NCBI GenBank assembly: GCA_002706335.1
Contig: PAKZ01000009.1
Span: 310,001-374,000 of the forward strand
DNA length: 64,000 bases
Source: Ahrensia sp.
GTDB taxonomy: Bacteria; Pseudomonadota; Alphaproteobacteria; Rhizobiales; Rhizobiaceae
Reading direction: 5' to 3'
In this document: piece by piece, positions 1-64,000 of the stretch
Position numbering within the stretch: the first letter of the stretch is position 1
How the letters are laid out: every line of letters begins with the position of its first letter
Notes under the pieces: model-generated
Database searches by the model: none
What the model saw: only the letters and a program-made list of their open reading frames with translations
Told to the model about the DNA's origin: nothing
Program-made: the position numbers and the translations under genes

Positions 1-2390
1 GCCTTCAGATAAGCCGTCTGATAGGAAACGATCGCATAGGCGGCCGCGTGCGACTTGTTGAAGCCGTAGTCGGCGAACTTCGCCAGAAGGTCGAAAATGA
101 AATTGGCTTGCGCCTTGGCGACGCCGCGCTCGGTCGCACCCTCGACGAAGATGCCGCGCTGCTTTTCCATCTCGGCGCGGATCTTCTTGCCCATGGCGCG
201 GCGCAGAAGGTCTGCCTGTCCGAGCGTGTAGCCGGCAAGTTCCTGGGCGATCTGCATCACCTGTTCCTGGTAGACGATGACGCCCTGCGTCTCCTTCACC
301 AGGTGGTCGATCTTCGGATGGATCGAGGCGATCTCCTCCTCGCCATGTTTGCGAGCGTTATAGGTCGGAATGTTTTCCATCGGGCCCGGGCGATAGAGCG
401 CCACAAGCGCGATGATGTCCTCGATGCGGTCCGGCTTCATGCCGATCAGCGCCTTGCGCATGCCCGCCGATTCCACCTGAAACACGCCGACCACCTCACC
501 GCGCGACATCATCTCGTAGGTCGGCTTGTCGTCGAGCGGCAGTTTCGGAAGATCGATCTCGATACCCTTGCGGGCGATCAGGTCCACCGCCGTCTTCAGC
601 ACCGTCAGCGTCTTCAATCCGAGGAAGTCGAACTTCACCAGGCCCGCTTGCTCCACCCATTTCATGTTGAATTGAGTGACCGGCATGTCGGACCGCGGAT
701 CGCGATACATCGGCACCAGCTGCGACAGCGGCCGATCGCCGATAACGATGCCGGCGGCGTGCGTTGACGCGTGGCGATAGAGCCCTTCCAGCTTCAGCGC
801 CATGTCGAGCAACTGACCGACGATGGGCTCCTTTTCCTTTTCTTCCTCGAATTTCGGCTCGCCCTCGATCGCCTTGCCGAGCGGCGTCGGATTGGCCGGG
901 TTGTTGGGCACCAGCTTGCAGAGCCGGTCAACCTGTCCGTAGGGCATTTCGAGCACCCGCCCGACGTCGCGCAGCACGGCGCGCGCCTGCAGCGTACCGA
1001 AGGTGATGATCTGGCCTACCTGGTCGCGCCCGTAGCGCTCCTGCACGTAGCGGATCACCTCCTCGCGACGGTCCTGGCAAAAGTCGATATCGAAGTCCGG
1101 CATCGAAACGCGGTCGGGATTGAGGAAGCGCTCGAAAAGTAGCGAGAAGCGCAGCGGGTCGACATCCGTAATGGTCAGCGCCCAGGCGACCAGCGAACCC
1201 GCGCCCGACCCGCGACCCGGCCCGACCGGGATGTCATGCGCCTTCGCCCATTTGATGAAGTCGGCGACGATGAGGAAGTAGCCCGGAAACTGCATCGTCT
1301 CGATGATGCCGAGTTCGTATTCGAGGCGCTCGTAATATTCGCCGCGCGTGTAGCCCTCGCTCATGCCCTGTTCGGCGAGCCGCTTCTCAAGGCCCTCGCG
1401 AGCCTGTCGGCGCAGTTCCGCAGCCTCGGCCGCCACCGCCTCGTCATGGCTGACGCCTTTCGCGTCTGCTGCAAAGCGCGGCAAGATAGGCTTGCGGGTC
1501 TGGGGGAAATAAGAACAGCGCCGGGCGATCTCGATGGTATTCTCGGTCGCCTCCGGAAGATCGGCGAACAGCGCGATCATCTCGGCTTCCGGTTTCAGCC
1601 AGTGGTCGGGCGTCAGATGCCGCCTGTCATCGATCGACAGCAGCGAGCCTTCGGCGATGGCGATCAGTGCGTCATGCGCCTCGAAATCGTCCGGCTTCAG
1701 GAAGAAGGCCTCGTTGGTCGCAACAAGCGGGATCAGATGCTCATAGGCCAGTTCGACGCTCGCCTGTTCGAGCGCGCGGTCATAATCCTTGTGGCGCTGC
1801 AATTCGAGATAGAGCCGGTCGCCATAGATCTCCTTCAGCGCAAGCAGGCGCTGTTCGACGATCGGCCGATGGCCATCGGAGAGCAGACGACCGATTGGCC
1901 CGAGCGGCCCGCCCGTCAGGCAGATGATCCCCTCGGAGCGGTCCTTCAGCCAGTCGAAGCGCAATTGCGCTCGCGCGCCTTCGTCCGTGTCGAGATAGGA
2001 CTTCGACACCAGGTCGACGAGATTGGTATAGCCGGCTTCGGTCGCGGCGATCAGCACCACGGGTTCCTGCTGGCGGATATGCGCTGACTTGCCGCTGCCC
2101 GAGCGCGGCGTCGCCAGATCGCCGTCGAACACCAAATCGAGCTGACAGCCGGCGATGGGTTGGATGCCCTCCTCCGACGCCTTCTGGGCGAATTCAAGCG
2201 CACCGAACAGATTACCGGTGTCGGCGATGCCGATAGCAGGCATGTGGTTCGCGGAGGCGAAACCGATGATCTTCTTTAGTGGCAGCGCGCCTTCGAGCAG
2301 AGAATAGGCCGAGTGGACGCGCAGATGGATAAAGCCAGGTCCGGCCAAAGCCTTCCGATCGTCACGCGCGTTGGTCGGCTGTTCGGCCAT
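1..2390 (-). CDS. dnaE: DNA polymerase III subunit alpha (5' part; runs off the left edge)
   Basis: Catalytic subunit of the replicative DNA polymerase. About 796 residues are visible, reading MAEQPTNARDDRK at the start; the C-terminal part lies outside the window. Residues about 21-37 (FIHLRVHSAYSLLEGAL) open the PHP domain. The polymerase active-site motif PDFDIDFCQDRR is at about residues 431-442 and supplies the conserved metal-binding aspartates. Family and register are therefore clear: DnaE1 type rather than the mutagenic DnaE2 with imuA/imuB, none of which are nearby. The start at 2390 is the first ATG in frame with the conserved PHP region. It lies downstream of lolD on the same strand, separated by a roughly 340-base gap that holds a mini-gene and a hairpin, so it may have its own promoter. 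Identification is from sequence motifs; the exact start is inferred. Confidence 0.95.
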   Translation of the reverse strand, partial: MAEQPTNARDDRKALAGPGFIHLRVHSAYSLLEGALPLKKIIGFASANHMPAIGIADTGNLFGALEFAQKASEEGIQPIAGCQLDLVFDGDLATPRSGSGKSAHIRQQEPVVLIAATEAGYTNLVDLVSKSYLDTDEGARAQLRFDWLKDRSEGIICLTGGPLGPIGRLLSDGHRPIVEQRLLALKEIYGDRLYLELQRHKDYDRALEQASVELAYEHLIPLVATNEAFFLKPDDFEAHDALIAIAEGSLLSIDDRRHLTPDHWLKPEAEMIALFADLPEATENTIEIARRCSYFPQTRKPILPRFAADAKGVSHDEAVAAEAAELRRQAREGLEKRLAEQGMSEGYTRGEYYERLEYELGIIETMQFPGYFLIVADFIKWAKAHDIPVGPGRGSGAGSLVAWALTITDVDPLRFSLLFERFLNPDRVSMPDFDIDFCQDRREEVIRYVQERYGRDQVGQIITFGTLQARAVLRDVGRVLEMPYGQVDRLCKLVPNNPANPTPLGKAIEGEPKFEEEKEKEPIVGQLLDMALKLEGLYRHASTHAAGIVIGDRPLSQLVPMYRDPRSDMPVTQFNMKWVEQAGLVKFDFLGLKTLTVLKTAVDLIARKGIEIDLPKLPLDDKPTYEMMSRGEVVGVFQVESAGMRKALIGMKPDRIEDIIALVALYRPGPMENIPTYNARKHGEEEIASIHPKIDHLVKETQGVIVYQEQVMQIAQELAGYTLGQADLLRRAMGKKIRAEMEKQRGIFVEGATERGVAKAQANFIFDLLAKFADYGFNKSHAAAYAIVSYQTAYLK

Positions 2391-2474
2391 ATGCTGTCCC
2401 GCTCTCCGGTAGTGCGCCCGGCCCGTGGCCGAGTCGTTTCGGGACCACTATGGGAGGGCTGCGAAGCGGGGTCC

Positions 2475-2505
2475 AGCCTTGCCGGAAATGTTCTCCGGCA
2501 TGGCT
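2475..2505. other. Imperfect hairpin between the mini-gene and dnaE
   Basis: Arms AGCC-t-TGCCGGA (2475-2486) and TCCGGCA-t-GGCT (2494-2505) pair over 11 base pairs with one mismatch around a 7-base loop. It begins 15 bases beyond the mini-gene stop and ends 85 bases before dnaE on the minus strand. No U-run follows on either strand, so it is not a standard intrinsic terminator. It could be an mRNA 3' end, a processing site or part of the dnaE leader. Confidence 0.4.
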
Positions 2506-2519
2506 GTGGATTGCGTGGC

Positions 2520-2606
2520 TTAAAGGGCGTTTACACAGATCGAGAAGGTCGCGATGAAGGCGGCGACGGAAACGAAAGAGGCGATGTCGCGGATGATAAC
2601 GGTCAT
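2520..2606 (-). CDS. Putative 28-residue membrane mini-protein
   Basis: A short reading frame, too small for most gene callers, starting MTVIIRDIASFVSV and ending FSICVNAL. Apart from Arg6 and Asp7 it is hydrophobic and could form one membrane-spanning helix. It is preceded by a full AAGGAG ribosome binding site (2614-2619) exactly seven bases from the ATG, and by a promoter-like sequence at 2637-2665. It sits alone between lolD and dnaE on the same strand. Function is unknown. Small SOS-induced inner-membrane division inhibitors of about this size exist in alphaproteobacteria (SidA of Caulobacter, 29 residues), but no sequence similarity to SidA is claimed. Support for expression is the ribosome binding site plus promoter; it could still be a leader peptide. 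Confidence 0.55.
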   Translation of the reverse strand: MTVIIRDIASFVSVAAFIATFSICVNAL

Positions 2607-2636
2607 TTTCTGTCTCCTTGTTTTACATCTGTCTCT

Positions 2637-2665
2637 TTTATGTTTGTGTTTTGTTCTCTTTTCAA
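2637..2665 (-). promoter_or_regulatory. Promoter with LexA-like box, upstream of the mini-gene
   Basis: On the minus strand a -35 TTGAAA (2665-2660), a 17-base spacer and a -10 CATAAA (2642-2637) are seen. The spacer carries GAAC-N7-AAAC (2656-2642), one base off the alphaproteobacterial LexA consensus GAAC-N7-GAAC, with the usual A-rich spacer. Position between -35 and -10 is typical for a repressor site. LexA control is inference. Confidence 0.4.
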
Positions 2666-2726
2666 GGGAAAAGATTCCTGCTTTTCGAAACAGGGATTCT
2701 GCGGTTAACGAACAGTTACCGGGAGA

Positions 2727-3416
2727 TCAGGCCGTAAAAGGCACAATCTGGCCGTCGGCCAGCGTGACGACCCTGTCCATGCGCTCGGCGAGCGCGTGAT
2801 TGTGGGTCGCGACCAGCGCCGCCAGGCCGGACTGGCGAGCGAGCGCCGCCAGCGCGTCGAAGACATAGCCTGACGTGTCAGGGTCGAGATTGCCGGTCGG
2901 CTCGTCGGCGAGCAGGATCAGCGGCGCATTGGCGACGGCGCGCGCGATGGCGACGCGCTGCTGTTCGCCGCCGGACAGTTCCGCCGGACGGTGCTCGGCG
3001 CGCGGTCCGATGCGCAGATAGTCGAGCAACTGACGTGCCCTTTCCGCCGCTTCAGGCCGCGCCAAGCCGCGGATCATCTGCGGGATCATGACATTCTCGA
3101 GCGCGGAGAACTCGGGCAGCAGATGGTGGAACTGATAGACGAAGCCGATATCGTTACGTCGACGCGCCGTGCGGTCGCCATCCGTCATCGTGCCGCAGGG
3201 GACGTCGGCGACGAAGACCTCGCCCGAGTCCGGCCGTTCCAGCAGGCCCGCCAGATGCAGCAGGGTCGACTTTCCAGCACCCGACGGCGCGACCAGCGCG
3301 ACCATTTCGCCGGACTTCAGCTCGAAATCCGCGCCCTTGAGAATTTCCAGCGTGTGGTCGCCTTCCTGATAGGCGCGATGGACGCCTTGCAGGCGCAGAA
3401 CGGATTTCGCGGCCAT
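2727..3416 (-). CDS. lolD: Lipoprotein-releasing ABC transporter ATP-binding protein LolD
   Basis: ATPase of the Lol system, which extracts outer-membrane lipoproteins from the inner membrane. 229 residues, the usual length. The Walker A is APSGAGKST (residues 43-51; alanine replaces the usual first glycine), the signature LSGGEQQR is at 147-154, Walker B LILLADEP follows at about 166-173, and the switch histidine is in VATHNH. The start chosen is MAAKSVLRL at 3416, because its A is shared with the TGA of the upstream lolC (TGATG), meaning translational coupling; an upstream in-frame ATG would lie inside lolC. LolD pairs with the permease next door. Confident from motifs and context. Confidence 0.95.
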
Positions 3417-4726
3417 CACTCGTACCTCAGCGCCTCGACCGGATCGAGCTTGGCGGCCCGCCATGCCGGCAGCAGCGCGGCCAGGAAGGACAGGCTCAGC
3501 GACAGCAGGATCACGGCCAGCGTCTCGTAGGGGTTCATCTTCGCCGGGATCTCGCTCAGGAAGCGGATGGTCGGATCCCAGACATCCTGGCCCGACATCC
3601 AGTTCATGAAGCGCTGGATCGGCTTGATGTTCCAGCAGACCAGAAGGCCGAGCACGAAACCGGCGGCCGTTCCCACGAAGCCGACGCCGATGCCGGCCAT
3701 GATGAAGATGCGCATCACCGACGCCTGCGTCGCGCCCATGGTGCGCAGGATCGCGACGCCCCTCGCCTTCTCCTTCACCATCATGATCAGGCTGGCGACG
3801 ATATTGAGCGAGGCTACGAGGACGACAATCGACAGGATCATGAACATCGCATTTCGCTCGATGATCAGGGCCGAGAAGAAGGACTGGTTTCGCTGGCGCC
3901 AGTCGGTCAGGAACAGCGGCCGCTCTGCCGCCTCCTCGATCTTCGACCGGTAGGAGTCGACATTGTCGGGATCGTCGACAAAGACCTCGATGACCTGCGC
4001 CTCGCCCTCCTTGTTGAAATAGAGCTGCGCTTCCTCCAGCGGCATGAAGATGATCGAGCGGTCATATTCCGACATGCCCATCTCGAACACCGCGCGCACC
4101 GGATAGGATTTTACCCGCGGCGTCGTACCGAAGGGCGTTATATCGCCTTCCGGGGAAATGATCTTGATCAGGTCGCCGGGAACGAGCCCCAGATCGACGG
4201 CCATGCGGGACCCGATGGCAACGCCGTCGCCGGTCAGATAAGCCTCGATGGAGCCTTCCTTGATATTCTTGGACACCGCGTCCAGCTTGACGAAATCCTC
4301 GCCGCGCACGCCGCGCACGAGCACGCCGGAACCCGCGCCGACATTGCCGGTCGCCAGGGCCTGCCCCTCGACGATGGGCATCACCATCGTCACGCCGGGC
4401 ACGCCTGCGACACGAGCCGAAACCGCATCATAGTCCGTCAGCGCGCTGTCGATCGGCGAAATGACCATGTGGCCGTTCAGCCCGAGGATCCGGTCCAGGA
4501 GGTCCGCGCGAAACCCGTTCATCACCGCCATGACGATGATCAGCGCGGCCACGCCGAGCGTCACCCCGGCCAGCGAAATCATCGTAACGATCGAGACTGC
4601 CGCCTCCTTGCGGCGCGGCTTCAGATAGCGCCATGCGACCAGCCGCTCGAATGCGGAGAACGGACGTGCCGAGCCGTTGCGCTCTTCGGGCCCGGCTGCG
4701 GCTTCGGTTTCTGCGACGGCGGTCAC
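3416..4726 (-). CDS. lolC: Lipoprotein-releasing ABC transporter permease LolC/LolE
   Basis: Inner-membrane subunit of the Lol exporter. 436 residues. There is a membrane helix near the N-terminus (about residues 45-70, ending VIMAVMNGF), a large periplasmic MacB-like domain (about 75-290), then three more helices in an FtsX-fold C-terminus that ends [16 protein letters not shown], a tail typical of this family. Only one permease is present rather than separate LolC and LolE, so it may work as a homodimer with LolD, as in other lineages with a single LolC/E protein. It overlaps proS by four bases (ATGA) and lolD by one, so the three genes are probably one transcript. Symbol lolC is conventional for this order. 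Confidence 0.93.
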
Positions 4727-6060
4727 GCGGTCAGATTTCCCCTGCCGATCATGTTGACGGCGGCCTCCGGCGTCATCTCCTGACGCTCGCCGGTACGGCG
4801 GTTCTTGACTTCGACGACGCCGTTGCCGACGCCACGCGGCCCAACCACGACCTGCCAGGGCAGGCCGATCAGGTCCATCGCCGCGAATTTCGCTCCGGCC
4901 CGGTCGTCCGTGTCGTCGAGCAGCGGATCGACACCGGCATTGGTCAGCGCGGCATAGACCTGTTCGGACACACCGTCGCAGCCGGCATCGCCGGGCTTCA
5001 TGTTGACGATGGCCGCACCAAAGGGCGCGACGCTTTCCGGCCAGATGATTCCATTGTCGTCATGGGAGGCCTCGATGATGGCGCCGATAAGGCGCGTAGG
5101 GCCGATACCGTAGGAGCCCATCGAGACATTGTGCTGCTTGCCGTCCGGGCCGGTCACGGCCGCGCCCATCGGCTCGGAGTATTTCGTGCCGAAATGGAAG
5201 ATATGGCCGACCTCGATGCCCCGCGCGGACAGTCGCTCGGCTTCCGGCGTCTTCGCCCATTCAGCCTCGTCATGCATCTCGTCCGTCGCCGCATAGGGTG
5301 TTGTCCACTTCCCGACGATGGACGCCATCTCAGCGTCATCGTTGAAATCGACATCGGCGCCAGGCACATCCATTTCAAGATAGTCGCGGTGGCAGAAAAC
5401 CTCGGACTCGCCGGTCTCGGCGAGCACGATGAATTCGTGGCTGAGGTCACCGCCGATCGGTCCGGTGTCCGCACGCATCGGTATCGATTTCAGGCCGCAG
5501 CGCTCGAACGTGCGCAGATAGGCGACGAACATGCGGTTATAGGCGGCTTTGGCACCGTCGAAATCGAGATCGAAGGAATAGGCGTCCTTCATCAGGAACT
5601 CACGCCCGCGCATGACGCCGAAGCGCGGCCGCACCTCGTCGCGGAATTTCCACTGGATGTGGTAGAGATTGAGCGGCAAATCCTTGTACGACTTCACGTA
5701 GGACCTGAAGATGTCTGTAATCATCTCCTCGTTGGTCGGGCCGTACAGCATCGCCCGGTCCTGGCGGTCGCGGATGCGCAGCATCTCCTTGCCATAGTCA
5801 TTGTATCGCCCGCTCTCGATCCAGAGATCTGCGGGCTGGACCGTTGGCATAAGCACCTCGATAGCGCCGGCCCGGTTCTGCTCTTCACGGATGATATTGC
5901 AGACCTTGTCGAGAACCTTCTTGCCGAGTGGCAGCATCGAATAGATGCCGGCCGCCTGCTGGCGGATCATGCCGGCACGCAGCATCAGCCGGTGGGAAAC
6001 GATCTCGGCTTCCTTGGGATTTTCTTTCAACAGGGGCAGGAAATAACGCGACAGACGCAT
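4723..6060 (-). CDS. proS: Prolyl-tRNA synthetase (short, alphaproteobacterial type)
   Basis: Charges tRNA-Pro with proline in the cytoplasm. 445 residues, which is the short class: alphaproteobacterial ProRS lacks the roughly 180-residue YbaK-like editing insertion found in E. coli (572 residues). Class II motifs are visible: motif 1 region [16 protein letters not shown] near residues 31-46, motif 2 around [17 protein letters not shown], and motif 3 [14 protein letters not shown]. The anticodon-binding domain follows to the end. It is first of the proS-lolC-lolD group and is preceded by a 369-base gap that must contain its promoter. Confidence 0.96.
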
Positions 6061-6429
6061 GGCATGGTCCAGAAATGAAAACTCGGGCCTGTGCGGGAAT
6101 CATCCTCGACCCCCGCATCACGGACGTCTTCATAAGCGCTTAGTGGCCAAATGGAAACGGGAGAGAATGCCTCATTCCAAGCGATTTTGCCGCGCCTTAA
6201 ACGATTCAACCTGCAATTCACTCGATTTTTCGGGTGACAAGAGGCGCGAGCGTTGCTAGGAAGTACGCCGGCTTGAGACGGTTCATCCGATCAGGTCCCG
6301 AACACGGCCAAAGTCTTGGGAGGATAAGATTTTCCGCGCCCGCTATACGGGCAGCGCCATCGGGTTTCCGGTGGAAGAAAATCGGGCCGGTTCTGAGTGG
6401 CAGGGTGCAAACCCTGCCACTTAATTTTT
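6061..6429. other. Intergenic region upstream of proS
   Basis: 369 bases with no convincing gene on either strand. It should hold the proS promoter (minus strand), but no clear -35/-10 pair was settled on. Its left part is AT-rich; its right end holds the strong stem-loop described separately. Confidence 0.6.
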
Positions 6430-6430
6430 T
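6396..6430 (+). terminator. Strong stem-loop with T-run (plus-strand orientation)
   Basis: Arms AGTGGCAGGGT (6396-6406) and ACCCTGCCACT (6411-6421) form an 11-base-pair perfect stem with a GCAA tetraloop, followed on the plus strand by TTAATTTTTT. As an intrinsic terminator it points along plus, although no plus gene lies upstream. On the minus strand it sits directly after the DUF1467 gene stop, but lacks a T-run there. It may end the nuo-to-DUF1467 transcript or a plus-strand small RNA. Confidence 0.6.
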
Positions 6431-6711
6431 CAGCTTCGAGTATGCGAGAAATCCGGCACGATCTGCGGCAGGTTGTGGATGCCATATCCCCGCACGATCG
6501 TGGCGTAATAGAAAATCCCGAACACGACGAACGAGACCATCGTCGTCAGCAACACCTTTCGGCCCATCATGTGCCTGGCCGGCGCGCCATGTTCCGTACC
6601 GAGCGTGACGTTCTCGTCTTCTACTTGGCTGCGCACGCCGAACGGAAGCGTGATGAAAAGCACCACCCACCAGATGATGAAATAGACCGCTATTCCCGAT
6701 ACCCAACCCAT
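6430..6711 (-). CDS. DUF1467 family membrane protein
   Basis: 93 residues with two predicted membrane helices (about residues 6-25 and 53-72). The start MGWVSGIAVYFIIWWVVLF and the following TLPFGVRSQ are typical of DUF1467, a small alphaproteobacterial family usually found next to methylmalonyl-CoA epimerase and proS, as here. The segment between the helices is hydrophilic (QVEDENVTLGTEHGAPA). The molecular function is not known. It starts nine bases after the mce stop, so it is the last gene of the long nuo-birA-rnj-mce transcript, with a stem-loop directly behind it. Confidence 0.88.
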   Translation of the reverse strand: MGWVSGIAVYFIIWWVVLFITLPFGVRSQVEDENVTLGTEHGAPARHMMGRKVLLTTMVSFVVFGIFYYATIVRGYGIHNLPQIVPDFSHTRS

Positions 6712-6720
6712 GATGGTCGC

Positions 6721-7125
6721 CTATACCTGTTCGAGTTCGATCAGCGTGCCGTCGAAATCCTTCGGGTGAAGGAACAGCACCGGCTTGCCGTGTGCGCCCA
6801 TCTTCGGTTCGCCGTCGCCGAGTACGCGCACGCCCTCGCTCTTCAGCGCATCACGCGCGGCGATGATGTCTTCAACTTCGTAGCACATATGGTGCATGCC
6901 GCCGGACGGGTTCTTGGCGAGAAAAGCCGCGATCGGCGAGTTCTCTCCAAGCGGCTCCAGGAGTTCCGTCTTCGTGTTTTCCAGTTCGACGAAGATAACG
7001 GTCACGCCGTGTTCCGGCAGCGCCTGCGGCTCCGACACGTTCGCGCCGAGAACGTTTCGGTACTTGCGTGCGGCGGCTTCGAGATCGGGCACCGCGATGG
7101 CGACATGGTTCAGACGTCCAAGCAT
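6721..7125 (-). CDS. mce: Methylmalonyl-CoA epimerase
   Basis: Interconverts (S)- and (R)-methylmalonyl-CoA in the propionyl-CoA to succinyl-CoA route. 134 residues, usual length. Two glyoxalase-fold repeats: LNHVAIAVPDLEAAARKY at the start carries the first metal-binding histidine, and SGGMHHMCYEVEDI (about residues 74-87) carries the second. A metal-ligand glutamate lies near the end in GTLIELEQV. It lies 20 bases downstream of rnj, in the standard rhizobial order rnj-mce-DUF1467-proS. No methylmalonyl-CoA mutase is in the window. Confidence 0.93.
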   Translation of the reverse strand: MLGRLNHVAIAVPDLEAAARKYRNVLGANVSEPQALPEHGVTVIFVELENTKTELLEPLGENSPIAAFLAKNPSGGMHHMCYEVEDIIAARDALKSEGVRVLGDGEPKMGAHGKPVLFLHPKDFDGTLIELEQV

Positions 7126-7145
7126 GATGGCTCCTCCTAGCGCAT

Positions 7146-8822
7146 TCAGGCGCTCGATACGAGCACGCTGACCAGCGGCTTCTTACCCCAGGCGTTGCGG
7201 GCAGCAGCGCGCACGGCGCTGTGGACAGCGCGTTCTACCAGGTCGAGATCGCGGCGCCGCGCGCGCGGTATGCTCTCCACCGCCTCGACGGCCGCATCAT
7301 ACATCAGGTCTTCGATATCTTCGCCGCGCTTGTCAGTCTGCGGAACGCCGATCGCGATCAGGTCGGGATCGGCGGCCAGTTCGTGATGCTTGTTCATGAC
7401 GATGGAAACGGCGACGTGGCCGGCAAACGAAAGCCTGCGGCGGTCGACGACGCCGAGTTCCTCGGCATCACCGATAAGGCTACCGTCCTTGTAGACTTCG
7501 CCATGCGGGATGTCCTCGATGATCTCCGGGTCACCGGGCGCGAGGCGCACCAGATCGCCATTGCGCGCGGGTATGACGTCGCGGATACCGCACTCGCTCA
7601 TCAGCCTGGCATGGGCGGAAAGATGCGCCGCCTCGCCATGCACCGGAACCCCGATGGCGGGCCGCGTCCATTTATACATGGCGCGCAACTCATTGCGGCG
7701 CGGATGGCCGGAGACGTTAACCAAAGCGTCGCGGTCCTCGATGATCTCGATGCCCATGTCGATCAGCCGGTTCTGCGTCTCGATCACGGCCTTTTCGTTG
7801 CCGGGGATCATGCGCGAAGAATAGACGACTGTGTCGCCGGCGGTCAGCGCGACATCGCGCATCTCGTCTCGCGACAGCTTGGCGAGCGCGGCGCGCGGCT
7901 CGCCCTGCGACCCGGTCAGGATGATGACCACCTTGGAGCGCGGGACGTGGGTGAAGTCCTCTTCGGCCAGAAACGGCGGCAGGCCTTCCATGAAACCGAG
8001 TTCGGTCGCCACGTCCACAACGCGCTTGATCGAGCGGCCGAGCAGCAGCACCTCGCGGCCGCAATCCCGCGCGGCCTCCGCAATCGAGCGAATGCGGCCG
8101 ACATTCGACGAGAAGGTGGTCACAGCTACCCTGCCCTCGGCTGCCTCGATGACCTTGCGCAGCCCCTCGCCCACTTCCTTCTCGGACGGCGAGACGCCCT
8201 CGCGCATCGCGTTGGTGGAATCGCAGATCAGCGCCAGGACGCCCCGGTCGCCGAGCTTCTCGAACGCGTTGCGGTCGGTCTTCGGCCCCATGGATGGATC
8301 GTCGTCGTCCTTCCAGTCGCCGGTATGCAACACGGTGCCGAGCGGCGTCTTGATCGCAAGCGATACCGGCTCCGGAATGGAATGGGTAACCGCAACGGAT
8401 GTGACGTCGAAGGAGCCTATCTTCAACGTGTCGCCCGGCTGGAAAATCGTCACGTCGATCTTCGGAGCCCCCGGCTCCGACTGGGCCTTGGCCTCCAGGA
8501 GCCCCGCGGTAAAGGCGGTGGCGTGGACCGGCAGTGTACCTTCCGGCGAGATGCGCGGATAGAGAGCCAGCAGCGCGCCGTAATGGTCCTCATGCGCATG
8601 GGTGATGACGATACCGCGCACCTTTTCGCGCTCGGCCTCGAGGAAGCGGATATCCGGCAGAACCAGATCGACGCCCGGCAGATGCGGCCCCGGAAAGGTC
8701 ACGCCGCAATCGACCACGATCCACTCGCGATGCCCTTTGGGCCCGAATCCGTACATCGCCAGATTCATGCCGATTTCACCCACGCCGCCGAGCGGCACAA
8801 ACACCAATTCGTCCATGCTCAT
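7146..8822 (-). CDS. rnj: Ribonuclease J
   Basis: Metallo-beta-lactamase/beta-CASP nuclease with 5'-3' exo- and endonuclease activity, used in rRNA and mRNA maturation; in alphaproteobacteria it works beside RNase E. 558 residues. The zinc motif HAHEDH is at residues 75-80. Further conserved pieces are LHTGDWKDDDDP, the beta-CASP part around SGHPRRNELRAMYKWTRP, and a C-terminal domain ending KKPLVSVLVSSA. The start MSMDELVFVPLGGVGEIGMN is standard for the family. It overlaps birA by four bases (ATGA), so the two are translationally coupled. Confidence 0.95.
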   Translation of the reverse strand: MSMDELVFVPLGGVGEIGMNLAMYGFGPKGHREWIVVDCGVTFPGPHLPGVDLVLPDIRFLEAEREKVRGIVITHAHEDHYGALLALYPRISPEGTLPVHATAFTAGLLEAKAQSEPGAPKIDVTIFQPGDTLKIGSFDVTSVAVTHSIPEPVSLAIKTPLGTVLHTGDWKDDDDPSMGPKTDRNAFEKLGDRGVLALICDSTNAMREGVSPSEKEVGEGLRKVIEAAEGRVAVTTFSSNVGRIRSIAEAARDCGREVLLLGRSIKRVVDVATELGFMEGLPPFLAEEDFTHVPRSKVVIILTGSQGEPRAALAKLSRDEMRDVALTAGDTVVYSSRMIPGNEKAVIETQNRLIDMGIEIIEDRDALVNVSGHPRRNELRAMYKWTRPAIGVPVHGEAAHLSAHARLMSECGIRDVIPARNGDLVRLAPGDPEIIEDIPHGEVYKDGSLIGDAEELGVVDRRRLSFAGHVAVSIVMNKHHELAADPDLIAIGVPQTDKRGEDIEDLMYDAAVEAVESIPRARRRDLDLVERAVHSAVRAAARNAWGKKPLVSVLVSSA

Positions 8823-9622
8823 TCTTGTTCTTGCCCGGGTTCGCGCCCTGCGTTGCCCGTCATGTTTCCGAAAAAAAGATCGCCGGAGGAGATCCGGCGC
8901 GTCGTGCCGTCGCCGGTGCGCAAGAGCAGCACCCCGTCGGCGTCTATACCCTCAAATAGGCCTTCCACCCGCCCGTTTGCAAGGTTGACGGTGATTGGCT
9001 CGCCAATGCCCCGGGCATTCTCGACCCAGCGTTCGCGGATCGCCCCCAGGCCCCGCCCCTCGTCCCAGAGGTTAAGCGCCGCGTCGAAACTGCGCGCCAG
9101 GTGCACGAACAGGACAGATGGCGTCGCGCCGATCCCTTCCCGGTTGAGGGCAGTGGCGCGGTAGAGGCCGGGTTCGGGATGCGAAACGATGTTGATGCCG
9201 CAGCCGGCGACAACCGCCATCCGGCCGTCCGGCAAGTTCTGGCTTTCGAGCAGCAAGCCGCAACACTTCGCCCCATTCAGCAATATGTCATTCGGCCATT
9301 TGATCTTCAGGTCTACACCATCCGACAGGCCGCAAGCAGCGATTGCGTCACGCACGGCGACAGCGAGAACCAGCGGCAGGCTGCCCAGATGCGCGGACGG
9401 ACCCGGATCGACGAGAAGCGCGGACGCGTAAAGATTGCCGGGCGGAGAAGACCAGTCGCGACCGCGGCGGCCCCGCCCTGAGAGTTGCTCGGCGGCGGTG
9501 ATCCAGAGACGCCCCGGATCGCCTTCCTCCGCTAGCACCATCGCCTCGGCATTGGTCGAGCCGACGGCGCGCAGGTCGAGATGCCGCCACGCGGCGAGAC
9601 CGTCGATGGGCGATCCTGTCAC
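8819..9622 (-). CDS. birA: Biotin--[acetyl-CoA-carboxylase] ligase
   Basis: Attaches biotin to biotin-dependent carboxylases. 267 residues, so it lacks the N-terminal DNA-binding domain of E. coli BirA and is a catalytic-only (class I) ligase. Signatures: VGSTNAEAM (substrate pocket), the biotin/ATP loop SGRGRRGRDWSSPPGNLYAS around residues 48-67, and KIKWPNDILLNG with the conserved lysine. A small C-terminal SH3-like domain follows. It lies 22 bases after nuoN and overlaps rnj by four bases, the usual arrangement in rhizobia. Confidence 0.94.
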   Translation of the reverse strand: MTGSPIDGLAAWRHLDLRAVGSTNAEAMVLAEEGDPGRLWITAAEQLSGRGRRGRDWSSPPGNLYASALLVDPGPSAHLGSLPLVLAVAVRDAIAACGLSDGVDLKIKWPNDILLNGAKCCGLLLESQNLPDGRMAVVAGCGINIVSHPEPGLYRATALNREGIGATPSVLFVHLARSFDAALNLWDEGRGLGAIRERWVENARGIGEPITVNLANGRVEGLFEGIDADGVLLLRTGDGTTRRISSGDLFFGNMTGNAGREPGQEQE

Positions 9623-9644
9623 GCGAAGGGTCCGGCCCCGCCGA

Positions 9645-11090
9645 TCAGAAGAGCGACCGTGCGGCCGCTTCCGCTCCGGCGGCGATGGGACCGCCGATCA
9701 GCACATAGCCGAGCACGAATAGGCCTGAGACGCCCATCACAAGCCGCAATTCGCCGGCGGCCGGTACGAAACCGCCGACGGGTTCGTCAAACCACATGAC
9801 CTTGATGATGCGCAGGTAGTAAAACGCGCCAACCACAGAAGCGAGCACGCCGATAATCGCGAGCGGATAGAGCCCGGCTTCCACGGCGGCGAGGAAGACG
9901 TACCATTTCCCCCAGAAGCCGGCCAGCGGCGGAATGCCCGCAAGCGAGAACATCATGATGGTCAATATGGTCGCCATGACCGGATTGGTCGAGGACAGTC
10001 CGGCAAGATCTTCAATATCCTCGACATTGCCCTCGTCCTTGCGGCGCATGGCCAGAATGATGGCGAAGGTGCCAAGCGTCATGGCGAGATAGATTGCCAT
10101 GTAGAGGATCACGCCTTTGACGCCGATCAGCGTACCGGCGGAAAGGCCCACCAGCGCATACCCCATATGGCCGATCGAGGAATAGGCCATCAGGCGCTTG
10201 ATGTTCTTCTGGCCGATCGCGGCGAATGCGCCGAGCACCATCGAGGCGATCGAGATGAAGACGACAATCTGCTGCCAGTCGGAGGTCACCGGCGCGAAGC
10301 CGTCGATGACAACGCGCACGAACATTGCCATGGCGGCCATTTTCGGCGCCGCGGCAAAGAAGGCCGTCACTGGAGTCGGCGCACCCTCATAGACATCCGG
10401 CGTCCACATGTGGAACGGCACGGCGGAGATCTTGAAGGCAAGGCCGGTGATCAGGAAGACGAGGCCGAACAGCACGCCGAGCGAGCGTTCAGATCCGGTC
10501 AGCGCGGCGGCGATCTCGGCCAGTTCGACATGGCCGGTGAAGCCGTAGACCAGCGTGATACCGTAAAGCATCATGCCCGACGACAATGCGCCGAGGACGA
10601 AATATTTGAGGCCCGCTTCCGTTGAACGGACACTGTCGCGGTTGATCGCGGCGACGACATAGAGCGCCAGCGACTGCAGTTCGAGGCCCATGTAAAGCGT
10701 CAGCAGGCTGTTGGCCGAGACCATCAGCATCATGCCAAGCGTCGCCAGCAGGATCAGGATCGGGAACTCGAACCGGTCGAATTTCTCGGCGCGCGCAAAA
10801 CCGACCGACATGGCGAGCGCCACGATCGACCCGATCAGCGTCAGCGTCTTCATGAAGACCGAGAAACCGTCTTGGATGAAGGCGCCGCCAAAAGCTTCCC
10901 CTTGGCCGCCCATCAGCAACATCCAGCCGAGCACGCCGATCAGGACGGCGACCGCAAGGCCGGTCACGGTGGAATTTGCGCGTTCGGCGGGCGCGAAGAC
11001 GCCGACCATCAACAGCACCATCGCGCCGATCGCCAGGATCAGTTCGGGAAGCGCCAGCGTCAGGCTTTCAGACAACATTTCGGCGGACAT
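9645..11090 (-). CDS. nuoN: NADH-quinone oxidoreductase subunit N
   Basis: Antiporter-like membrane subunit of complex I, one of the three proton-pumping modules. 481 residues with about 14 predicted membrane helices. The conserved core region [17 protein letters not shown] carries the transmembrane lysine/helix-break signature shared with NuoL and NuoM. Last gene of the nuo series proper, 18 bases after nuoM. Family and position leave no real alternative. Confidence 0.96.
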
Positions 11091-11108
11091 CTTTATCTGC
11101 TCCCCGGA

Positions 11109-12629
11109 TCAGTGGACCGCCATCGCGACATCCGCGGCGGATCGAGCCGCCTCGATGGCTGCGGAATAGTCGGACAGGAGCGCGCCCACGGACGCGGCGG
11201 TGACATCGAAGACCGGCGCCGGATAGACGCCGAAGAAAATGGTAAGCGCGATCAACGGATAGAGGATCACCTTCTCACGGCCCGTCAGGTCGAGCATGGC
11301 TTTCAGGCTTTCCTTTTCCAAGACGCCGAAGACGACGCGACGATAGAGCCACAACGCGTAGGCCGCCGAGAAGATGACGCCGAGCGTCGCGAAGATCGCG
11401 AACCAGGTGTTCACCTGGAAAATGCCCATCAACGTCAGGAATTCACCGACGAAGCCCGACGTTCCCGGCAGGCCGACATTGGCCATGGTGAAGACCATGA
11501 AGGCAACAGCATAGCGCGGCATGATGTTCACCAGCCCGCCATATGCGTTGATCTCGCGGGTGTGCATCCGGTCATAGACGACGCCGACGCACAGGAACAG
11601 CGCGCCAGAGACGAGGCCGTGCGACAGCATCTGGAAGATCGCGCCGTCAAGCCCCTGCGTGTTCGCCGTGAAGATACCCATCGTCACATAGCCCATATGG
11701 GCGACGGAGGAGTACGCGATCAGCTTCTTGATGTCTTCCTGCATCAGCGCGACCAGCGACGTGTAGACAATGGCGATCACCGAAAGCGCGAAGACGAAAT
11801 TCGAGAAATCCGCCGAGGCGACCGGGAACATCGACAGCGAGAAGCGGATCAGCCCGTAGCCGCCGAGCTTCAGCAGGATCGCCGCCAGGATCACGGAACC
11901 GGCCGTCGGCGCTTCCACGTGCGCGTCGGGCAGCCAGGTATGCACCGGCCACATCGGCATCTTCACCGCAAACGAGGCGAAGAAGGCGAGCCATAGCCAT
12001 GGTTGCATCGAGACCGGGAAGTCATGCGCCAGCAAGTCCGGTATCGAGGTCGTTCCAGCGTTCCAGTACATCGCCATGATGGCGATCAGCATCAGCACCG
12101 AGCCGAGCAGCGTGTAGAGGAAGAACTTGAAGGACGCATAGACGCGCCGCTTGCCGCCCCAAACGCCAATGATGATGTACATCGGGATCAGGCCGCCTTC
12201 GAAGAAGACGTAGAACAGCACGATGTCGAGCGCGCAGAAGACGCCGACCATCAGCGTTTCCAGGATCAGGAAGGCGATCATATAGGCCTTCACGCGCTTC
12301 TGGATCGCTTCCCAACTGGCAAGGATCGACAGCGGCATCAGGAAGGTCGTCAGTATGACGAACAGCATAGAGATGCCGTCGACGCCGACATGGTAGGAAA
12401 TCCCGCTGTCCAGCCATGCGACCTTCTCGACAAACTGGAAGCCCGGATCGCTGTTGTCGAAGCCGATCCAGATCAGTAGCGAAATCAGGAAGGTGAAACC
12501 CGTCGTCAGCAGCGCGACCATGCGGATGTTGCGCCGCGCGATCTCGCTGTCGTCATTGATGAACAGGATGATCAGCACGCCGACAAGCGGCAGAAACGTA
12601 ACCAGTGAAAGGATCGGCATTCCGGCCAT
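11109..12629 (-). CDS. nuoM: NADH-quinone oxidoreductase subunit M
   Basis: Antiporter-like proton-pumping subunit of complex I. 506 residues, about 14 membrane helices. The signatures are [20 protein letters not shown] and [18 protein letters not shown]. The reading frame is open for a further 61 codons upstream, but that part is arginine-rich antisense-like sequence inside nuoL. The start taken is [17 protein letters not shown] at 12629, whose A is shared with the nuoL TGA (TGATG), so nuoL and nuoM are coupled. Confidence 0.95.
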
Positions 12630-14683
12630 CAGACGCTGCCCCCGAGCATCATCCACGTAACAAGCGCGGCAACGCCGATCAGCATCGCGAACGCATAGTG
12701 ATAGAGGTATCCGGTCTGCAGCCGGACGACCCGGCCGGTGACCTGGCGGACGCGCGAGGCGACGCCGTTTGGCCCGAATCCGTCGATCAGCCAGCCGTCG
12801 CCCCACTTCCACAGGAAGGTGCCGAGGCGCATTGTCGGCTTGATGAACAGGACGTCATAGAGCTCGTCGAAATACCACTTGTTGAGGAGGAACTTGTAGA
12901 GCCCCTCATGCTGCGCTGCGAGGGCCTTCGGCGTTTGCGGCGAGCGGATATACATGTACCAGGCGGTGACGAGGCCGAGCAGCATCACGATGAACGGGCT
13001 CAGCTTCACGGCCCATGGCACGTGGTGGAACTCTTCCAGGATATGATTGTCCGGTCCCGCGAACAGCGCACCGCGCCAGAACTCGTTATACCAGCCGGCG
13101 GCATGCTCGGCGGCTTCCGCCGCGTGGCCGATGAAGAAATCGTGGAAGATCAGACCGGCGAGCAGCGCGCCTGCGGCAAGGACATAGAGCGGCACCAACA
13201 TGACCGGCGGTGACTCGTGGACATGGTGCATCACATCAGCCGAGGCGCGCGGCTTGCCGTGGAACGTCATGAAGATCAGGCGCCAGGAATAGAACGAGGT
13301 GAACAGCGCCGCGATGACCAGCAGGCCGAAGGCGAAGCCGGCGGCGGCATTCTCGCCGACATAGGCGCTCTCGATGATCGCATCCTTGGAGAAGAACCCG
13401 GCGGTGCCGAACAGCGTGCCCGGAATGCCGACGCCGGTCAGCGCCAGCGTACCAATGATCATCATCCAGTAGGTCATCGGGATGTGCTTGCGCAGCCCAC
13501 CCATCTTTCGCATGTCCTGCTCGTCGGACACGGCATGGATCACCGAGCCCGCGCCAAGGAACAGCAGCGCCTTGAAGAAGGCATGCGTGAACAGGTGGAA
13601 AATGCCCGCGCCATAGGCGCCGACGCCGAGCGCCACGAACATGTAACCAAGCTGCGAGCAGGTCGAATAGGCGATGACGCGCTTGATATCGTTCTGCACG
13701 AGGCCGACGGTCGCGGCGAAGAAGGCTGTGATCGCACCGATGACGGTAACGACGGTCAGTGCGGTATGGCTCAGCTCGAACAGGGGCGACATGCGCGCCA
13801 CCATAAACACGCCGGCGGTGACCATGGTCGCGGCATGGATCAGCGCGGAGACCGGGGTCGGGCCTTCCATGGCATCAGGCAACCAGGTGTGGAGCAGGAA
13901 CTGCGCCGACTTGCCCATCGCGCCCATGAAGAGCAGCAGGCAGATCACCGTCAGCGCATGCGCCTTGTCGAGGTGATAGCCGAGGAAGGTCAGCACGGTT
14001 TCATTCTGCATCGCCGCGGCGGCCTCGCCGACCGCTTCAGCGGCCCCATGAGCCTCGCCGGCCGGCAGATACGAGGCGGCGTTGGCGAAGATGACGCCCA
14101 GATTGACCGAACCGAAAAGCACGAACAGACCGAAAATGCCGAGCGCGAAGCCGAAGTCGCCGACGCGGTTGACGATGAAGGCCTTCATCGCGGCCGCGTT
14201 GGCCGAGGGTTTCTTGAACCAGAAGCCGATCAGCAGGTAGGAGGCGAGACCGACGCCTTCCCAGCCGAAGAACATCTGAACCAGATTGTCCGAGGTCACC
14301 AGCATCAGCATCGCAAAGGTGAACAGCGACAGATAGGCGAAGAAACGCGGCCGATGCGGATCGTGATGCATGTAGCCGATCGAATAGACGTGCACCAGCG
14401 ACGATACCGTGTTGACCACGACCAGCATGACGACGGTCAGCGTGTCGATGCGGAACGCCCAGGAAATGTCCAGCGTACCTGTCTGGATCCAGCGCAGCAC
14501 ATTGACGGTGAAGGCAGGCTCGTCGGACAGGCCGACGGTGAAGAAAGCGACCCAGGAAAGGATCGCGACGAACACCATGATGCCCGACGTGATGTATTCG
14601 CTGGCCTTGGCGCCGATTGAATTGCCGGCGAGGCCGGCGATCAGGGCGCCGATCAGGGGCAGGAAGACGATGGCGTGATACAT
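12629..14683 (-). CDS. nuoL: NADH-quinone oxidoreductase subunit L
   Basis: Distal antiporter-like subunit of complex I, carrying the long lateral helix that braces NuoM and NuoN. 684 residues, longer than the E. coli protein (613). About 16 membrane helices. Signatures are [44 protein letters not shown] and [21 protein letters not shown] periplasmic or cytoplasmic loop at about 185-210 is alanine- and glutamate-rich ([20 protein letters not shown]), a common length-variable spot in alphaproteobacteria. It starts seven bases after the nuoK stop. Confidence 0.96.
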
Positions 14684-14690
14684 TGTGCCG

Positions 14691-14999
14691 TCAGCCCTTC
14701 ATCATGTTCACGTCTTCGACCGCGATCGAGCCGCGGTTGCGGTAGAAGACAACGAGTATTGCCAGACCGATCGCCGCCTCTGCTGCCGCGACGGTGAGAA
14801 CGAACAGCGAGAATATCTGGCCGACCAGATCGTTCAGATGCGCCGAAAAGGCCACGAAATTCAGATTGACCGACAGCAGGATCAGCTCGACCGACATCAG
14901 GATGACGATGACGTTCTTGCGGTTCAGGAAAATGCCGAACACGCCGATTACGAAGAGCAGCGCACTGACGGTCAGGTAGTGAGAGATGGTGATGGTCAT
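14691..14999 (-). CDS. nuoK: NADH-quinone oxidoreductase subunit K
   Basis: Small membrane subunit of complex I with three helices, homologous to MrpC/ND4L. 102 residues, the standard size. Conserved glutamates are visible in [16 protein letters not shown] (helix 2) and [16 protein letters not shown] (helix 3); these belong to the central proton channel axis. It lies five bases downstream of the nuoJ stop, consistent with one polycistronic message. Confidence 0.96.
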
Positions 15000-15004
15000 G
15001 GCTG

Positions 15005-15628
15005 TCAGAGCCCCTTGCCTGTCTCGACATCGACCACTTCGATCGCGTCGGACGGCTTGCGTCCGACCTGCGTGACGATGCTCTGGCGCTTCACGCCCGG
15101 CCGCGTCGGCCGCAGCGTCAGCACGATCGCGCCGATCATGGCGACCAGCAGGACGATACCGGCGATCTGGAAGAAGAAGATGTAGTCCGTATAGAGCACG
15201 TCGCCGAGAGCGGCGGTGTTGTGGCGCACCGCCGGGTCGGGCATCGGCATCGCCGTCGAGGCTGGCTGGCCCATGGTGAAGGCCGAGGCCGCCAGAACCA
15301 GCACGAGTTCGGCGGCGAGGATCACGCCAACAACCGCGCCGATCGGTGCATATTCCAGCGCGCCGCGCTTCATCGAGGCAAAGTCGATATCCAGCATCAT
15401 GACGACGAAGAGGAACAGCACCGCGACCGCACCGATATAGACGACCAGAAGGATCATCGACAGGAACTCGGCGCCCGTCAGCAGGAACAGCGCTGCGGCG
15501 TTGAAGAAGGTCAGGATCAGATACAGCACGGAGTGCACGGGATTGCGCGCGGCAATCACCATGAAGGCGCTCGCGATGGCGACGAAGGCGAACAGGTAGA
15601 AAAACGCCGCCGCTAATCCAGTAATCAT
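15005..15628 (-). CDS. nuoJ: NADH-quinone oxidoreductase subunit J
   Basis: Membrane subunit of complex I (ND6 homologue). 207 residues with five predicted helices; the helix with the conserved pi-bulge region is in [20 protein letters not shown]. The C-terminal 50 residues are hydrophilic ([20 protein letters not shown]), as in other rhizobial NuoJ. It is separated from nuoI by 96 bases with repeat-like hairpins, the largest gap within nuoH-nuoN. Confidence 0.95.
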
Positions 15629-15639
15629 GATCGCTTCCC

Positions 15640-15724
15640 CGATCTCCCTTGCCTCATCCGGCGGCTTTGCGCCGGCCTCGGCGTTTCGCCGCCCCGAAAA
15701 GGCGACGCAGTTCTTTTCATTCCC
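15640..15724. repeat. Hairpin-rich spacer between nuoI and nuoJ (possible interspersed element)
   Basis: Two adjacent inverted repeats are seen: CCGGCG/CGCCGG (15658-15663 and 15670-15675) and CGGCG/CGCCG (15679-15683 and 15687-15691). The stretch GCCTCATCCGGCGGCTTTGC resembles the CCTCATCCG-type interspersed palindromic elements common in rhizobial genomes. Assignment to a named family is not possible without a genome-wide search. Confidence 0.35.
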
Positions 15725-16216
15725 CTAGCGATACGGCGCGTCGAGCGCGATGTTGCGCGCGATTTCACGCTCCCACCGGTCGCCGTTCTCCAAGAGTTTT
15801 TCCTTGTTGTAGTAAAGTTCCTCACGGCTCTCCGTGGCGAACTCGAAATTCGGCCCTTCGACGATGGCGTCCACGGGGCAGGCTTCCTGGCAGAAGCCGC
15901 AGTAGATGCACTTCACCATGTCGATGTCGTAGCGCACGGTGCGGCGCGTGCCGTCATTGCGGCGCGGTCCGGCCTCGATGGTGATCGCCTGCGCGGGGCA
16001 GATGGCTTCGCACAGCTTGCAGGCGATGCAGCGCTCCTCGCCGTTCGGATAGCGGCGCAGCGCGTGTTCGCCGCGGAAGCGCGCGCTCACCGGTCCTTTC
16101 TCGTGCGGATAGTTCAGCGTGAATTTCGGCTGAAAGAACCGACGCATCGACAAAAAGAACGCGCTGATGAATTCCAGCAGCAGAAGCGACTTGGCGGCTT
16201 GTGCGAGTGTGCTCAT
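15725..16216 (-). CDS. nuoI: NADH-quinone oxidoreductase subunit I
   Basis: Peripheral-arm subunit that carries iron-sulfur clusters N6a and N6b and hands electrons towards NuoB. 163 residues. Two [4Fe-4S] motifs are visible: [12 protein letters not shown] (about residues 63-74) and [12 protein letters not shown] (about 102-113). The N-terminus has an amphipathic stretch [19 protein letters not shown] that contacts the membrane arm, and the tail [15 protein letters not shown] is family-typical. It lies 19 bases after nuoH. Confidence 0.97.
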
Positions 16217-16235
16217 CGTCTCATGCCTCCTTGTC

Positions 16236-17270
16236 TCAGGCCCAGCCGGTCAGTTTCAGGAAGGCCGCGGTAGCGACAACCATGAACAGCGAGATCGGCA
16301 GGAACACTTTCCAGCCGAGTCGCATGAGTTGGTCGTAGCGATAACGCGGCACGAAGGCCTTCACCATGGCGAACATGAAAAAGACCATGGATAGTTTCAG
16401 CACGAACCAGAACACGCCCGGCAGCCATGTGAACGGCGCGAAGTCGAAGGGTGGAAGCCATCCGCCGAGGAACAGGATCGTCGTCAGCGCGCACATCAGC
16501 AGGATGGCGATATACTCGCCCAGCATGAACAACATGTAGGGTGTCGAGGAATACTCGATCATGTGTCCGGCGACGAGTTCCGATTCCGCTTCCACCAGGT
16601 CGAAGGGAGGGCGGTTGGTCTCGGCCAGCGCCGAGATGAAGAAGATCACGAACATCGGCAACAGGCCGAGCCAATGCCAGTCGAGGAAGGTGTTCGGCAG
16701 GCCGAAATAAGTGCCGATGCCGTCCCTCTGGGCAAGCACGATGTCGCTAAGATTCAGCGAACCGACACAAAGCAGCACGGTGACGATAACGAAGCCGATG
16801 GAGACTTCATAGGACACCATCTGCGCGGCGGAGCGCAGCGCGCCCAGGAACGGATATTTCGAGTTCGACGCCCACCCGGCCATGATCACGCCGTAAACCT
16901 CAAGCGAGGAGATCGCGAAGACATAGAGGATCCCGACATTCACGGAGGCGATGGCCCAGCCGTCGGCCAGCGGGATCACCGCCCAGGCCGCCAGCGCCAG
17001 CGACGCCGAGATGAACGGAGCCAGAAGGAAGATGCCCTTGTTGGAGCTGTCGGGAACGACCGGCTCCTTGAGGACGAATTTCAGCAGGTCGGCGAATGAC
17101 TGCAACAGCCCCCAGGGACCGACGACATTCGGTCCGCGCCGCGACTGCACTGCGGCCCAGACCTTGCGGTCGGCATAGAGAATGAAGGCGGTGAAGACCA
17201 AAAGCGCGACAAGCAGAGCGAGCGTCTGCAAGACGATGATCAGGCCGGGAATGACGTAGGTTTCAAACAT
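16236..17270 (-). CDS. nuoH: NADH-quinone oxidoreductase subunit H
   Basis: Membrane subunit that forms much of the quinone chamber of complex I (ND1 homologue). 344 residues, eight helices. Signatures are [22 protein letters not shown] near residue 32, the loop [20 protein letters not shown] with its acidic residues, and [11 protein letters not shown]. It is 32 bases downstream of nuoG. Confidence 0.97.
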
Positions 17271-17302
17271 GAATGCCGTCCGTTACTGCCTTCTTTCCCG
17301 GG

Positions 17303-19390
17303 TCACTCTGCGGCCTGCGCAAAGCCGTTGCGCGCCAGCGAGGAACATTCCGCCATGACGGCGGAGGCGCGCGCGATTGGGTTGGTCAAATAGAAGTCTT
17401 TGACCGGCGATGCAAATGCTGACTTGTCTGTTTTTCCGCCTTTTTTCGCAAGCGCAGCAACATCGCCCGCTGTCCCGGGCTCGATCTGGTCGATACGGGC
17501 GAAATGCGGATGCGCCTCATAGAGCTTCGCGCGAAGCTGGGCGAGCGAATCGAAGGGCAGCTTGTGGCCGAGTGTGTCGGACAGCGCGCGCAGGATCGCC
17601 CAGTCCTCCTTCGCCTCGCCCGGAGCGAAACCGGCGCGGGTCGTCATCTGGACGCGGCCCTCGGTGTTCACATAGGTCGCCGATTTCTCGGTATAGGCCG
17701 AAGCCGGCAGGATGACGTCCGCATGGTGCGCGCCGACATCGCCATGGGTGCCGATATAGACAGTAAAACCGCCCTGCTTGCGCGCCCGCATGTCCATCTC
17801 GTCGGCGCCGCGCAGGAACAGCACGTCCGCTTCAGTCAGCATGGCTTTGGCGTCGACACCGCCCTCGCCCGGCACGAAACCGAGGTCGAGCCCGCCGACA
17901 CGGCCAGCGGCGGTATGCAGGACCGCAAAGCCGTTCCAGTCGTCGCCGAGCGCGCCGGAGGCGTCCGCGATACCGGCGGCAAGGCTCAGGATAGCGCCGC
18001 CATCCTCGCGGGACAGTGCGCCCTGCCCGACGATGACGATCGGACGTTCAGCGTCCTTCAGAACCTTGGCGAAGTCATGCGAGCCGTCGGCGATGGACGC
18101 CAGCGTATCCGGCCCCGCGCCCAGCATGTCGTAGTCGTAGCGCAGGTCGCCCATGTCGCCGACGACGCCGATTTTTACATTGCCCGCGCGCCACGCCTTG
18201 CGGATGCGGGCGTTGAGCACCGACGCCTCGAAGCGCGGATTGGCGCCGACGATCAGGATCGCATCGGCTTCCTCGATGCCCTCGATGGTCGGGTTGAAGA
18301 TGTAGGACGCGCGGCCTGCTGCCGGATCGAGCGCGGCGCCATCCTGGCGGCAATCGATATTCGGCGAGCCGAGCGAGCCCATCAGTTCCTTCAGCGCGTA
18401 GATTTCCTCGACACCGGCCAGATCGCCGGCGATCGCACCGATCGCCTTGCCGTCCTTGCCCGACACGGCGGATTTGATCGCCGCGAAGGCTTCCGGCCAG
18501 GTCGCGGGCTTCAGCCGGCCCTCGGCACTGCGCACATAGGGCCGGTCGAGGCGCTGGGTGCGCAGCCCGTCCCAGATGAAGCGGGTCTTGTCGGAAATCC
18601 ATTCCTCGTTCACCGCCTCGTTGACGCGCGGCATGACGCGCATCACTTCGCGGCCGCGTGTGTCCACGCGAATGGCCGAGCCGACCGCGTCCATCACATC
18701 GATCGATTCGGTCTTCGACAATTCCCACGGACGGGCATGGAATTCGTAGGGCTTCGAGGTCAGCGCGCCAACCGGGCAGAGGTCGATCACATTACCCTGC
18801 AACTCGGAGGTCATCGCCTGTTCGAGATAGGTGGTGATCTCGGCGTCCTCGCCGCGGCCGATCAGGCCGAGCTCGGAAATGCCGGCGACTTCGGTGGTGA
18901 AGCGGACGCAGCGCGTGCAGTGAATGCAGCGCGTCATGATCGTCTTGACCAGTGGGCCGATATATTTGTCTTCGACGGCGCGCTTGTTCTCCGTATAGCG
19001 CGTCGAATCGACGCCGAAGGCCATCGCCTGGTCCTGCAGGTCGCATTCGCCGCCCTGGTCGCAGATCGGGCAATCGAGCGGATGGTTGATCAGCAGGAAC
19101 TCCATCACGCCTTCGCGGGCCTTCTTGACCATCGGCGTGTTGGTGAAGACTTCCGGCGGCTGGCCTTCCGGTCCGGGCCGCAGGTCGCGCACGCCCATGG
19201 CGCAGGACGCGGCCGGCTTGGGCGGTCCGCCCTTAACCTCGACCAGGCACATGCGGCAATTGCCGGCAATCGACAGGCGCTCGTGGAAACAGAAACGCGG
19301 CACCTCGGCGCCGGCCTCCTCGCAGGCCTGCAGAAGCGTATAGTGGTCCGGAACCTCGACCTCTTTGCCGTCAACCTTGATCACTGCCAT
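17303..19390 (-). CDS. nuoG: NADH-quinone oxidoreductase subunit G
   Basis: Largest peripheral subunit of complex I; it carries clusters N1b, N4 and N5. 695 residues. The N-terminal [2Fe-2S] domain shows [20 protein letters not shown]. Next come [15 protein letters not shown] with the N5-type ligands and [11 protein letters not shown] for N4. From about residue 220 there is a molybdopterin-oxidoreductase-like fold without cofactor residues. Alphaproteobacterial NuoG is shorter than the E. coli protein (about 900) and lacks cluster N7; no extra CxxC set is seen here. It is preceded by a 103-base gap after the H3TH gene. Confidence 0.97.
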
Positions 19391-19493
19391 GATGCGAATT
19401 CCAACCTTGATTTTATGCCGGCAGCCCGCAAGCTGCCGAAATTCGTCCTGGCCCGCCGAAATTCATAAGAACTCGTCATAAGCCTTTGCATTT

Positions 19494-20381
19494 TCATGCC
19501 TTCTTCATCAATTCGGCAGCCTGAGCGACCCATTCGTCGCGCTCGATGCGGCCCTTGAACTGCAGGTAATCGTCGACCCAGGCGATTTCGTAGGGCGTCC
19601 AGCCGGCGATCTGCTCATAGGTCCAGATGCCAAGGCTGTTGAGAACGCCTTCGAGCTTTGGCCCGACGCCCGAAATCACCTTCAGATCGTCCGGCATGTC
19701 CGGTTTCGTCATCGGCTTCGGCTTGACGAAATCCTCAGGCATCACCGGCTCGACCGCGCCGGCCGCCGCTTGCGGCGCGGCCTTCGCCATCGCAACGGGT
19801 TCCGGCTTTGCGGGCGCGACCTTCGACGCAACGGGTTTGGCATTCGCGGCGGGCTTTGCGGCCGGCTTCTTGGCCGCTTTCTTCACCTCTGCCGTCATGA
19901 CCTCGGCCTTCACGGCTTCCGCCTTCTTCGGCGCTGCCTTCTTCGGCGCAACATTGGCCGTGGCTTCGGCCTTCTTCACGACAGGCTTTTTTACCTCGAC
20001 TGGTTTCGCGACTACCGGGTCCGGCTCCCCCTTGTCATCGAACGAGCCTGTCGCCAGGTCGAAATCCAGCGGATTGGCGAGGCCGAAAACTGTCGAATGG
20101 CCGCCCGTCGTCTCATTGGCCAGCATGTTGGCCGCCTGCATCGCGCCGGCCATCGTTCCTGCGAAAATTCCGAACATCTGGCTCGCCATGCCGAGGCTGA
20201 GCGCGGAGGCGGCCGCCATCGCGCCCATTGGATGCGCGGCAAGGTTCGCCGCGCCGGCAAATTGCGGCGCGGACGCCAGCATCTCGATGGCTTCCTTCTG
20301 CATCTCGGCTATCTCACCGGTCATATCGGCGAATGGCGTTTGGCTCGTCATCATTTCACTCGGGTGCGTGGACTTCGACAT
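19494..20381 (-). CDS. Phasin-like/Ala-Lys-rich protein with C-terminal H3TH (helix-hairpin-helix) domain, in the nuo operon
   Basis: Unassigned 295-residue protein between nuoF and nuoG, on the same strand. The first 110 residues are hydrophobic and alanine/methionine-rich and resemble a phasin-like helical region. Residues about 110-225 are a low-complexity linker of Ala, Lys, Pro and Val. The last 65 residues hold a helix-hairpin-helix domain, ISGVGPKLEGVLNSLGIWTY then FKGRIERDEWVAQAAEL. The same domain closes NuoE in this operon and, from general knowledge, the L21 ribosomal protein of rhizobia. The start MSKSTHPSEMM at 20381 is chosen because a GAGGAGGG ribosome binding site stands just before it; an upstream ATG in frame lacks one. 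Databases often call such genes NADH-ubiquinone dehydrogenase, by context only. A role in complex I assembly or scaffolding is inference. Confidence 0.8.
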   Translation of the reverse strand: MSKSTHPSEMMTSQTPFADMTGEIAEMQKEAIEMLASAPQFAGAANLAAHPMGAMAAASALSLGMASQMFGIFAGTMAGAMQAANMLANETTGGHSTVFGLANPLDFDLATGSFDDKGEPDPVVAKPVEVKKPVVKKAEATANVAPKKAAPKKAEAVKAEVMTAEVKKAAKKPAAKPAANAKPVASKVAPAKPEPVAMAKAAPQAAAGAVEPVMPEDFVKPKPMTKPDMPDDLKVISGVGPKLEGVLNSLGIWTYEQIAGWTPYEIAWVDDYLQFKGRIERDEWVAQAAELMKKA

Positions 20382-20474
20382 CGAACCCTCCTCTGGGTTT
20401 CCTGTGTCTGTTCTGTTCCCCTGCCCTTTGCGTTTCCCTTGTCCGGCGGTCATTGCGCCGCCTTGCCTTCTTTC

Positions 20475-21779
20475 TTATTCCGCGGCTTCCAGCGCCGGAC
20501 GGCTGCTGTCCGCATTGCGGGTATATTCGTCGATACGGCGCTCGATCTCCGGACGGAAGTTGCGGATAAGCCCCTGGATCGGCCATGCCGCGGCATCGCC
20601 TAGCGCGCAGATCGTGTGGCCTTCCACCTGCTTCGACACTTCGAGAAGCATGTCGATCTCGCGCTTTTGCGCATTGCCGACCACCATGCGTTCGAGCACG
20701 CGCATCATCCAACCGGTGCCTTCCCGGCACGGCGTGCACTGGCCACAGCTCTCATGCTTGAAGAAGGCTGCGATACGCCAGATCGCCTTCACGATGTCGG
20801 TCGACTTGTCCATGACGATCATGCCGCCGGTGCCGAAGGACGATTTCAGCTCGCGCATGCCGTCGAAATCCATCGTTGCGTCGGCGATATCCTCGCCGCG
20901 CACGACCGGGCAGGACGCGCCGCCCGGAATGACAGCAAGCAGATTGTCCCAACCGCCGCGAATGCCGCCGCAATGCTTCTCGATGATCTCGCGGAAGCTC
21001 AGGCCCATCGCCTCCTCGAAGGTGCAGGGCATTTCGACATGACCCGACACCATGAACAGCTTGGTGCCGACATTGTTCGGCCGACCGATGCCCGCAAACC
21101 ACGCGCCGCCGCGGCGCAGGATCGTCGGCGCGACTGCTATCGACTCAACATTGTTGACCGTGGTCGGACAGCCATAGAGGCCAACATTGGCCGGGAATGG
21201 TGGCTTGAGGCGCGGCTGGCCCTTCTTGCCTTCCAGGCTCTCGATCAGCGCGGTTTCCTCGCCGCAGATATAGGCGCCGGCGCCGTGATGGACGTAAATG
21301 TCCATGTCCCAGCCGCATTTGCTGTTCTTGCCAAGCAGCTTGGCATCATAGCACTCGTCGATCGCCGCCTGCAGCGCCTCGCGCTCGCGGATATATTCGC
21401 CGCGCACGTAAATATAGGCGGTATGGGCTCCCATCGCACAGCCGGCGATCACGCAGCCCTCGATCAGCGTATGCGGATCGTGACGCATGATGTCGCGGTC
21501 CTTGCAGGTATCGGGCTCCGATTCGTCGGCATTGACAACGAGGTAATGCGGCCGGCCGTCGTTCTGCTTCGGCATGAACGACCATTTCAGGCCTGTCGGG
21601 AAGCCGGCGCCGCCACGGCCCCGCAGGCCCGACGCCTTCATCTCGTCGATGATCCAGTCGCGACCCTTCTCGATCAGGCCCTTGGTGTTGTCCCAATGGC
21701 CACGCGCCATCGCGCCCTTGAGGCTCCTGTCGCGCAGGCCGTAGAGATTGGTGAAAATGCGATCCTTGTCAGCGAGCAT
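20475..21779 (-). CDS. nuoF: NADH-quinone oxidoreductase subunit F
   Basis: NADH- and FMN-binding entry subunit of complex I with cluster N3. 434 residues. The nucleotide-binding glycine loop is [20 protein letters not shown] (about residues 52-71), the FMN site includes [17 protein letters not shown], and the cluster ligands are [14 protein letters not shown] near residue 350. It begins 12 bases after nuoE. Confidence 0.97.
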
Positions 21780-21791
21780 CGTTCAATCCCC

Positions 21792-23042
21792 TCACCGCGG
21801 CTTCTTACCGAAAACGCGGACATATTCGTCGACGCCGCCCTTGGCGAGCGCCTTGGCCTGCTTGACCCAGTCTTCGCGATCGATACGACCCTTGAATTTC
21901 AGATAGCCGTCGATCCACTCACGCTCGGCCTTTTTCCATCCGGCGATCTGCTCCCATTTGTAGATGCCGAGCGAATGCAGGATGCCTTCGATCTTCGGAC
22001 CGACACCGGAAATCATCGAGAGATCGTCTGGATTTTCGGGTTTCTCCATCGCCGCTGGACGGTTCTTGTCGTCCAGTGCCGGCGCGTCGGAAGGCGCATG
22101 GGCCTTTCCGGGCGCCTTGGCGCGGCCGGAAGCGGTCGCGGCAACCTTCATCGTCGCGTTGCCGCTCTCGACGGAGGCCTCGATCGGCTTCTTCTTCGGC
22201 TTCACGCCGCTCGCCGTGGAGGCGACCTTCAGCGTCGGGCCGGCATCCTCGGTTTTGGGGCTGGCGCCGGATTTGGATGCTTCGATCCGTCCGGGGCCCT
22301 CCGCCTCGTCCGGATCGGCGAGCGTTTCGTCACCCTCCGGCGCGGAGGTATCCGGCTTTGCGGCCTTCGTCATTGTCTGCGGAGCGTTGCCCTTTCCGTG
22401 CTTCGCGCCACCGGTCGTCGCTTTCTTCGATTCATCGTCGAGCAACGTCACCGGGCCGCCTTCGGGGGCGGAGAAAATGCGGTCGACCTGCGGTCCGGGC
22501 TCGATCGTCTCGCCCTTGCCCGCCTCGAAGGCGTCGATGATCTCTTCCAGGCGCTCTGGCGTCAGGTCCTCATAGGTATCCTTGCCGATCATCACCATCG
22601 GCGCGTTGACGCAAGCGCCCTGGCACTCGACCTCTTCCCAGGACAGCGTGCCGTCGGCGTTCGGTGTCAGCGGATCGTGATGAATCTTCGACTGGCAGAC
22701 CTTCTTCAGGTCTTCCGCGCCGCGCAGCATGCACGGCGTCGTGCCGCAAACCTGCACATGCGCCTTGGTGCCAACCGGAGCCAACATGAACTGGGTATAG
22801 AACGTGGCGACCTCGAGCACGCGGATCTTTGCCATGTCGAGCCGTTGGGCGACATGCTCGATCGCGGCCTGGGTAACCCAGCCATCCTGCTCCTGCGCAA
22901 GCATGAGCAGCGGTATCACCGCCGACTGCTCGCGGCCTTCCGGATATTTGCCGATCCACTTCTCGGCTTCCTTGGCCATGGCCGGCGTGAACGCGAATTC
23001 GGCGGGCTGGACGGATGCTTCTGCTAGACGACGAACGGACAT
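21792..23042 (-). CDS. nuoE: NADH-quinone oxidoreductase subunit E with long C-terminal H3TH extension
   Basis: Carries the [2Fe-2S] cluster N1a. 416 residues, about twice the E. coli NuoE (166). Residues 1 to about 190 are the thioredoxin-like NuoE domain with ligands in CGTTPCMLRGA and CQGACVNAP. From about 190 to 345 there is a Lys/Ala/Pro-rich linker in which VKVASTASG-like pieces recur (TLKVASTASGVKPK, TMKVAATASGRAKA). The last 70 residues are a helix-hairpin-helix domain, MISGVGPKIEGILHSLGIYK then FKGRIDREDWVKQAKAL, closely similar to the end of the protein encoded between nuoF and nuoG. The start MSVRRLAEASVQPAEF at 23042 is used because longer frames run into nuoD; it begins one base after the nuoD stop. 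Confidence 0.95.
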   Translation of the reverse strand: MSVRRLAEASVQPAEFAFTPAMAKEAEKWIGKYPEGREQSAVIPLLMLAQEQDGWVTQAAIEHVAQRLDMAKIRVLEVATFYTQFMLAPVGTKAHVQVCGTTPCMLRGAEDLKKVCQSKIHHDPLTPNADGTLSWEEVECQGACVNAPMVMIGKDTYEDLTPERLEEIIDAFEAGKGETIEPGPQVDRIFSAPEGGPVTLLDDESKKATTGGAKHGKGNAPQTMTKAAKPDTSAPEGDETLADPDEAEGPGRIEASKSGASPKTEDAGPTLKVASTASGVKPKKKPIEASVESGNATMKVAATASGRAKAPGKAHAPSDAPALDDKNRPAAMEKPENPDDLSMISGVGPKIEGILHSLGIYKWEQIAGWKKAEREWIDGYLKFKGRIDREDWVKQAKALAKGGVDEYVRVFGKKPR

Positions 23043-23043
23043 A

Positions 23044-24234
23044 TCAGCGGTCCACCTCACCAAACACGATATCGAGGGAGCCGAGCACGGCGGAGACGTC
23101 GGCCAGCATGTGGCCACGGCAAAGGAAATCCATTGCCTGCAGATGCGCGAAACCCGGCGCGCGCAGCTTCACCTTGTAGGGCTTGTTGGAACCATCGGAG
23201 ACCAGGAACACGCCGAATTCGCCCTTCGGCGCTTCGACCGCGGCATAAACCTCGCCGGCCGGCACATGGTAGCCCTCGGTATAGAGCTTGAAGTGATGGA
23301 TCAGCGCTTCCATCGAGCGCTTCATCTCGCCGCGCTTCGGCGGCACGACCTTGCCGTCCACGTTGGAGACCGGGCCGGTCGCTTCCTTGCCAAGCAGCCG
23401 GTCGACGCATTGCCGCATGATATGGGCGGACTGGCGCATCTCCTCCATACGGATCAGGTAACGGTCGAAACAATCGCCGTTCTTGCCGATCGGAATCTGG
23501 AATTCCATCTCGTCGTAGCATTCATAGGGCTGCGACTTGCGCAGGTCCCATTTCGCACCGGAACCGCGCACCATCACGCCCGAGAAACCCCAGGCCCAGG
23601 CGTCTTCCAGCTTGACGACACCGATATCGACATTGCGCTGCTTGAAGATGCGGTTGGCGGTCAGCAGCGTATCGAGGTCGTCGACAACCTTGAGGAACGG
23701 ATCGATCCAGTTGCCGATATCTTCGATCAACTTCTGCGGGATGTCCTGGTGTACGCCGCCGGGCCGGAAATAGGCCGCATGCATGCGCGCGCCGCAGGCC
23801 CGCTCATAGAAGACCATCAGCTTTTCGCGTTCCTCGAAGCCCCACAGCGGCGGCGTCAGCGCGCCGACATCGAGAGCCTGCGTGGTTATGTTGAGGAGAT
23901 GCGACAGGATGCGGCCGATCTCGGAGAACAGCACGCGGATCAGCTGCCCGCGCTTCGGCACCTCGATCTCGAGCAGACGCTCGACGGCCAGCGCGAAGGC
24001 ATGTTCCTGGTTCATCGGCGCGACATAGTCGAGCCGGTCGAGATAGGGCACGGCCTGAAGATAGGTCTTGTGCTCCATCAGCTTCTCGGTGCCGCGATGC
24101 AACAGGCCGATATGTGGATCGACGCGCTCGCAAACCTCGCCGTCCAGCTCGAGAACAAGGCGCAGAACGCCATGCGCCGCCGGATGCTGCGGGCCGAAGT
24201 TGATGGTGAAATTACGGACGTTGTGTTCGGTCAT
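23044..24234 (-). CDS. nuoD: NADH-quinone oxidoreductase subunit D
   Basis: 49-kDa subunit of complex I, which forms the quinone-binding site with NuoB. 396 residues, related to the large subunit of [NiFe] hydrogenases. Signatures are [20 protein letters not shown] at residues 12-31, with the quinone-site histidine, and [20 protein letters not shown]. It ends with the conserved [12 protein letters not shown]. It overlaps nuoC by four bases. Confidence 0.97.
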
Positions 24235-24839
24235 TGTTGCGCCTTCTCATCACCCGGCAGCACGTAGTCGGTGCCTTCCCAGGGCGAAAGGAAATCGAAA
24301 TCGCGGAATTCCTGGCGCAGTTTCAGCGGCTCGTAGACGACACGCTTCTGCTCGTCGTCATAGCGCACCTGCACGAAACCTGAGAGCGGGAAGTCCTTCC
24401 TCAGCGGATGGCCCTCGAAACCGTAATCGGTTAGCAGTCGACGCAGATCCGGATGGCCGGAAAACAGCACGCCATACATGTCGTAGGTTTCGCGCTCGAA
24501 CCAGTTGGCGCCCGGATAGACGCCCGTGGCGCTCGGCACCGCCGTGTCCTCGTCCGTGTGAACCTTCACCCGCACGCGCTGATTCAGCGTTGGTGACATC
24601 AGGTGATAGACGACGTCGAAGCGCTTGTCGCGCCCCGGATAGTCGACCGCCGTGACGTCGATGATCGACACGAATTTCAGCTGTACGTCGTCGCGCAGCG
24701 CAGTTAGCAATTCGATCAGGCTGCCGATATCGGTGTTCAGCGTCAGTTCGCCATAGGCGATCTTCGCCTCGTAATCGATCCCCTCGAGAGAGTCAGAGAT
24801 CGTGCTGGCGAGATCGTTGAGCGATTCGATGGATGCCAT
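24231..24839 (-). CDS. nuoC: NADH-quinone oxidoreductase subunit C
   Basis: 30-kDa peripheral subunit of complex I. 202 residues; here NuoC and NuoD are separate, unlike the fused NuoCD of E. coli. The family signature [20 protein letters not shown] is at about residues 119-138, followed by [16 protein letters not shown]. The start [17 protein letters not shown] at 24839 is chosen; the open frame extends 63 codons further but would lie within nuoB. It starts 22 bases after nuoB and shares four bases (ATGA) with nuoD. Confidence 0.95.
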
Positions 24840-24861
24840 GTTTTCGGTGCCCCCGCGGCGA

Positions 24862-25437
24862 TCAGCGTTCGATCGTGCCCGTACGGCGGATCTTCTTCTG
24901 CAGAAGAAGCACGCCATAGAGCAGCGCTTCGGCGGTGGGCGGGCAGCCGGGGACATAGATGTCCACCGGAACGACCCGGTCGCAGCCGCGCACGACCGAA
25001 TAGGAATAGTGATAATAGCCGCCGCCATTGGCGCACGAGCCCATCGAGATGACGTAGCGAGGCTCCGGCATCTGGTCGTAGACCTTGCGCAGCGCCGGCG
25101 CCATCTTGTTCGTCAGCGTCCCCGCGACGATCATCACGTCGGACTGGCGCGGCGAGCCGCGCGGCGCGAAGCCGAAGCGCTCGCAGTCATAACGCGGCAT
25201 CGACATTTGCATCATCTCGACGGCGCAACAGGCCAGGCCGAAGGTCATCCACATCGGCGAGCCGGTGCGCGCCCAGTTGATGAGCTCGTCGGTAGAAGTG
25301 ACAAGAAAGCCCTTGTCGGCCAGTTCGTTGTTGATTTCACCGAAGAACAGATCGTCGCCCCCGACGGGTTTTCCCGTCTTCGGATCGATGATGCCCTTGG
25401 GCTGCGGCGCGACCATCGTGGTGTCGTTCAATCCCAT
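24862..25437 (-). CDS. nuoB: NADH-quinone oxidoreductase subunit B
   Basis: Carries the terminal [4Fe-4S] cluster N2 that reduces quinone. 191 residues. Adjacent cysteines are in [20 protein letters not shown], with further ligands in [15 protein letters not shown] and [18 protein letters not shown]. The start [15 protein letters not shown] at 25437 has a good AAGGGAG ribosome binding site and overlaps the end of nuoA by 10 bases; an in-frame ATG seven codons earlier has no such site. Confidence 0.96.
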
Positions 25438-25793
25438 TCGAGCGCTCCCTTCTTCCACTCATAGATGAAGCCGATCGTCAAAACGGCAAGGAACACCATC
25501 ATCGACCAGAATCCATAGAGGCCGATCTCGCCGAAGGACACCGCCCACGGAAACAGGAAGGCCACTTCGAGGTCGAAGATGATGAACAGGATCGAGACGA
25601 GATAGAACCGAACGTCGAACTTCATGCGCGCATCGTCGAAGGCGTTGAAGCCGCACTCATAGGCCGACAGTTTTTCCGGGTCCGGATTCTTGTAGGCAAG
25701 AACGAAGGGGGCGATCATCAACGCGCCGCCGATGACGGCGCAAATCACGAGAAAAATGATGATCGGCAAATAGGATGCGACGACTGCGTCCAT
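25428..25793 (-). CDS. nuoA: NADH-quinone oxidoreductase subunit A
   Basis: First gene of the complex I operon. 121 residues, three membrane helices. The conserved loop [20 protein letters not shown] (about residues 46-65) includes the cysteine-containing segment near the quinone channel, followed by [19 protein letters not shown]. It ends [12 protein letters not shown]. The operon promoter must lie in the 390-base gap to tRNA-Asp. Confidence 0.97.
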
Positions 25794-26184
25794 GATCTGG
25801 CTTCACCGTTTCGTTGCGCGGCTGACGGCGTGACTGCCGTTTCTCGCGGGCTCCGTCAAAGGGCCGCTGCCGCTTTTCCGACGCTCACGGGTTAGACCCT
25901 GGGACGGCTCTACGCAAGTGCACAAAAGGCCAAAATCGCCGCGAAAATTCACTTCGGCGCGACTTCCCGCCCGCCGCCGTCGCCGGCGCAAGCCGCTAAA
26001 AATACATGACAATTTTTATCATGTTATTTTCGCGACAGCGTGATGATTAAGGTTCCTCCGCGAGCGGGCGGTCGGCCCGCGTTAAAGTGCCCGAACCGCG
26101 GAAATTTGCTGATTTGAGGATAGAAAGACTGCGTCGGGTCCTCCCTCGGGGAAGGACGCACCAATTTTCCGGTTTAAGGGAAAA
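25794..26184. other. Upstream region of the nuo operon
   Basis: 391 bases without a gene. On the minus strand it should contain the nuo promoter; several weak TTGACG- or TTGCGT-like hexamers exist, none convincing. It contains the palindrome listed at 26004-26024. Confidence 0.55.
26004..26024. promoter_or_regulatory. Inverted repeat ACATGA-N9-TCATGT upstream of nuoA
   Basis: Perfect 6-base arms (26004-26009 and 26019-26024) around an AT-rich 9-base centre, about 210 bases upstream of the nuoA start and in the most AT-rich part of the gap. The shape fits a dimeric regulator site; the regulator is unknown. Confidence 0.35.
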
Positions 26185-26261
26185 TGGCGCGAGTGACGGG
26201 GCTCGAACCCGCGACCTCCGGCGTGACAGGCCGGCACTCTAACCAACTGAGCTACACCCGC
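26185..26261 (-). tRNA. tRNA-Asp (GTC)
   Basis: 77 bases including an encoded CCA. Acceptor GCGGGTG pairs with CACTCGC, the D-loop region is AGCTCAGTTGGTTAGAG, the anticodon loop reads CTGTCAC with anticodon GTC, and the T-arm is GCGGGTTCGAGCCCCGT. It is divergent from tRNA-Val and has its own promoter. Confidence 0.98.
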
Positions 26262-26296
26262 GCATTTCGCTCGGCCGAGGCCTGAGCGTGGACGGT

Positions 26297-26325
26297 CACT
26301 TAAGCGGTTGCCGATACCCTGTCAA
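26297..26325 (-). promoter_or_regulatory. Promoter of tRNA-Asp
   Basis: Consensus -35 TTGACA (26325-26320), a 17-base spacer and -10 TAAGTG (26302-26297) on the minus strand, about 35 bases before the 5' end of the mature tRNA. Confidence 0.7.
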
Positions 26326-26408
26326 GCGCGCGAAATGGATGGATCGACGTTTTTGCCACAACGGCCTTCATGGCGCGAAAACTCCTTTGCAAGACGCGCG
26401 ACAAACGC

Positions 26409-26437
26409 TTGCATCCATGCGCGTTCCCGCATAGATA
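26409..26437 (+). promoter_or_regulatory. Promoter of tRNA-Val
   Basis: -35 TTGCAT (26409-26414), a 17-base spacer and -10 TAGATA (26432-26437), 13 bases before the mature tRNA. Confidence 0.6.
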
Positions 26438-26450
26438 CCATCGACGGTCC

Positions 26451-26526
<76 letters not shown>

Positions 26527-26838
26527 TTTCCACCACAGAATCCCGGTAACTGGAAAATTGGCAATCGGGCCGCTTTGGCGGACAAACCCGAAGAATCCGC
26601 GTTGCGCGGTCCGAGGCCGCCCAGCCGGACGAAGCCCAGCGCAACAAAACGCGTTCCAAAGCACCGCAATCCGGAAGAACAAGGTGCGGAGTGATCGGAA
26701 GCGCCACGTGTCCGCAAAGCCTTTGCTTTCACCAGCGGCAATCCAAGGCAGCAGGACATAGCAGGCACCTGTTTACTTCTTTGCGCGGAAGGAAATATCT
26801 GATTTATCACCCACACTTATCTTTCGGACGTAACGCGT
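26527..26838. other. Spacer between tRNA-Val and the MurF-like gene
   Basis: 312 bases with no supported gene. Frames on the minus strand here are read-throughs of the tRNA. Near the right end a weak promoter for the next gene can be read (TTGCGC, 17 bases, TTATCA, about 26779-26807). No repeat of the tRNA 3' end was found in the following 3 kb. Confidence 0.5.
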
Positions 26839-28185
26839 ATGAGTATTGTCGGTAAATTGCTGGGTAAAACGGGTTCGCTGCGATCCCTCACACGTCCGTT
26901 CAGAAAAAAGGCGCGCCATCTCGTCAGGTTCCGGTTGGCCCGGATGAAGCGCGCGCGAATCGGCGCGGAAATTGTCGCCATCACCGGCAGTTCAGGCAAA
27001 TCGACGGCGACGCGTCTGATCTCCAGGTTCCTGCAGACCCGCTTCGCCACCAGGGAACAAGCCTACCAAAACACCATTTCCGCATGCACGCAGGCAATCC
27101 TGGACGCCACCCCCACCGACGAGTACCTCGTCATCGAGACCGGGGCCAGCGTTCCCGGGAGCGTGGTCGAAATGGCTGGCCTCATGAAGCCGAAAGTGGC
27201 GGTCGTCACCATGGTCAACGTCGAACACCGTTCGGCGTTCAAGACCATCGAGAATGTCACAAAGGAGAAGGGTGCGCTTGTCGAGGCTGTCGCTGAAGGC
27301 GGTTTTGCGGTCCTCAATGCGGACGACGAAAACGCCATTGCCATGGCGGAACGCACGAAACAGCGCATTGTCACTTTCGGACATGTGAACGATGCCGATT
27401 ATCGTGTGGTCGAGCTTGGATTGGGAGATTCAGGCACGATGGAACTGGCGATCCGGTCCGCACACGGCACGCACCGCCTGTCGACGAAACTTATGGGCAT
27501 CCATTTCTGGCCGAGCGTTGCCGCCGCCTTTGCCGTCGCGGTTGAGAACGGCATCGCTCCTGAAACCATTGCCGAGACCCTCAAAGACATCGAGACGGGC
27601 TACAATCGATGCCAGCCCTATGAGATCGAGAACGGTCCCACATTCATAATCGATACGGTTAAGGCGCCGCTTGCGACCCTTCCAAAAGCATTCGAAGTGA
27701 TCCGCCCGCTCCGCGCGCCCCGCAAACGGATTGTCCTGGGTATGCTCGCCGATCACCCGGGGGATTCCAACACCGCCTACAAAAAGGCCTACAGGTGGGC
27801 GGCCGAAGTCGCTGATCAGGTCATTTTCGTCGGTGAGCATGCGCACCGGCACAAAGCCAGCGCCGAAGAAATCGCCAACGGACGGATCGTCGAAATGACA
27901 ACCACTGAGCAGGCCTATGCGTTCCTTCGCGATACCGCCCTGCCCGGCGAGATCATTTTTCTGAAAAGCGCCGGCGTAGCGCACCTCGAACGCCTCGCCC
28001 TTGGGTTCGATCATGACGTCAGGTGCTGGAAGGAGCGTTGCCGTGTCCCCGAGACTTGTCAGGCGTGTGGCCTCTACGAGTATCCGTACGAACGCCATCC
28101 GCAGGTCCGCCGGCAGAAGAAGCTTGCCAGATGGGGAATGAGGAAAGCCGCTACCTCTCGGGAATCCAAGTCGCGGCCTGAATAA
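26839..28185 (+). CDS. Orphan MurF-like Mur ligase family protein
   Basis: 448 residues of the Mur ligase fold, which joins an amino acid or peptide to a carboxylate with ATP. The P-loop is ITGSSGKSTATRL (GSSGKST at residues 50-56), the central domain has NTISACTQAIL and VVTMVNVEHRSAFKTIENV, and LNADDENA marks the domain boundary. The C-terminal domain contains YNRCQPYEIENGPTFIIDTV. Closest by architecture to MurF (D-Ala-D-Ala adding), but it lacks an obvious UDP-MurNAc-tripeptide N-terminal domain, starting instead with a basic segment. An unusual tail has cysteines 396, 401, 407 and 410 (C-x4-C-x5-C-x2-C), which could bind zinc or a cluster. It stands alone, not in a division and cell wall cluster, with tRNA-Val before it and a D-Ala-D-Ala carboxypeptidase after it, hinting at a cell-envelope role. 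The substrate is unknown. Confidence 0.8.
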   Translation: MSIVGKLLGKTGSLRSLTRPFRKKARHLVRFRLARMKRARIGAEIVAITGSSGKSTATRLISRFLQTRFATREQAYQNTISACTQAILDATPTDEYLVIETGASVPGSVVEMAGLMKPKVAVVTMVNVEHRSAFKTIENVTKEKGALVEAVAEGGFAVLNADDENAIAMAERTKQRIVTFGHVNDADYRVVELGLGDSGTMELAIRSAHGTHRLSTKLMGIHFWPSVAAAFAVAVENGIAPETIAETLKDIETGYNRCQPYEIENGPTFIIDTVKAPLATLPKAFEVIRPLRAPRKRIVLGMLADHPGDSNTAYKKAYRWAAEVADQVIFVGEHAHRHKASAEEIANGRIVEMTTTEQAYAFLRDTALPGEIIFLKSAGVAHLERLALGFDHDVRCWKERCRVPETCQACGLYEYPYERHPQVRRQKKLARWGMRKAATSRESKSRPE

Positions 28186-28437
28186 CCCAGATAATCCTGA
28201 TCGTGGATGAGCGCATCATGTAGCTGACCGGCGCGAAAATTGTCTCCGGCGATCTCGTTCTTCCGGATTGCTAACGGCTTCGAAATGCTCGCGCGCCGCG
28301 CTATTCTACCCGACACGTCGTCAGCGCCACGTCGAAACCCGGCAACCGTCTGTGCGCCGTCTCACAGCGAGTCGCGCCGTTTCGTGCAAATCCTTGTGAA
28401 TTCTTCGCCGCCCCTCGGGTGGACACGACGAGGCTTC

Positions 28438-29364
28438 ATGCTATCCATGACGCGCCGTAATCAACCGACATCGCCGATGGAGTGCATCCTGAGCGCCGTT
28501 TTCCGCTTTCGCCGTCCGCTTTTCAGCGTCCTGCAGTTTGTTCTCGTCGCCGCTCTGCTGTCGGCCTGTTCCACGGCGGATACGCTCGAGATTGCCACGC
28601 CGCAGGCCGAACCGTCGAAATATGCGGCGATCGTGGTAGACGCCGAGGACGGCAAGGTTCTCTATTCGGTTGCCGCGGACCAGACGCGCTATCCCGCCTC
28701 GTTGACCAAGATGATGACGCTCTATCTGATGTTCGAGGCGCTGCAGAACGGCCGCCTCTCGCGGTCGTCGCAAATCCCGGTTTCCGCCAACGCGGCGAAA
28801 CAGCCTGCCTCGAAGCTTTATATGAAGGCAGGAACCAGCATAGATGTCGACACTGCGATACGCGCGCTGGTGGTCAAGTCGGCCAATGACGTGGCGACAG
28901 CGGTCGCCGAACATCTGGCCGGAGACGAGGACCGTTTCGCGCGCCTGATGACGGCGAAGGCCCGCCAGCTCGGCATGGGGCGCACGGTCTTCACCAATGC
29001 GTCCGGCCTGCCCGATGCCGGTATGCGCACGACAGCACGCGACATGGCCGTTCTCAGCCTGGCGCTTCGGCGCGACTACCCGCAATATTATTCCTATTTC
29101 CGCCTCAAGAGCTTCGAGTATCGCGGCAAGACCATCCGGGGCCACAACAAGATACTGGACATGGTCTCGGGCGCGGACGGCATCAAGACCGGCTATATCA
29201 AGGCGTCGGGCTACAATCTGGCTGCTTCCGTGCGCCGCAACGGCCGCTCCCTCGTCGCCGTTGTCATGGGTGGGAAATCCGGCAGCGCCCGCAACGAGCA
29301 CATGGCTCAATTGCTTAATGCGAACCTGAACCGGTCCAGCCGCTACAGCCTGCTTCGGCCATAA
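28438..29364 (+). CDS. D-alanyl-D-alanine carboxypeptidase, lipoprotein type
   Basis: Penicillin-binding DD-peptidase (S11 family) that trims peptidoglycan stem peptides. 308 residues from this start. Motifs are complete: SLTK at 88-91 (catalytic serine 88), SAN at 148-150, KTG at 250-252. The signal sequence ends in a lipobox-like LLSAC with the cysteine at residue 44, so it is probably membrane-anchored through lipid at the N-terminus instead of the usual C-terminal amphipathic helix; the protein ends soon after the catalytic domain. Start choice: ATG 28438 with GAGG just before it; ATGs at 28447 or 28477 are possible and do not change the mature protein. It converges with hupB across a shared terminator. 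Confidence 0.88.
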   Translation: MLSMTRRNQPTSPMECILSAVFRFRRPLFSVLQFVLVAALLSACSTADTLEIATPQAEPSKYAAIVVDAEDGKVLYSVAADQTRYPASLTKMMTLYLMFEALQNGRLSRSSQIPVSANAAKQPASKLYMKAGTSIDVDTAIRALVVKSANDVATAVAEHLAGDEDRFARLMTAKARQLGMGRTVFTNASGLPDAGMRTTARDMAVLSLALRRDYPQYYSYFRLKSFEYRGKTIRGHNKILDMVSGADGIKTGYIKASGYNLAASVRRNGRSLVAVVMGGKSGSARNEHMAQLLNANLNRSSRYSLLRP

Positions 29365-29367
29365 AAA

Positions 29368-29397
29368 AACCGCGGCCCTCCGGAAACGGCCGCGGTT
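29368..29397. terminator. Bidirectional terminator between the carboxypeptidase gene and hupB
   Basis: Arms AACCGCGGCC (29368-29377) and GGCCGCGGTT (29388-29397) with a 10-base loop. A run of A before the left arm gives the minus strand (hupB) a T-run. It begins four bases after the carboxypeptidase stop. Confidence 0.8.
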
Positions 29398-29423
29398 ACT
29401 TCTCAAATTCGCCTTGCGGCAAA

Positions 29424-29699
29424 TCAGCTGTTCAGTGCGTCCTTCAGGCCCTTGCCGGCCGAGAACTTCGCGACCTTCTTGGCCGGGATGTCCACCGGAG
29501 CGCCGGTCAGCGGATTGCGGCCGGTCGTGGCAGCGCGCTGGTTCACGCCGAAATTACCGAAGCCGAGGATTCGGATATCGCCGCCCGACTTGAGCGTCGA
29601 AGTGATGGTGTCGAAAACAGCGTCCACGGCCGATGTTGCGTCGCCCTTCCCAAGACCCGTCTTCTCCGCCACAGCGGCGGCAAGCTCGTTTTTATTCAT
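29424..29699 (-). CDS. hupB: DNA-binding protein HU
   Basis: Nucleoid-associated HU protein, a homodimer that bends DNA. 91 residues. N-terminal MNKNELAAAVAEKTGLGKGD, the beta-arm signature GRNPLTGAPVDIPAKK, and the end FSAGKGLKDALNS. The start at 29699 is the standard MNKNEL; an in-frame ATG six codons upstream gives an atypical basic extension. It lies downstream of lon, separated by the lon terminator, so it is transcribed separately. Confidence 0.96.
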   Translation of the reverse strand: MNKNELAAAVAEKTGLGKGDATSAVDAVFDTITSTLKSGGDIRILGFGNFGVNQRAATTGRNPLTGAPVDIPAKKVAKFSAGKGLKDALNS

Positions 29700-29837
29700 T
29701 TTCACAATCCTTCTCAATCAATGCGGCCGGGCGTACCGTCTTCGCGGACTCGCCGACCGGAAACAGGCGGGACCATATACAGATTCGCCGCCAAGCCGAA
29801 GCGGAATGCCCCGGAAACGCCCGGAAATCAAAGAAAA

Positions 29838-29859
29838 AACGCCGCATTTCTGCGGCGTT
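29838..29859 (-). terminator. Intrinsic terminator of lon
   Basis: Arms AACGCCGCA (29838-29846) and TGCGGCGTT (29851-29859), loop of four bases; on the minus strand the stem is followed by TTTTTTCTTT. It starts 26 bases after the lon stop. Confidence 0.85.
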
Positions 29860-29885
29860 TGCAATTTCTTGGCATAGGCTGAGGG

Positions 29886-32315
<2,430 letters not shown>

Positions 32316-32397
32316 TCTTCGTTCCTTTCAATGCCTTTTCGGCTTTGGGGTGCCTCGCCGCCGTGCCCTATGGCCCCGGTTCGGAAGCACTCCTTGT

Positions 32398-32425
32398 AAT
32401 TGGTCCTGCGGCGCACCGATTTCAA
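32398..32425 (-). promoter_or_regulatory. Candidate promoter of lon
   Basis: TTGAAA (32425-32420), 16 bases, then CCAATT (32403-32398) on the minus strand. It resembles the alphaproteobacterial heat-shock pattern CTTGAA-N-CCAT loosely. It lies about 80 bases before the lon start. Confidence 0.3.
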
Positions 32426-32508
32426 CGGCTTGAAGGCAGGAGGAATCGGTGTCGATCTTCGCGCTGTTACGCATTTACCGCAATGCCGCATTCGCGCCGT
32501 GAAACGGA

Positions 32509-32532
32509 AAAAGGCCGGTCGCCCGGCCTTTT
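32509..32532 (-). terminator. Intrinsic terminator of clpX
   Basis: AAAAGGCCGG (32509-32518) pairs with CCGGCCTTTT (32523-32532), loop of four bases. T-rich on both strands, 26 bases after the clpX stop. Confidence 0.8.
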
Positions 32533-32558
32533 CACACAAACTCTTTGTAAGGGACGCG

Positions 32559-33848
<1,290 letters not shown>

Positions 33849-34146
33849 GCCTATTCCTTTCAGGGGATTGCGGAACCGGGCGGTTCATCCGCCATGGCAA
33901 TCCCGACTTCAATTCTGTGACGCGGCCCTCGGGCCAAACCCACAAGCGTCACAAAGGCTTCAAATCACATTCGTACACATATACGCGCCGCACGCAACGA
34001 TTCGACATATACCTTTACGGTTCCTTTAAGGCCGAAACGCGGATTTAAACCTAATAAGGTTATCGCGGCGCGAAAAGCGCTCAATTGTCACAAATGCGCG
34101 ATGCCTCACGGGCGTCGCGCAAATACAACAGTCGGCCGGCGCGCCC
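33849..34146. other. Region between clpX and clpP
   Basis: 298 bases without a gene, AT-richer than its flanks. It contains a small inverted repeat AACCT-N4-AGGTT (34048-34061) and is expected to hold the clpX promoter on the minus strand; no convincing -35/-10 pair was fixed. Confidence 0.5.
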
Positions 34147-34776
34147 TTATTTCGCTTCCGGCTCGATCGAATCGCGCGATTCGATGACGCGGTCGATCAG
34201 GCCGAATTCCTTCGCCAGATCCGCCGTCATGAAATTATCGCGCTCGAGCGCCCCTTCGATATCGTCATAGGAGCGGCCGGTGTGCTTCACATAGATCTCG
34301 TTCAGCCGGCGCTTCAGCGCCTCGACTTCCTTGGCGTGGATCAGGATATCGGTGACCTGACCCTGGTAACCGCCTGAGGGCTGGTGAACCATGATGCGCG
34401 AATTCGGCAGCGAGAAGCGCATGTCCTTGGCGCCGGCGGTCAACAGCAGAGAACCCATCGAGGCGGCCTGGCCGATGCACAGCGTCGAAACCGGCGGCTT
34501 GATGAACTGCATCGTGTCGTAGATCGCCAGACCTGACGTCACCACGCCGCCCGGCGAGTTGATGTACATGGAGATCTCTTTCTTCGGGTTCTCGGCTTCC
34601 AGCCACAGCAGCTGCGCGCAGACGAGCGACGCCATGCCGTCTTCGACCGGACCGGTGATGAAGATGATGCGTTCCTTCAGCAGTCGCGAGAAAATATCGT
34701 AGGCGCGTTCGCCCCGGTTTGACTGCTCCACGACCATCGGAACGAGGTTCATGGCGGTGTCGATCGGATTGCTCAT
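34147..34776 (-). CDS. clpP: ATP-dependent Clp protease proteolytic subunit ClpP
   Basis: Serine peptidase that forms the tetradecameric Clp chamber with ClpX or ClpA. 209 residues. Catalytic Ser106 in [11 protein letters not shown], His131 in IMVHQPSGG, and an aspartate in the [10 protein letters not shown] neighbourhood. The mature enzyme is usually formed after loss of a short propeptide. Upstream is a plain promoter-like sequence; clpX follows. Confidence 0.97.
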
Positions 34777-34846
34777 CGGAGACCTTTCGGGGATATCGTT
34801 GGAGAGCGCACGGGAAACATGGGCGCGTGAGAATCATTCGGGCAAT

Positions 34847-34875
34847 ATTTAGGGTGCCCGACCCCGGTTCCGCAA
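34847..34875 (-). promoter_or_regulatory. Promoter of clpP
   Basis: TTGCGG (34875-34870), 17-base spacer and CTAAAT (34852-34847) on the minus strand. Because the base before is C (CTTGCGG) and the -10 reads CCCTAAAT, it may also be read by a heat-shock sigma factor. Confidence 0.5.
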
Positions 34876-35015
34876 GACGCCGAAACGCGTAAACCTTAAC
34901 GGCAGGAAGATGGGGAAAAGAGTGGGCAAGAAGCGACCCGTTCAGGTCGGGCCCATTCGCGTCCGGGTGCGACCCATCGCCGGTCATCCTGAAGACGGGA
35001 ACCCGGATTTCACCC

Positions 35016-36116
35016 CTACTCCTCCGCCCGCATCCAGCCCTTCAGTGCCTCGAAATCCCCGTGCTCGACAAATTTCGCCACACGCCGCCCCACCGCTGCG
35101 CCGAATTTGTAGCCGTGGCCCGAGCAGGCGGAAACGACGAGGCACTTGTCCTCGTTATGGACAAAGAAGCGCTCGTCCGACGTGAACGTATAGGCGCAGG
35201 TGACGACGCTTTCGATCCGATACTGCTCGATATCGCGCATCGGCGGCGAAAAGAGGTTGCGGATCGTCTCGCCCTCACCCTCGACCGGTGCGCGGTTTTC
35301 GTCGGCGTCGGGGTTCTCGTATTTGTGCAGGCCAGAGCCGAATTTCAGCCCGCCCTCGCCGCTCGGCGGCAGGATGTAGCCGTCCGTCGCGCCGCCGACA
35401 TCGAGGACGACAGGCGCATGGCGCCACGCCTCTTTCAAATGGTCCGGCGGATCGAGATAGACGACGGCGGTCCGGTATGTCGTCAGATCCGAGGCCAGTC
35501 CGGGGAACAGTTTCGTCACCCAGGCCCCCGCCGTGACGATCACGTAATCCGCTTCTATGTGCCGCCCGTCAGCTGTCGTCACAGCAGCATTGACCGGATC
35601 GACCTCCGTCACTTGCATCGTCTGGCGCAGCGACACACCATTCGCCTGAAGCCATGCCGCCATGCCGAATGCGATGTCGCGGCAATGCAGGGCGCCGCCC
35701 TCCGGCGAGACGAAGGCATAGCGGATCGTGTCGGGATCGAGAAAGGGAAAACGCTCCGCCGCCGCGCCCGCCTGCAAAACCTCGCAGGGCCAGCCGCCTT
35801 CGCGCAGCCCGTTCAGATAATCTTCCGCCTCGTCGCCTTCCTCGCGGCTGACGGCCATGAAGCCGCGCGCATCGAGATAGTTCGATCCGAGATCGCGCCA
35901 CAATTCGTCCCAGGCGTCATAGGCCTCCGAGATCGCCGCCCCGTAACCGGACCCCGCACCATAGGCCCTGCGGATGATGCGGTGATGGTCGCCCGACGCG
36001 CCGAGCGGATTAGGTATCGTGTTCTGCTCGAAAAGGATCACCTGATGCCCCTGCTTTGCGAGCGCCCATGCGGTGGACAGGCCGGCAATGCCGGCCCCGA
36101 CGACGGAGATTCTCAT
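35016..36116 (-). CDS. FAD-dependent oxidoreductase, sarcosine oxidase/N-methyltryptophan oxidase type
   Basis: 366 residues of the monomeric sarcosine oxidase family (DAO fold), which oxidises secondary N-methyl amines to give an amine, formaldehyde and hydrogen peroxide. The dinucleotide loop is VVGAGIAGLSTAWALAKQG (residues 5-23). The SGDHHRIIRRAYG segment matches the family active site, and CAYTFTSDERFFVH contains the cysteine that holds FAD covalently in the family. It starts four bases after the cupin gene, so it is co-transcribed with it. The substrate cannot be told from sequence; sarcosine, N-methyltryptophan or pipecolate are options. Confidence 0.82.
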   Translation of the reverse strand: MRISVVGAGIAGLSTAWALAKQGHQVILFEQNTIPNPLGASGDHHRIIRRAYGAGSGYGAAISEAYDAWDELWRDLGSNYLDARGFMAVSREEGDEAEDYLNGLREGGWPCEVLQAGAAAERFPFLDPDTIRYAFVSPEGGALHCRDIAFGMAAWLQANGVSLRQTMQVTEVDPVNAAVTTADGRHIEADYVIVTAGAWVTKLFPGLASDLTTYRTAVVYLDPPDHLKEAWRHAPVVLDVGGATDGYILPPSGEGGLKFGSGLHKYENPDADENRAPVEGEGETIRNLFSPPMRDIEQYRIESVVTCAYTFTSDERFFVHNEDKCLVVSACSGHGYKFGAAVGRRVAKFVEHGDFEALKGWMRAEE

Positions 36117-36120
36117 ATGT

Positions 36121-36468
36121 CTACAACCGGATCACATATTCCTTGCGGGTGGTCTCGATGACCTCCCATGTTCCCTTGAAGCCGGGCCGCAGGATGAAGC
36201 TGTCGCCGGCGCGCAGGGTCACGGCTTTACCGCCCTCTTCCACGATAACCGAGACGCCGTCGAGAATGTGGCAGAATTCCCACTCGTCATATGAAATCCG
36301 CCATTTGCCCGGCGTTGCCTGCCAGATACCGCAATAGAGCCCGTCGCGCGCCTCGGCGTTCCAGGTCGTGAAGAACGGATCGCCGGAGATCAGCTTTTCC
36401 GGCGCGGGGCGTTCCGTCTCGGGCTCGGCTGCCTCCGTGTCGACGGGCAGAAACAAACTTTCAGACAT
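36121..36468 (-). CDS. Small cupin protein
   Basis: 115 residues with a single cupin barrel of the EutQ/DUF861 type. Visible motifs are WRISYDEWEFCHILDGVSVI (first cupin box) and RAGDSFILRPGFKGTWEVIE (second box). The start MSESLFLPVDTEAAEPETE at 36468 is preferred over a longer frame. It is the first gene of a two-gene unit with the sarcosine-oxidase-like flavoenzyme; such cupins often bind or sense the amine or sugar substrate of a neighbouring enzyme, which is inference here. A DUF6653-like gene starts about 85 bases away on the other strand. Confidence 0.8.
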   Translation of the reverse strand: MSESLFLPVDTEAAEPETERPAPEKLISGDPFFTTWNAEARDGLYCGIWQATPGKWRISYDEWEFCHILDGVSVIVEEGGKAVTLRAGDSFILRPGFKGTWEVIETTRKEYVIRL

Positions 36469-36553
36469 GAATGCCTCACTGAAATGGCTCGCAATTCGCA
36501 ACAGTAAATCTCATATAGCCCGCATGAAAATCGACAAGGCAATATCGGCCTCC

Positions 36554-37051
36554 ATGGCCATGGACGAAACGACATGGGACCGCCACGCCAACCCGTGGAG
36601 CGTCTATACCCGGGTCCCATTGATGATGGTGCTGGCGTTCGCCATCTGGAGCCGCGTGTGGATCGGCTGGTGGGCGCTGCTCCCCGTCGGCTTGGCGATC
36701 GTTTGGACGTTCCTGAATCCCCGCGCCTTTCCGCCTCCGGCCTCCATAGACAACTGGGCATCGAAAGTGACGCTCGGCGAACGGCTATGGCTCAACCGTC
36801 GCGCGCGACCCATCCCCCGCCATCACGCCAGTTGGGCGCTCGGCCTGTCCACGGCCAGCGCCGTCGCGCTCCTGCCGATGGTCTACGGCCTCGCGGTGCT
36901 GGAACCGTTTTCAGCCTTCCTCGGCGCGCTTCTCGCCTCGGTGCTCAAGTTGTGGTTTTGCGACCGCATGGTCTGGCTCTATGACGACATGCAAAGGGAC
37001 GAAACCGCCGCCGACTCCGCGCCTAGCACACCTGAACACCGCATTCCTTGA
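36554..37051 (+). CDS. DUF6653-like membrane protein
   Basis: 165 residues from this start. The opening MAMDETTWDRHANPWSVYTR and four hydrophobic helices (about residues 20-55 in two segments, then 100-140 in two) fit the DUF6653 family, membrane proteins of unknown function. It ends in an acidic tail. The start is uncertain: ATG 36560 or 36524 are alternatives and no strong ribosome binding site is seen. The end overlaps the convergent small secreted gene by 29 bases. It is divergent from the cupin-oxidase pair. Confidence 0.65.
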   Translation: MAMDETTWDRHANPWSVYTRVPLMMVLAFAIWSRVWIGWWALLPVGLAIVWTFLNPRAFPPPASIDNWASKVTLGERLWLNRRARPIPRHHASWALGLSTASAVALLPMVYGLAVLEPFSAFLGALLASVLKLWFCDRMVWLYDDMQRDETAADSAPSTPEHRIP

Positions 37052-37310
37052 TCGTGAATTCGGCCGCCGGCTCGGTACGTGAGGCGTCGAACTGGCGCCC
37101 GTCGCGGCATTGGGCGCGCGCCTCGAAGGTTTTGCGGCCGGCGAGGTCTCCCTCGGATATATTGACGTAATATTCGACGGCGCAATCCTTCTCGAGCGCA
37201 AGCTGGTCGGAGAGCGTGTCGAGCCAGGCCGGATCGGCCGACTGGGCCATTGCCCCGCTGGTCGCGAAGATAATCGCCGCTGCGGCGGCCACTGTCCTGA
37301 TGGAATGCAT
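37023..37310 (-). CDS. Small secreted protein of unknown function
   Basis: 95 residues. The signal peptide MHSIRTVAAAAAIIFATSGA is followed by a likely cut after AMA, leaving a mature protein of about 73 residues with four cysteines (CAVEYY, CRDG, CGVQVC), enough for two disulfides. Not recognised. It overlaps the convergent DUF6653-like gene at the 3' end. Composition matches the chromosome. Confidence 0.7.
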   Translation of the reverse strand: MHSIRTVAAAAAIIFATSGAMAQSADPAWLDTLSDQLALEKDCAVEYYVNISEGDLAGRKTFEARAQCRDGRQFDASRTEPAAEFTIKECGVQVC

Positions 37311-37392
37311 GTTGCGTCTCCGTGTTGTCGGGATGACGCCAGCTAATCAGCTTCGCGCGGCTTCCGAATTGAGATTCGTCAAGCTCTCCGGG

Positions 37393-38196
37393 TCATTGGT
37401 TGAAAAGCGCTTCGGCCTCTGCCGGGATCGCGTATTTCAATGCCGTGCCGTCGAAGGGGACGCGAAAACCGTCGGGTCCCTCGGTCGCCTCGTCTGTCCT
37501 GCGCATGACGATGTCGTAATGGTCACCGCCCGCGCCGGAATCGAAAACAATCTCGTATGACCGCACATAGCATGCGCCGAGACCGTCGCCGCACGTGCCG
37601 GAATTGTCGGCATACACCGGGATGGAACCGAGTTCGATCACGTCACTTCCGGCGACGCCGTAGACGACCGTGGTGCCGAGATTGTAGCCCTGCCCGGTCC
37701 AGCCAGTCTCCATCGTCCAGCCATGGCTGCCGTCGCCGGTCTGGCGCAGCCGGAAGCCTTCTTCCGGCGGAACCGCGCCCCATGCGCCCGCCGGTTCGGC
37801 GAGCGAGTTGCGCGCCACGAGATCGAGCCGGTCGCCACCGTCTTCCAGCACGATCAGCCCGAGCGAGCCCGCGCAGGCATGACAGTCCGAATGGGCATTT
37901 CCCTCGCCAAGCGCATAGCCGCCGGTGACCACGAAATAGCGCGTGCCCTCATCGCCCGAGACCGTATCGAGACGGTGCGGCCGCATGCATTGGCGCTCGC
38001 CGTCCACGGTGCCGACCCAGCATTTCAGCGCGCGGTCATAGGGGCCGTAAAAGCCCTCCATGACGGCGCGCCAGAAGTCTTTCGGGTTATCGGCAACCGC
38101 GGACGGAATATCCGTCCGCGTCGCAGCAGTGGCATGCGACCCCGCCAGAGGCAGGATCGCAGGGAACAGGGCAAGAAGGGTCAGCCGGTTACGCAT
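37393..38196 (-). CDS. Secreted Cys-containing protein of unknown function
   Basis: 267 residues. The start MRNRLTLLALFPAILPLAGS at 38196 gives a clean signal peptide with a cut near ATA; a longer open frame runs over the metY end and is not credible. The mature part has paired cysteines in CWVGTVDGERQC, SDCHACAGSLG and CGDGLGACYV, suggesting a disulfide-stabilised periplasmic domain. DCHACAG is a CxxC but without the CH needed for heme. No family recognised. It is 19 bases downstream of metY, so possibly co-transcribed. Confidence 0.7.
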   Translation of the reverse strand: MRNRLTLLALFPAILPLAGSHATAATRTDIPSAVADNPKDFWRAVMEGFYGPYDRALKCWVGTVDGERQCMRPHRLDTVSGDEGTRYFVVTGGYALGEGNAHSDCHACAGSLGLIVLEDGGDRLDLVARNSLAEPAGAWGAVPPEEGFRLRQTGDGSHGWTMETGWTGQGYNLGTTVVYGVAGSDVIELGSIPVYADNSGTCGDGLGACYVRSYEIVFDSGAGGDHYDIVMRRTDEATEGPDGFRVPFDGTALKYAIPAEAEALFNQ

Positions 38197-38215
38197 GGCC
38201 CATCCTGCCACGCGA

Positions 38216-39499
38216 TCAGGCCTTGTCCAGCGCCTGGTCGATATCGGCGATGATGTCGTCGACATTCTCGATGCCGATAGACAGCCGCACCACGTCGTTG
38301 CCGGCCCCTGCAAGCGCGCGCTGCTCGTCGGTGAGCTGGCGGTGCGTGGTCGAGGCCGGGTGGATCACCAACGTGCGCGTATCGCCGATATTGGCGAGAT
38401 GCGAGATGATCTCCACGCCCTCGACGAACTTGACGCCGGCCTCGTAGCCGCCCTTGACGCCGAATGTGAAGACGGAGCCGGAACCTTTCGGGCTATAGCG
38501 TTTCATCAGCGCATGGTTGTGATGGTCCTCGAGGCCCGAATATTCGACCCACTCGACCTTCGGATGCGCTTTCAGGTGTTTGGCGACCGCCAGCGCATTG
38601 TCGCAATGGCGCTGCATGCGCAACGCCAGCGTCTCGATGCCCGTCAGGATCAGGAAGGCGTTCATCGGCGCGATCGCCGGGCCGAGGTCGCGCAGGCCGA
38701 GCACGCGGCAGGCGATTGCGAAGGCAAAATTGCCGAATGTCTCGTGCAGCACGACGCCGGCATATTCGTCACGCGGCTTCGACAGCATCGGATATTTGTC
38801 GGAGGCCGACCAGTCGAACGTGCCGCCATCGACGATGACGCCGCCCATCGAGTTGCCGTGGCCGCCGAGGAACTTGGTCAGCGAACGAACGACGATATCG
38901 GCGCCATGCTCGATCGGGCGCACGAGATAGGGCGAAGCCATCGTATTGTCGACGATGAGCGGAATGCCGTGATCATGGGCGATCTTGGCCATGGCCTCGA
39001 TGTCGGTGACGAAGCCGGCCGGGTTGGCGAAGCTCTCGATAAAGATCGCCTTGGTGCGCTCGTCGATCTGCGAGGAGATCGTCTCCGGCTTGTCGACATC
39101 GGCCCAGCGGACCTCCCAGCCAAAATTCTTGAAGGAATGGCCGAACTGGTTGATGGAGCCGCCATAGAGCCGGCGCGCCGAGATGAAGTTGTCGCCCGAC
39201 GTCATGATCGTGTGGAAGACCAGCATCTGCGCGGCGTGGCCGGAAGCGACGGCGAGCGCCGCCGTGCCGCCCTCGAGCGCGGCGAGCCGCTCTTCGAGAA
39301 CCGCCTGGGTCGGGTTCATGATGCGGGTGTAGATATTGCCGAAGGCCTGCAAGCCAAACAGCGAGGCCGCATGATCCGTGTCGTTGAAGACATAGGCCGT
39401 GGTCTGGTAGATCGGCGTGATCCGGGCACCCGTCGCCGGGTCCGGCTGCGCGCCGGAATGGATCGCAAGGGTTTCGAAACCGGGTATACGCTGGGACAT
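38216..39499 (-). CDS. metY: O-acetylhomoserine sulfhydrylase (aminocarboxypropyltransferase)
   Basis: PLP enzyme of methionine synthesis that makes homocysteine from O-acetylhomoserine and sulfide. 427 residues, typical for the MetY branch of the Cys/Met metabolism family. PLP features: TPIYQTTAYVF near residue 30, IPLIVDNTMASPYLVRPIEH, and the Schiff-base lysine in VRSLTKFLGGHGNSMGG. It ends LSIGIENVDDIIADIDQAL. The start MSQRIPGFETLAIHSG follows a strong GGAGGAGGG ribosome binding site. The CoA-binding protein gene lies upstream on the same strand. Confidence 0.94.
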   Translation of the reverse strand: MSQRIPGFETLAIHSGAQPDPATGARITPIYQTTAYVFNDTDHAASLFGLQAFGNIYTRIMNPTQAVLEERLAALEGGTAALAVASGHAAQMLVFHTIMTSGDNFISARRLYGGSINQFGHSFKNFGWEVRWADVDKPETISSQIDERTKAIFIESFANPAGFVTDIEAMAKIAHDHGIPLIVDNTMASPYLVRPIEHGADIVVRSLTKFLGGHGNSMGGVIVDGGTFDWSASDKYPMLSKPRDEYAGVVLHETFGNFAFAIACRVLGLRDLGPAIAPMNAFLILTGIETLALRMQRHCDNALAVAKHLKAHPKVEWVEYSGLEDHHNHALMKRYSPKGSGSVFTFGVKGGYEAGVKFVEGVEIISHLANIGDTRTLVIHPASTTHRQLTDEQRALAGAGNDVVRLSIGIENVDDIIADIDQALDKA

Positions 39500-39611
39500 G
39501 CTGCCCTCCTCCTGATGGTTCTGGACCGTCCTTGTGGCGGGGAACGGCAGGCCTGTCAAAGAGGATTTTTCTGCGCCAACGTGGTTCGCGGGAAGGAAAT
39601 TGCGCGCTCGG

Positions 39612-40130
39612 CTATTTGCGGATGCCGAAGCTCTGGAAGCCGTTGCCGAGTTGCGGTTTGCGCGACGAAAGCGTCTTCGAATTGATGCCGGCCCAGCCGA
39701 TCTCGTGCGACAGCCGGCCGAACTCGATCTTCGGACAGCGGTCCATCACCACCCTGATCCCTCTCTCCTCCAGCTGCGCCGCGCTTTCATCGTCGCGCAC
39801 GGTCAGTTGCATCCAGACAACCTTGGGCAGCGTCTGCATGGCGAGGATCTCGTCGGTGATGCCCGGCACTGCGGCCGACGCGCGGAAGATGTCGACCATG
39901 TCGACCGGCCCCGGCAACTCTGCCAGCGAAGCACAGGTCATCTGACCGAGGATTTCCTTGCCGGCCTGTCCCGGATTGACCGGCGTGACCTCGAACCCCT
40001 TGTTAAGCAGATATTTCATGACGAAATAGCTCGGCCGCGCCTCGTTCGCCGAGGCGCCGATGATGGCGACCGTCTTTACCTCGGTGAGGATGGAACCGAT
40101 ATAGGCGTCGGAATAATGATCGTGGTCCAT
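39612..40130 (-). CDS. CoA-binding domain protein (YccU type)
   Basis: 172 residues with a Rossmann-type CoA-binding fold. Motifs are VAIIGASANEARPSYFVMKY near residues 22-41, VTPVNPGQAGKEILGQ, and WMQLTVRDDESAAQLEERGI with VVMDRCPKIEF towards the end. Family members bind CoA but their role is not established. The start MDHDHYSDAYIGSILTEVK at 40130 is used; sequence further upstream in frame belongs to the neighbouring gene region. It often lies next to metY in rhizobia, as here. Confidence 0.85.
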   Translation of the reverse strand: MDHDHYSDAYIGSILTEVKTVAIIGASANEARPSYFVMKYLLNKGFEVTPVNPGQAGKEILGQMTCASLAELPGPVDMVDIFRASAAVPGITDEILAMQTLPKVVWMQLTVRDDESAAQLEERGIRVVMDRCPKIEFGRLSHEIGWAGINSKTLSSRKPQLGNGFQSFGIRK

Positions 40131-40186
40131 GACGGTTTCGTAGCACCGGCGCGCGCGAATGTCTCCCGCGACAAAAATGCGCGTCG

Positions 40187-41002
40187 CTACATGCGGATCG
40201 CGACCGCGCTGACCCGCCAGCCCTTCTCCGTTCGCGCGAAACAGGCGTGGTTGGCGAGATAGGGAATGAGCGGCCCTTCCCCGAAGCCGGCCTGCACATA
40301 TGCGCCTAAGCCGTCCGGCGTGACCATAAAGTCCCAGCAACAGGACCGGATCAGCGGTGCGTCGATATCGACATAAAGCAACTGCCCGACATCCCACGAA
40401 AGCGGCTGGACGCCGCGCAAACCGGAGGCCTCGTCTGACTGGATCTGCGCGACGCCCCACGCATCGATTTCGGTTTCCGTCATGGCAAGGAGCGCGGTCA
40501 TCGCATCATGGGAAATCCGCTTGAACGATCCGGTGCAGATCTGGCCGTCCAGGAGATCGTTCGGACCGACCAACGTCTCCGACAGAAGCGCATTGACGGC
40601 GTTCGCGCCGCGCGCCTCTGCGCCTGCACGCCAGACCGGCGCGTCCGCCAGAAACTGGCCGAAAAAGGCGAGGAACCCGTCACGCGGAAACCGGCCGAGC
40701 TTTTCGAAGCCGTCCTCCGGCGTTAGCTCTCTTTTTCCAACATAGACGGTCACGGAACCGGCGAAGATGTCGCCGGCCGGGCTCGGCGGGTTTCGGCCGC
40801 CATAAATCGTCGAGGCGTAGCGCCAGAGCGCGTCCTTAGCCGTCGCGATGAAATCGACGAGGGCCGGATCGGCCGGCTCTTTCGGCGCAAGCAGGATCGT
40901 CTCGTATTCCATGCCGCGCTGCTGCGCCTCGGCGGGCAGAGCTGCGCCGAGGATCGCGACCGCCGCCGCGACAATCGCCGCGAACTTGGCCCGCCCGCTC
41001 AC
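40187..41002 (-). CDS. Secreted protein of unknown function, paralogue 2 (CCWD family)
   Basis: 271 residues from a GTG start that overlaps the stop of the upstream paralogue (GTGA). The signal peptide MSGRAKFAAIVAAAVAILGA ends around PAEA. The mature protein shares with its neighbour the pattern EILLxxP near the start, VYVGKRELTPEDGF, a core WDVGQLLYVD, then CCWDFMVTPDGLGAYV and NHACFARTEKGWRVSAV at the end. Function unknown; probably periplasmic. The two genes are a tandem duplication with strong divergence and are almost certainly co-expressed. Confidence 0.75.
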   Translation of the reverse strand: MSGRAKFAAIVAAAVAILGAALPAEAQQRGMEYETILLAPKEPADPALVDFIATAKDALWRYASTIYGGRNPPSPAGDIFAGSVTVYVGKRELTPEDGFEKLGRFPRDGFLAFFGQFLADAPVWRAGAEARGANAVNALLSETLVGPNDLLDGQICTGSFKRISHDAMTALLAMTETEIDAWGVAQIQSDEASGLRGVQPLSWDVGQLLYVDIDAPLIRSCCWDFMVTPDGLGAYVQAGFGEGPLIPYLANHACFARTEKGWRVSAVAIRM

Positions 41003-41826
41003 GGAGTCCGGTATCCGACGGCGGTGATCTTCCATGCGCCCTCCCCGTCGCGGGCGAAGCAGGCGTGGCTGTTGAGATAGGGACGCAGCAGCGGGTCGTA
41101 ATAGGAACGGCTGACATAGCCGCCGGTCCCGTCCGGCTTGCGGACATAGTCCCAGCAGCAATTCTCCGGCCTCGGCATGTCGTCGTCGACAAGCAGCAGC
41201 TGGCCGGTCTTCCACTCGAACGGGCCCGTCCGGCCCATGAAACCCGCTTCCTGCCAGGGAAAGGCAGCGATGCGCCACTGGCTGTGATGCGTCTTCGTCT
41301 CGTCGGCCAGCGCACGCAAGGCGCCGTCTTCGAGCTTGCCGAAGGCGGCGGTGCACATCTCGCCATGCATCCATGGATTGGGCCCGACGAAGCCGGTCTC
41401 TAGCAGTTCACGCAGCTTGCGCGCGCCGCGCGCATCCGCTTCGGACAGCGAAAGTCTGTCGTAACTGGCAAACCGCCCGAAGGCGCGCACGAAGCTCCAG
41501 GGCGTGTATTCGTCGACCAGGTCGAAATTGTCGCCGTCAGTCAGCTCCACCGCGCCGACATAGAGGCGCACCTTCTCGGCCAGATGCTCCTCCAGCTTGT
41601 CCAGCGCGGAGATGCTGGGCCGTTCGCCCACCCATGTCGCCTTGACGGCGCTCTCGATGAAGGCGGACAGATCCTCCGGCGGCGGGGCGGGAAGCTCCAG
41701 CAGTATTTCCGGATAGTCGACCGGTTCGCCACGAGCCGGCACTGCCGCCGCCAAACCCAATCCGAACGCCGCCAGCACGCCACATGCGGTCCGCCGCGAA
41801 CCGGACCTCCAACCTTCGAAAGCCAT
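40999..41826 (-). CDS. Secreted protein of unknown function, paralogue 1 (CCWD family)
   Basis: 275 residues. The start MAFEGWRSGSRRTACGVLAA at 41826 has an AGGGG ribosome binding site; the signal peptide ends near PARG and contains twin arginines, so Tat export is possible. Shared blocks with the downstream paralogue: LYVGAVELTDGDNF, ENCCWDYVRKPDGTGGYV and NSHACFARDGEGAWKITAVG. The double cysteine and the HACF cysteine are conserved in both, suggesting disulfides. No known family recognised. Confidence 0.75.
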   Translation of the reverse strand: MAFEGWRSGSRRTACGVLAAFGLGLAAAVPARGEPVDYPEILLELPAPPPEDLSAFIESAVKATWVGERPSISALDKLEEHLAEKVRLYVGAVELTDGDNFDLVDEYTPWSFVRAFGRFASYDRLSLSEADARGARKLRELLETGFVGPNPWMHGEMCTAAFGKLEDGALRALADETKTHHSQWRIAAFPWQEAGFMGRTGPFEWKTGQLLLVDDDMPRPENCCWDYVRKPDGTGGYVSRSYYDPLLRPYLNSHACFARDGEGAWKITAVGYRTP

Positions 41827-41874
41827 CGCCAACCCCTGACCAATATCGAGCCCCGGCAACGATCCTGACCAGCA

Positions 41875-42303
41875 TTACGGCAATTGCATGAAGCCGTTTT
41901 CGTCGTTTTCCGAGAACGGATTGTAGGCCAGCTCCCACAAATGCCCGTCAGGATCGGCGAAATAGCCCGAATAGCCGCCCCAGAAGACCTTCTCCGGTTT
42001 CTTCACCGCCTTAGCGCCGCAGGAGAGCGCGTGCGCGTAGGCCTCGTCCACCGCCGCCTCGCTCGCCAGATTATGCGCAAGCGTCACCGCGCGAAAACCC
42101 GATCCAGCCTCCTCGACACCGGCATCCTCCGCCAGCGCCTCGCGCCCGAACAGGCCAAGCACAGTCCCCTTCAGCTTGAAGAAGGTGACGCTCTCCTGCG
42201 AGGCCGAGGATTTCTCGAAACCGAGCTTCTCGTAAAACGCCGTCGACGCGGCCAGATCGGCGACGCCGAGCGTGATCATGGAAATACGGGGATCGAAACT
42301 CAT
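41875..42303 (-). CDS. VOC (glyoxalase) family protein
   Basis: 142 residues of the vicinal-oxygen-chelate fold. Typical pieces are RISMITLGVADLAASTAFYE at the start, ESVTFFKLKGTVLGLFGRE in the middle, and GGYSGYFADPDGHLWELAYN at the end. The final glutamate of WELAYN is the usual metal ligand; the N-terminal metal histidine is replaced (ITLGV), so it may be non-catalytic or use other ligands. Function cannot be told from sequence. Confidence 0.85.
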   Translation of the reverse strand: MSFDPRISMITLGVADLAASTAFYEKLGFEKSSASQESVTFFKLKGTVLGLFGREALAEDAGVEEAGSGFRAVTLAHNLASEAAVDEAYAHALSCGAKAVKKPEKVFWGGYSGYFADPDGHLWELAYNPFSENDENGFMQLP

Positions 42304-42390
42304 GACACTGTCTCACGTGAACATAACGGGAACACATTAGGCTGAGTGAATATCGATGGCAAGCGCTCGGAGCACCAGCCGGCCGAATTC

Positions 42391-42843
42391 TCACAGCGGA
42401 ATCGCAGTTTCCTCCTTCGCTGTCCTGATGACCATCATGGTGAAGAAGCGCGCGATATTGGTCTGATCCCGGAAGAGCCGGTCGCACAGCGCGTCATATT
42501 CCTCCATGTCGCGCAGCCGCAACATCAGCACGACATCGGTTTCACCGGTCACCGCATACGCGTGAGAGACCGCCTTCTCGGCGATCGCAAGATCCAGGAA
42601 ACGGCGCATATGCTGCTCGCCGTGCAGCTTCAGTTCCACTGTCACCAGCGCCTTGATAACCCTGCCGGACCGTGCGGAATTCAGGATCGCGACAATCCGG
42701 TCGATGATGCCTTCCTTGCGCAGCCTTCGGATTCGCCGCAGGCAACTGGAGGGTGAAAGGCCCACCTCGTCGGCCATATCGACATTCGTGCGCGACGCGT
42801 CGCGCTGCATCAGGTTCAGAAGCTTGCGGTCGATCCGGTCCAT
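42391..42843 (-). CDS. Lrp/AsnC family transcriptional regulator
   Basis: 150 residues. The N-terminal winged HTH reads MDRIDRKLLNLMQRDASRTN, VDMADEVGLSPSSCLRRIRR and LRKEGIIDRIVAIL; a RAM/AsnC ligand-binding domain follows, with SHAYAVTGETDVVLMLRLRD. The start at 42843 is the standard one. A perfect palindrome lies 26 bases upstream (42870-42888), probably the autoregulatory site. The divergent Gate-domain transporter is the natural candidate target. Ligand, probably an amino acid, is unknown. Confidence 0.92.
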   Translation of the reverse strand: MDRIDRKLLNLMQRDASRTNVDMADEVGLSPSSCLRRIRRLRKEGIIDRIVAILNSARSGRVIKALVTVELKLHGEQHMRRFLDLAIAEKAVSHAYAVTGETDVVLMLRLRDMEEYDALCDRLFRDQTNIARFFTMMVIRTAKEETAIPL

Positions 42844-43176
42844 GACTGCTTTCTCCACACTCACATCTGCATGCAATAAAATTGCATGAAAGCGCAATCT
42901 TTGACCACAAATGCGAAACGGCGCGGGTTAGGTGATCTCGGCAATCTGAATGGAGCCAAAGATGCTGTTGCCGTTTGATGTCGAGAGACGAGTTCCCGGA
43001 AAGAATCCCCGGCCGGGCCCCGGCGAGGAAGACCTGTTCATGCAGGCGCATGGCAGATGGGCGCCGCGGCTGGTGTTCCTGTGCTTCGAAACGCTGTTCG
43101 ATTTGCTCCGTCTCGTTTCTCTCCGCGAACTCGAGGAAGAAACATCCGGACAAAGTGACGCGGAGGAGTATCGCAC
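42844..43176. other. Divergent control region between the AsnC gene and the transporter
   Basis: 333 bases. Holds the AsnC-type palindrome near its left end and a weakly supported small frame in its right half. Promoters for both directions must lie here. Confidence 0.5.
42870..42888. promoter_or_regulatory. Perfect palindrome, likely AsnC/Lrp operator
   Basis: CATGCAAT-AAA-ATTGCATG: two perfect 8-base arms around an AAA centre. It lies 26 bases upstream of the AsnC start codon, in the right place for autoregulation and for control of the divergent transporter. Confidence 0.6.
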
Positions 43177-43189
43177 ATGTCTTTCGTGA
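42962..43189 (+). CDS. Possible small ORF upstream of the transporter
   Basis: 75 codons from an ATG with GGAG six bases before it. The product (MLLPFDVERRVPGKNPRPGP...) is not recognised and has no membrane or signal sequence. It overlaps the transporter start by 13 bases, which would allow coupled translation. Its third-position GC looks lower than in neighbouring genes, so it may be non-coding leader. Confidence 0.25.
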   Translation: MLLPFDVERRVPGKNPRPGPGEEDLFMQAHGRWAPRLVFLCFETLFDLLRLVSLRELEEETSGQSDAEEYRTCLS

Positions 43190-44178
43190 CCTCCGTCGCG
43201 CGCGAAACGCGCGAAACAATCGGGATTTACTGGCTCCTGGTCCGCATCATGGTTCCGATCACGATACTGGCGGAACTGCTGTCAAGACTGGGGGCGATCG
43301 AGGCGGTCGCGCCGGCCTTCGCGCCGGTCATGCATGCCCTCGGATTGCCGGCGGAACTCGGTCTGGCGTGGCTGACCGGCATGCTCGTCGGCATCTGGGG
43401 CGCTGTGCCGCTGATCTTCACGCTCGTCCCCGCCGGCGCGATGAGCGTGGCGGACATCACCGTCTTCTCGGCGCTCATTCTGTTCGCCCATGGCCTGCCC
43501 ATCGAGCAGAAGATCATACGAGCGGCGGGGCCAGCCATGGCCGTGACGACGCTGCTGCGCATCGCCGGCGGATTGCTCTATGCCTTCCTGCTGCACCGCC
43601 TGCTCGCCGCCACGGGATGGCTGTCGTCACCGCTCGATCCGGTCTGGATTCCGATGAGCGAAACGCAAGGCTGGATAGAATTCCTTTTCGGCCTCGCTGA
43701 AAGCCTCGCCTGGATGTTCGTCATCCTGCTCGGCCTCTCCCTCGGGCTTCAGGTGCTGAAGGCAACCGGGCTTCTGGGCCTGATGATGAAGACGCTATCA
43801 CCCTTGTTGAGGCTTGTCGGCATCAAGGGCGAAGCGGAGCACCTGACCGCCATCGGCCTGTTCCTAGGGATATCCTACGGTGCCGGCCTGCTGATCCGCG
43901 AGGCGCGGTCCGGCGCGATATCTCCGCGCCAGATCTTCCTCTCCTGCGTCTTCATGGGTTTCGCGCACAGCGTGATCGAGGACACGTTGATCGTCATGGC
44001 GCTCGGCGCGGATATTTTTGTCGTCCTCGTCGGGCGGCTGATCTTCGCCTTCGCGGCAATCGCCGCCGTCGCGGTCATGCTGCGCGGTCTGCCGGAGGAG
44101 ACATTTCACCGATGGATGTTCCGATCTGCCGCCCCCTCCGGTGCCGATCGGAGTATCGCTGATACGGCCGATGCTTAA
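43177..44178 (+). CDS. Gate-domain (nucleoside recognition) membrane protein
   Basis: 333 residues with about eight membrane helices in two related halves, each carrying a Gate/nucleoside-recognition domain: LAWLTGMLVGIWGAVPLIF in the first, LFLGISYGAGLLIREA and GFAHSVIEDTLIVMALG in the second. The family includes SpmA/SpmB and parts of CNT and FeoB-like transporters; substrate for this branch is unknown. A GGAGGAG ribosome binding site precedes the ATG by eight bases. It is divergent from the AsnC regulator, suggesting amino acid or related solute transport under its control (inference). Confidence 0.82.
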   Translation: MSFVTSVARETRETIGIYWLLVRIMVPITILAELLSRLGAIEAVAPAFAPVMHALGLPAELGLAWLTGMLVGIWGAVPLIFTLVPAGAMSVADITVFSALILFAHGLPIEQKIIRAAGPAMAVTTLLRIAGGLLYAFLLHRLLAATGWLSSPLDPVWIPMSETQGWIEFLFGLAESLAWMFVILLGLSLGLQVLKATGLLGLMMKTLSPLLRLVGIKGEAEHLTAIGLFLGISYGAGLLIREARSGAISPRQIFLSCVFMGFAHSVIEDTLIVMALGADIFVVLVGRLIFAFAAIAAVAVMLRGLPEETFHRWMFRSAAPSGADRSIADTADA

Positions 44179-44203
44179 GAGAGCGGACGCGCGGGCCTCG
44201 ACC

Positions 44204-45016
44204 TTATTCCCCCGTCCATTCCGGCTTGCGCTTCTGCAGGAAGGCGTTGATGCCCTCTTCCGCGTCGCGGTACATCATGTTCTCCACCATGACGTTGGCG
44301 CAGTAGTCATAGGCGTCCGACAGGCTCATCTCCGCCTGATGGTAGAACGCTTCCTTGCCGGTCTTCAGCGTCAGCGGCGATTTCGAAGCGATCACTTCGG
44401 CATATTTCTGCACCACCTGGCTGAGATATTCCTTCGGAACAATACGGTTGACGAGGCCGAACTCCCTGGCGGTACCGGCGTCGATCTGCTCGCCGGTGAG
44501 GAGCATCTCCATCGCCTGCTTGCGGTGGACATTGCGGCTCAGCGCCACCATCGGCGTGGAGCAGAACAGGCCGATATTGACGCCGGGCGTTGCGAAACTC
44601 GACGTATCGGTGCTGATGGCGAGATCGCAGCTCGCGACCAACTGGCAGCCCGCCGCCGTCGCCAGCCCGTCGACCTCGGCGATCACCGGTTTCGGCAGGG
44701 TAACGATGGTCTGCATCACCTCGGCGCAGAGCCGCATGGTCTTTTCGAAGAAGGCCCTGCCCCGGTCCTCGTCGGCGCGGTGCAGCGTCATTTCCTTAAG
44801 GTCGTGCCCGGCCGAAAATACCTTGCCGGCCGCCGCGATGACGACGACGCGCACATCCGCGTCGTCCCGCGCCGCGCCGAGCGCTTCCAGCATCGCCTCC
44901 ATCGTGGCGATCGACAGCGCATTGGCCGGCGGATTGTTGAGCGTCAGCCGCAGTACCGGACCGTTGAGATCCCGTGTGACGAGCGGCGTTTCGACGAGGG
45001 CTGGACGTGCGGACAT
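44204..45016 (-). CDS. Enoyl-CoA hydratase/isomerase family protein
   Basis: 270 residues of the crotonase fold. The oxyanion hole is formed by AAAGKVFSAGHDLKEM (about residues 54-69) and DGLATAAGCQLVASCDLAIS. The usual first catalytic glutamate position in the crotonase helix is not preserved (ATPGVNIGLFCSTPMVAL), as in ECHDC3-like members, so classical hydratase activity is uncertain. The C-terminus MYRDAEEGINAFLQKRKPEW is family-typical. The start MSARPALVETPLVTRDLNG at 45016 is preferred over a longer frame. It is divergent from the PaaI thioesterase gene. Confidence 0.85.
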   Translation of the reverse strand: MSARPALVETPLVTRDLNGPVLRLTLNNPPANALSIATMEAMLEALGAARDDADVRVVVIAAAGKVFSAGHDLKEMTLHRADEDRGRAFFEKTMRLCAEVMQTIVTLPKPVIAEVDGLATAAGCQLVASCDLAISTDTSSFATPGVNIGLFCSTPMVALSRNVHRKQAMEMLLTGEQIDAGTAREFGLVNRIVPKEYLSQVVQKYAEVIASKSPLTLKTGKEAFYHQAEMSLSDAYDYCANVMVENMMYRDAEEGINAFLQKRKPEWTGE

Positions 45017-45127
45017 GGGGCCTCTCCCAAAGGTATCGGTTGACGGATATCTACCAGCGCGCCAAACCCGACTGCAAGTCAGACCATCCAAGTCACGCCA
45101 TCAGAGCAACCCGATCAAGAGCCGAGC

Positions 45128-45562
45128 ATGAGCAAACATCCGGAACCGGTCGTCACCGCGGAAGAACTCGAGGATTATATCGTCCGCGAATTCTCCCAGG
45201 CCTTCAGGGACGGCAAGGTCTATCACATAGAGGATCTCGGACCGGGTTTCCTGACGCTGCGGCTCGACACGAACCACACCCATCTTCGCCCCGGCGGAAC
45301 CGTGTCGGGCCCGACTCTTTTCACGCTGGCCGATCTCGCCGCCTATTACGCGATCATGGCGCATATCGGCCTGAAGGGCCTGTCGGTGACCACGAGCATC
45401 CATCTCGACTTCATGCGCAAGGCCGCCCCCGGCCCGCTTTACGCCACCTGCACGCTCCTCAAACTCGGCAAGCGCCTTGTCGTCACCAGTGTCGCGATCA
45501 AGGACGCCGAGGACGACCTGATCGCCCATGGATCGCTGACCTATTCAATCCCGCCGCGGTAA
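45128..45562 (+). CDS. PaaI-family thioesterase (hotdog fold)
   Basis: 144 residues of a hotdog-fold acyl-CoA thioesterase. Key segment: LRPGGTVSGPTLFTLADLAA, where the active-site acidic residue is the aspartate, followed by SVTTSIHLDFMRKAAPGPLY. It starts 111 bases from the divergent enoyl-CoA hydratase gene; the pair may act on the same acyl-CoA, but no pathway can be assigned. Confidence 0.85.
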   Translation: MSKHPEPVVTAEELEDYIVREFSQAFRDGKVYHIEDLGPGFLTLRLDTNHTHLRPGGTVSGPTLFTLADLAAYYAIMAHIGLKGLSVTTSIHLDFMRKAAPGPLYATCTLLKLGKRLVVTSVAIKDAEDDLIAHGSLTYSIPPR

Positions 45563-45655
45563 AGCCGGAAGCCCTTACGCAGACAGCTTCACGTCCGGAT
45601 CTGACCTGTGGCGGTCTTTATTCGGCGACTTTTTACCGACCTCAAACCCGGTGCA

Positions 45656-46588
45656 TCACGCATCGTCCGCTCCTGCGGGATCGCTTGCCTGCGGCGCGTA
45701 TTCCGAGCGCGCATGTGAATGGAGCCAATGGGCGAACGTTTCGGCCGCTTCCCCGGTCTTCTTGTTGCGTAGAACAAGATAGAAGGCGTCTCTTGGAGCC
45801 AGGATCGGAAGACCTGCCGAGGTCAGGGCGCCCGATGCTTCCAGTGCGCCCGTAATCGACCGCCAGCCGAGCATCATTCCGTGCCCCTCCAGCGCCGCCT
45901 GCGTCGCCTGAACATAGTTGGTAAAGGACTGGCCGCCGCCCCGGAGAACCGGTTGTCCCGTTCCCGCCAGATAGTCCGACCATGTCAGCCAGGACGTCTC
46001 CGCAGATCTGACATGAAGAAGCGAAACCGCGTTGGGAGGGACCGCTCCTTCGAACCGCATGCGAAGGGAAGGCGCGCAGACCGGTTCGACCACCTCGTCG
46101 AAGAGGTGACGCACGGCCCCGTCACTCCAGCGTCCGTGCCCGTAGCGGATCGCCATATCGACCCCGTCGCCCAGCGCCGGAACGCCTGATTGTGTCGTGA
46201 CGACGTTGACCATGAAATCGGGATTCACCCGGTAGAATGCGGACAGACGCGGCATCAGCCAATAGGTGGCGACGCCTACCGAACAGGCAACGGTAACCGT
46301 CTTCGCCGAATTGGAACCGGCCTGGCGGAGCGAGTCGAGCATGTCTGCGATCCGTGTAAGACTCTCGGTCGTTACGGCCGCCAGCGCGTATCCGGCCTCG
46401 GTCGGTCGCGCGGGTCGCGTACCGCGGTCCAGCAACCGGACACCGATATGCTCCTCGAGGTTCCGCACCGCCTGGCTTATCGCGGGCTGGGTCACGTTGA
46501 GTTCCGCGGCAGCCGCCTGGACGGAACCGGACCGGACGACCGCGGCGAAGGCGGTCAGCAGGCGAAGGGGCGGAAAAGGACGATCCAT
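45656..46588 (-). CDS. LysR-type transcriptional regulator
   Basis: 310 residues. N-terminal HTH: LRLLTAFAAVVRSGSVQAAA then LNVTQPAISQAVRNLEEHIG, and a periplasmic-binding-like effector domain after residue 95. The general layout is that of GcvA-like LysR proteins. It is divergent from the dioxygenase gene with 105 bases between, and an inverted repeat lies in that gap, so it most likely controls the four-gene catabolic unit. The effector is unknown. Confidence 0.92.
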   Translation of the reverse strand: MDRPFPPLRLLTAFAAVVRSGSVQAAAAELNVTQPAISQAVRNLEEHIGVRLLDRGTRPARPTEAGYALAAVTTESLTRIADMLDSLRQAGSNSAKTVTVACSVGVATYWLMPRLSAFYRVNPDFMVNVVTTQSGVPALGDGVDMAIRYGHGRWSDGAVRHLFDEVVEPVCAPSLRMRFEGAVPPNAVSLLHVRSAETSWLTWSDYLAGTGQPVLRGGGQSFTNYVQATQAALEGHGMMLGWRSITGALEASGALTSAGLPILAPRDAFYLVLRNKKTGEAAETFAHWLHSHARSEYAPQASDPAGADDA

Positions 46589-46601
46589 AACATAACCATC
46601 A

Positions 46602-46619
46602 GCTAATATTTCCTTTAGC
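46602..46619. promoter_or_regulatory. Inverted repeat, candidate LysR site
   Basis: GCTAA-N8-TTAGC with an AT-rich centre, 13 bases from the LysR start and about 75 bases before the dioxygenase start. Size and position fit a LysR binding site acting on both divergent genes. Confidence 0.45.
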
Positions 46620-46693
46620 GCAATCGCCGTATCGGGACGCCCGATTCCGCCGCTAGCTTCACCTTGGGAAAGATAAGCCGAGAAGGGCGAACG

Positions 46694-47836
46694 ATGAGCG
46701 TTGCACAGATCGAACCGCAGATCGAAACGATGGTGTTTGAAAAGAACGGATTGACCGTGACGTTGCCGGAAGACGGGCCGGTCTATTTTAATGCGTGGTG
46801 GCTGCGGGACAATTGTCCGACCTCCTTCGATTCAGAGACGCGGGAGCGGACCTTCGACGTGTTCCACCACGCCACGACACCGTTTCCCGCCGACGCCGTG
46901 ATCCAGGACGGCGCCCTCATGATCCGCTGGGCCGAAGAGGACCACGTCTCCCGCTATCCGCTGGAATTTCTGAGGACATATGCCCAGGGTTCCCGCAGAG
47001 CTGATCCCGCCGACCTTCCGCGCACGCCGTGGTTCGCGGATCACTATCCGGACATCACCCGCGTTTCACATCCGGTCCTTCTCGAGGATGGCGGGGAGCG
47101 GCGACGCTGGATGGAGGCGCTTCTGATCGAGGGCATCGCCATTGTCACCGACATGCCGGACACGGACGAGGCGCTGACGAGTACGGCGGGGCTCCTGGGC
47201 ACGATCCGGCCAAGCTTCTTCGGTGACTATTTCGACGTGCGCACGCATATCAAGCCGACAAACCTCGCCTACACGTCCAAGGCTCTGGAACTGCATACCG
47301 ATGTCCCTGCGGAGGAACTCGCGCCCGGCATCCAGTACCTCCACTGCCGCCGCAACAGTGTCGAGGGAGGACGAAACCTCTTTCTTGACGGGACCGCGGT
47401 CGCGAACGATTTGCGCATGGTCGACCCCGAGGCGTTCCGTCTCCTGAGCGAGATCGAGGTGCCCTTCTACAAGGAACATGACGACATCGACATGCGCGCC
47501 CGCCATACGGTGATCGAGCTCGATCACAATGACGAGGTCTCGGGCGTGACGATTAGCCAGCACATGGCCGACATTTTCGACCTGCCGCAGCGCTTGATGG
47601 ACAGCTACTACCCGGCATTCGTCAAATTCGGCCGCATGCTGCAGGAGGGAAAATACCTGATGCGATTCACGCTCGCGGCGGGCGAATGCATCTCCTTCGA
47701 CAATCATCGCATCGTGCACGGCCGCGCCGCCTACTCCGCCACGAGCGGCGAGCGCTACCTTCGCGGTACATATACCGATCGCGGCGAACTGCGCGGCCTT
47801 TACCGCGCGATGGTGTCGGAAGGCCGCTTCAAGTGA
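46694..47836 (+). CDS. Fe(II)/2-oxoglutarate dioxygenase, gamma-butyrobetaine hydroxylase-like
   Basis: 380 residues, TauD/TfdA superfamily, BBOX/trimethyllysine-dioxygenase branch. Members hydroxylate an unactivated carbon next to a quaternary amine. N-terminal domain (residues 15-95) has the family WWLRDNC, but the zinc site C-x-C-x2-C of eukaryotic BBOX is reduced to one cysteine (Cys41, then PTSFD). The iron triad is His201 and Asp203 in LELHTDVPAEEL and His342 in RIVHGR; the 2OG-binding arginine is in ERYLRGTY. The start is ATG 46694, with AGAAGGG upstream; an earlier in-frame ATG at 46664 is possible. First gene of a unit with aldolase, dehydrogenase and aldehyde dehydrogenase. The natural substrate is unknown. 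Confidence 0.87.
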   Translation: MSVAQIEPQIETMVFEKNGLTVTLPEDGPVYFNAWWLRDNCPTSFDSETRERTFDVFHHATTPFPADAVIQDGALMIRWAEEDHVSRYPLEFLRTYAQGSRRADPADLPRTPWFADHYPDITRVSHPVLLEDGGERRRWMEALLIEGIAIVTDMPDTDEALTSTAGLLGTIRPSFFGDYFDVRTHIKPTNLAYTSKALELHTDVPAEELAPGIQYLHCRRNSVEGGRNLFLDGTAVANDLRMVDPEAFRLLSEIEVPFYKEHDDIDMRARHTVIELDHNDEVSGVTISQHMADIFDLPQRLMDSYYPAFVKFGRMLQEGKYLMRFTLAAGECISFDNHRIVHGRAAYSATSGERYLRGTYTDRGELRGLYRAMVSEGRFK

Positions 47837-48579
47837 TGGACGCAACTCCTGGCATCAACGCTCAGGCATTGCGAACCGATCTCGCCGCCGCCTTTCGGCT
47901 CGCCGTACGCTTCGACTGGCACGAGTCGGTCGGAAACCATTTTAGCGTGGCGGTGTCCGGTGACGGCCGCCAATTCCTGATGAACCCGAAATGGCGCCAT
48001 TTCGCCTCGATCCGCGCGAGCGATCTCCTGCTACTCGACGCCGACGATCCGTCGGTGATGGATGGCCCCGATGCGCCTGACGCTTCTGCCTGGACAATCC
48101 ACGGCACGTTGCACCGCGCGCGTCCGGATATTCGCGTGATACTGCATTGCCACCCGGCCAACGCGACCGCACTGGCCGCTCTCAAATCGCCGGCTCTGCC
48201 GCCGATCGACATGAACACGGCGCGTTTCTACGGAGACCTTGCGATCGACCCCGATTGCGGCGGGATTGCCGACGACGCAGCCGACGGCGAGCGCATCGCA
48301 GCCGCGCTCGGAGACTGTTCGACGCTTCTCATGGCGAACCACGGGCTGACCTGCACCGGAGCAACCGTCGCGCAGGCCTTCGAACAACTCTATTTCTTCG
48401 AGAAGGCGGCCGGCACGCTCCTCAAGGCGCTCGGGTCGGGACAGGAACTCGGCGTTATGACGGACGAAGTGGCGCGGCACACGGCGGAAGGCTGGAAGGC
48501 CTATGCCGGTATGGCCGACGCACATTTTGCCCACTTGAAATCGGTACTCGACCGCGAAGAGCCGGACTATCGCCACTGA
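47836..48579 (+). CDS. Class II aldolase/adducin family protein
   Basis: 247 residues of the metal-dependent class II aldolase fold (L-fuculose-phosphate aldolase and ribulose-5-phosphate epimerase relatives). Metal histidines are visible: His104 and His106 in VILHCHPANATAL and His169 in LLMANHGL. The start ATG shares its A with the TGA of the dioxygenase gene (TGATG), so translation is coupled. The acidic general base of true aldolases is not clear (NMNTARFYGDLAI), so it may be a decarboxylase, epimerase or a structural member. Context suggests it cleaves or rearranges the hydroxylated product. Confidence 0.87.
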   Translation: MDATPGINAQALRTDLAAAFRLAVRFDWHESVGNHFSVAVSGDGRQFLMNPKWRHFASIRASDLLLLDADDPSVMDGPDAPDASAWTIHGTLHRARPDIRVILHCHPANATALAALKSPALPPIDMNTARFYGDLAIDPDCGGIADDAADGERIAAALGDCSTLLMANHGLTCTGATVAQAFEQLYFFEKAAGTLLKALGSGQELGVMTDEVARHTAEGWKAYAGMADAHFAHLKSVLDREEPDYRH

Positions 48580-48636
48580 TCCGGTTCAGGCAATCATGGA
48601 AACGCTGAATGCCGTCCGGCGGCGAAGGGAGACAAC

Positions 48637-49602
48637 ATGAAGGCAGGCTTCATCGGATTGGGCAACGTCGGCGGCAAGCTGGCGGGAAGCCTTCTGCGCA
48701 ACGGCATTCCGCTTTGGGTCCACGATCTCGACACCGGACTGGTCGCGGACTTCGTGGCGCGCGGTGCGGTCGATGGCGTGTCGCCCGCGGCAATGATGCG
48801 GGACTGCGATGTCGTTATCACCTGCCTTCCCTCTCCCGCAGCCTCTGCGGCCGTCATGGCCGAGATGCTGCCCGAGATGAAGCCGGGCAAAACCTGGATG
48901 GAAATGTCCACAACCGACGCGGACGAGATCCTGCTGCTCGGCGCCAAGGTAGAGGCGATGGGCGGCGTCGCGGTGGAGTGCCCCGTCTCTGGCGGCTGCC
49001 ACCGCGCGGATACCGGCAATATCTCGATCTTCGCTGGCGGTCCGCGCAGTGCAGTCGAAGCGGTGATGCCGCTTCTGAAACATCTTGGCCGCCGCATCCT
49101 GCACACCGGCGATCTCGGCACCGCGTCGAAACTGAAGGTCATGACGAACTACCTTGCCACGGTGCACCTCGTCGCGCTTTGCGAGGCGCTTACGACGATG
49201 AAGGCCGTGGGCCTGGACCTCGCAACCGCTTACGAGGCCATCCGCATCAGCTCGGGAACCTCCTTCGTCCACGAGACGGAGAGCCAGCTTATTCTGTCGG
49301 GCTCGCGCGACGTGAACTTCACAATGGACCTTGTCATGAAGGATATCGGACTGTTCCAGAAACTCGCCGAGACAGGTGGTGTGCCGCTCGAAATGTCACC
49401 GCTGCTTATCGAGATCATGGCCGATGGCCAGAGACGGTATGGTCCGCGTGCGCAATCCGACCGCATCATAGAGCGGCTTGAAGACGCCACGGGCCTGAAG
49501 ATCCTCGCGGACGGTTTCCCGACGGTGCTGATCGACGACGAGCCGGAAGAAGAAGGATACGAAATCCTTCGACCGGCCCCCTCGGCGGCGGCGGCGGAAT
49601 GA
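48637..49602 (+). CDS. NAD(P)-dependent beta-hydroxyacid dehydrogenase (3-hydroxyisobutyrate dehydrogenase type)
   Basis: 321 residues. The NAD(P) loop is GFIGLGNVGGKLAGSLLRNG (residues 4-23), the substrate motif is ECPVSGGCHRADTGNISIFA, and the catalytic lysine is in GTASKLKVMTNYL. A C-terminal extension of about 25 residues (DDEPEEEGYEILRPAPSAAA) makes it longer than the usual 295. It follows the aldolase gene by 57 bases, with a GAGGGA ribosome binding site, and overlaps the aldehyde dehydrogenase gene by four bases (ATGA). Confidence 0.9.
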   Translation: MKAGFIGLGNVGGKLAGSLLRNGIPLWVHDLDTGLVADFVARGAVDGVSPAAMMRDCDVVITCLPSPAASAAVMAEMLPEMKPGKTWMEMSTTDADEILLLGAKVEAMGGVAVECPVSGGCHRADTGNISIFAGGPRSAVEAVMPLLKHLGRRILHTGDLGTASKLKVMTNYLATVHLVALCEALTTMKAVGLDLATAYEAIRISSGTSFVHETESQLILSGSRDVNFTMDLVMKDIGLFQKLAETGGVPLEMSPLLIEIMADGQRRYGPRAQSDRIIERLEDATGLKILADGFPTVLIDDEPEEEGYEILRPAPSAAAAE

Positions 49603-51032
49603 CGAGCGACGCGCTCCGTTACTATATTGGCGGCCAATGGGTCGACCCGCTCGGCCGGGATTCGATGGCAATCATGAACCCCGCGACCGAAGAGCGCATT
49701 GGCACCGTCTCGCTCGGTTCGTCGGCGGATGTGGAGCGCGCCGTGGAGGCCGCCACGGACGCCTTTGAAACCTTTGGACGCTGGTCGAAGGTGGACCGCC
49801 TCGCCTTGCTGCGCCGGATCCGCGATCTGACGGCCGAGCGGCGCGAGGACCTCGCCCAGGCCATCTCGCTTGAGATGGGCGCGCCGATCACCATGGCGCG
49901 CGAGATGCAGGCTGAGGCCGGGGTCGGCCACGCCGAAGGATTCATCGAGGCGCTTGAGGCGCAGGAGGAACGCTGGACCCTGTCGAATGGCGATACGCTG
50001 TTGCGGGAGCCTATCGGGCCCGCTGGCCTGATCACGCCGTGGAACTGGCCGATCAACCAGATCGCGCTCAAGGTGTTGCCCGCTCTCGCGACCGGATGTC
50101 CCGCGATCCTGAAACCGTCCGAGCACACGCCGCTTTCTGCCCTTGTCTTTGCCGGGATCCTGCATGATGCGGGCGTGCCGGCGGGTGCATTCGCTCTCAT
50201 CAGCGGAACGGGCCCTGAAGTGGGCGACGCGATCGCGCGCCATCCGGATCTCGCCATGGTGTCGTTCACCGGATCGACCCGCGCCGGCGTGTCGGTCAGC
50301 AAATCCGCGGCTGACAGCGTCAAGCGCGTGACGCTTGAGTTGGGAGGCAAGTCCCCGAACCTCGTCTTTGCCGATTGCGGCGCCGACCTGGAAACCCGCG
50401 TTCGTGCATCGGTCGCCGAGTGTTTCCTTAATACCGGCCAGTCCTGCGACGCGCCCACGCGCCTTGTCGTCGAGCGCGCCTGCTACGACGAGGTGGTGGA
50501 GATTGCCCGCGCCGCCGCCGAAGAGACCAAGGTCGGAGATCCCGGTGCCGAGGGTGACCATATCGGCCCGCTTTTCGACCGGCTGCAATGGGACCGCGTG
50601 CAGGAGCGCATCGCGAAAGGCATCGCCGAAGGAGCCCGCCTCGTCGCGGGCGGTCCCGGTCGGCCCGAGGGCCTGAACCAGGGATGGTATGCCCGGCCAA
50701 CCGTATTCGCCGATGTCCGAAACGATATGGCGATTGCGAGAGAAGAAATCTTCGGCCCCGTCCTGTCGATCATTTCGGCACAGGACGAAGACGAGGCAAT
50801 CGCCATCGCAAACGACACGCCATATGGCCTTGCCGCCTATGTCCAGACGGGCGATCCGGTAAGGGCCGAACGCGTCGCGAAGCGGCTGCGCGCGGGCGCG
50901 GTCCACTTGAACGGCGGCGGCCTTGGCTGGGGCACGCCGTTCGGCGGTTACAAGGCCTCCGGAAACGGCCGCGAGGGCGGCACACTCGGGCTTGAGGACT
51001 ACCAGGAAGTGAAGAGCCTGCACTTCGGCTGA
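49599..51032 (+). CDS. NAD(P)-dependent aldehyde dehydrogenase
   Basis: 477 residues, standard length. Signatures: TPWNWPINQIALKVLPALAT, KPSEHTPLSALVFAGILHDA, the glutamate motif LELGGKSPNLVF, the catalytic cysteine in LNTGQSCDAPTRLVVE, and EEIFGPVLSI. The protein ends LEDYQEVKSLHFG. It is the last gene of the dioxygenase unit and would oxidise an aldehyde product to an acid. Aldehyde specificity cannot be read from the sequence. Confidence 0.93.
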   Translation: MTSDALRYYIGGQWVDPLGRDSMAIMNPATEERIGTVSLGSSADVERAVEAATDAFETFGRWSKVDRLALLRRIRDLTAERREDLAQAISLEMGAPITMAREMQAEAGVGHAEGFIEALEAQEERWTLSNGDTLLREPIGPAGLITPWNWPINQIALKVLPALATGCPAILKPSEHTPLSALVFAGILHDAGVPAGAFALISGTGPEVGDAIARHPDLAMVSFTGSTRAGVSVSKSAADSVKRVTLELGGKSPNLVFADCGADLETRVRASVAECFLNTGQSCDAPTRLVVERACYDEVVEIARAAAEETKVGDPGAEGDHIGPLFDRLQWDRVQERIAKGIAEGARLVAGGPGRPEGLNQGWYARPTVFADVRNDMAIAREEIFGPVLSIISAQDEDEAIAIANDTPYGLAAYVQTGDPVRAERVAKRLRAGAVHLNGGGLGWGTPFGGYKASGNGREGGTLGLEDYQEVKSLHFG

Positions 51033-51124
51033 CGCCGCGGCCGTTTTGGACTGACAGGAACTCCTGGCGCCTCACCTTTCGTTATCCGCTTACAGCCATG
51101 TCCGAAAAAACGTCCATTGACGAC

Positions 51125-51151
51125 GGGGCGCGAGCGCGTCGGTCGCGCCCC
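51125..51151. other. GC-rich stem-loop downstream of the aldehyde dehydrogenase gene
   Basis: GGGGCGCGA (51125-51133) pairs with TCGCGCCCC (51143-51151), 9-base loop. It lies about 90 bases after the stop and no T-run follows, so it is at best a factor-assisted terminator or mRNA end. Confidence 0.4.
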
Positions 51152-51273
51152 TCGCGGATGAAACCATCGCCATTCGGCTTCAGCTTTCCCGATTTCCTAT
51201 ACGGTAAAATAATACCTCATTGTTAACTCATTGAATTTTCTTTTCTTTCTGAGAATAACACGTGAAACAGTGC

Positions 51274-51302
51274 TTGACGCCGGCCCAAATCCCGCCTATT
51301 GC
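51274..51302 (+). promoter_or_regulatory. Promoter of rplM-rpsI
   Basis: -35 TTGACG (preceded by C), 17-base spacer and -10 TATTGC. It lies about 125 bases before the rplM start, leaving a leader of about 115 bases. Confidence 0.6.
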
Positions 51303-51343
51303 ACCGCCAATCGCGCATGGACCCGTCCGGCGCGATTAAGTTT

Positions 51344-51405
51344 TTGCCGGAAATACCGGCAATCCAAGCAACAAGAAAAGCCCGATCCGGCCCCGCCGGT
51401 CCGGG
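51344..51405 (+). other. Structured rplM leader (two stem-loops)
   Basis: Stem-loop one: TTGCCGG-AAATA-CCGGCAA (51344-51362), seven perfect pairs. Stem-loop two: 51381-51405, CCCG and TCCGG-type arms with an internal 2x2 mismatch and a C-rich loop, ending about 20 bases before the start codon. Ribosomal protein operons often bind their own product at such leaders; that is inference here. Confidence 0.4.
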
Positions 51406-51427
51406 ATGATGAACAAGGAACACACCA

Positions 51428-51892
51428 ATGGGCACGTTCTCCCAGAAGCCCGCAGACGTGGTGAAGAAGTGGGTGCTGATCGACGCCGAAGGTCTCGTCG
51501 TCGGCCGTCTCGCATCCATCGTCGCCATGCGTCTCCGCGGCAAGCACAAAGCCACCTTCACCCCGCATGTCGATGACGGCGACAACGTCATCATCATCAA
51601 TGCCGACAAGGTCGCCTTCACCGGCAAGAAGCGTTGGGACAAGAAGTATTACTGGCACACCGGCCATCCCGGCGGCATCAAGGAACGCACGGCCGAGCAG
51701 CTGCTCGACGGCCGTTTCCCGGAGCGCGTCGTTGAAAAGGCCATCGAACGCATGATCCCGCGCGGCCCGCTCGGCCGTCGCCAGATGAAGAACCTGCGCG
51801 TCTATGCCGGCGCCGAACATCCGCACGAGGCGCAGCAGCCGGAAGTGCTGGACGTCGCCGCGCTCAACCCCAAGAACAAGAAGGTGGCCTGA
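51428..51892 (+). CDS. rplM: 50S ribosomal protein L13
   Basis: 154 residues, typical of the alphaproteobacterial form with the extended N-terminus [20 protein letters not shown]. Signatures: [20 protein letters not shown] and [20 protein letters not shown]. It is followed by rpsI after five bases, the near-universal L13-S9 pair. Confidence 0.98.
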
Positions 51893-51897
51893 TCACC

Positions 51898-52383
51898 ATG
51901 GCTGAATTGAACTCTCTCGAAGAACTCGGCGAAGCAGCCGGCACCGTTGCCGCCGAAGTCCAGGAAGCGCCTGTCCACGTCCAGAAGCTGGACGCCCATG
52001 GCCGCGCCTATGCCACCGGCAAGCGCAAGGACGCCGTCGCACGCGTCTGGATCAAGCCGGGCACCGGCCGCATCACGGTCGGCGGCAAGAACTTCACCGA
52101 CTATTTCGCGCGCCCGGTCCTGCAGATGGTCCTGCAGCAGCCGATCGTCGCGACCAACCGCGCCGGCCAGTACGACATCGACGTCACCGTCGCCGGTGGC
52201 GGTCTCTCCGGCCAGGCTGGCGCCGTGCGTCATGGCATCTCCAAGGCTCTCACCTATTACGAGCCGGAACTGCGCGGCATCCTCAAGAAGGGCGGCTTCC
52301 TGACCCGCGACAGCCGCGTCGTCGAGCGCAAGAAATACGGCAAGGCGAAAGCCCGCCGCTCGTTCCAGTTCTCCAAGCGCTAA
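51898..52383 (+). CDS. rpsI: 30S ribosomal protein S9
   Basis: 161 residues. Alphaproteobacterial S9 has an N-terminal extension of about 30 residues ([20 protein letters not shown]). The conserved region starts at [20 protein letters not shown] and ends with [11 protein letters not shown], whose C-terminal arginine reaches the P site. A strong terminator follows. A decayed copy of the 3' third of this gene is present at about 54500, beyond the acyltransferase. Confidence 0.98.
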
Positions 52384-52408
52384 GGCGTTCGCGGAACATG
52401 TGATCATG

Positions 52409-52440
52409 AAGCGGGACCACGGTCCCGCTTTTTTTTCTTT
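52409..52440 (+). terminator. Intrinsic terminator of rplM-rpsI
   Basis: AAGCGGGACC (52409-52418) and GGTCCCGCTT (52421-52430), followed by TTTTTT-C-TTT. It isolates rpsI from the acyltransferase gene that follows. Confidence 0.9.
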
Positions 52441-52553
52441 CCTGACCGCCTTTCCCGCCGAAAACCCGAAAATGCAGCCGCCATGCGCCAGGTGCGGAGT
52501 CCGGACGTGCGGCAAGGCGCCATGTTCGGCTTAGGAAGAGCGGATGGCGGACG

Positions 52554-54488
52554 ATGCGCTACAGACCTGAAATCGACGGCCTTCGCGCCATCGCGGTCAT
52601 TCCCGTTATCCTTTTCCATGCCGGTTTCGGCTTCTTCGGCGGCGGCTTCATCGGCGTCGACGTCTTCTTCGTCATAAGCGGATATCTGATCACCGGCCTG
52701 CTGCTGGAGGAACTGGCCGGCGGCCAATTCTCGCTGCTGCGCTTCTACGAGCGTCGCGCGCGTCGCATCCTGCCGGCGCTGGCGGTCGTGGTGACAGCCT
52801 GCATTCCGTTCGCTCTTGCTTGGATGCACCCTCTGCAGATGGAGGATTTTTCGGCGAGCCTGATCGCCATCGTCCTATCCGCCTCAAACTTCCTTTTCTG
52901 GTATGAGAGCGGCTACTTCGCGCCGGCTGCCGACGAAAAGCCCCTGCTCCACACTTGGAGCCTCGCTGTCGAGGAACAGTTCTATATCTTCTTCCCGATC
53001 TTCCTGTTCGTGCTGTGGCGCTTCGCGAGAGACCGGACCTTTTTGACCGTCGCCGCGATTGCCGTAGCGAGCCTTCTGCTGAGCGAGTGGGGATGGCGGC
53101 ACTGGCCGACGGCCAATTTCTACCTGATGCCGACACGCGCCTGGGAGCTGTTTGCCGGCTCGCTTTGCGCGCAATGGTCCTTCCGCCGGGAGCAACGCCC
53201 GAACGGGCCGCTCGGCGCCTTCGGCCTTGCCCTGATCGTCGCTGCGGTTTTTCTGTTCGACGGCGACACGCCATTTCCGAGCGCGCTCGCCCTCGCGCCC
53301 GTTGTCGGCACCGCGCTGATCATCCTGTTCGCCGGCCCAGGCACCGCCGTTGCGCGGCTGCTGTCGTCGCGACTGCTGGTTGGCATCGGTCTGATCAGCT
53401 ACAGCGCCTATCTGTGGCACCAGCCACTGCTAGCCTTCGCGCGGGTCAGGTCCGCCGTCGCTCCCTCACTGTGGCTGATGGCATCGCTCGCAACGCTGTC
53501 CTTCGCGCTCGCCTATCTCAGCTGGCGCTTCGTCGAGCAGCCGTTTCGCAAGCGGTCGCCGGCGACGAAACGCGGCGGGACGATCAAGCTCGTCATTTTC
53601 GGCGCCGTCATTGGCGCGGCGCTCGCGGGTGTCGGTCTCGCCGGCGTGCTGTCCAAAGGCTTTCTCCACTCCTTCGAACCGTTCCCCTATGTCGCCGAAG
53701 ACGAGTTCAGGCTGCCGACGACCAAGACCGGCTACTGCTTTTACTTCGTCCTCAGGAGCGACCTGCCGGTCGGCGAGGAAGGACTGAATTGCTTCGTCGG
53801 TGATCCGGCAGCTCGCAAGGACGATATCCTGCTTTTTGGCGACTCCTTCGCGGGACACTGGGAGCCTTTCTTCGACGTCATCGGCCGCAAATATGGCCGC
53901 CGGATACATTCCGTCACCACGAACTGGTGCTTCCCGTCGCTGACCGACAACATCCCGGGTCCCCGCCCGCAAAATGTCGTCGACCAATGTCGCATCAACC
54001 GCGACTACCTCCGCAACAACGCATCCCGGTACGATATCATCGTCCTTTCGGCGCAGTGGAGCGGGATCGAAGAGAGCGGATTCACGCAGGACCTGTTCGA
54101 CCTGATCGACTTCCTGCTGGAGAACACCCGGGCGAGAATCGTTGTCATGGCGAGCCCGCTCGCTCTCGTCCGCAATACGGTCGAGAACTCGGTGCTGAGC
54201 GGTATGTTGCATGTCTCGCCGGACCCGAAATCGCAGGAAAGGATCGACGCGGTCCATCGGCGGATCGCCGCGGTCGCAAGCGGAAATGACCGAATCACGT
54301 TCCTCGACGAAAACGACCTGTTCGGCGACTATTTCGGATCGGGCGGTCTCGAAACGGCGGAAGGATACCTCTACTCGCTGGACGGCAAGCATATCAGCAT
54401 CTACGGATCGAAGGCCGCGGCGCGTCACGTTATCACAACGAGAAACCACTCATTCTTCTCCGCCCTGGCTCTGCCGCAGGACGATTAG
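52554..54488 (+). CDS. Acyltransferase 3/OafA type with C-terminal SGNH domain
   Basis: 644 residues. The N-terminal half is an acyltransferase-3 membrane domain with about ten helices. It starts RYRPEIDGLRAIAVIPVILF, and the catalytic histidine is in the FHAGFGFFGGGFIGVDVFFV segment; HTWSLAVEEQFYIFFPIFLF is also family-typical. After about residue 370 a periplasmic SGNH-hydrolase-like domain carries the nucleophile motif LLFGDSFAGHWEPF. Such proteins O-acetylate surface polysaccharide sugars. It sits alone after the rpsI terminator and is followed by a decayed rpsI fragment, so it looks acquired. Confidence 0.92.
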   Translation: MRYRPEIDGLRAIAVIPVILFHAGFGFFGGGFIGVDVFFVISGYLITGLLLEELAGGQFSLLRFYERRARRILPALAVVVTACIPFALAWMHPLQMEDFSASLIAIVLSASNFLFWYESGYFAPAADEKPLLHTWSLAVEEQFYIFFPIFLFVLWRFARDRTFLTVAAIAVASLLLSEWGWRHWPTANFYLMPTRAWELFAGSLCAQWSFRREQRPNGPLGAFGLALIVAAVFLFDGDTPFPSALALAPVVGTALIILFAGPGTAVARLLSSRLLVGIGLISYSAYLWHQPLLAFARVRSAVAPSLWLMASLATLSFALAYLSWRFVEQPFRKRSPATKRGGTIKLVIFGAVIGAALAGVGLAGVLSKGFLHSFEPFPYVAEDEFRLPTTKTGYCFYFVLRSDLPVGEEGLNCFVGDPAARKDDILLFGDSFAGHWEPFFDVIGRKYGRRIHSVTTNWCFPSLTDNIPGPRPQNVVDQCRINRDYLRNNASRYDIIVLSAQWSGIEESGFTQDLFDLIDFLLENTRARIVVMASPLALVRNTVENSVLSGMLHVSPDPKSQERIDAVHRRIAAVASGNDRITFLDENDLFGDYFGSGGLETAEGYLYSLDGKHISIYGSKAAARHVITTRNHSFFSALALPQDD

Positions 54489-55071
54489 CGATCCGCCGCG
54501 CCGTGCGTCACGGCATCGCCAGGACGTTGGCCAGCTACGAGCCGGAACGGCGCGGGACCCTTCCTCGAGAAAGGCGGATTCCAGACCCGCGACAGCCGCG
54601 TCGTCATGGTCGCGAGCGGAACCCGTGACCATCTTTGCCGAAAGCGCAGCTTGGTACGACAATAACCTCGCATTCATGAAACGGTCTTTAGGCGCAGCCA
54701 TGAAGCGCGACGATAACATGTTCCGCCCGTCACATCCGGCTTTGGAGAGGATCCGTCGAGCGCCATTTTGCCCTTTCGTGGATCACTTGAAAGCGACCAA
54801 TTAGCTGGTGAAAGAGCAAAACACCGTTGCACTCGACGAATACAATAGTATTCTTTCAATGTGGGCGCTTTGAAAATCGAGACCAGCCAAAATGGCCGAG
54901 CCTCCGCAGCGATCCGATGTCAACTCCCAGTGCAAAAAAGCGGCTTGTCGCCTGGCCGATTTTATTGCGAAGAAACACATCGTTAGCGCCCGCTTGCAAC
55001 ACCATCTCCCTTGTCAGCGGCTTGCTGAATTTTCATACACAACCAGCCGATAAAGCGGGGACGTAACCAAC
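54489..55071. other. Gene-poor stretch with rpsI remnant
   Basis: 583 bases with no intact gene. The first 140 bases are the rpsI-like fragment. The rest is unrecognised and lower in GC, with a small palindrome GAATAC-N4-GTATTC (54838-54853) and what may be the promoter region for the GT25 gene. Confidence 0.6.
54499..54632 (+). pseudogene. Decayed 3' fragment of rpsI (S9)
   Basis: Bases 54499-54605 align with rpsI 52221-52323 (S9 residues 108-142) at roughly three quarters identity, including unbroken runs such as TACGAGCCGGAAC and GACCCGCGACAGCCGCGTCG. A four-base insertion breaks the frame. After a gap that removes the last 19 codons, GCGGAAC..GTGA.CAT (54616-54632) again matches the bases just after the rpsI stop (52391-52407, 15 or so of 17). 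It begins ten bases after the acyltransferase stop. Clearly a remnant, not a gene. Confidence 0.85.
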
Positions 55072-55857
55072 TTGCTTTCCAGCCTCAACATATCGGTATT
55101 ATTGATAAATCTTGATCGTTCCGCGGACCGTTTTACGCGTAGCGCGCAACAATTGGAAAAACTCGGCGTTAAATATCGCAGGGTATCTGCAGTAGACGGA
55201 CTTGAACTCGATCGAAAAAGTGTCGAGCTCTACTCCGCAACGGGGACTTGGTGGCGCACTGGGAGAGACTTGACCAATGCCGAGATTGGTTGCTTCCTCA
55301 GCCATCTGAACTGTTTGCAGATATTCCTCGACAGCGGCGAGGAACTTTGCCTGATCGTTGAAGACGATATCGAGTTTCGCGAAGATGCTGCCGGTACGAT
55401 CGATGCGACCGCAAGATGGCTGAAAAGCGAGAGCGATGTCGACCTGGTCCACCTCAGTCGACCCGTAAAGAAGTTACACCTTCAATTGCAGACATCATTC
55501 CCCGCGCTTGAAAAAGCCGGGATTTGCCATGCGCCTTATCTTCCCGTCACGACCGGGGCGATTCTATGGACCCGGCGCGGCGCGCAAACGTTTTTGTCCG
55601 ATACAGTCGCAATCCACGCACCCATCGACGAGCTTCTTCAATCATGGTCGGCGAAACGCGGAAAAAGCTACGCATACCTCGATCCGCCTGCTCAACAATT
55701 GGGTGTGGACAGTTTGATTGAGCAAGACCGCGAAGTCACAAAAAAATCCCGAGGTGTAGTCGGACAAATCGTTCGCTTTGTCGCCCGGGCCCCGGTGTAT
55801 GCCAATGCGCTTGTCCGAAAGCGTTCACCCCTGATGCACGGCCGATCGCAGAGTTAG
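55072..55857 (+). CDS. Glycosyltransferase family 25 protein
   Basis: 261 residues. GT25 enzymes transfer galactose or glucose in lipopolysaccharide and similar glycans. Signatures are SVLLINLDRSADRFTRSAQQ at the start, EIGCFLSHLNCLQIF, and the metal/nucleotide aspartates in LCLIVEDDIEFRED. The start is a TTG with a GGGGA-type site about ten bases before; no ATG lies near the conserved beginning. AT-richer than the core genes, as are the next two genes, pointing to transfer. It stands alone on the plus strand. Confidence 0.85.
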   Translation: MLSSLNISVLLINLDRSADRFTRSAQQLEKLGVKYRRVSAVDGLELDRKSVELYSATGTWWRTGRDLTNAEIGCFLSHLNCLQIFLDSGEELCLIVEDDIEFREDAAGTIDATARWLKSESDVDLVHLSRPVKKLHLQLQTSFPALEKAGICHAPYLPVTTGAILWTRRGAQTFLSDTVAIHAPIDELLQSWSAKRGKSYAYLDPPAQQLGVDSLIEQDREVTKKSRGVVGQIVRFVARAPVYANALVRKRSPLMHGRSQS

Positions 55858-56027
55858 GCGATACCAAAATCGCTGCTTGGTAATTGGATCCGAATCGTCA
55901 TGCGCCCTTGGGAAGCGCCTGAGCGCGAACGATGGGCAAGTGCCGTGTTGCATGACAGAGGCATCAACCTGGCGGGTCGACAAAATTCAGCGCCGGAGCC
56001 GGTAAGCATTCAAACGAGGAGAGCGTT

Positions 56028-57047
56028 TCACCGCTCGCCGGGCAGATCGAAAAGCCTTTGCAACGAACTTGAATCGACATATTCCTGCGAGATATCGGAA
56101 AAGAGTGAAAGGGGGCGGCCACTTTTCAGCGCACCCCAATAGACCTTGTATTCTTCACTATTATTCCAATGCAAATTATCGCGAACCGCGACCTCGACTT
56201 TTTCCCGAAAATCATGAAAGAACTTGAAATGAAGTAGGGCCGCTACGGTATTTGTTTTTTGAATATACTTGGGAGAAAGGGAATGCGCTGTCTTTATCAG
56301 CATTCCATCGCGCCATTTAAAAAATGAGTATTTCGACAGGTTTATCTTGTTTTTCCCGTCCTCGGATCTAAAAAACACCCGGTCGCGCACACCTCCCTCA
56401 ACCCCAAAGCCAGATCTTTTGCTCTGGAATTTATAAGTATCCAAGCCATCGAAATATTTACACGTATCGATAAACCGCTCCCCCTGCTTGTATCTTACCT
56501 CTCCCAAATCGAGCCGCGAATACATGTCGATCATGGGTGTATAGACGACCCCGTCACCGGCAGACTCCGCATCGGCTATCAATTCAAAAATGCTCCTGTT
56601 TTCGACACCCCGAAAGACCAGCAATTCATCGATGTCGACAAGCAAGACCCAACGCCCTTCGGCAACCAGGTCCCGCAACACATGGTTCACCCAATAGAGC
56701 CCACAGCGGGCCGACAGGTAGCTGCCATTCGCCTCAATCAACACAACATCATTTTGCTCAAGCAACAGATCCCTGGTGCCATCGGATGACATATTGTCGA
56801 TCGCGATGAAGCCCTCGACCCCTAATTCGCGATAGTACTGCAAGAAATAAGGAAGCCTGAGCGCCTCGTCTCGGCAGCAGAAAACAACGATTGGCCCACC
56901 GCTCTTGAACAACGAAGTTTTGTCACCGCCAATGATCGTTAATTCGGACTTATGTCGATCAATAAACGTTTTGTATTGAGAATTTAAGCGCCCATGGCGC
57001 ACATCCGCTAATTTTTTTCTTATTGCGCTCTCAAATATATCAAGCAT
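56028..57047 (-). CDS. Glycosyltransferase family 2-like protein
   Basis: 339 residues of the Glyco_tranf_2_4/GT92-like group. The nucleotide-sugar part reads IVVFCCRDEALRLPYFLQYY, then FIAIDNMSSDGTRDLLLEQN and the DxD motif in WVLLVDIDELLVFR. The C-terminal part contains KTAHSLSPKYIQKTNTVAAL and HFKFFHDFREKVEVA. The start is ATG 57047; a GTG at 57092 in frame is an alternative. Codon use is clearly more AT-rich than the chromosome average. Convergent with the GT25 gene and in line with the pyruvyl transferase. Confidence 0.82.
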   Translation of the reverse strand: MLDIFESAIRKKLADVRHGRLNSQYKTFIDRHKSELTIIGGDKTSLFKSGGPIVVFCCRDEALRLPYFLQYYRELGVEGFIAIDNMSSDGTRDLLLEQNDVVLIEANGSYLSARCGLYWVNHVLRDLVAEGRWVLLVDIDELLVFRGVENRSIFELIADAESAGDGVVYTPMIDMYSRLDLGEVRYKQGERFIDTCKYFDGLDTYKFQSKRSGFGVEGGVRDRVFFRSEDGKNKINLSKYSFFKWRDGMLIKTAHSLSPKYIQKTNTVAALLHFKFFHDFREKVEVAVRDNLHWNNSEEYKVYWGALKSGRPLSLFSDISQEYVDSSSLQRLFDLPGER

Positions 57048-57150
57048 GAGAGTCCGCAACCACGCAACATACACAAATGGACAGCGAAACACTCATCCCG
57101 AGAGAACAACCGCTACTTCATCATGATCCGGACGACAATCATCCCGATGT

Positions 57151-58341
57151 TCAATGAACATGATCGGTTTCGGTGCCGGACATAGCTTCCGACAACGCCC
57201 CTCTCAAGAAGGTTTCGGACCGTTCTCTCCACGCATCAAGCTTGGGAGTAATTTCCGAATAGTCAGGCTCGGTCAAGTCGATGCCCGAAGCGTTGATAGA
57301 TATGGCTCTATCTTCTGCGCCGACCTCTCGTAAGAGACTGAACATCCGTGAATCCCCGCTTTCCGCATCTTTGACGACAGAATAGAACGATTTCTTGAAT
57401 ATCAGGGAAAAGGCGGTCCCGTGCAAAGAGGTCGTAATCACAAAGGAGGCATCGCGGAACAGGCGCACATAATCTGTGGGACCGATCGCATTCAACATTT
57501 TTCCGCCTCGGCCACGATGAGGGTTTTTCTCGCTGAATATATAGATCACATCCAGTTTGGTCTGACGCTTGATGTCATCAATCAGCTCCACGATTTTCGG
57601 ATATGGATCGTATGCGTAAGTCGGAATGTAAGCCAGCAAGTACGGCTTTTCTTTTCTAATCGAAGACTCGTCAGCCAGGCGCTCCCACATGCCCGGATCG
57701 ACCAGCAAACTCGGATCGCACACGACCTCAGCGGACATTCCCGTCAGCGATCGAACCAATTTTTCCGCTGGTCGCTCCCGGACGGAGATCGCTTTGTACT
57801 TGGAGAGATGTGTGACGTAAGCTTGGCGATACGCGTCCGGTATCGTCTCGGTCGCAAAACATGCGGCATAAGAGGCTCGGGGTATATTGTCGGGCGCGAA
57901 ATCGCACATGAATATGGTGTCGCCAACGGCAAAACGCGGGTTCCAAACCTGATCGCTGCCCGTCAGATAGAAATCGTAAATCGGCGGTTGCGCCCTTAAT
58001 TCTCCCGCGGATTTGTATTTGACGGGAGATAGTTTCAGCTTGGTCTGGATAAACCTGTGCTTGAGATAGCGTGCTTTTTTCCGATCTCTTTTGATGCCGA
58101 GTATGCGCCTGCTCATGCTTTGGAAGAGATACCGCAAGTGGCCGCCTGGTCCTTGGCGGGACGCCTTCAAATCGACATCCTTGGCATCGCGGCGCTCGAA
58201 GTGCCATTTCGTTGGATAGAGGTAATCGATTATCTCTGCCTCAAATCCCAATTGCTCCAGCTTCTTCTGGGTTGCGAAAGCCTGGAGAACGCTCCCGCAA
58301 TTGGGGATGTGCATTGTTATGATGCCAATTTTCTTCGGCAC
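57151..58341 (-). CDS. Polysaccharide pyruvyl transferase family protein
   Basis: 396 residues. The GTG start gives MPKKIGIITMHIPNCGSVLQ, the typical beginning of the family (CsaB/WcaK/EpsI), followed by AFATQKKLEQLGFEAEIIDY. Further pieces: YDFYLTGSDQVWNPRFAVGD, KAISVRERPAEKLVRSLTG and FVITTSLHGTAFSLIF with the conserved serine-histidine region. Such enzymes add pyruvate ketals to surface polysaccharides, or act as related sugar transferases. The gene is followed by the GT2-like gene after about 100 bases, probably one transcript. Confidence 0.9.
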   Translation of the reverse strand: MPKKIGIITMHIPNCGSVLQAFATQKKLEQLGFEAEIIDYLYPTKWHFERRDAKDVDLKASRQGPGGHLRYLFQSMSRRILGIKRDRKKARYLKHRFIQTKLKLSPVKYKSAGELRAQPPIYDFYLTGSDQVWNPRFAVGDTIFMCDFAPDNIPRASYAACFATETIPDAYRQAYVTHLSKYKAISVRERPAEKLVRSLTGMSAEVVCDPSLLVDPGMWERLADESSIRKEKPYLLAYIPTYAYDPYPKIVELIDDIKRQTKLDVIYIFSEKNPHRGRGGKMLNAIGPTDYVRLFRDASFVITTSLHGTAFSLIFKKSFYSVVKDAESGDSRMFSLLREVGAEDRAISINASGIDLTEPDYSEITPKLDAWRERSETFLRGALSEAMSGTETDHVH

Positions 58342-58977
58342 AGATTGTCCTTAACTGTTCCATTCGGCAGAGCGAGACTGATCGGCCGAGCGTCGTCAAC
58401 GGTTCGAAAAAACGCTTTAGATTGACCGCAAATCGTGTGTGCGACGACTCTTCTCATGGAGAATTCACAGTTTATAGCCCATATTCTCCCGGTTCTCTGG
58501 GGATATCCGGTCCACTGCTGGCCAGACGTCAATGGCGATAGCAACCAGATCCTGCAGTACGCGGGCTTACCGAGAATAGCTGTGGGGACGAGCGCATCGT
58601 GTCCGATCTTGAGCTCGGTAGTCTCGGTTCTTCCCGGTATTTGCTCGGGTAAGTCACGGCGGAGAAACCCACGGCCACCCCTCGCTCCGGGCCTCTGTCC
58701 AGATGGCTTTTCCGCTTGCCAGGCATTTGGCCGCTCGATAGGTCTGACAATGCCGAGAAAACGCTTCTATCGGACTCCCGCGATCGTCGCTTGATACGTG
58801 ACGTTATCTGCCAACAATCTGAACTATATCGCATTTTCACTTATGGAGAGCGGGTACCCACACGGTTGCGTCCCCGCACTCGCTATGGGATGAGCTTCGC
58901 AAAATGAGGCGGGGCGCGCGAATGCCGCGTGTCAGATCCGCCCAAAAGCGGGAACAGCCTGTCGCCGGACGTGCCCG
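58342..58977. other. Gene-free stretch between the pyruvyl transferase and RgpF-like genes
   Basis: 636 bases, divergent promoter region for two polysaccharide genes. Only unconvincing short frames are present; no transposase, repeat or RNA was recognised. Probably decayed accessory DNA. Confidence 0.5.
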
Positions 58978-60171
58978 ATGACGGTCGAGCGGGTTCGCGG
59001 AACTCTCGCGAGTATGGGGCAAGGTGTGCAAAACATCCCGTTCTGGAAATTACGGAGAGAAGCGGCGCGCCCCTTTCTCCAGGCGAAGTCGCGGATCGCC
59101 ACAACGTTCTCCACGCCCTATCACGATCTCGTCCTCGCGAGGAAAAGGACCACAAGCCCGGGCCGCTTGCCGGAGCGGGACAGGATCGCGATCTTCGTCA
59201 TCTTCCCGCACAAAGGCCTCGCAGCGTCTCACCTGAGAACGATCCGGCATCTAGCGGATAAGGGCTACGCACCGCTGGTGGTGTCGAACCTGCCACTCGG
59301 AGACGCTGAACGTGAACAGGTGCTGGCACGGTGTTGGCGGCTGATCGAACGGCCCAATTACGGTTATGATTTCGGGGCATATCGCGACGGGATCCTCTCC
59401 ATCGGCGAGCAGCTCGGCCGATTGCAGCGCCTCGTCCTCGTCAATGATTCCTGCTGGTATCCCCTGCCCGGATCGGATGACTGGCTCGGAAAGGCGGAGG
59501 CGCTGGGCCTTGACTTTGTCGGAGCGTCGGCGAGCCATGCTGTGGACATTCTGGACGTCGACGATCTGGACCGGATGACATGGCATTTCGATATGGCTCG
59601 GAAAGACTCTCACTACGGTTCGTTTGCGCTTTCCCTGTCCGGCCGCGTCACGTCCGATCGGCGGTTTTTGCGCTTCTGGAAACGGCTTGTTCTGTCCAAC
59701 CTGAAGGAGAAGGTCGTCAGACACGGAGAAATAGGACTGACACATTGGGCACTGCGCCACGGTTTCTCGCATGGCGCGGTCTATGACGCACGCCGGCTGG
59801 ATGAGGAATTTCGCGCCTTGCCTCCTGACGTACTTCTCCACATGGTCGAGCGGCTGGTCCCGGCCGGCGACCGGCAATCTTACGCGAAGAAGAAAGACAT
59901 ACTGCGTTCCGCGAGATCGGACGGAATCGATCGGGACCGGCTGGAAAAATTCGCCCTTCTCGTCGTCGCGCGTCTTGGAATGTCCTATTCGCTTGCCGAT
60001 TACCTGATCGAAAGGCACAGCTTTCCTTTCCTGAAGAAATCGCCGCTCTGGCTCGACGCCGAATCGTCGCGCATACTTCTGGAAATCACTGAGGAGATGG
60101 GGCCTGAAGCCGATTATATCCTCGCCGAAGCGCGAGAGCTTGTTCCTGACCGAATGGCTTCGATCGCATAG
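58978..60171 (+). CDS. Rhamnan synthesis protein F (RgpF)-like protein
   Basis: 397 residues, RgpF/PF05045-type domain found in rhamnose-glucose polysaccharide synthesis loci. Characteristic strings: RIAIFVIFPHKGLAASHLRT, RPNYGYDFGAYRDGILSIGE, RLVLVNDSCWYPLPGSDDWL and HYGSFALSLSGRV. The N-terminal 60 residues are basic and not conserved. Start ATG 58978 is used; ATG 59014 is possible. Likely a glycosyltransferase, single gene on the plus strand. GC content is back to chromosome level, unlike the preceding three genes. Confidence 0.83.
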   Translation: MTVERVRGTLASMGQGVQNIPFWKLRREAARPFLQAKSRIATTFSTPYHDLVLARKRTTSPGRLPERDRIAIFVIFPHKGLAASHLRTIRHLADKGYAPLVVSNLPLGDAEREQVLARCWRLIERPNYGYDFGAYRDGILSIGEQLGRLQRLVLVNDSCWYPLPGSDDWLGKAEALGLDFVGASASHAVDILDVDDLDRMTWHFDMARKDSHYGSFALSLSGRVTSDRRFLRFWKRLVLSNLKEKVVRHGEIGLTHWALRHGFSHGAVYDARRLDEEFRALPPDVLLHMVERLVPAGDRQSYAKKKDILRSARSDGIDRDRLEKFALLVVARLGMSYSLADYLIERHSFPFLKKSPLWLDAESSRILLEITEEMGPEADYILAEARELVPDRMASIA

Positions 60172-60286
60172 CGGGAAGCCGGTGCGCGACCGTCTCTCCG
60201 ATCAGGGCACGAATTCCTCTGTGCTTTCGGCAAGTCTGGCGTAAAACGAACGCGGCCCGAATTGTCGAGCCGAGCAGGAGAACCAA

Positions 60287-61915
60287 ATGCCGAAGCCGGG
60301 ATCCCTGATGGGTCTCTTCAAGAACCAGACATTCGCCATGCTCTGGTTCGCTTCGCTGGCGTCCAATTTCGGAGGGCTGGTGCAGGCGGTCGGCGCTGCA
60401 TGGATGATGACCGAGCTGACGTCGTCGGAAAGCATGGTCGCCCTCGTCCAGACCTCCGTGACATTGCCGATCATGGTCTTCTCGCTGATCGCCGGCGTCT
60501 TCGCCGACAATTTCGACCGGCGCAAGGTCATGCTCGTCGCGCAGGGCTTCATGTTCGTCGTTTCGATCGTGCTGACCGTGCTGGCGCTTGAGGGCCTCTT
60601 GTCGCCCTGGCTGCTGCTTTCCTTCACCTTCCTGATCGGCTGCGGCACTGCGCTGCATAACCCGTCATGGCAGGCATCGATGGGCGACATCGTCTCGCGC
60701 GACGAACTACCGGCGGCGGTCTCGCTCAATTCCATGGGCTTCAATATCATGCGCTCGGTCGGCCCGGCGGCGGGCGGTGCCATCGTCGCAATTGCCGGCG
60801 CGGCCGCCGCCTTTGCGGTCAATGCGGCGAGCTATGTGGCGATCATTGCCGCCCTGTTCCGCTGGCATCCGGCAACCCAGCCCAGCACGCTGCCGCGCGA
60901 GCCCTTCGGCAGCGCCTTCCAGGCGGGACTGCGTTACGTTGCCATGTCGCCGAACCTGATGAAGGTGATCCTGCGCGGCTTCGTCTTCGGCGTTTCGGCC
61001 GTCGCCCTGCAAGCGCTCCTGCCCGTGGTCGTGCGCGACAATCTCGATGGCGACGCGCTTGTCTTCGGCACGCTGCTCGGCTGTTTCGGCTTCGGCGCGG
61101 TCGTCGGCGCGCTGGTCAACGCCGAATTGCGCGCCCGCTTCCACAACGAGCTGATCGTGCGGATCGGTTTCGCCGGCTTTGCGCTGAGCAGCTTCGTGCT
61201 CGCGGTCAGCTCCTGGACAATGCTCTCGGCGGCGGCCCTGCTGCTTGCCGGCGCATGCTGGGTCGTCTCGCTGTCGCTCTTCAACGTCACCATGCAGATG
61301 TCGACGCCGCGCTGGGTCGTCGGCCGCGCGCTGGCGCTCTACCAGACCGGGACCTTCGGCGGCATGGCGATCGGCTCCTGGCTGTGGGGCGCGCTGTCGG
61401 AGACCATCGGCACCAATGGCGCACTGACCGGCGCCGCGCTGGTGCTGCTCGGCGGCGCTATGATCGGCTTCTTCCTGCCGCTGCCCGATTTCGGCCAGCT
61501 CAACCTGAACCCGCTGAACCGCTTCACCGAACCGCCCCTGCGGCTCGATCTCACCCAGCGAAGCGGGCCGATCATGATCATGGTCGATTACGAGATCGCC
61601 CAGGAGGACGTGCAGGAGTTCCTCGCCACCATGACGCTGCGCCGCCGCATTCGCATTCGCGACGGCGCGCAGCAATGGGCGCTGCTGCGCGACCTGGAAA
61701 ACCCCGACCTGTGGACCGAGACCTATCACGTGCCGACCTGGGTCGAATATATCCGCCACAACCAGCGCCGCACCCAGTCCGACGCGGAAGTGACGGAAAA
61801 GCTGCTGGCGCTGCACAAGGGGCCGACCCCGCTCCACGTCCACCGCATGATCGAACGCCAGACCGTTACGCCGCTCGACGACATGCCGCGCGTGATCCGC
61901 GACGACCCGCTCTGA
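60287..61915 (+). CDS. MFS transporter with C-terminal monooxygenase-like domain
   Basis: 542 residues. Residues 1-410 form an MFS permease of the EntS/MFS_3 type with 12 helices: FAMLWFASLASNFGGLVQAV near the start, DNFDRRKVMLVAQGFMF as the A-motif region between helices 2 and 3, and WVVGRALALYQTGTFGGMAI. The last 110 residues (from RSGPIMIMVDYEIAQEDVQE) are a soluble ferredoxin-like domain, similar to antibiotic-biosynthesis monooxygenases, usual in this MFS subfamily. Substrate unknown; relatives export siderophores or drugs. Confidence 0.88.
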   Translation: MPKPGSLMGLFKNQTFAMLWFASLASNFGGLVQAVGAAWMMTELTSSESMVALVQTSVTLPIMVFSLIAGVFADNFDRRKVMLVAQGFMFVVSIVLTVLALEGLLSPWLLLSFTFLIGCGTALHNPSWQASMGDIVSRDELPAAVSLNSMGFNIMRSVGPAAGGAIVAIAGAAAAFAVNAASYVAIIAALFRWHPATQPSTLPREPFGSAFQAGLRYVAMSPNLMKVILRGFVFGVSAVALQALLPVVVRDNLDGDALVFGTLLGCFGFGAVVGALVNAELRARFHNELIVRIGFAGFALSSFVLAVSSWTMLSAAALLLAGACWVVSLSLFNVTMQMSTPRWVVGRALALYQTGTFGGMAIGSWLWGALSETIGTNGALTGAALVLLGGAMIGFFLPLPDFGQLNLNPLNRFTEPPLRLDLTQRSGPIMIMVDYEIAQEDVQEFLATMTLRRRIRIRDGAQQWALLRDLENPDLWTETYHVPTWVEYIRHNQRRTQSDAEVTEKLLALHKGPTPLHVHRMIERQTVTPLDDMPRVIRDDPL

Positions 61916-62035
61916 CGGCTCGCCGCGCCGGCGGTTTTACCCAATATGACAGTTCTGTGTCACGGGACGGCAAGACAGTGCGTTTCCGGGACGACACGCT
62001 TGCCTCGCGCGATTTTCTCGTGTGTGAGTTCGGGC

Positions 62036-63532
62036 ATGACGGGCCTGCTGCTGCGTGCCGCCCTGTTTGCATTGCTGGCGCTGGCGGCGCTGAACGAAAC
62101 CGAGATCGCCTCCCTGCTCTTCGCGGATCCTTCGCGAGGCGTCGCCCAGGCGTATTCGCTGACGCTACGCAGCTTGACATGGTTTGCCGGCGCCTTCGTG
62201 GTGATCGCGGCGCTTGAGATCTTCTTCTGGAAGGGTGTCGTCGCCCGCCTCGCCCGCCATCCCGTGCCGGCGCTCCTCAAGAGCGTTGTCGCGCTGATCG
62301 TCCTGGCCATCACCGCGACTTTCGTCATCTCCTTCGTCTTCAACCGCGACGTCACGGCCGTCTGGGCGACTTCCGGCGTGCTCGGCATCGTGCTCGGTTT
62401 CGCCCTGCGCAACATGATCCAGGACATCTTCACCGGCATCGCGCTCAATCTCGACGGGTCGATCCGGGAAGGCGACTGGATCACCCTGCACCATCGCGAT
62501 TTCACGGCCGAGCAATATGGCAAGATGCTCGATATCGGCTGGCGCGTCTGCCGGGGGCAGCTCGAAAACAACAATGTCGTCATCGTGCCCAATGGCATGC
62601 TCGGCATGATGGCGATCACCAATTTCGCCCATTCCGACCACGTCTCGCGGCTGCAGACGGAGATTACCATCGATTTCGATGTACCGCCGGAGCGTGCCCG
62701 GCGCATCCTTCTGGCCGGCGCGACCGCCGCCGCCACCGAAAAGGGCATCCTCGCCGATCCGCCGCCGGCCGTGCTGATCGGCGAACCGGGAGAGCATGGC
62801 GTCTGCTACATCGTGCGCTTCTGGGGCAAGGTCGACCAGCGCTCGCCCTCGGCGCTGCGCGACGCGGTGATGACGCATCTGCTCCGCCAGTTGCACATCG
62901 CCGGGCTGACCCCTGCCCTGCCGAAGGAAGACATTTTCATCGACCGGCGGCCCAAACGCCTTCTCGACCATGCCGGCGACGGCGACCGGCTCGCAATCCT
63001 GTCCCGCACCGACATCTTTGCCGGCGCGCTGGAGAAACCCGAACTCGTCGAAATGGCGAAGAAATCCGCCATCCGCCAGTTCGCGCCGGGCGACGCATTG
63101 GTCCGCCAGGGCGAAGACGGCACCTCCCTCTTCGTCGTCGCCGAAGGCATTCTCGACGTCCATATCGAAGGGCCGGACGGCCGTCCGCTCAAGGTCGGAC
63201 ACATCCTCGCCGGCGAGATCTTCGGCGAGATGTCGCTGCTCACCGGCGCACCGCGCTCCGCGACCGTCACCGCCTCCACGGGCGTCGTCGCCTATGAGAT
63301 CACGCGCGATCTGTTCGAGACGATCCTGAACAGGCGGCCCGGCATTGCCGAGGAGATCAGCCGTCTCGTCGCCCGCCGCCAGGCGGCGACCGCGGGCGCG
63401 GCCAGCACGCAGCCGCCCGCCGATGTCGAGAGCCAGGAAAAGCTCCTGAAACAGCGCATCCTCGACGGCATGGCGAAGGTGTTCGCCGGCCTCGCCCGCA
63501 CGTCCCCTCCGGGCCCTGCCGTTCAAGCCTGA
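62036..63532 (+). CDS. Mechanosensitive ion channel (MscS) with cyclic nucleotide-binding domain
   Basis: 498 residues. Four N-terminal helices are followed by the MscS core: GVLGIVLGFALRNMIQDIFT forms the pore helix and IALNLDGSIREGDWI the following beta domain; GQLENNNVVIVPNGMLG is family-typical. From about residue 345 a cyclic-nucleotide-binding domain follows, FAPGDALVRQGEDGTSLFVV then the phosphate cassette GEIFGEMSLLTGAPRSATV. The RSA of the cassette (arginine) is intact, so it could bind a cyclic nucleotide. The start MTGLLLRAALFALL at 62036 is preferred to an upstream in-frame ATG because the helix starts there. Confidence 0.88.
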   Translation: MTGLLLRAALFALLALAALNETEIASLLFADPSRGVAQAYSLTLRSLTWFAGAFVVIAALEIFFWKGVVARLARHPVPALLKSVVALIVLAITATFVISFVFNRDVTAVWATSGVLGIVLGFALRNMIQDIFTGIALNLDGSIREGDWITLHHRDFTAEQYGKMLDIGWRVCRGQLENNNVVIVPNGMLGMMAITNFAHSDHVSRLQTEITIDFDVPPERARRILLAGATAAATEKGILADPPPAVLIGEPGEHGVCYIVRFWGKVDQRSPSALRDAVMTHLLRQLHIAGLTPALPKEDIFIDRRPKRLLDHAGDGDRLAILSRTDIFAGALEKPELVEMAKKSAIRQFAPGDALVRQGEDGTSLFVVAEGILDVHIEGPDGRPLKVGHILAGEIFGEMSLLTGAPRSATVTASTGVVAYEITRDLFETILNRRPGIAEEISRLVARRQAATAGAASTQPPADVESQEKLLKQRILDGMAKVFAGLARTSPPGPAVQA

Positions 63533-63598
63533 TGCGAGACCTTTAACAAGCGCGGCCGATGCGCTACCAGACAAGACCTTCGTAGAACGAGTTCTGTC

Positions 63599-64000
63599 AT
63601 GCCCTCGAAAACCATCGACCACGCCTTTACCGCGCGCAGCCTGACCGGCGGAGCGACCGACCCGACCCATGCCGGAGCCCTTTCCTTCATGCGGCGCAAA
63701 TATACGAAAAACCTCAAGGGCGCGGACGCCGTCGTCTGGGGCATTCCCTTCGACGCCGCCGTCTCCAACCGGCCGGGCGCGCGCTTCGGCCCGCAGGCGA
63801 TCCGGCGCGCCTCGGCGATCATGGACAACGATCCGCAATACCCTTTCCAGCGCGACCTGTTCGAGCACCTCGCGGTGATCGACTATGGCGACTGCCTGCT
63901 CGACTACGGCAATCACCAGAAGACCCCGGCGACGATCGAGCGCGAGGCGACGAAGATCCTCAAATCCGGCGCTTTCCTCGTCACGCTCGGCGGCGACCAC
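63599..64000 (+). CDS. speB: Agmatinase/ureohydrolase family protein (5' part; runs off the right edge)
   Basis: 134 codons visible. The start MPSKTIDHAFTARSLTGGAT leads into VVWGIPFDAAVSNRPGARFG and PQAIRRAS, standard for agmatinase-like members, and the window ends exactly at the first manganese motif, TLGGDH. Family enzymes hydrolyse agmatine, guanidinobutyrate, proclavaminate or guanidine, so the symbol is provisional. It lies 66 bases after the channel gene. Confidence 0.8.
   Translation, partial: MPSKTIDHAFTARSLTGGATDPTHAGALSFMRRKYTKNLKGADAVVWGIPFDAAVSNRPGARFGPQAIRRASAIMDNDPQYPFQRDLFEHLAVIDYGDCLLDYGNHQKTPATIEREATKILKSGAFLVTLGGDH

Follow-up and report, generated by a model that had tools for sequence, protein, structure and literature searches.

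Within a surface-polysaccharide block that was inserted next to the intact rpsI gene in Ahrensia sp., an internal seam holds a dead copy of part of rpsI, about 110 bp long. With moderate confidence, we propose that this piece was copied locally from rpsI of the host itself or of a congener, and has since decayed. The fragment is real and most likely an ordinary scar of block assembly. As a feature the fragment is minor; its use is in helping to order the assembly of the block. In what follows, the window is the whole stretch of 64,000 nucleotides of contig PAKZ01000009.1 that was analyzed. The host genome (G000) is a draft of 5.1 Mb in 46 contigs. Our genus sample consists of six genomes including the host, which leaves five congeners (G001 to G005), each of which was compared over as much as 20 kb around rpsI. 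The features of the region are as follows.

51428-51892, + strand: rplM, ribosomal protein L13, intact (ORF of 154 aa)
51898-52383, + strand: rpsI, ribosomal protein S9, intact parent copy (ORF of 161 aa)
52384-52498, + strand: native-like rpsI 3' flank with a readable hairpin and T run (alignment to congener flanks)
52554-54488, + strand: AT3-SGNH acyltransferase (OafA-like), 644 aa, looks intact (PF01757, E 6e-34; PF19040, E 6.5e-22)
54498-54605, + strand: decayed copy of rpsI codons 108-142, frameshifted by a 4-base gap
54606-55071, no strand: non-coding DNA, no relative found (genome, plasmid/phage and Pfam searches)
55072-55857, + strand: glycosyltransferase family 25 gene (PF01755, E 2.2e-19)
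56028-57092, - strand: glycosyltransferase family 2 gene (PF13704, E 1.5e-23)
57151-58341, - strand: polysaccharide pyruvyl transferase gene (PF04230, E 6.1e-27)
58978-60171, + strand: RgpF-like (rhamnan synthesis) gene, with which the block ends (PF05045, E 9.6e-18)
60172-60286, + strand: probably native DNA preceding the MFS gene, at the right edge of the block (alignment to G001 and G005)
60287-61915, + strand: MFS transporter gene, close after rpsI in G001 and G005 (NCBIfam MFS matches, all below cut-offs)

Homology and extent of the rpsI fragment

By blastn, 54498-54605 is a homologue of nt 323-426 of rpsI (codons 108-142), with 80.6% identity over 108 columns. The E value is 2e-23 within the window and 2.2e-21 within the genome. 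After the fragment, the next best match of rpsI to the window has an E value of 0.009. The alignment score was 112, and none of 500 first-order Markov shuffles scored above 39, the best value among them; the score of 112 together with the E value of 2e-23 rules out chance similarity. When the fragment was searched against the whole genome at E 0.001 or better, it found itself and rpsI and nothing else. The first-pass annotation had extended the match over 54499-54632, at about 75% identity. Its rpsI part holds for 54498-54605, at 81% identity, and its 3'-flank part does not, as described below.

The 4-base gap in the fragment shifts the frame. The first part reads as S9 in one frame and the remainder in another, and no forward frame reads as S9 throughout. 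This frameshift had been called from the sequence by the first-pass annotation, as had the absence of the final 19 codons; the alignment bears out both, with codons 143-161 missing. The intervening position of the OafA-type gene was likewise correct: the acyltransferase occupies 52554-54488, between intact rpsI and the fragment, and the left end of the fragment is 9 bases past its stop codon. Both ends of the homology fall inside rpsI. The fragment has the two marks of a pseudogene fragment, which are significant homology to a parent, and a disabled frame together with a lack of purifying selection.

rpsI itself was matched in 37 of 41 genomes, the host included. We also considered whether a second rpsI fragment is a common feature, and rejected this. 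Among the matches listed, 12 of 393 other family genomes had a second match to the fragment. When all 12 were re-examined, the extra matches were 31-51 bases long, except for a full-length duplicate on a second contig (G076).

Decay and source of the fragment

With the 4-base gap left out, the fragment differs from the host's rpsI at 18 of 105 positions, and these differences fall 8, 4 and 6 on codon positions 1, 2 and 3. When the host's rpsI was compared with 77 other distinct rpsI sequences, the summed differences were 172, 141 and 802 at the same positions, a third-position share of 0.72. At that share, the third-position count of the fragment has a binomial P of 7e-4. None of 1557 rpsI pairs with 14-22 differences had a third-position share of 1/3 or less (minimum 0.43); these pairs share ancestry and are not independent, so the count is a strong description rather than an exact probability.

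All 12 first- and second-position differences of the fragment are found in none of the five congeners. Of the six third-position differences, four have states present in at least one congener, and the same four states are also common family-wide (43 to 69 of 77 sequences). At 23 genus-variable sites, the fragment agrees with the host's rpsI at 18 and with G003 at 19. The codon-position pattern and the congener-like third positions together point to a probable source in a working rpsI gene that differed a little at synonymous sites; the copy would then have decayed without constraint.

Among the matches listed in a comparison of 394 family genomes, the host's rpsI and that of G003 (both 81%) are among the closest to the fragment, and rpsI of other genera (G267, G093) is about as close as the host's. 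Among the matches listed from 394 family and 397 order genomes, samples that overlap in some genomes, no rpsI exceeded 81% identity along the whole fragment. One order genome, G757, reached 83% over 69 bases only. The suggested phylogeny of the fragment against rpsI was run, and the 105-column tree left the fragment unplaced. The 105 aligned columns do not suffice to identify its donor. One explanation offered for the divergence had been a source in another species. Such a donor is not needed, as the differences ignore codon position and the host's rpsI and G003 are as close as any sequence listed for the family; the divergence is mostly decay.

The claimed 3'-flank match

The first-pass annotation had read 54606-54632 as homologous to the rpsI 3' flank. 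We aligned 54606-54665 to the region after codon 142 of 95 rpsI loci, the host's own included. The host's flank gave 14 of 17 identical bases and a score of 11.0, which was equaled by 72 of 200 shuffles. The best of the 95 regions scored 17.0 (L021), and 11 of 100 shuffled queries run over all 95 reached this score. Taken singly, the flanks of L021, L013 and L156 were matched by 0, 1 and 2 of 200 shuffles, respectively, and the flank of congener G003 (score 14.0) by 6 of 200, or 9 of 200 at its duplicate locus. Single regions that beat most shuffles are expected among 95 tries. Once all 95 regions are counted, the match is not above shuffles, and we rejected flank homology at 54606-54632 as an established fact. 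If the weak similarity to the G003 flank is real, the copy would formerly have run through the 3' end of rpsI.

An insertion next to rpsI

In the window, the order downstream of rpsI is acyltransferase, glycosyltransferase family 25, glycosyltransferase family 2, polysaccharide pyruvyl transferase, RgpF-like, MFS, a mechanosensitive-channel-like gene and an arginase-family gene. The block comprises the first five of these genes and is about 7.7 kb long. The acyltransferase is an AT3-SGNH fusion: PF01757 (AT3 membrane) covers residues 5-324 and PF19040 (SGNH) residues 411-626, with a GDS motif at residue 429 and DGKH at 610. The neighboring glycan genes are circumstantial evidence for putative acyl transfer to a surface glycan.

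The congeners are arranged differently. The distance from rpsI to the start of the MFS gene is about 180 bp in G001 and about 720 bp in G005. In G002 and G003, an arginase-family gene lies 110-115 bp after rpsI. In G004, the contig ends 1.4 kb past rpsI, and other DNA is found there. The glycan block is absent between rpsI and the downstream genes in all four congeners with a readable site, which supports insertion next to rpsI. None of the five congeners has the acyltransferase at this site. Homologues elsewhere in the genome have 35-36% identity in three congeners and were found in none of the other two, so that no congener has a close one. The proposal of an insertion at the rpsI 3' end is therefore upheld, the acyltransferase and four further glycan genes being present only in the window and not at the congener sites. 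A search for an empty site in sister genomes had been proposed as a check, and the four readable congeners provide it. Unoccupied sites are not specific to site-specific elements.

Both edges of the block align to congener flanks. For 52384-52498 against the rpsI flank, shuffles as good numbered 0 of 300 for G003, 2 of 300 for G005, 187 of 300 for G001 and 217 of 300 for G004. For 60172-60286 against the same region of the congeners, they numbered 8 of 300 for G001 and 5 of 300 for G005. These alignments indicate that the block probably sits between native flanks, at roughly 52.5-60.2 kb.

GC content in 400-base windows is 0.60-0.67 over 51600-54799, 0.46-0.56 over 54800-58799 and 0.63-0.68 over 60400-63999; the drop sets in about 200 bases beyond the fragment. 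The 466 bases to the right of the fragment (54606-55071) matched only themselves in a search of 61 genomes, the host's and 60 others, and we found no credible Pfam match in their ORFs. With only the self-match in 61 genomes, we rejected a repeated element shared with relatives. A known plasmid or phage remnant at 54400-55300 was also rejected, as there was no match in a database that may leave out near records of the window's genome.

A scan of the five block genes and of eight ORFs in the gaps gave no match to an integrase or transposase, although an integrase may have been lost. This result bears on the idea of a decayed site-specific integrative element at the rpsI 3' end, with the fragment as its displaced attachment site. 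The idea has a precedent in the streptococcal integrative and conjugative elements (ICEs) that use the 3' end of rpsI (PMC4701971), and the geometry here is similar. We consider it very improbable for the window. Apart from the lack of an integrase in the genes and ORFs scanned, the displaced gene end that defines such a site is missing, with homology stopping at codon 142, and the two rpsI copies differ at 18 of 105 positions.

The end of the intact rpsI

The first-pass annotation had further proposed that rpsI was restored by the incoming DNA, with the old or foreign 3' end left behind. A change in nearest congener would fit such a replaced gene end. Over codons 1-107, the host's rpsI is nearest to G001 (91.9%; the others 87.9-88.8%), and over codons 108-161 it is nearest to G003 and G004 (93.3%; G001 90.9%), so the change lies near codons 100-108. 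DNA identity of the neighboring rplM to the five congeners is 86.2-92.5%. We ran 20 maximum-chi-square breakpoint tests on sites separating two congeners, each with 1000 permutations. Over rplM-rpsI, 401 of 1000 permutations were as strong for G001/G003 and 512 of 1000 for G001/G004; in rpsI alone, the counts were 520 and 194 of 1000, respectively. Two of the 20 tests fell below 50 of 1000 (G003/G004 with 14, in rplM; G002/G004 with 21, near codon 48), and neither breakpoint is at codon 108. A small replacement of the rpsI end would stay compatible with this test, which draws on few data.

Restoration by incoming DNA is left unsupported by the native-like flank after the intact gene, the fragment without an rpsI 3' end and the failure to find an integrase. 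A flank like that of G003 and G005 directly follows the intact gene and the breakpoint is non-significant. The same two observations bear on replacement of the gene end by an element's copy, and a congeneric replacement would be hard to see. On this comparison, the intact rpsI need not have been rebuilt.

How the fragment may have formed

The homology that ends inside rpsI, the 9-base gap on the left and the unmatched 466 bases on the right are explained most simply by a short copy made during joining. In the local-copy reading, which we prefer, the template would have been rpsI of the host or of a congener, lying about 2.3 kb upstream, and it would have been copied when the acyltransferase gene and the remainder of the block were put together. 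The process may have been an illegitimate duplication (by short homology or break repair); alternatively, a deletion may have trimmed an earlier tandem duplication. The copy would then have decayed without function, a scrap with no role of its own. This reading draws on the homology, the broken frame, the lost coding constraint, the four block-free congener sites and the native-like DNA after rpsI. Against it, rpsI of other genera is about equally close, the flank alignment fails for G001 and G004, and there is the non-significant change of congener near codons 100-108.

That change is one of the points in favor of a homology-facilitated insertion, the first-pass model without an integrase. 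Here congener DNA carrying the 3' part of rpsI and the acyltransferase would have recombined within rpsI on one side and been joined illegitimately on the other. A single crossover gives the order of intact gene, cargo and 5'-truncated copy; the acyltransferase adjoins rpsI in other genera, which makes a linked donor plausible; and four of the six third-position states are congener-like and not those of the host's rpsI. We regard this as a tentative alternative. Codons 143-161 are absent and no credible flank follows the fragment, so a further deletion is required. A tandem duplication would give the same order as the crossover, but it also needs the loss of these codons and the flank. The intact gene is followed by a native-like flank, although a congeneric donor could look alike, and the congener change was not significant in the permutations.

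Acyltransferase genes beside rpsI in other genomes

The placement of an AT3-SGNH gene immediately after rpsI is seen again in other Alphaproteobacteria. In 8 of 80 named loci, rpsI lies beside such a gene: two Rhizobium (convergent), and Defluviimonas, three Roseovarius, Loktanella and Tsuneonella (same direction, like the window). In the family, at least 11 genomes have the acyltransferase beside rpsI, all 11 convergent. Nine family genomes were found by coordinate comparison or genus follow-up (five in g18, two in g110, and g71 and g74), and 2 of 40 further acyltransferase loci lie beside rpsI (G213, G227). Among five other family loci (L183-L187), none was linked to rpsI; L184 starts 322 bases before the gene, with its neighbor out of view. 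The family loci examined were the better matches among 127 genomes and are no random sample. At class level (153 genomes), the acyltransferase was near rpsI in 0 of 18 others with a match of E 1e-50 or better, with coordinates compared by eye. Of the 19 rpsI-linked loci, 9 have an arginase-family gene on the far side of the acyltransferase. An apparent rpsI-acyltransferase fusion in L114 proved to be an artifact of stop-to-stop frames, the genes being in different frames.

The same bracket had been suggested for a search elsewhere. In 17 of the 19 rpsI-linked loci, no rpsI fragment was detected beyond the acyltransferase (best matches E 5e-4, at most 41 bases; an older and more decayed scrap would escape). 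The linkage of rpsI and acyltransferase is thus independent of a fragment. In the acyltransferase tree, the window gene lies beside a rhizobial rpsI-linked clade with weak support (SH-aLRT 81 only), the six same-direction cases are scattered, and the nearest rows by tree path are from other genera and families.

These nearest rows, with no close copy in a congener, would fit a fragment that arrived as passenger scrap with the acyltransferase from an unrelated donor, and the fragment does abut that gene. We consider this improbable, because none of the 17 linked loci carries such a scrap and the closest rpsI sequences, among the matches listed, include those of the host and G003. A broader idea, which we think doubtful, is that AT3-SGNH surface-acylation genes of Alphaproteobacteria have a recurrent docking place immediately beyond rpsI. 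This place would have been filled repeatedly and in both orientations by recombination with conserved rpsI as a homology arm, and the window fragment would be a preserved scar. This side result may be of more consequence than the fragment: if ribosomal protein genes are homology arms for swapping surface-modification genes, the region downstream of rpsI is one where the idea could be tested across many genomes. Among the papers listed in a narrow literature search on AT3-SGNH genes, none mentions rpsI, a thin basis for calling the association unreported. Searches on rpsI with genomic islands or gene fragments, and on illegitimate recombination, did not take the question further.

Comparison with known systems

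Partial gene duplications and pseudogene scraps occur at the seams of genomic islands. The window fragment resembles them: it is short, out of frame and free of coding constraint, it copies a nearby housekeeping gene, and newly gained genes lie next to it. Nothing sets it apart as a separate kind.

In streptococci, ICEs integrate in the 3' end of rpsI (PMC4701971). The window shares with them the cargo directly after rpsI and the piece of rpsI beyond. It differs in that no integrase was found, the 3' end of rpsI is missing from the fragment and identity between the copies is only 81%. With rpsI a known streptococcal target, the insertion idea of the first-pass annotation was sensible, although two defining features of such elements are missing here.

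Transformation-stimulated tandem duplications (merodiploids) would likewise leave an intact gene separated by other DNA from a second copy. They are about 100 to 900 kb long (PMC3784515), compared with the mere 108 bp that remain in the window.

The acyltransferase is like the AT3-SGNH carbohydrate O-acyltransferases of the OafA/OafB type (PMC9558356) in both domains, the GDS and D-x-x-H motifs and the adjoining glycan genes. This likeness is drawn from sequence, and only the place of the window gene next to rpsI stands out.

The polysaccharide gene block and its flanks

The surface-polysaccharide genes between rpsI and the MFS gene form a block that is missing at the readable congener sites. 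Its GC content is low in the middle.

52554-60171, the block itself, with genes for an acyltransferase, GT25, GT2, a pyruvyl transferase and an RgpF-like protein
54606-55071, spacer of 466 bases, with the decayed rpsI fragment on one side and the GT25 gene on the other
60287-63532, genes for an MFS transporter and for a channel whose end is cyclic-nucleotide-binding-like

A search of 60 other genomes found no relative of the spacer, and a protein search with it gave no credible match. When 54400-55300 was compared with plasmids and phages, no relative was found.

The gap between rpsI and the arginase-family gene varies more widely, because the MFS and channel genes are present there in only part of the genus. 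Among the congeners, G005 has both and G001 has the MFS gene, while G002 and G003 have neither.

Linkage of rpsI and the acyltransferase gene in other genomes

An AT3-SGNH acyltransferase gene lies directly 3′ of rpsI recurrently in Rhizobiaceae and Rhodobacterales, and in one sphingomonad. The linked loci (L074, L079, L091, L094, L107, L110, L114, L118, L174-L182, L235 and L244) show two orientations of the gene. Separately, G076, another genome of the family, carries two equally scoring rpsI copies on contigs C46 and C99, one of them close to a contig end; this doubling is probably an assembly duplicate.
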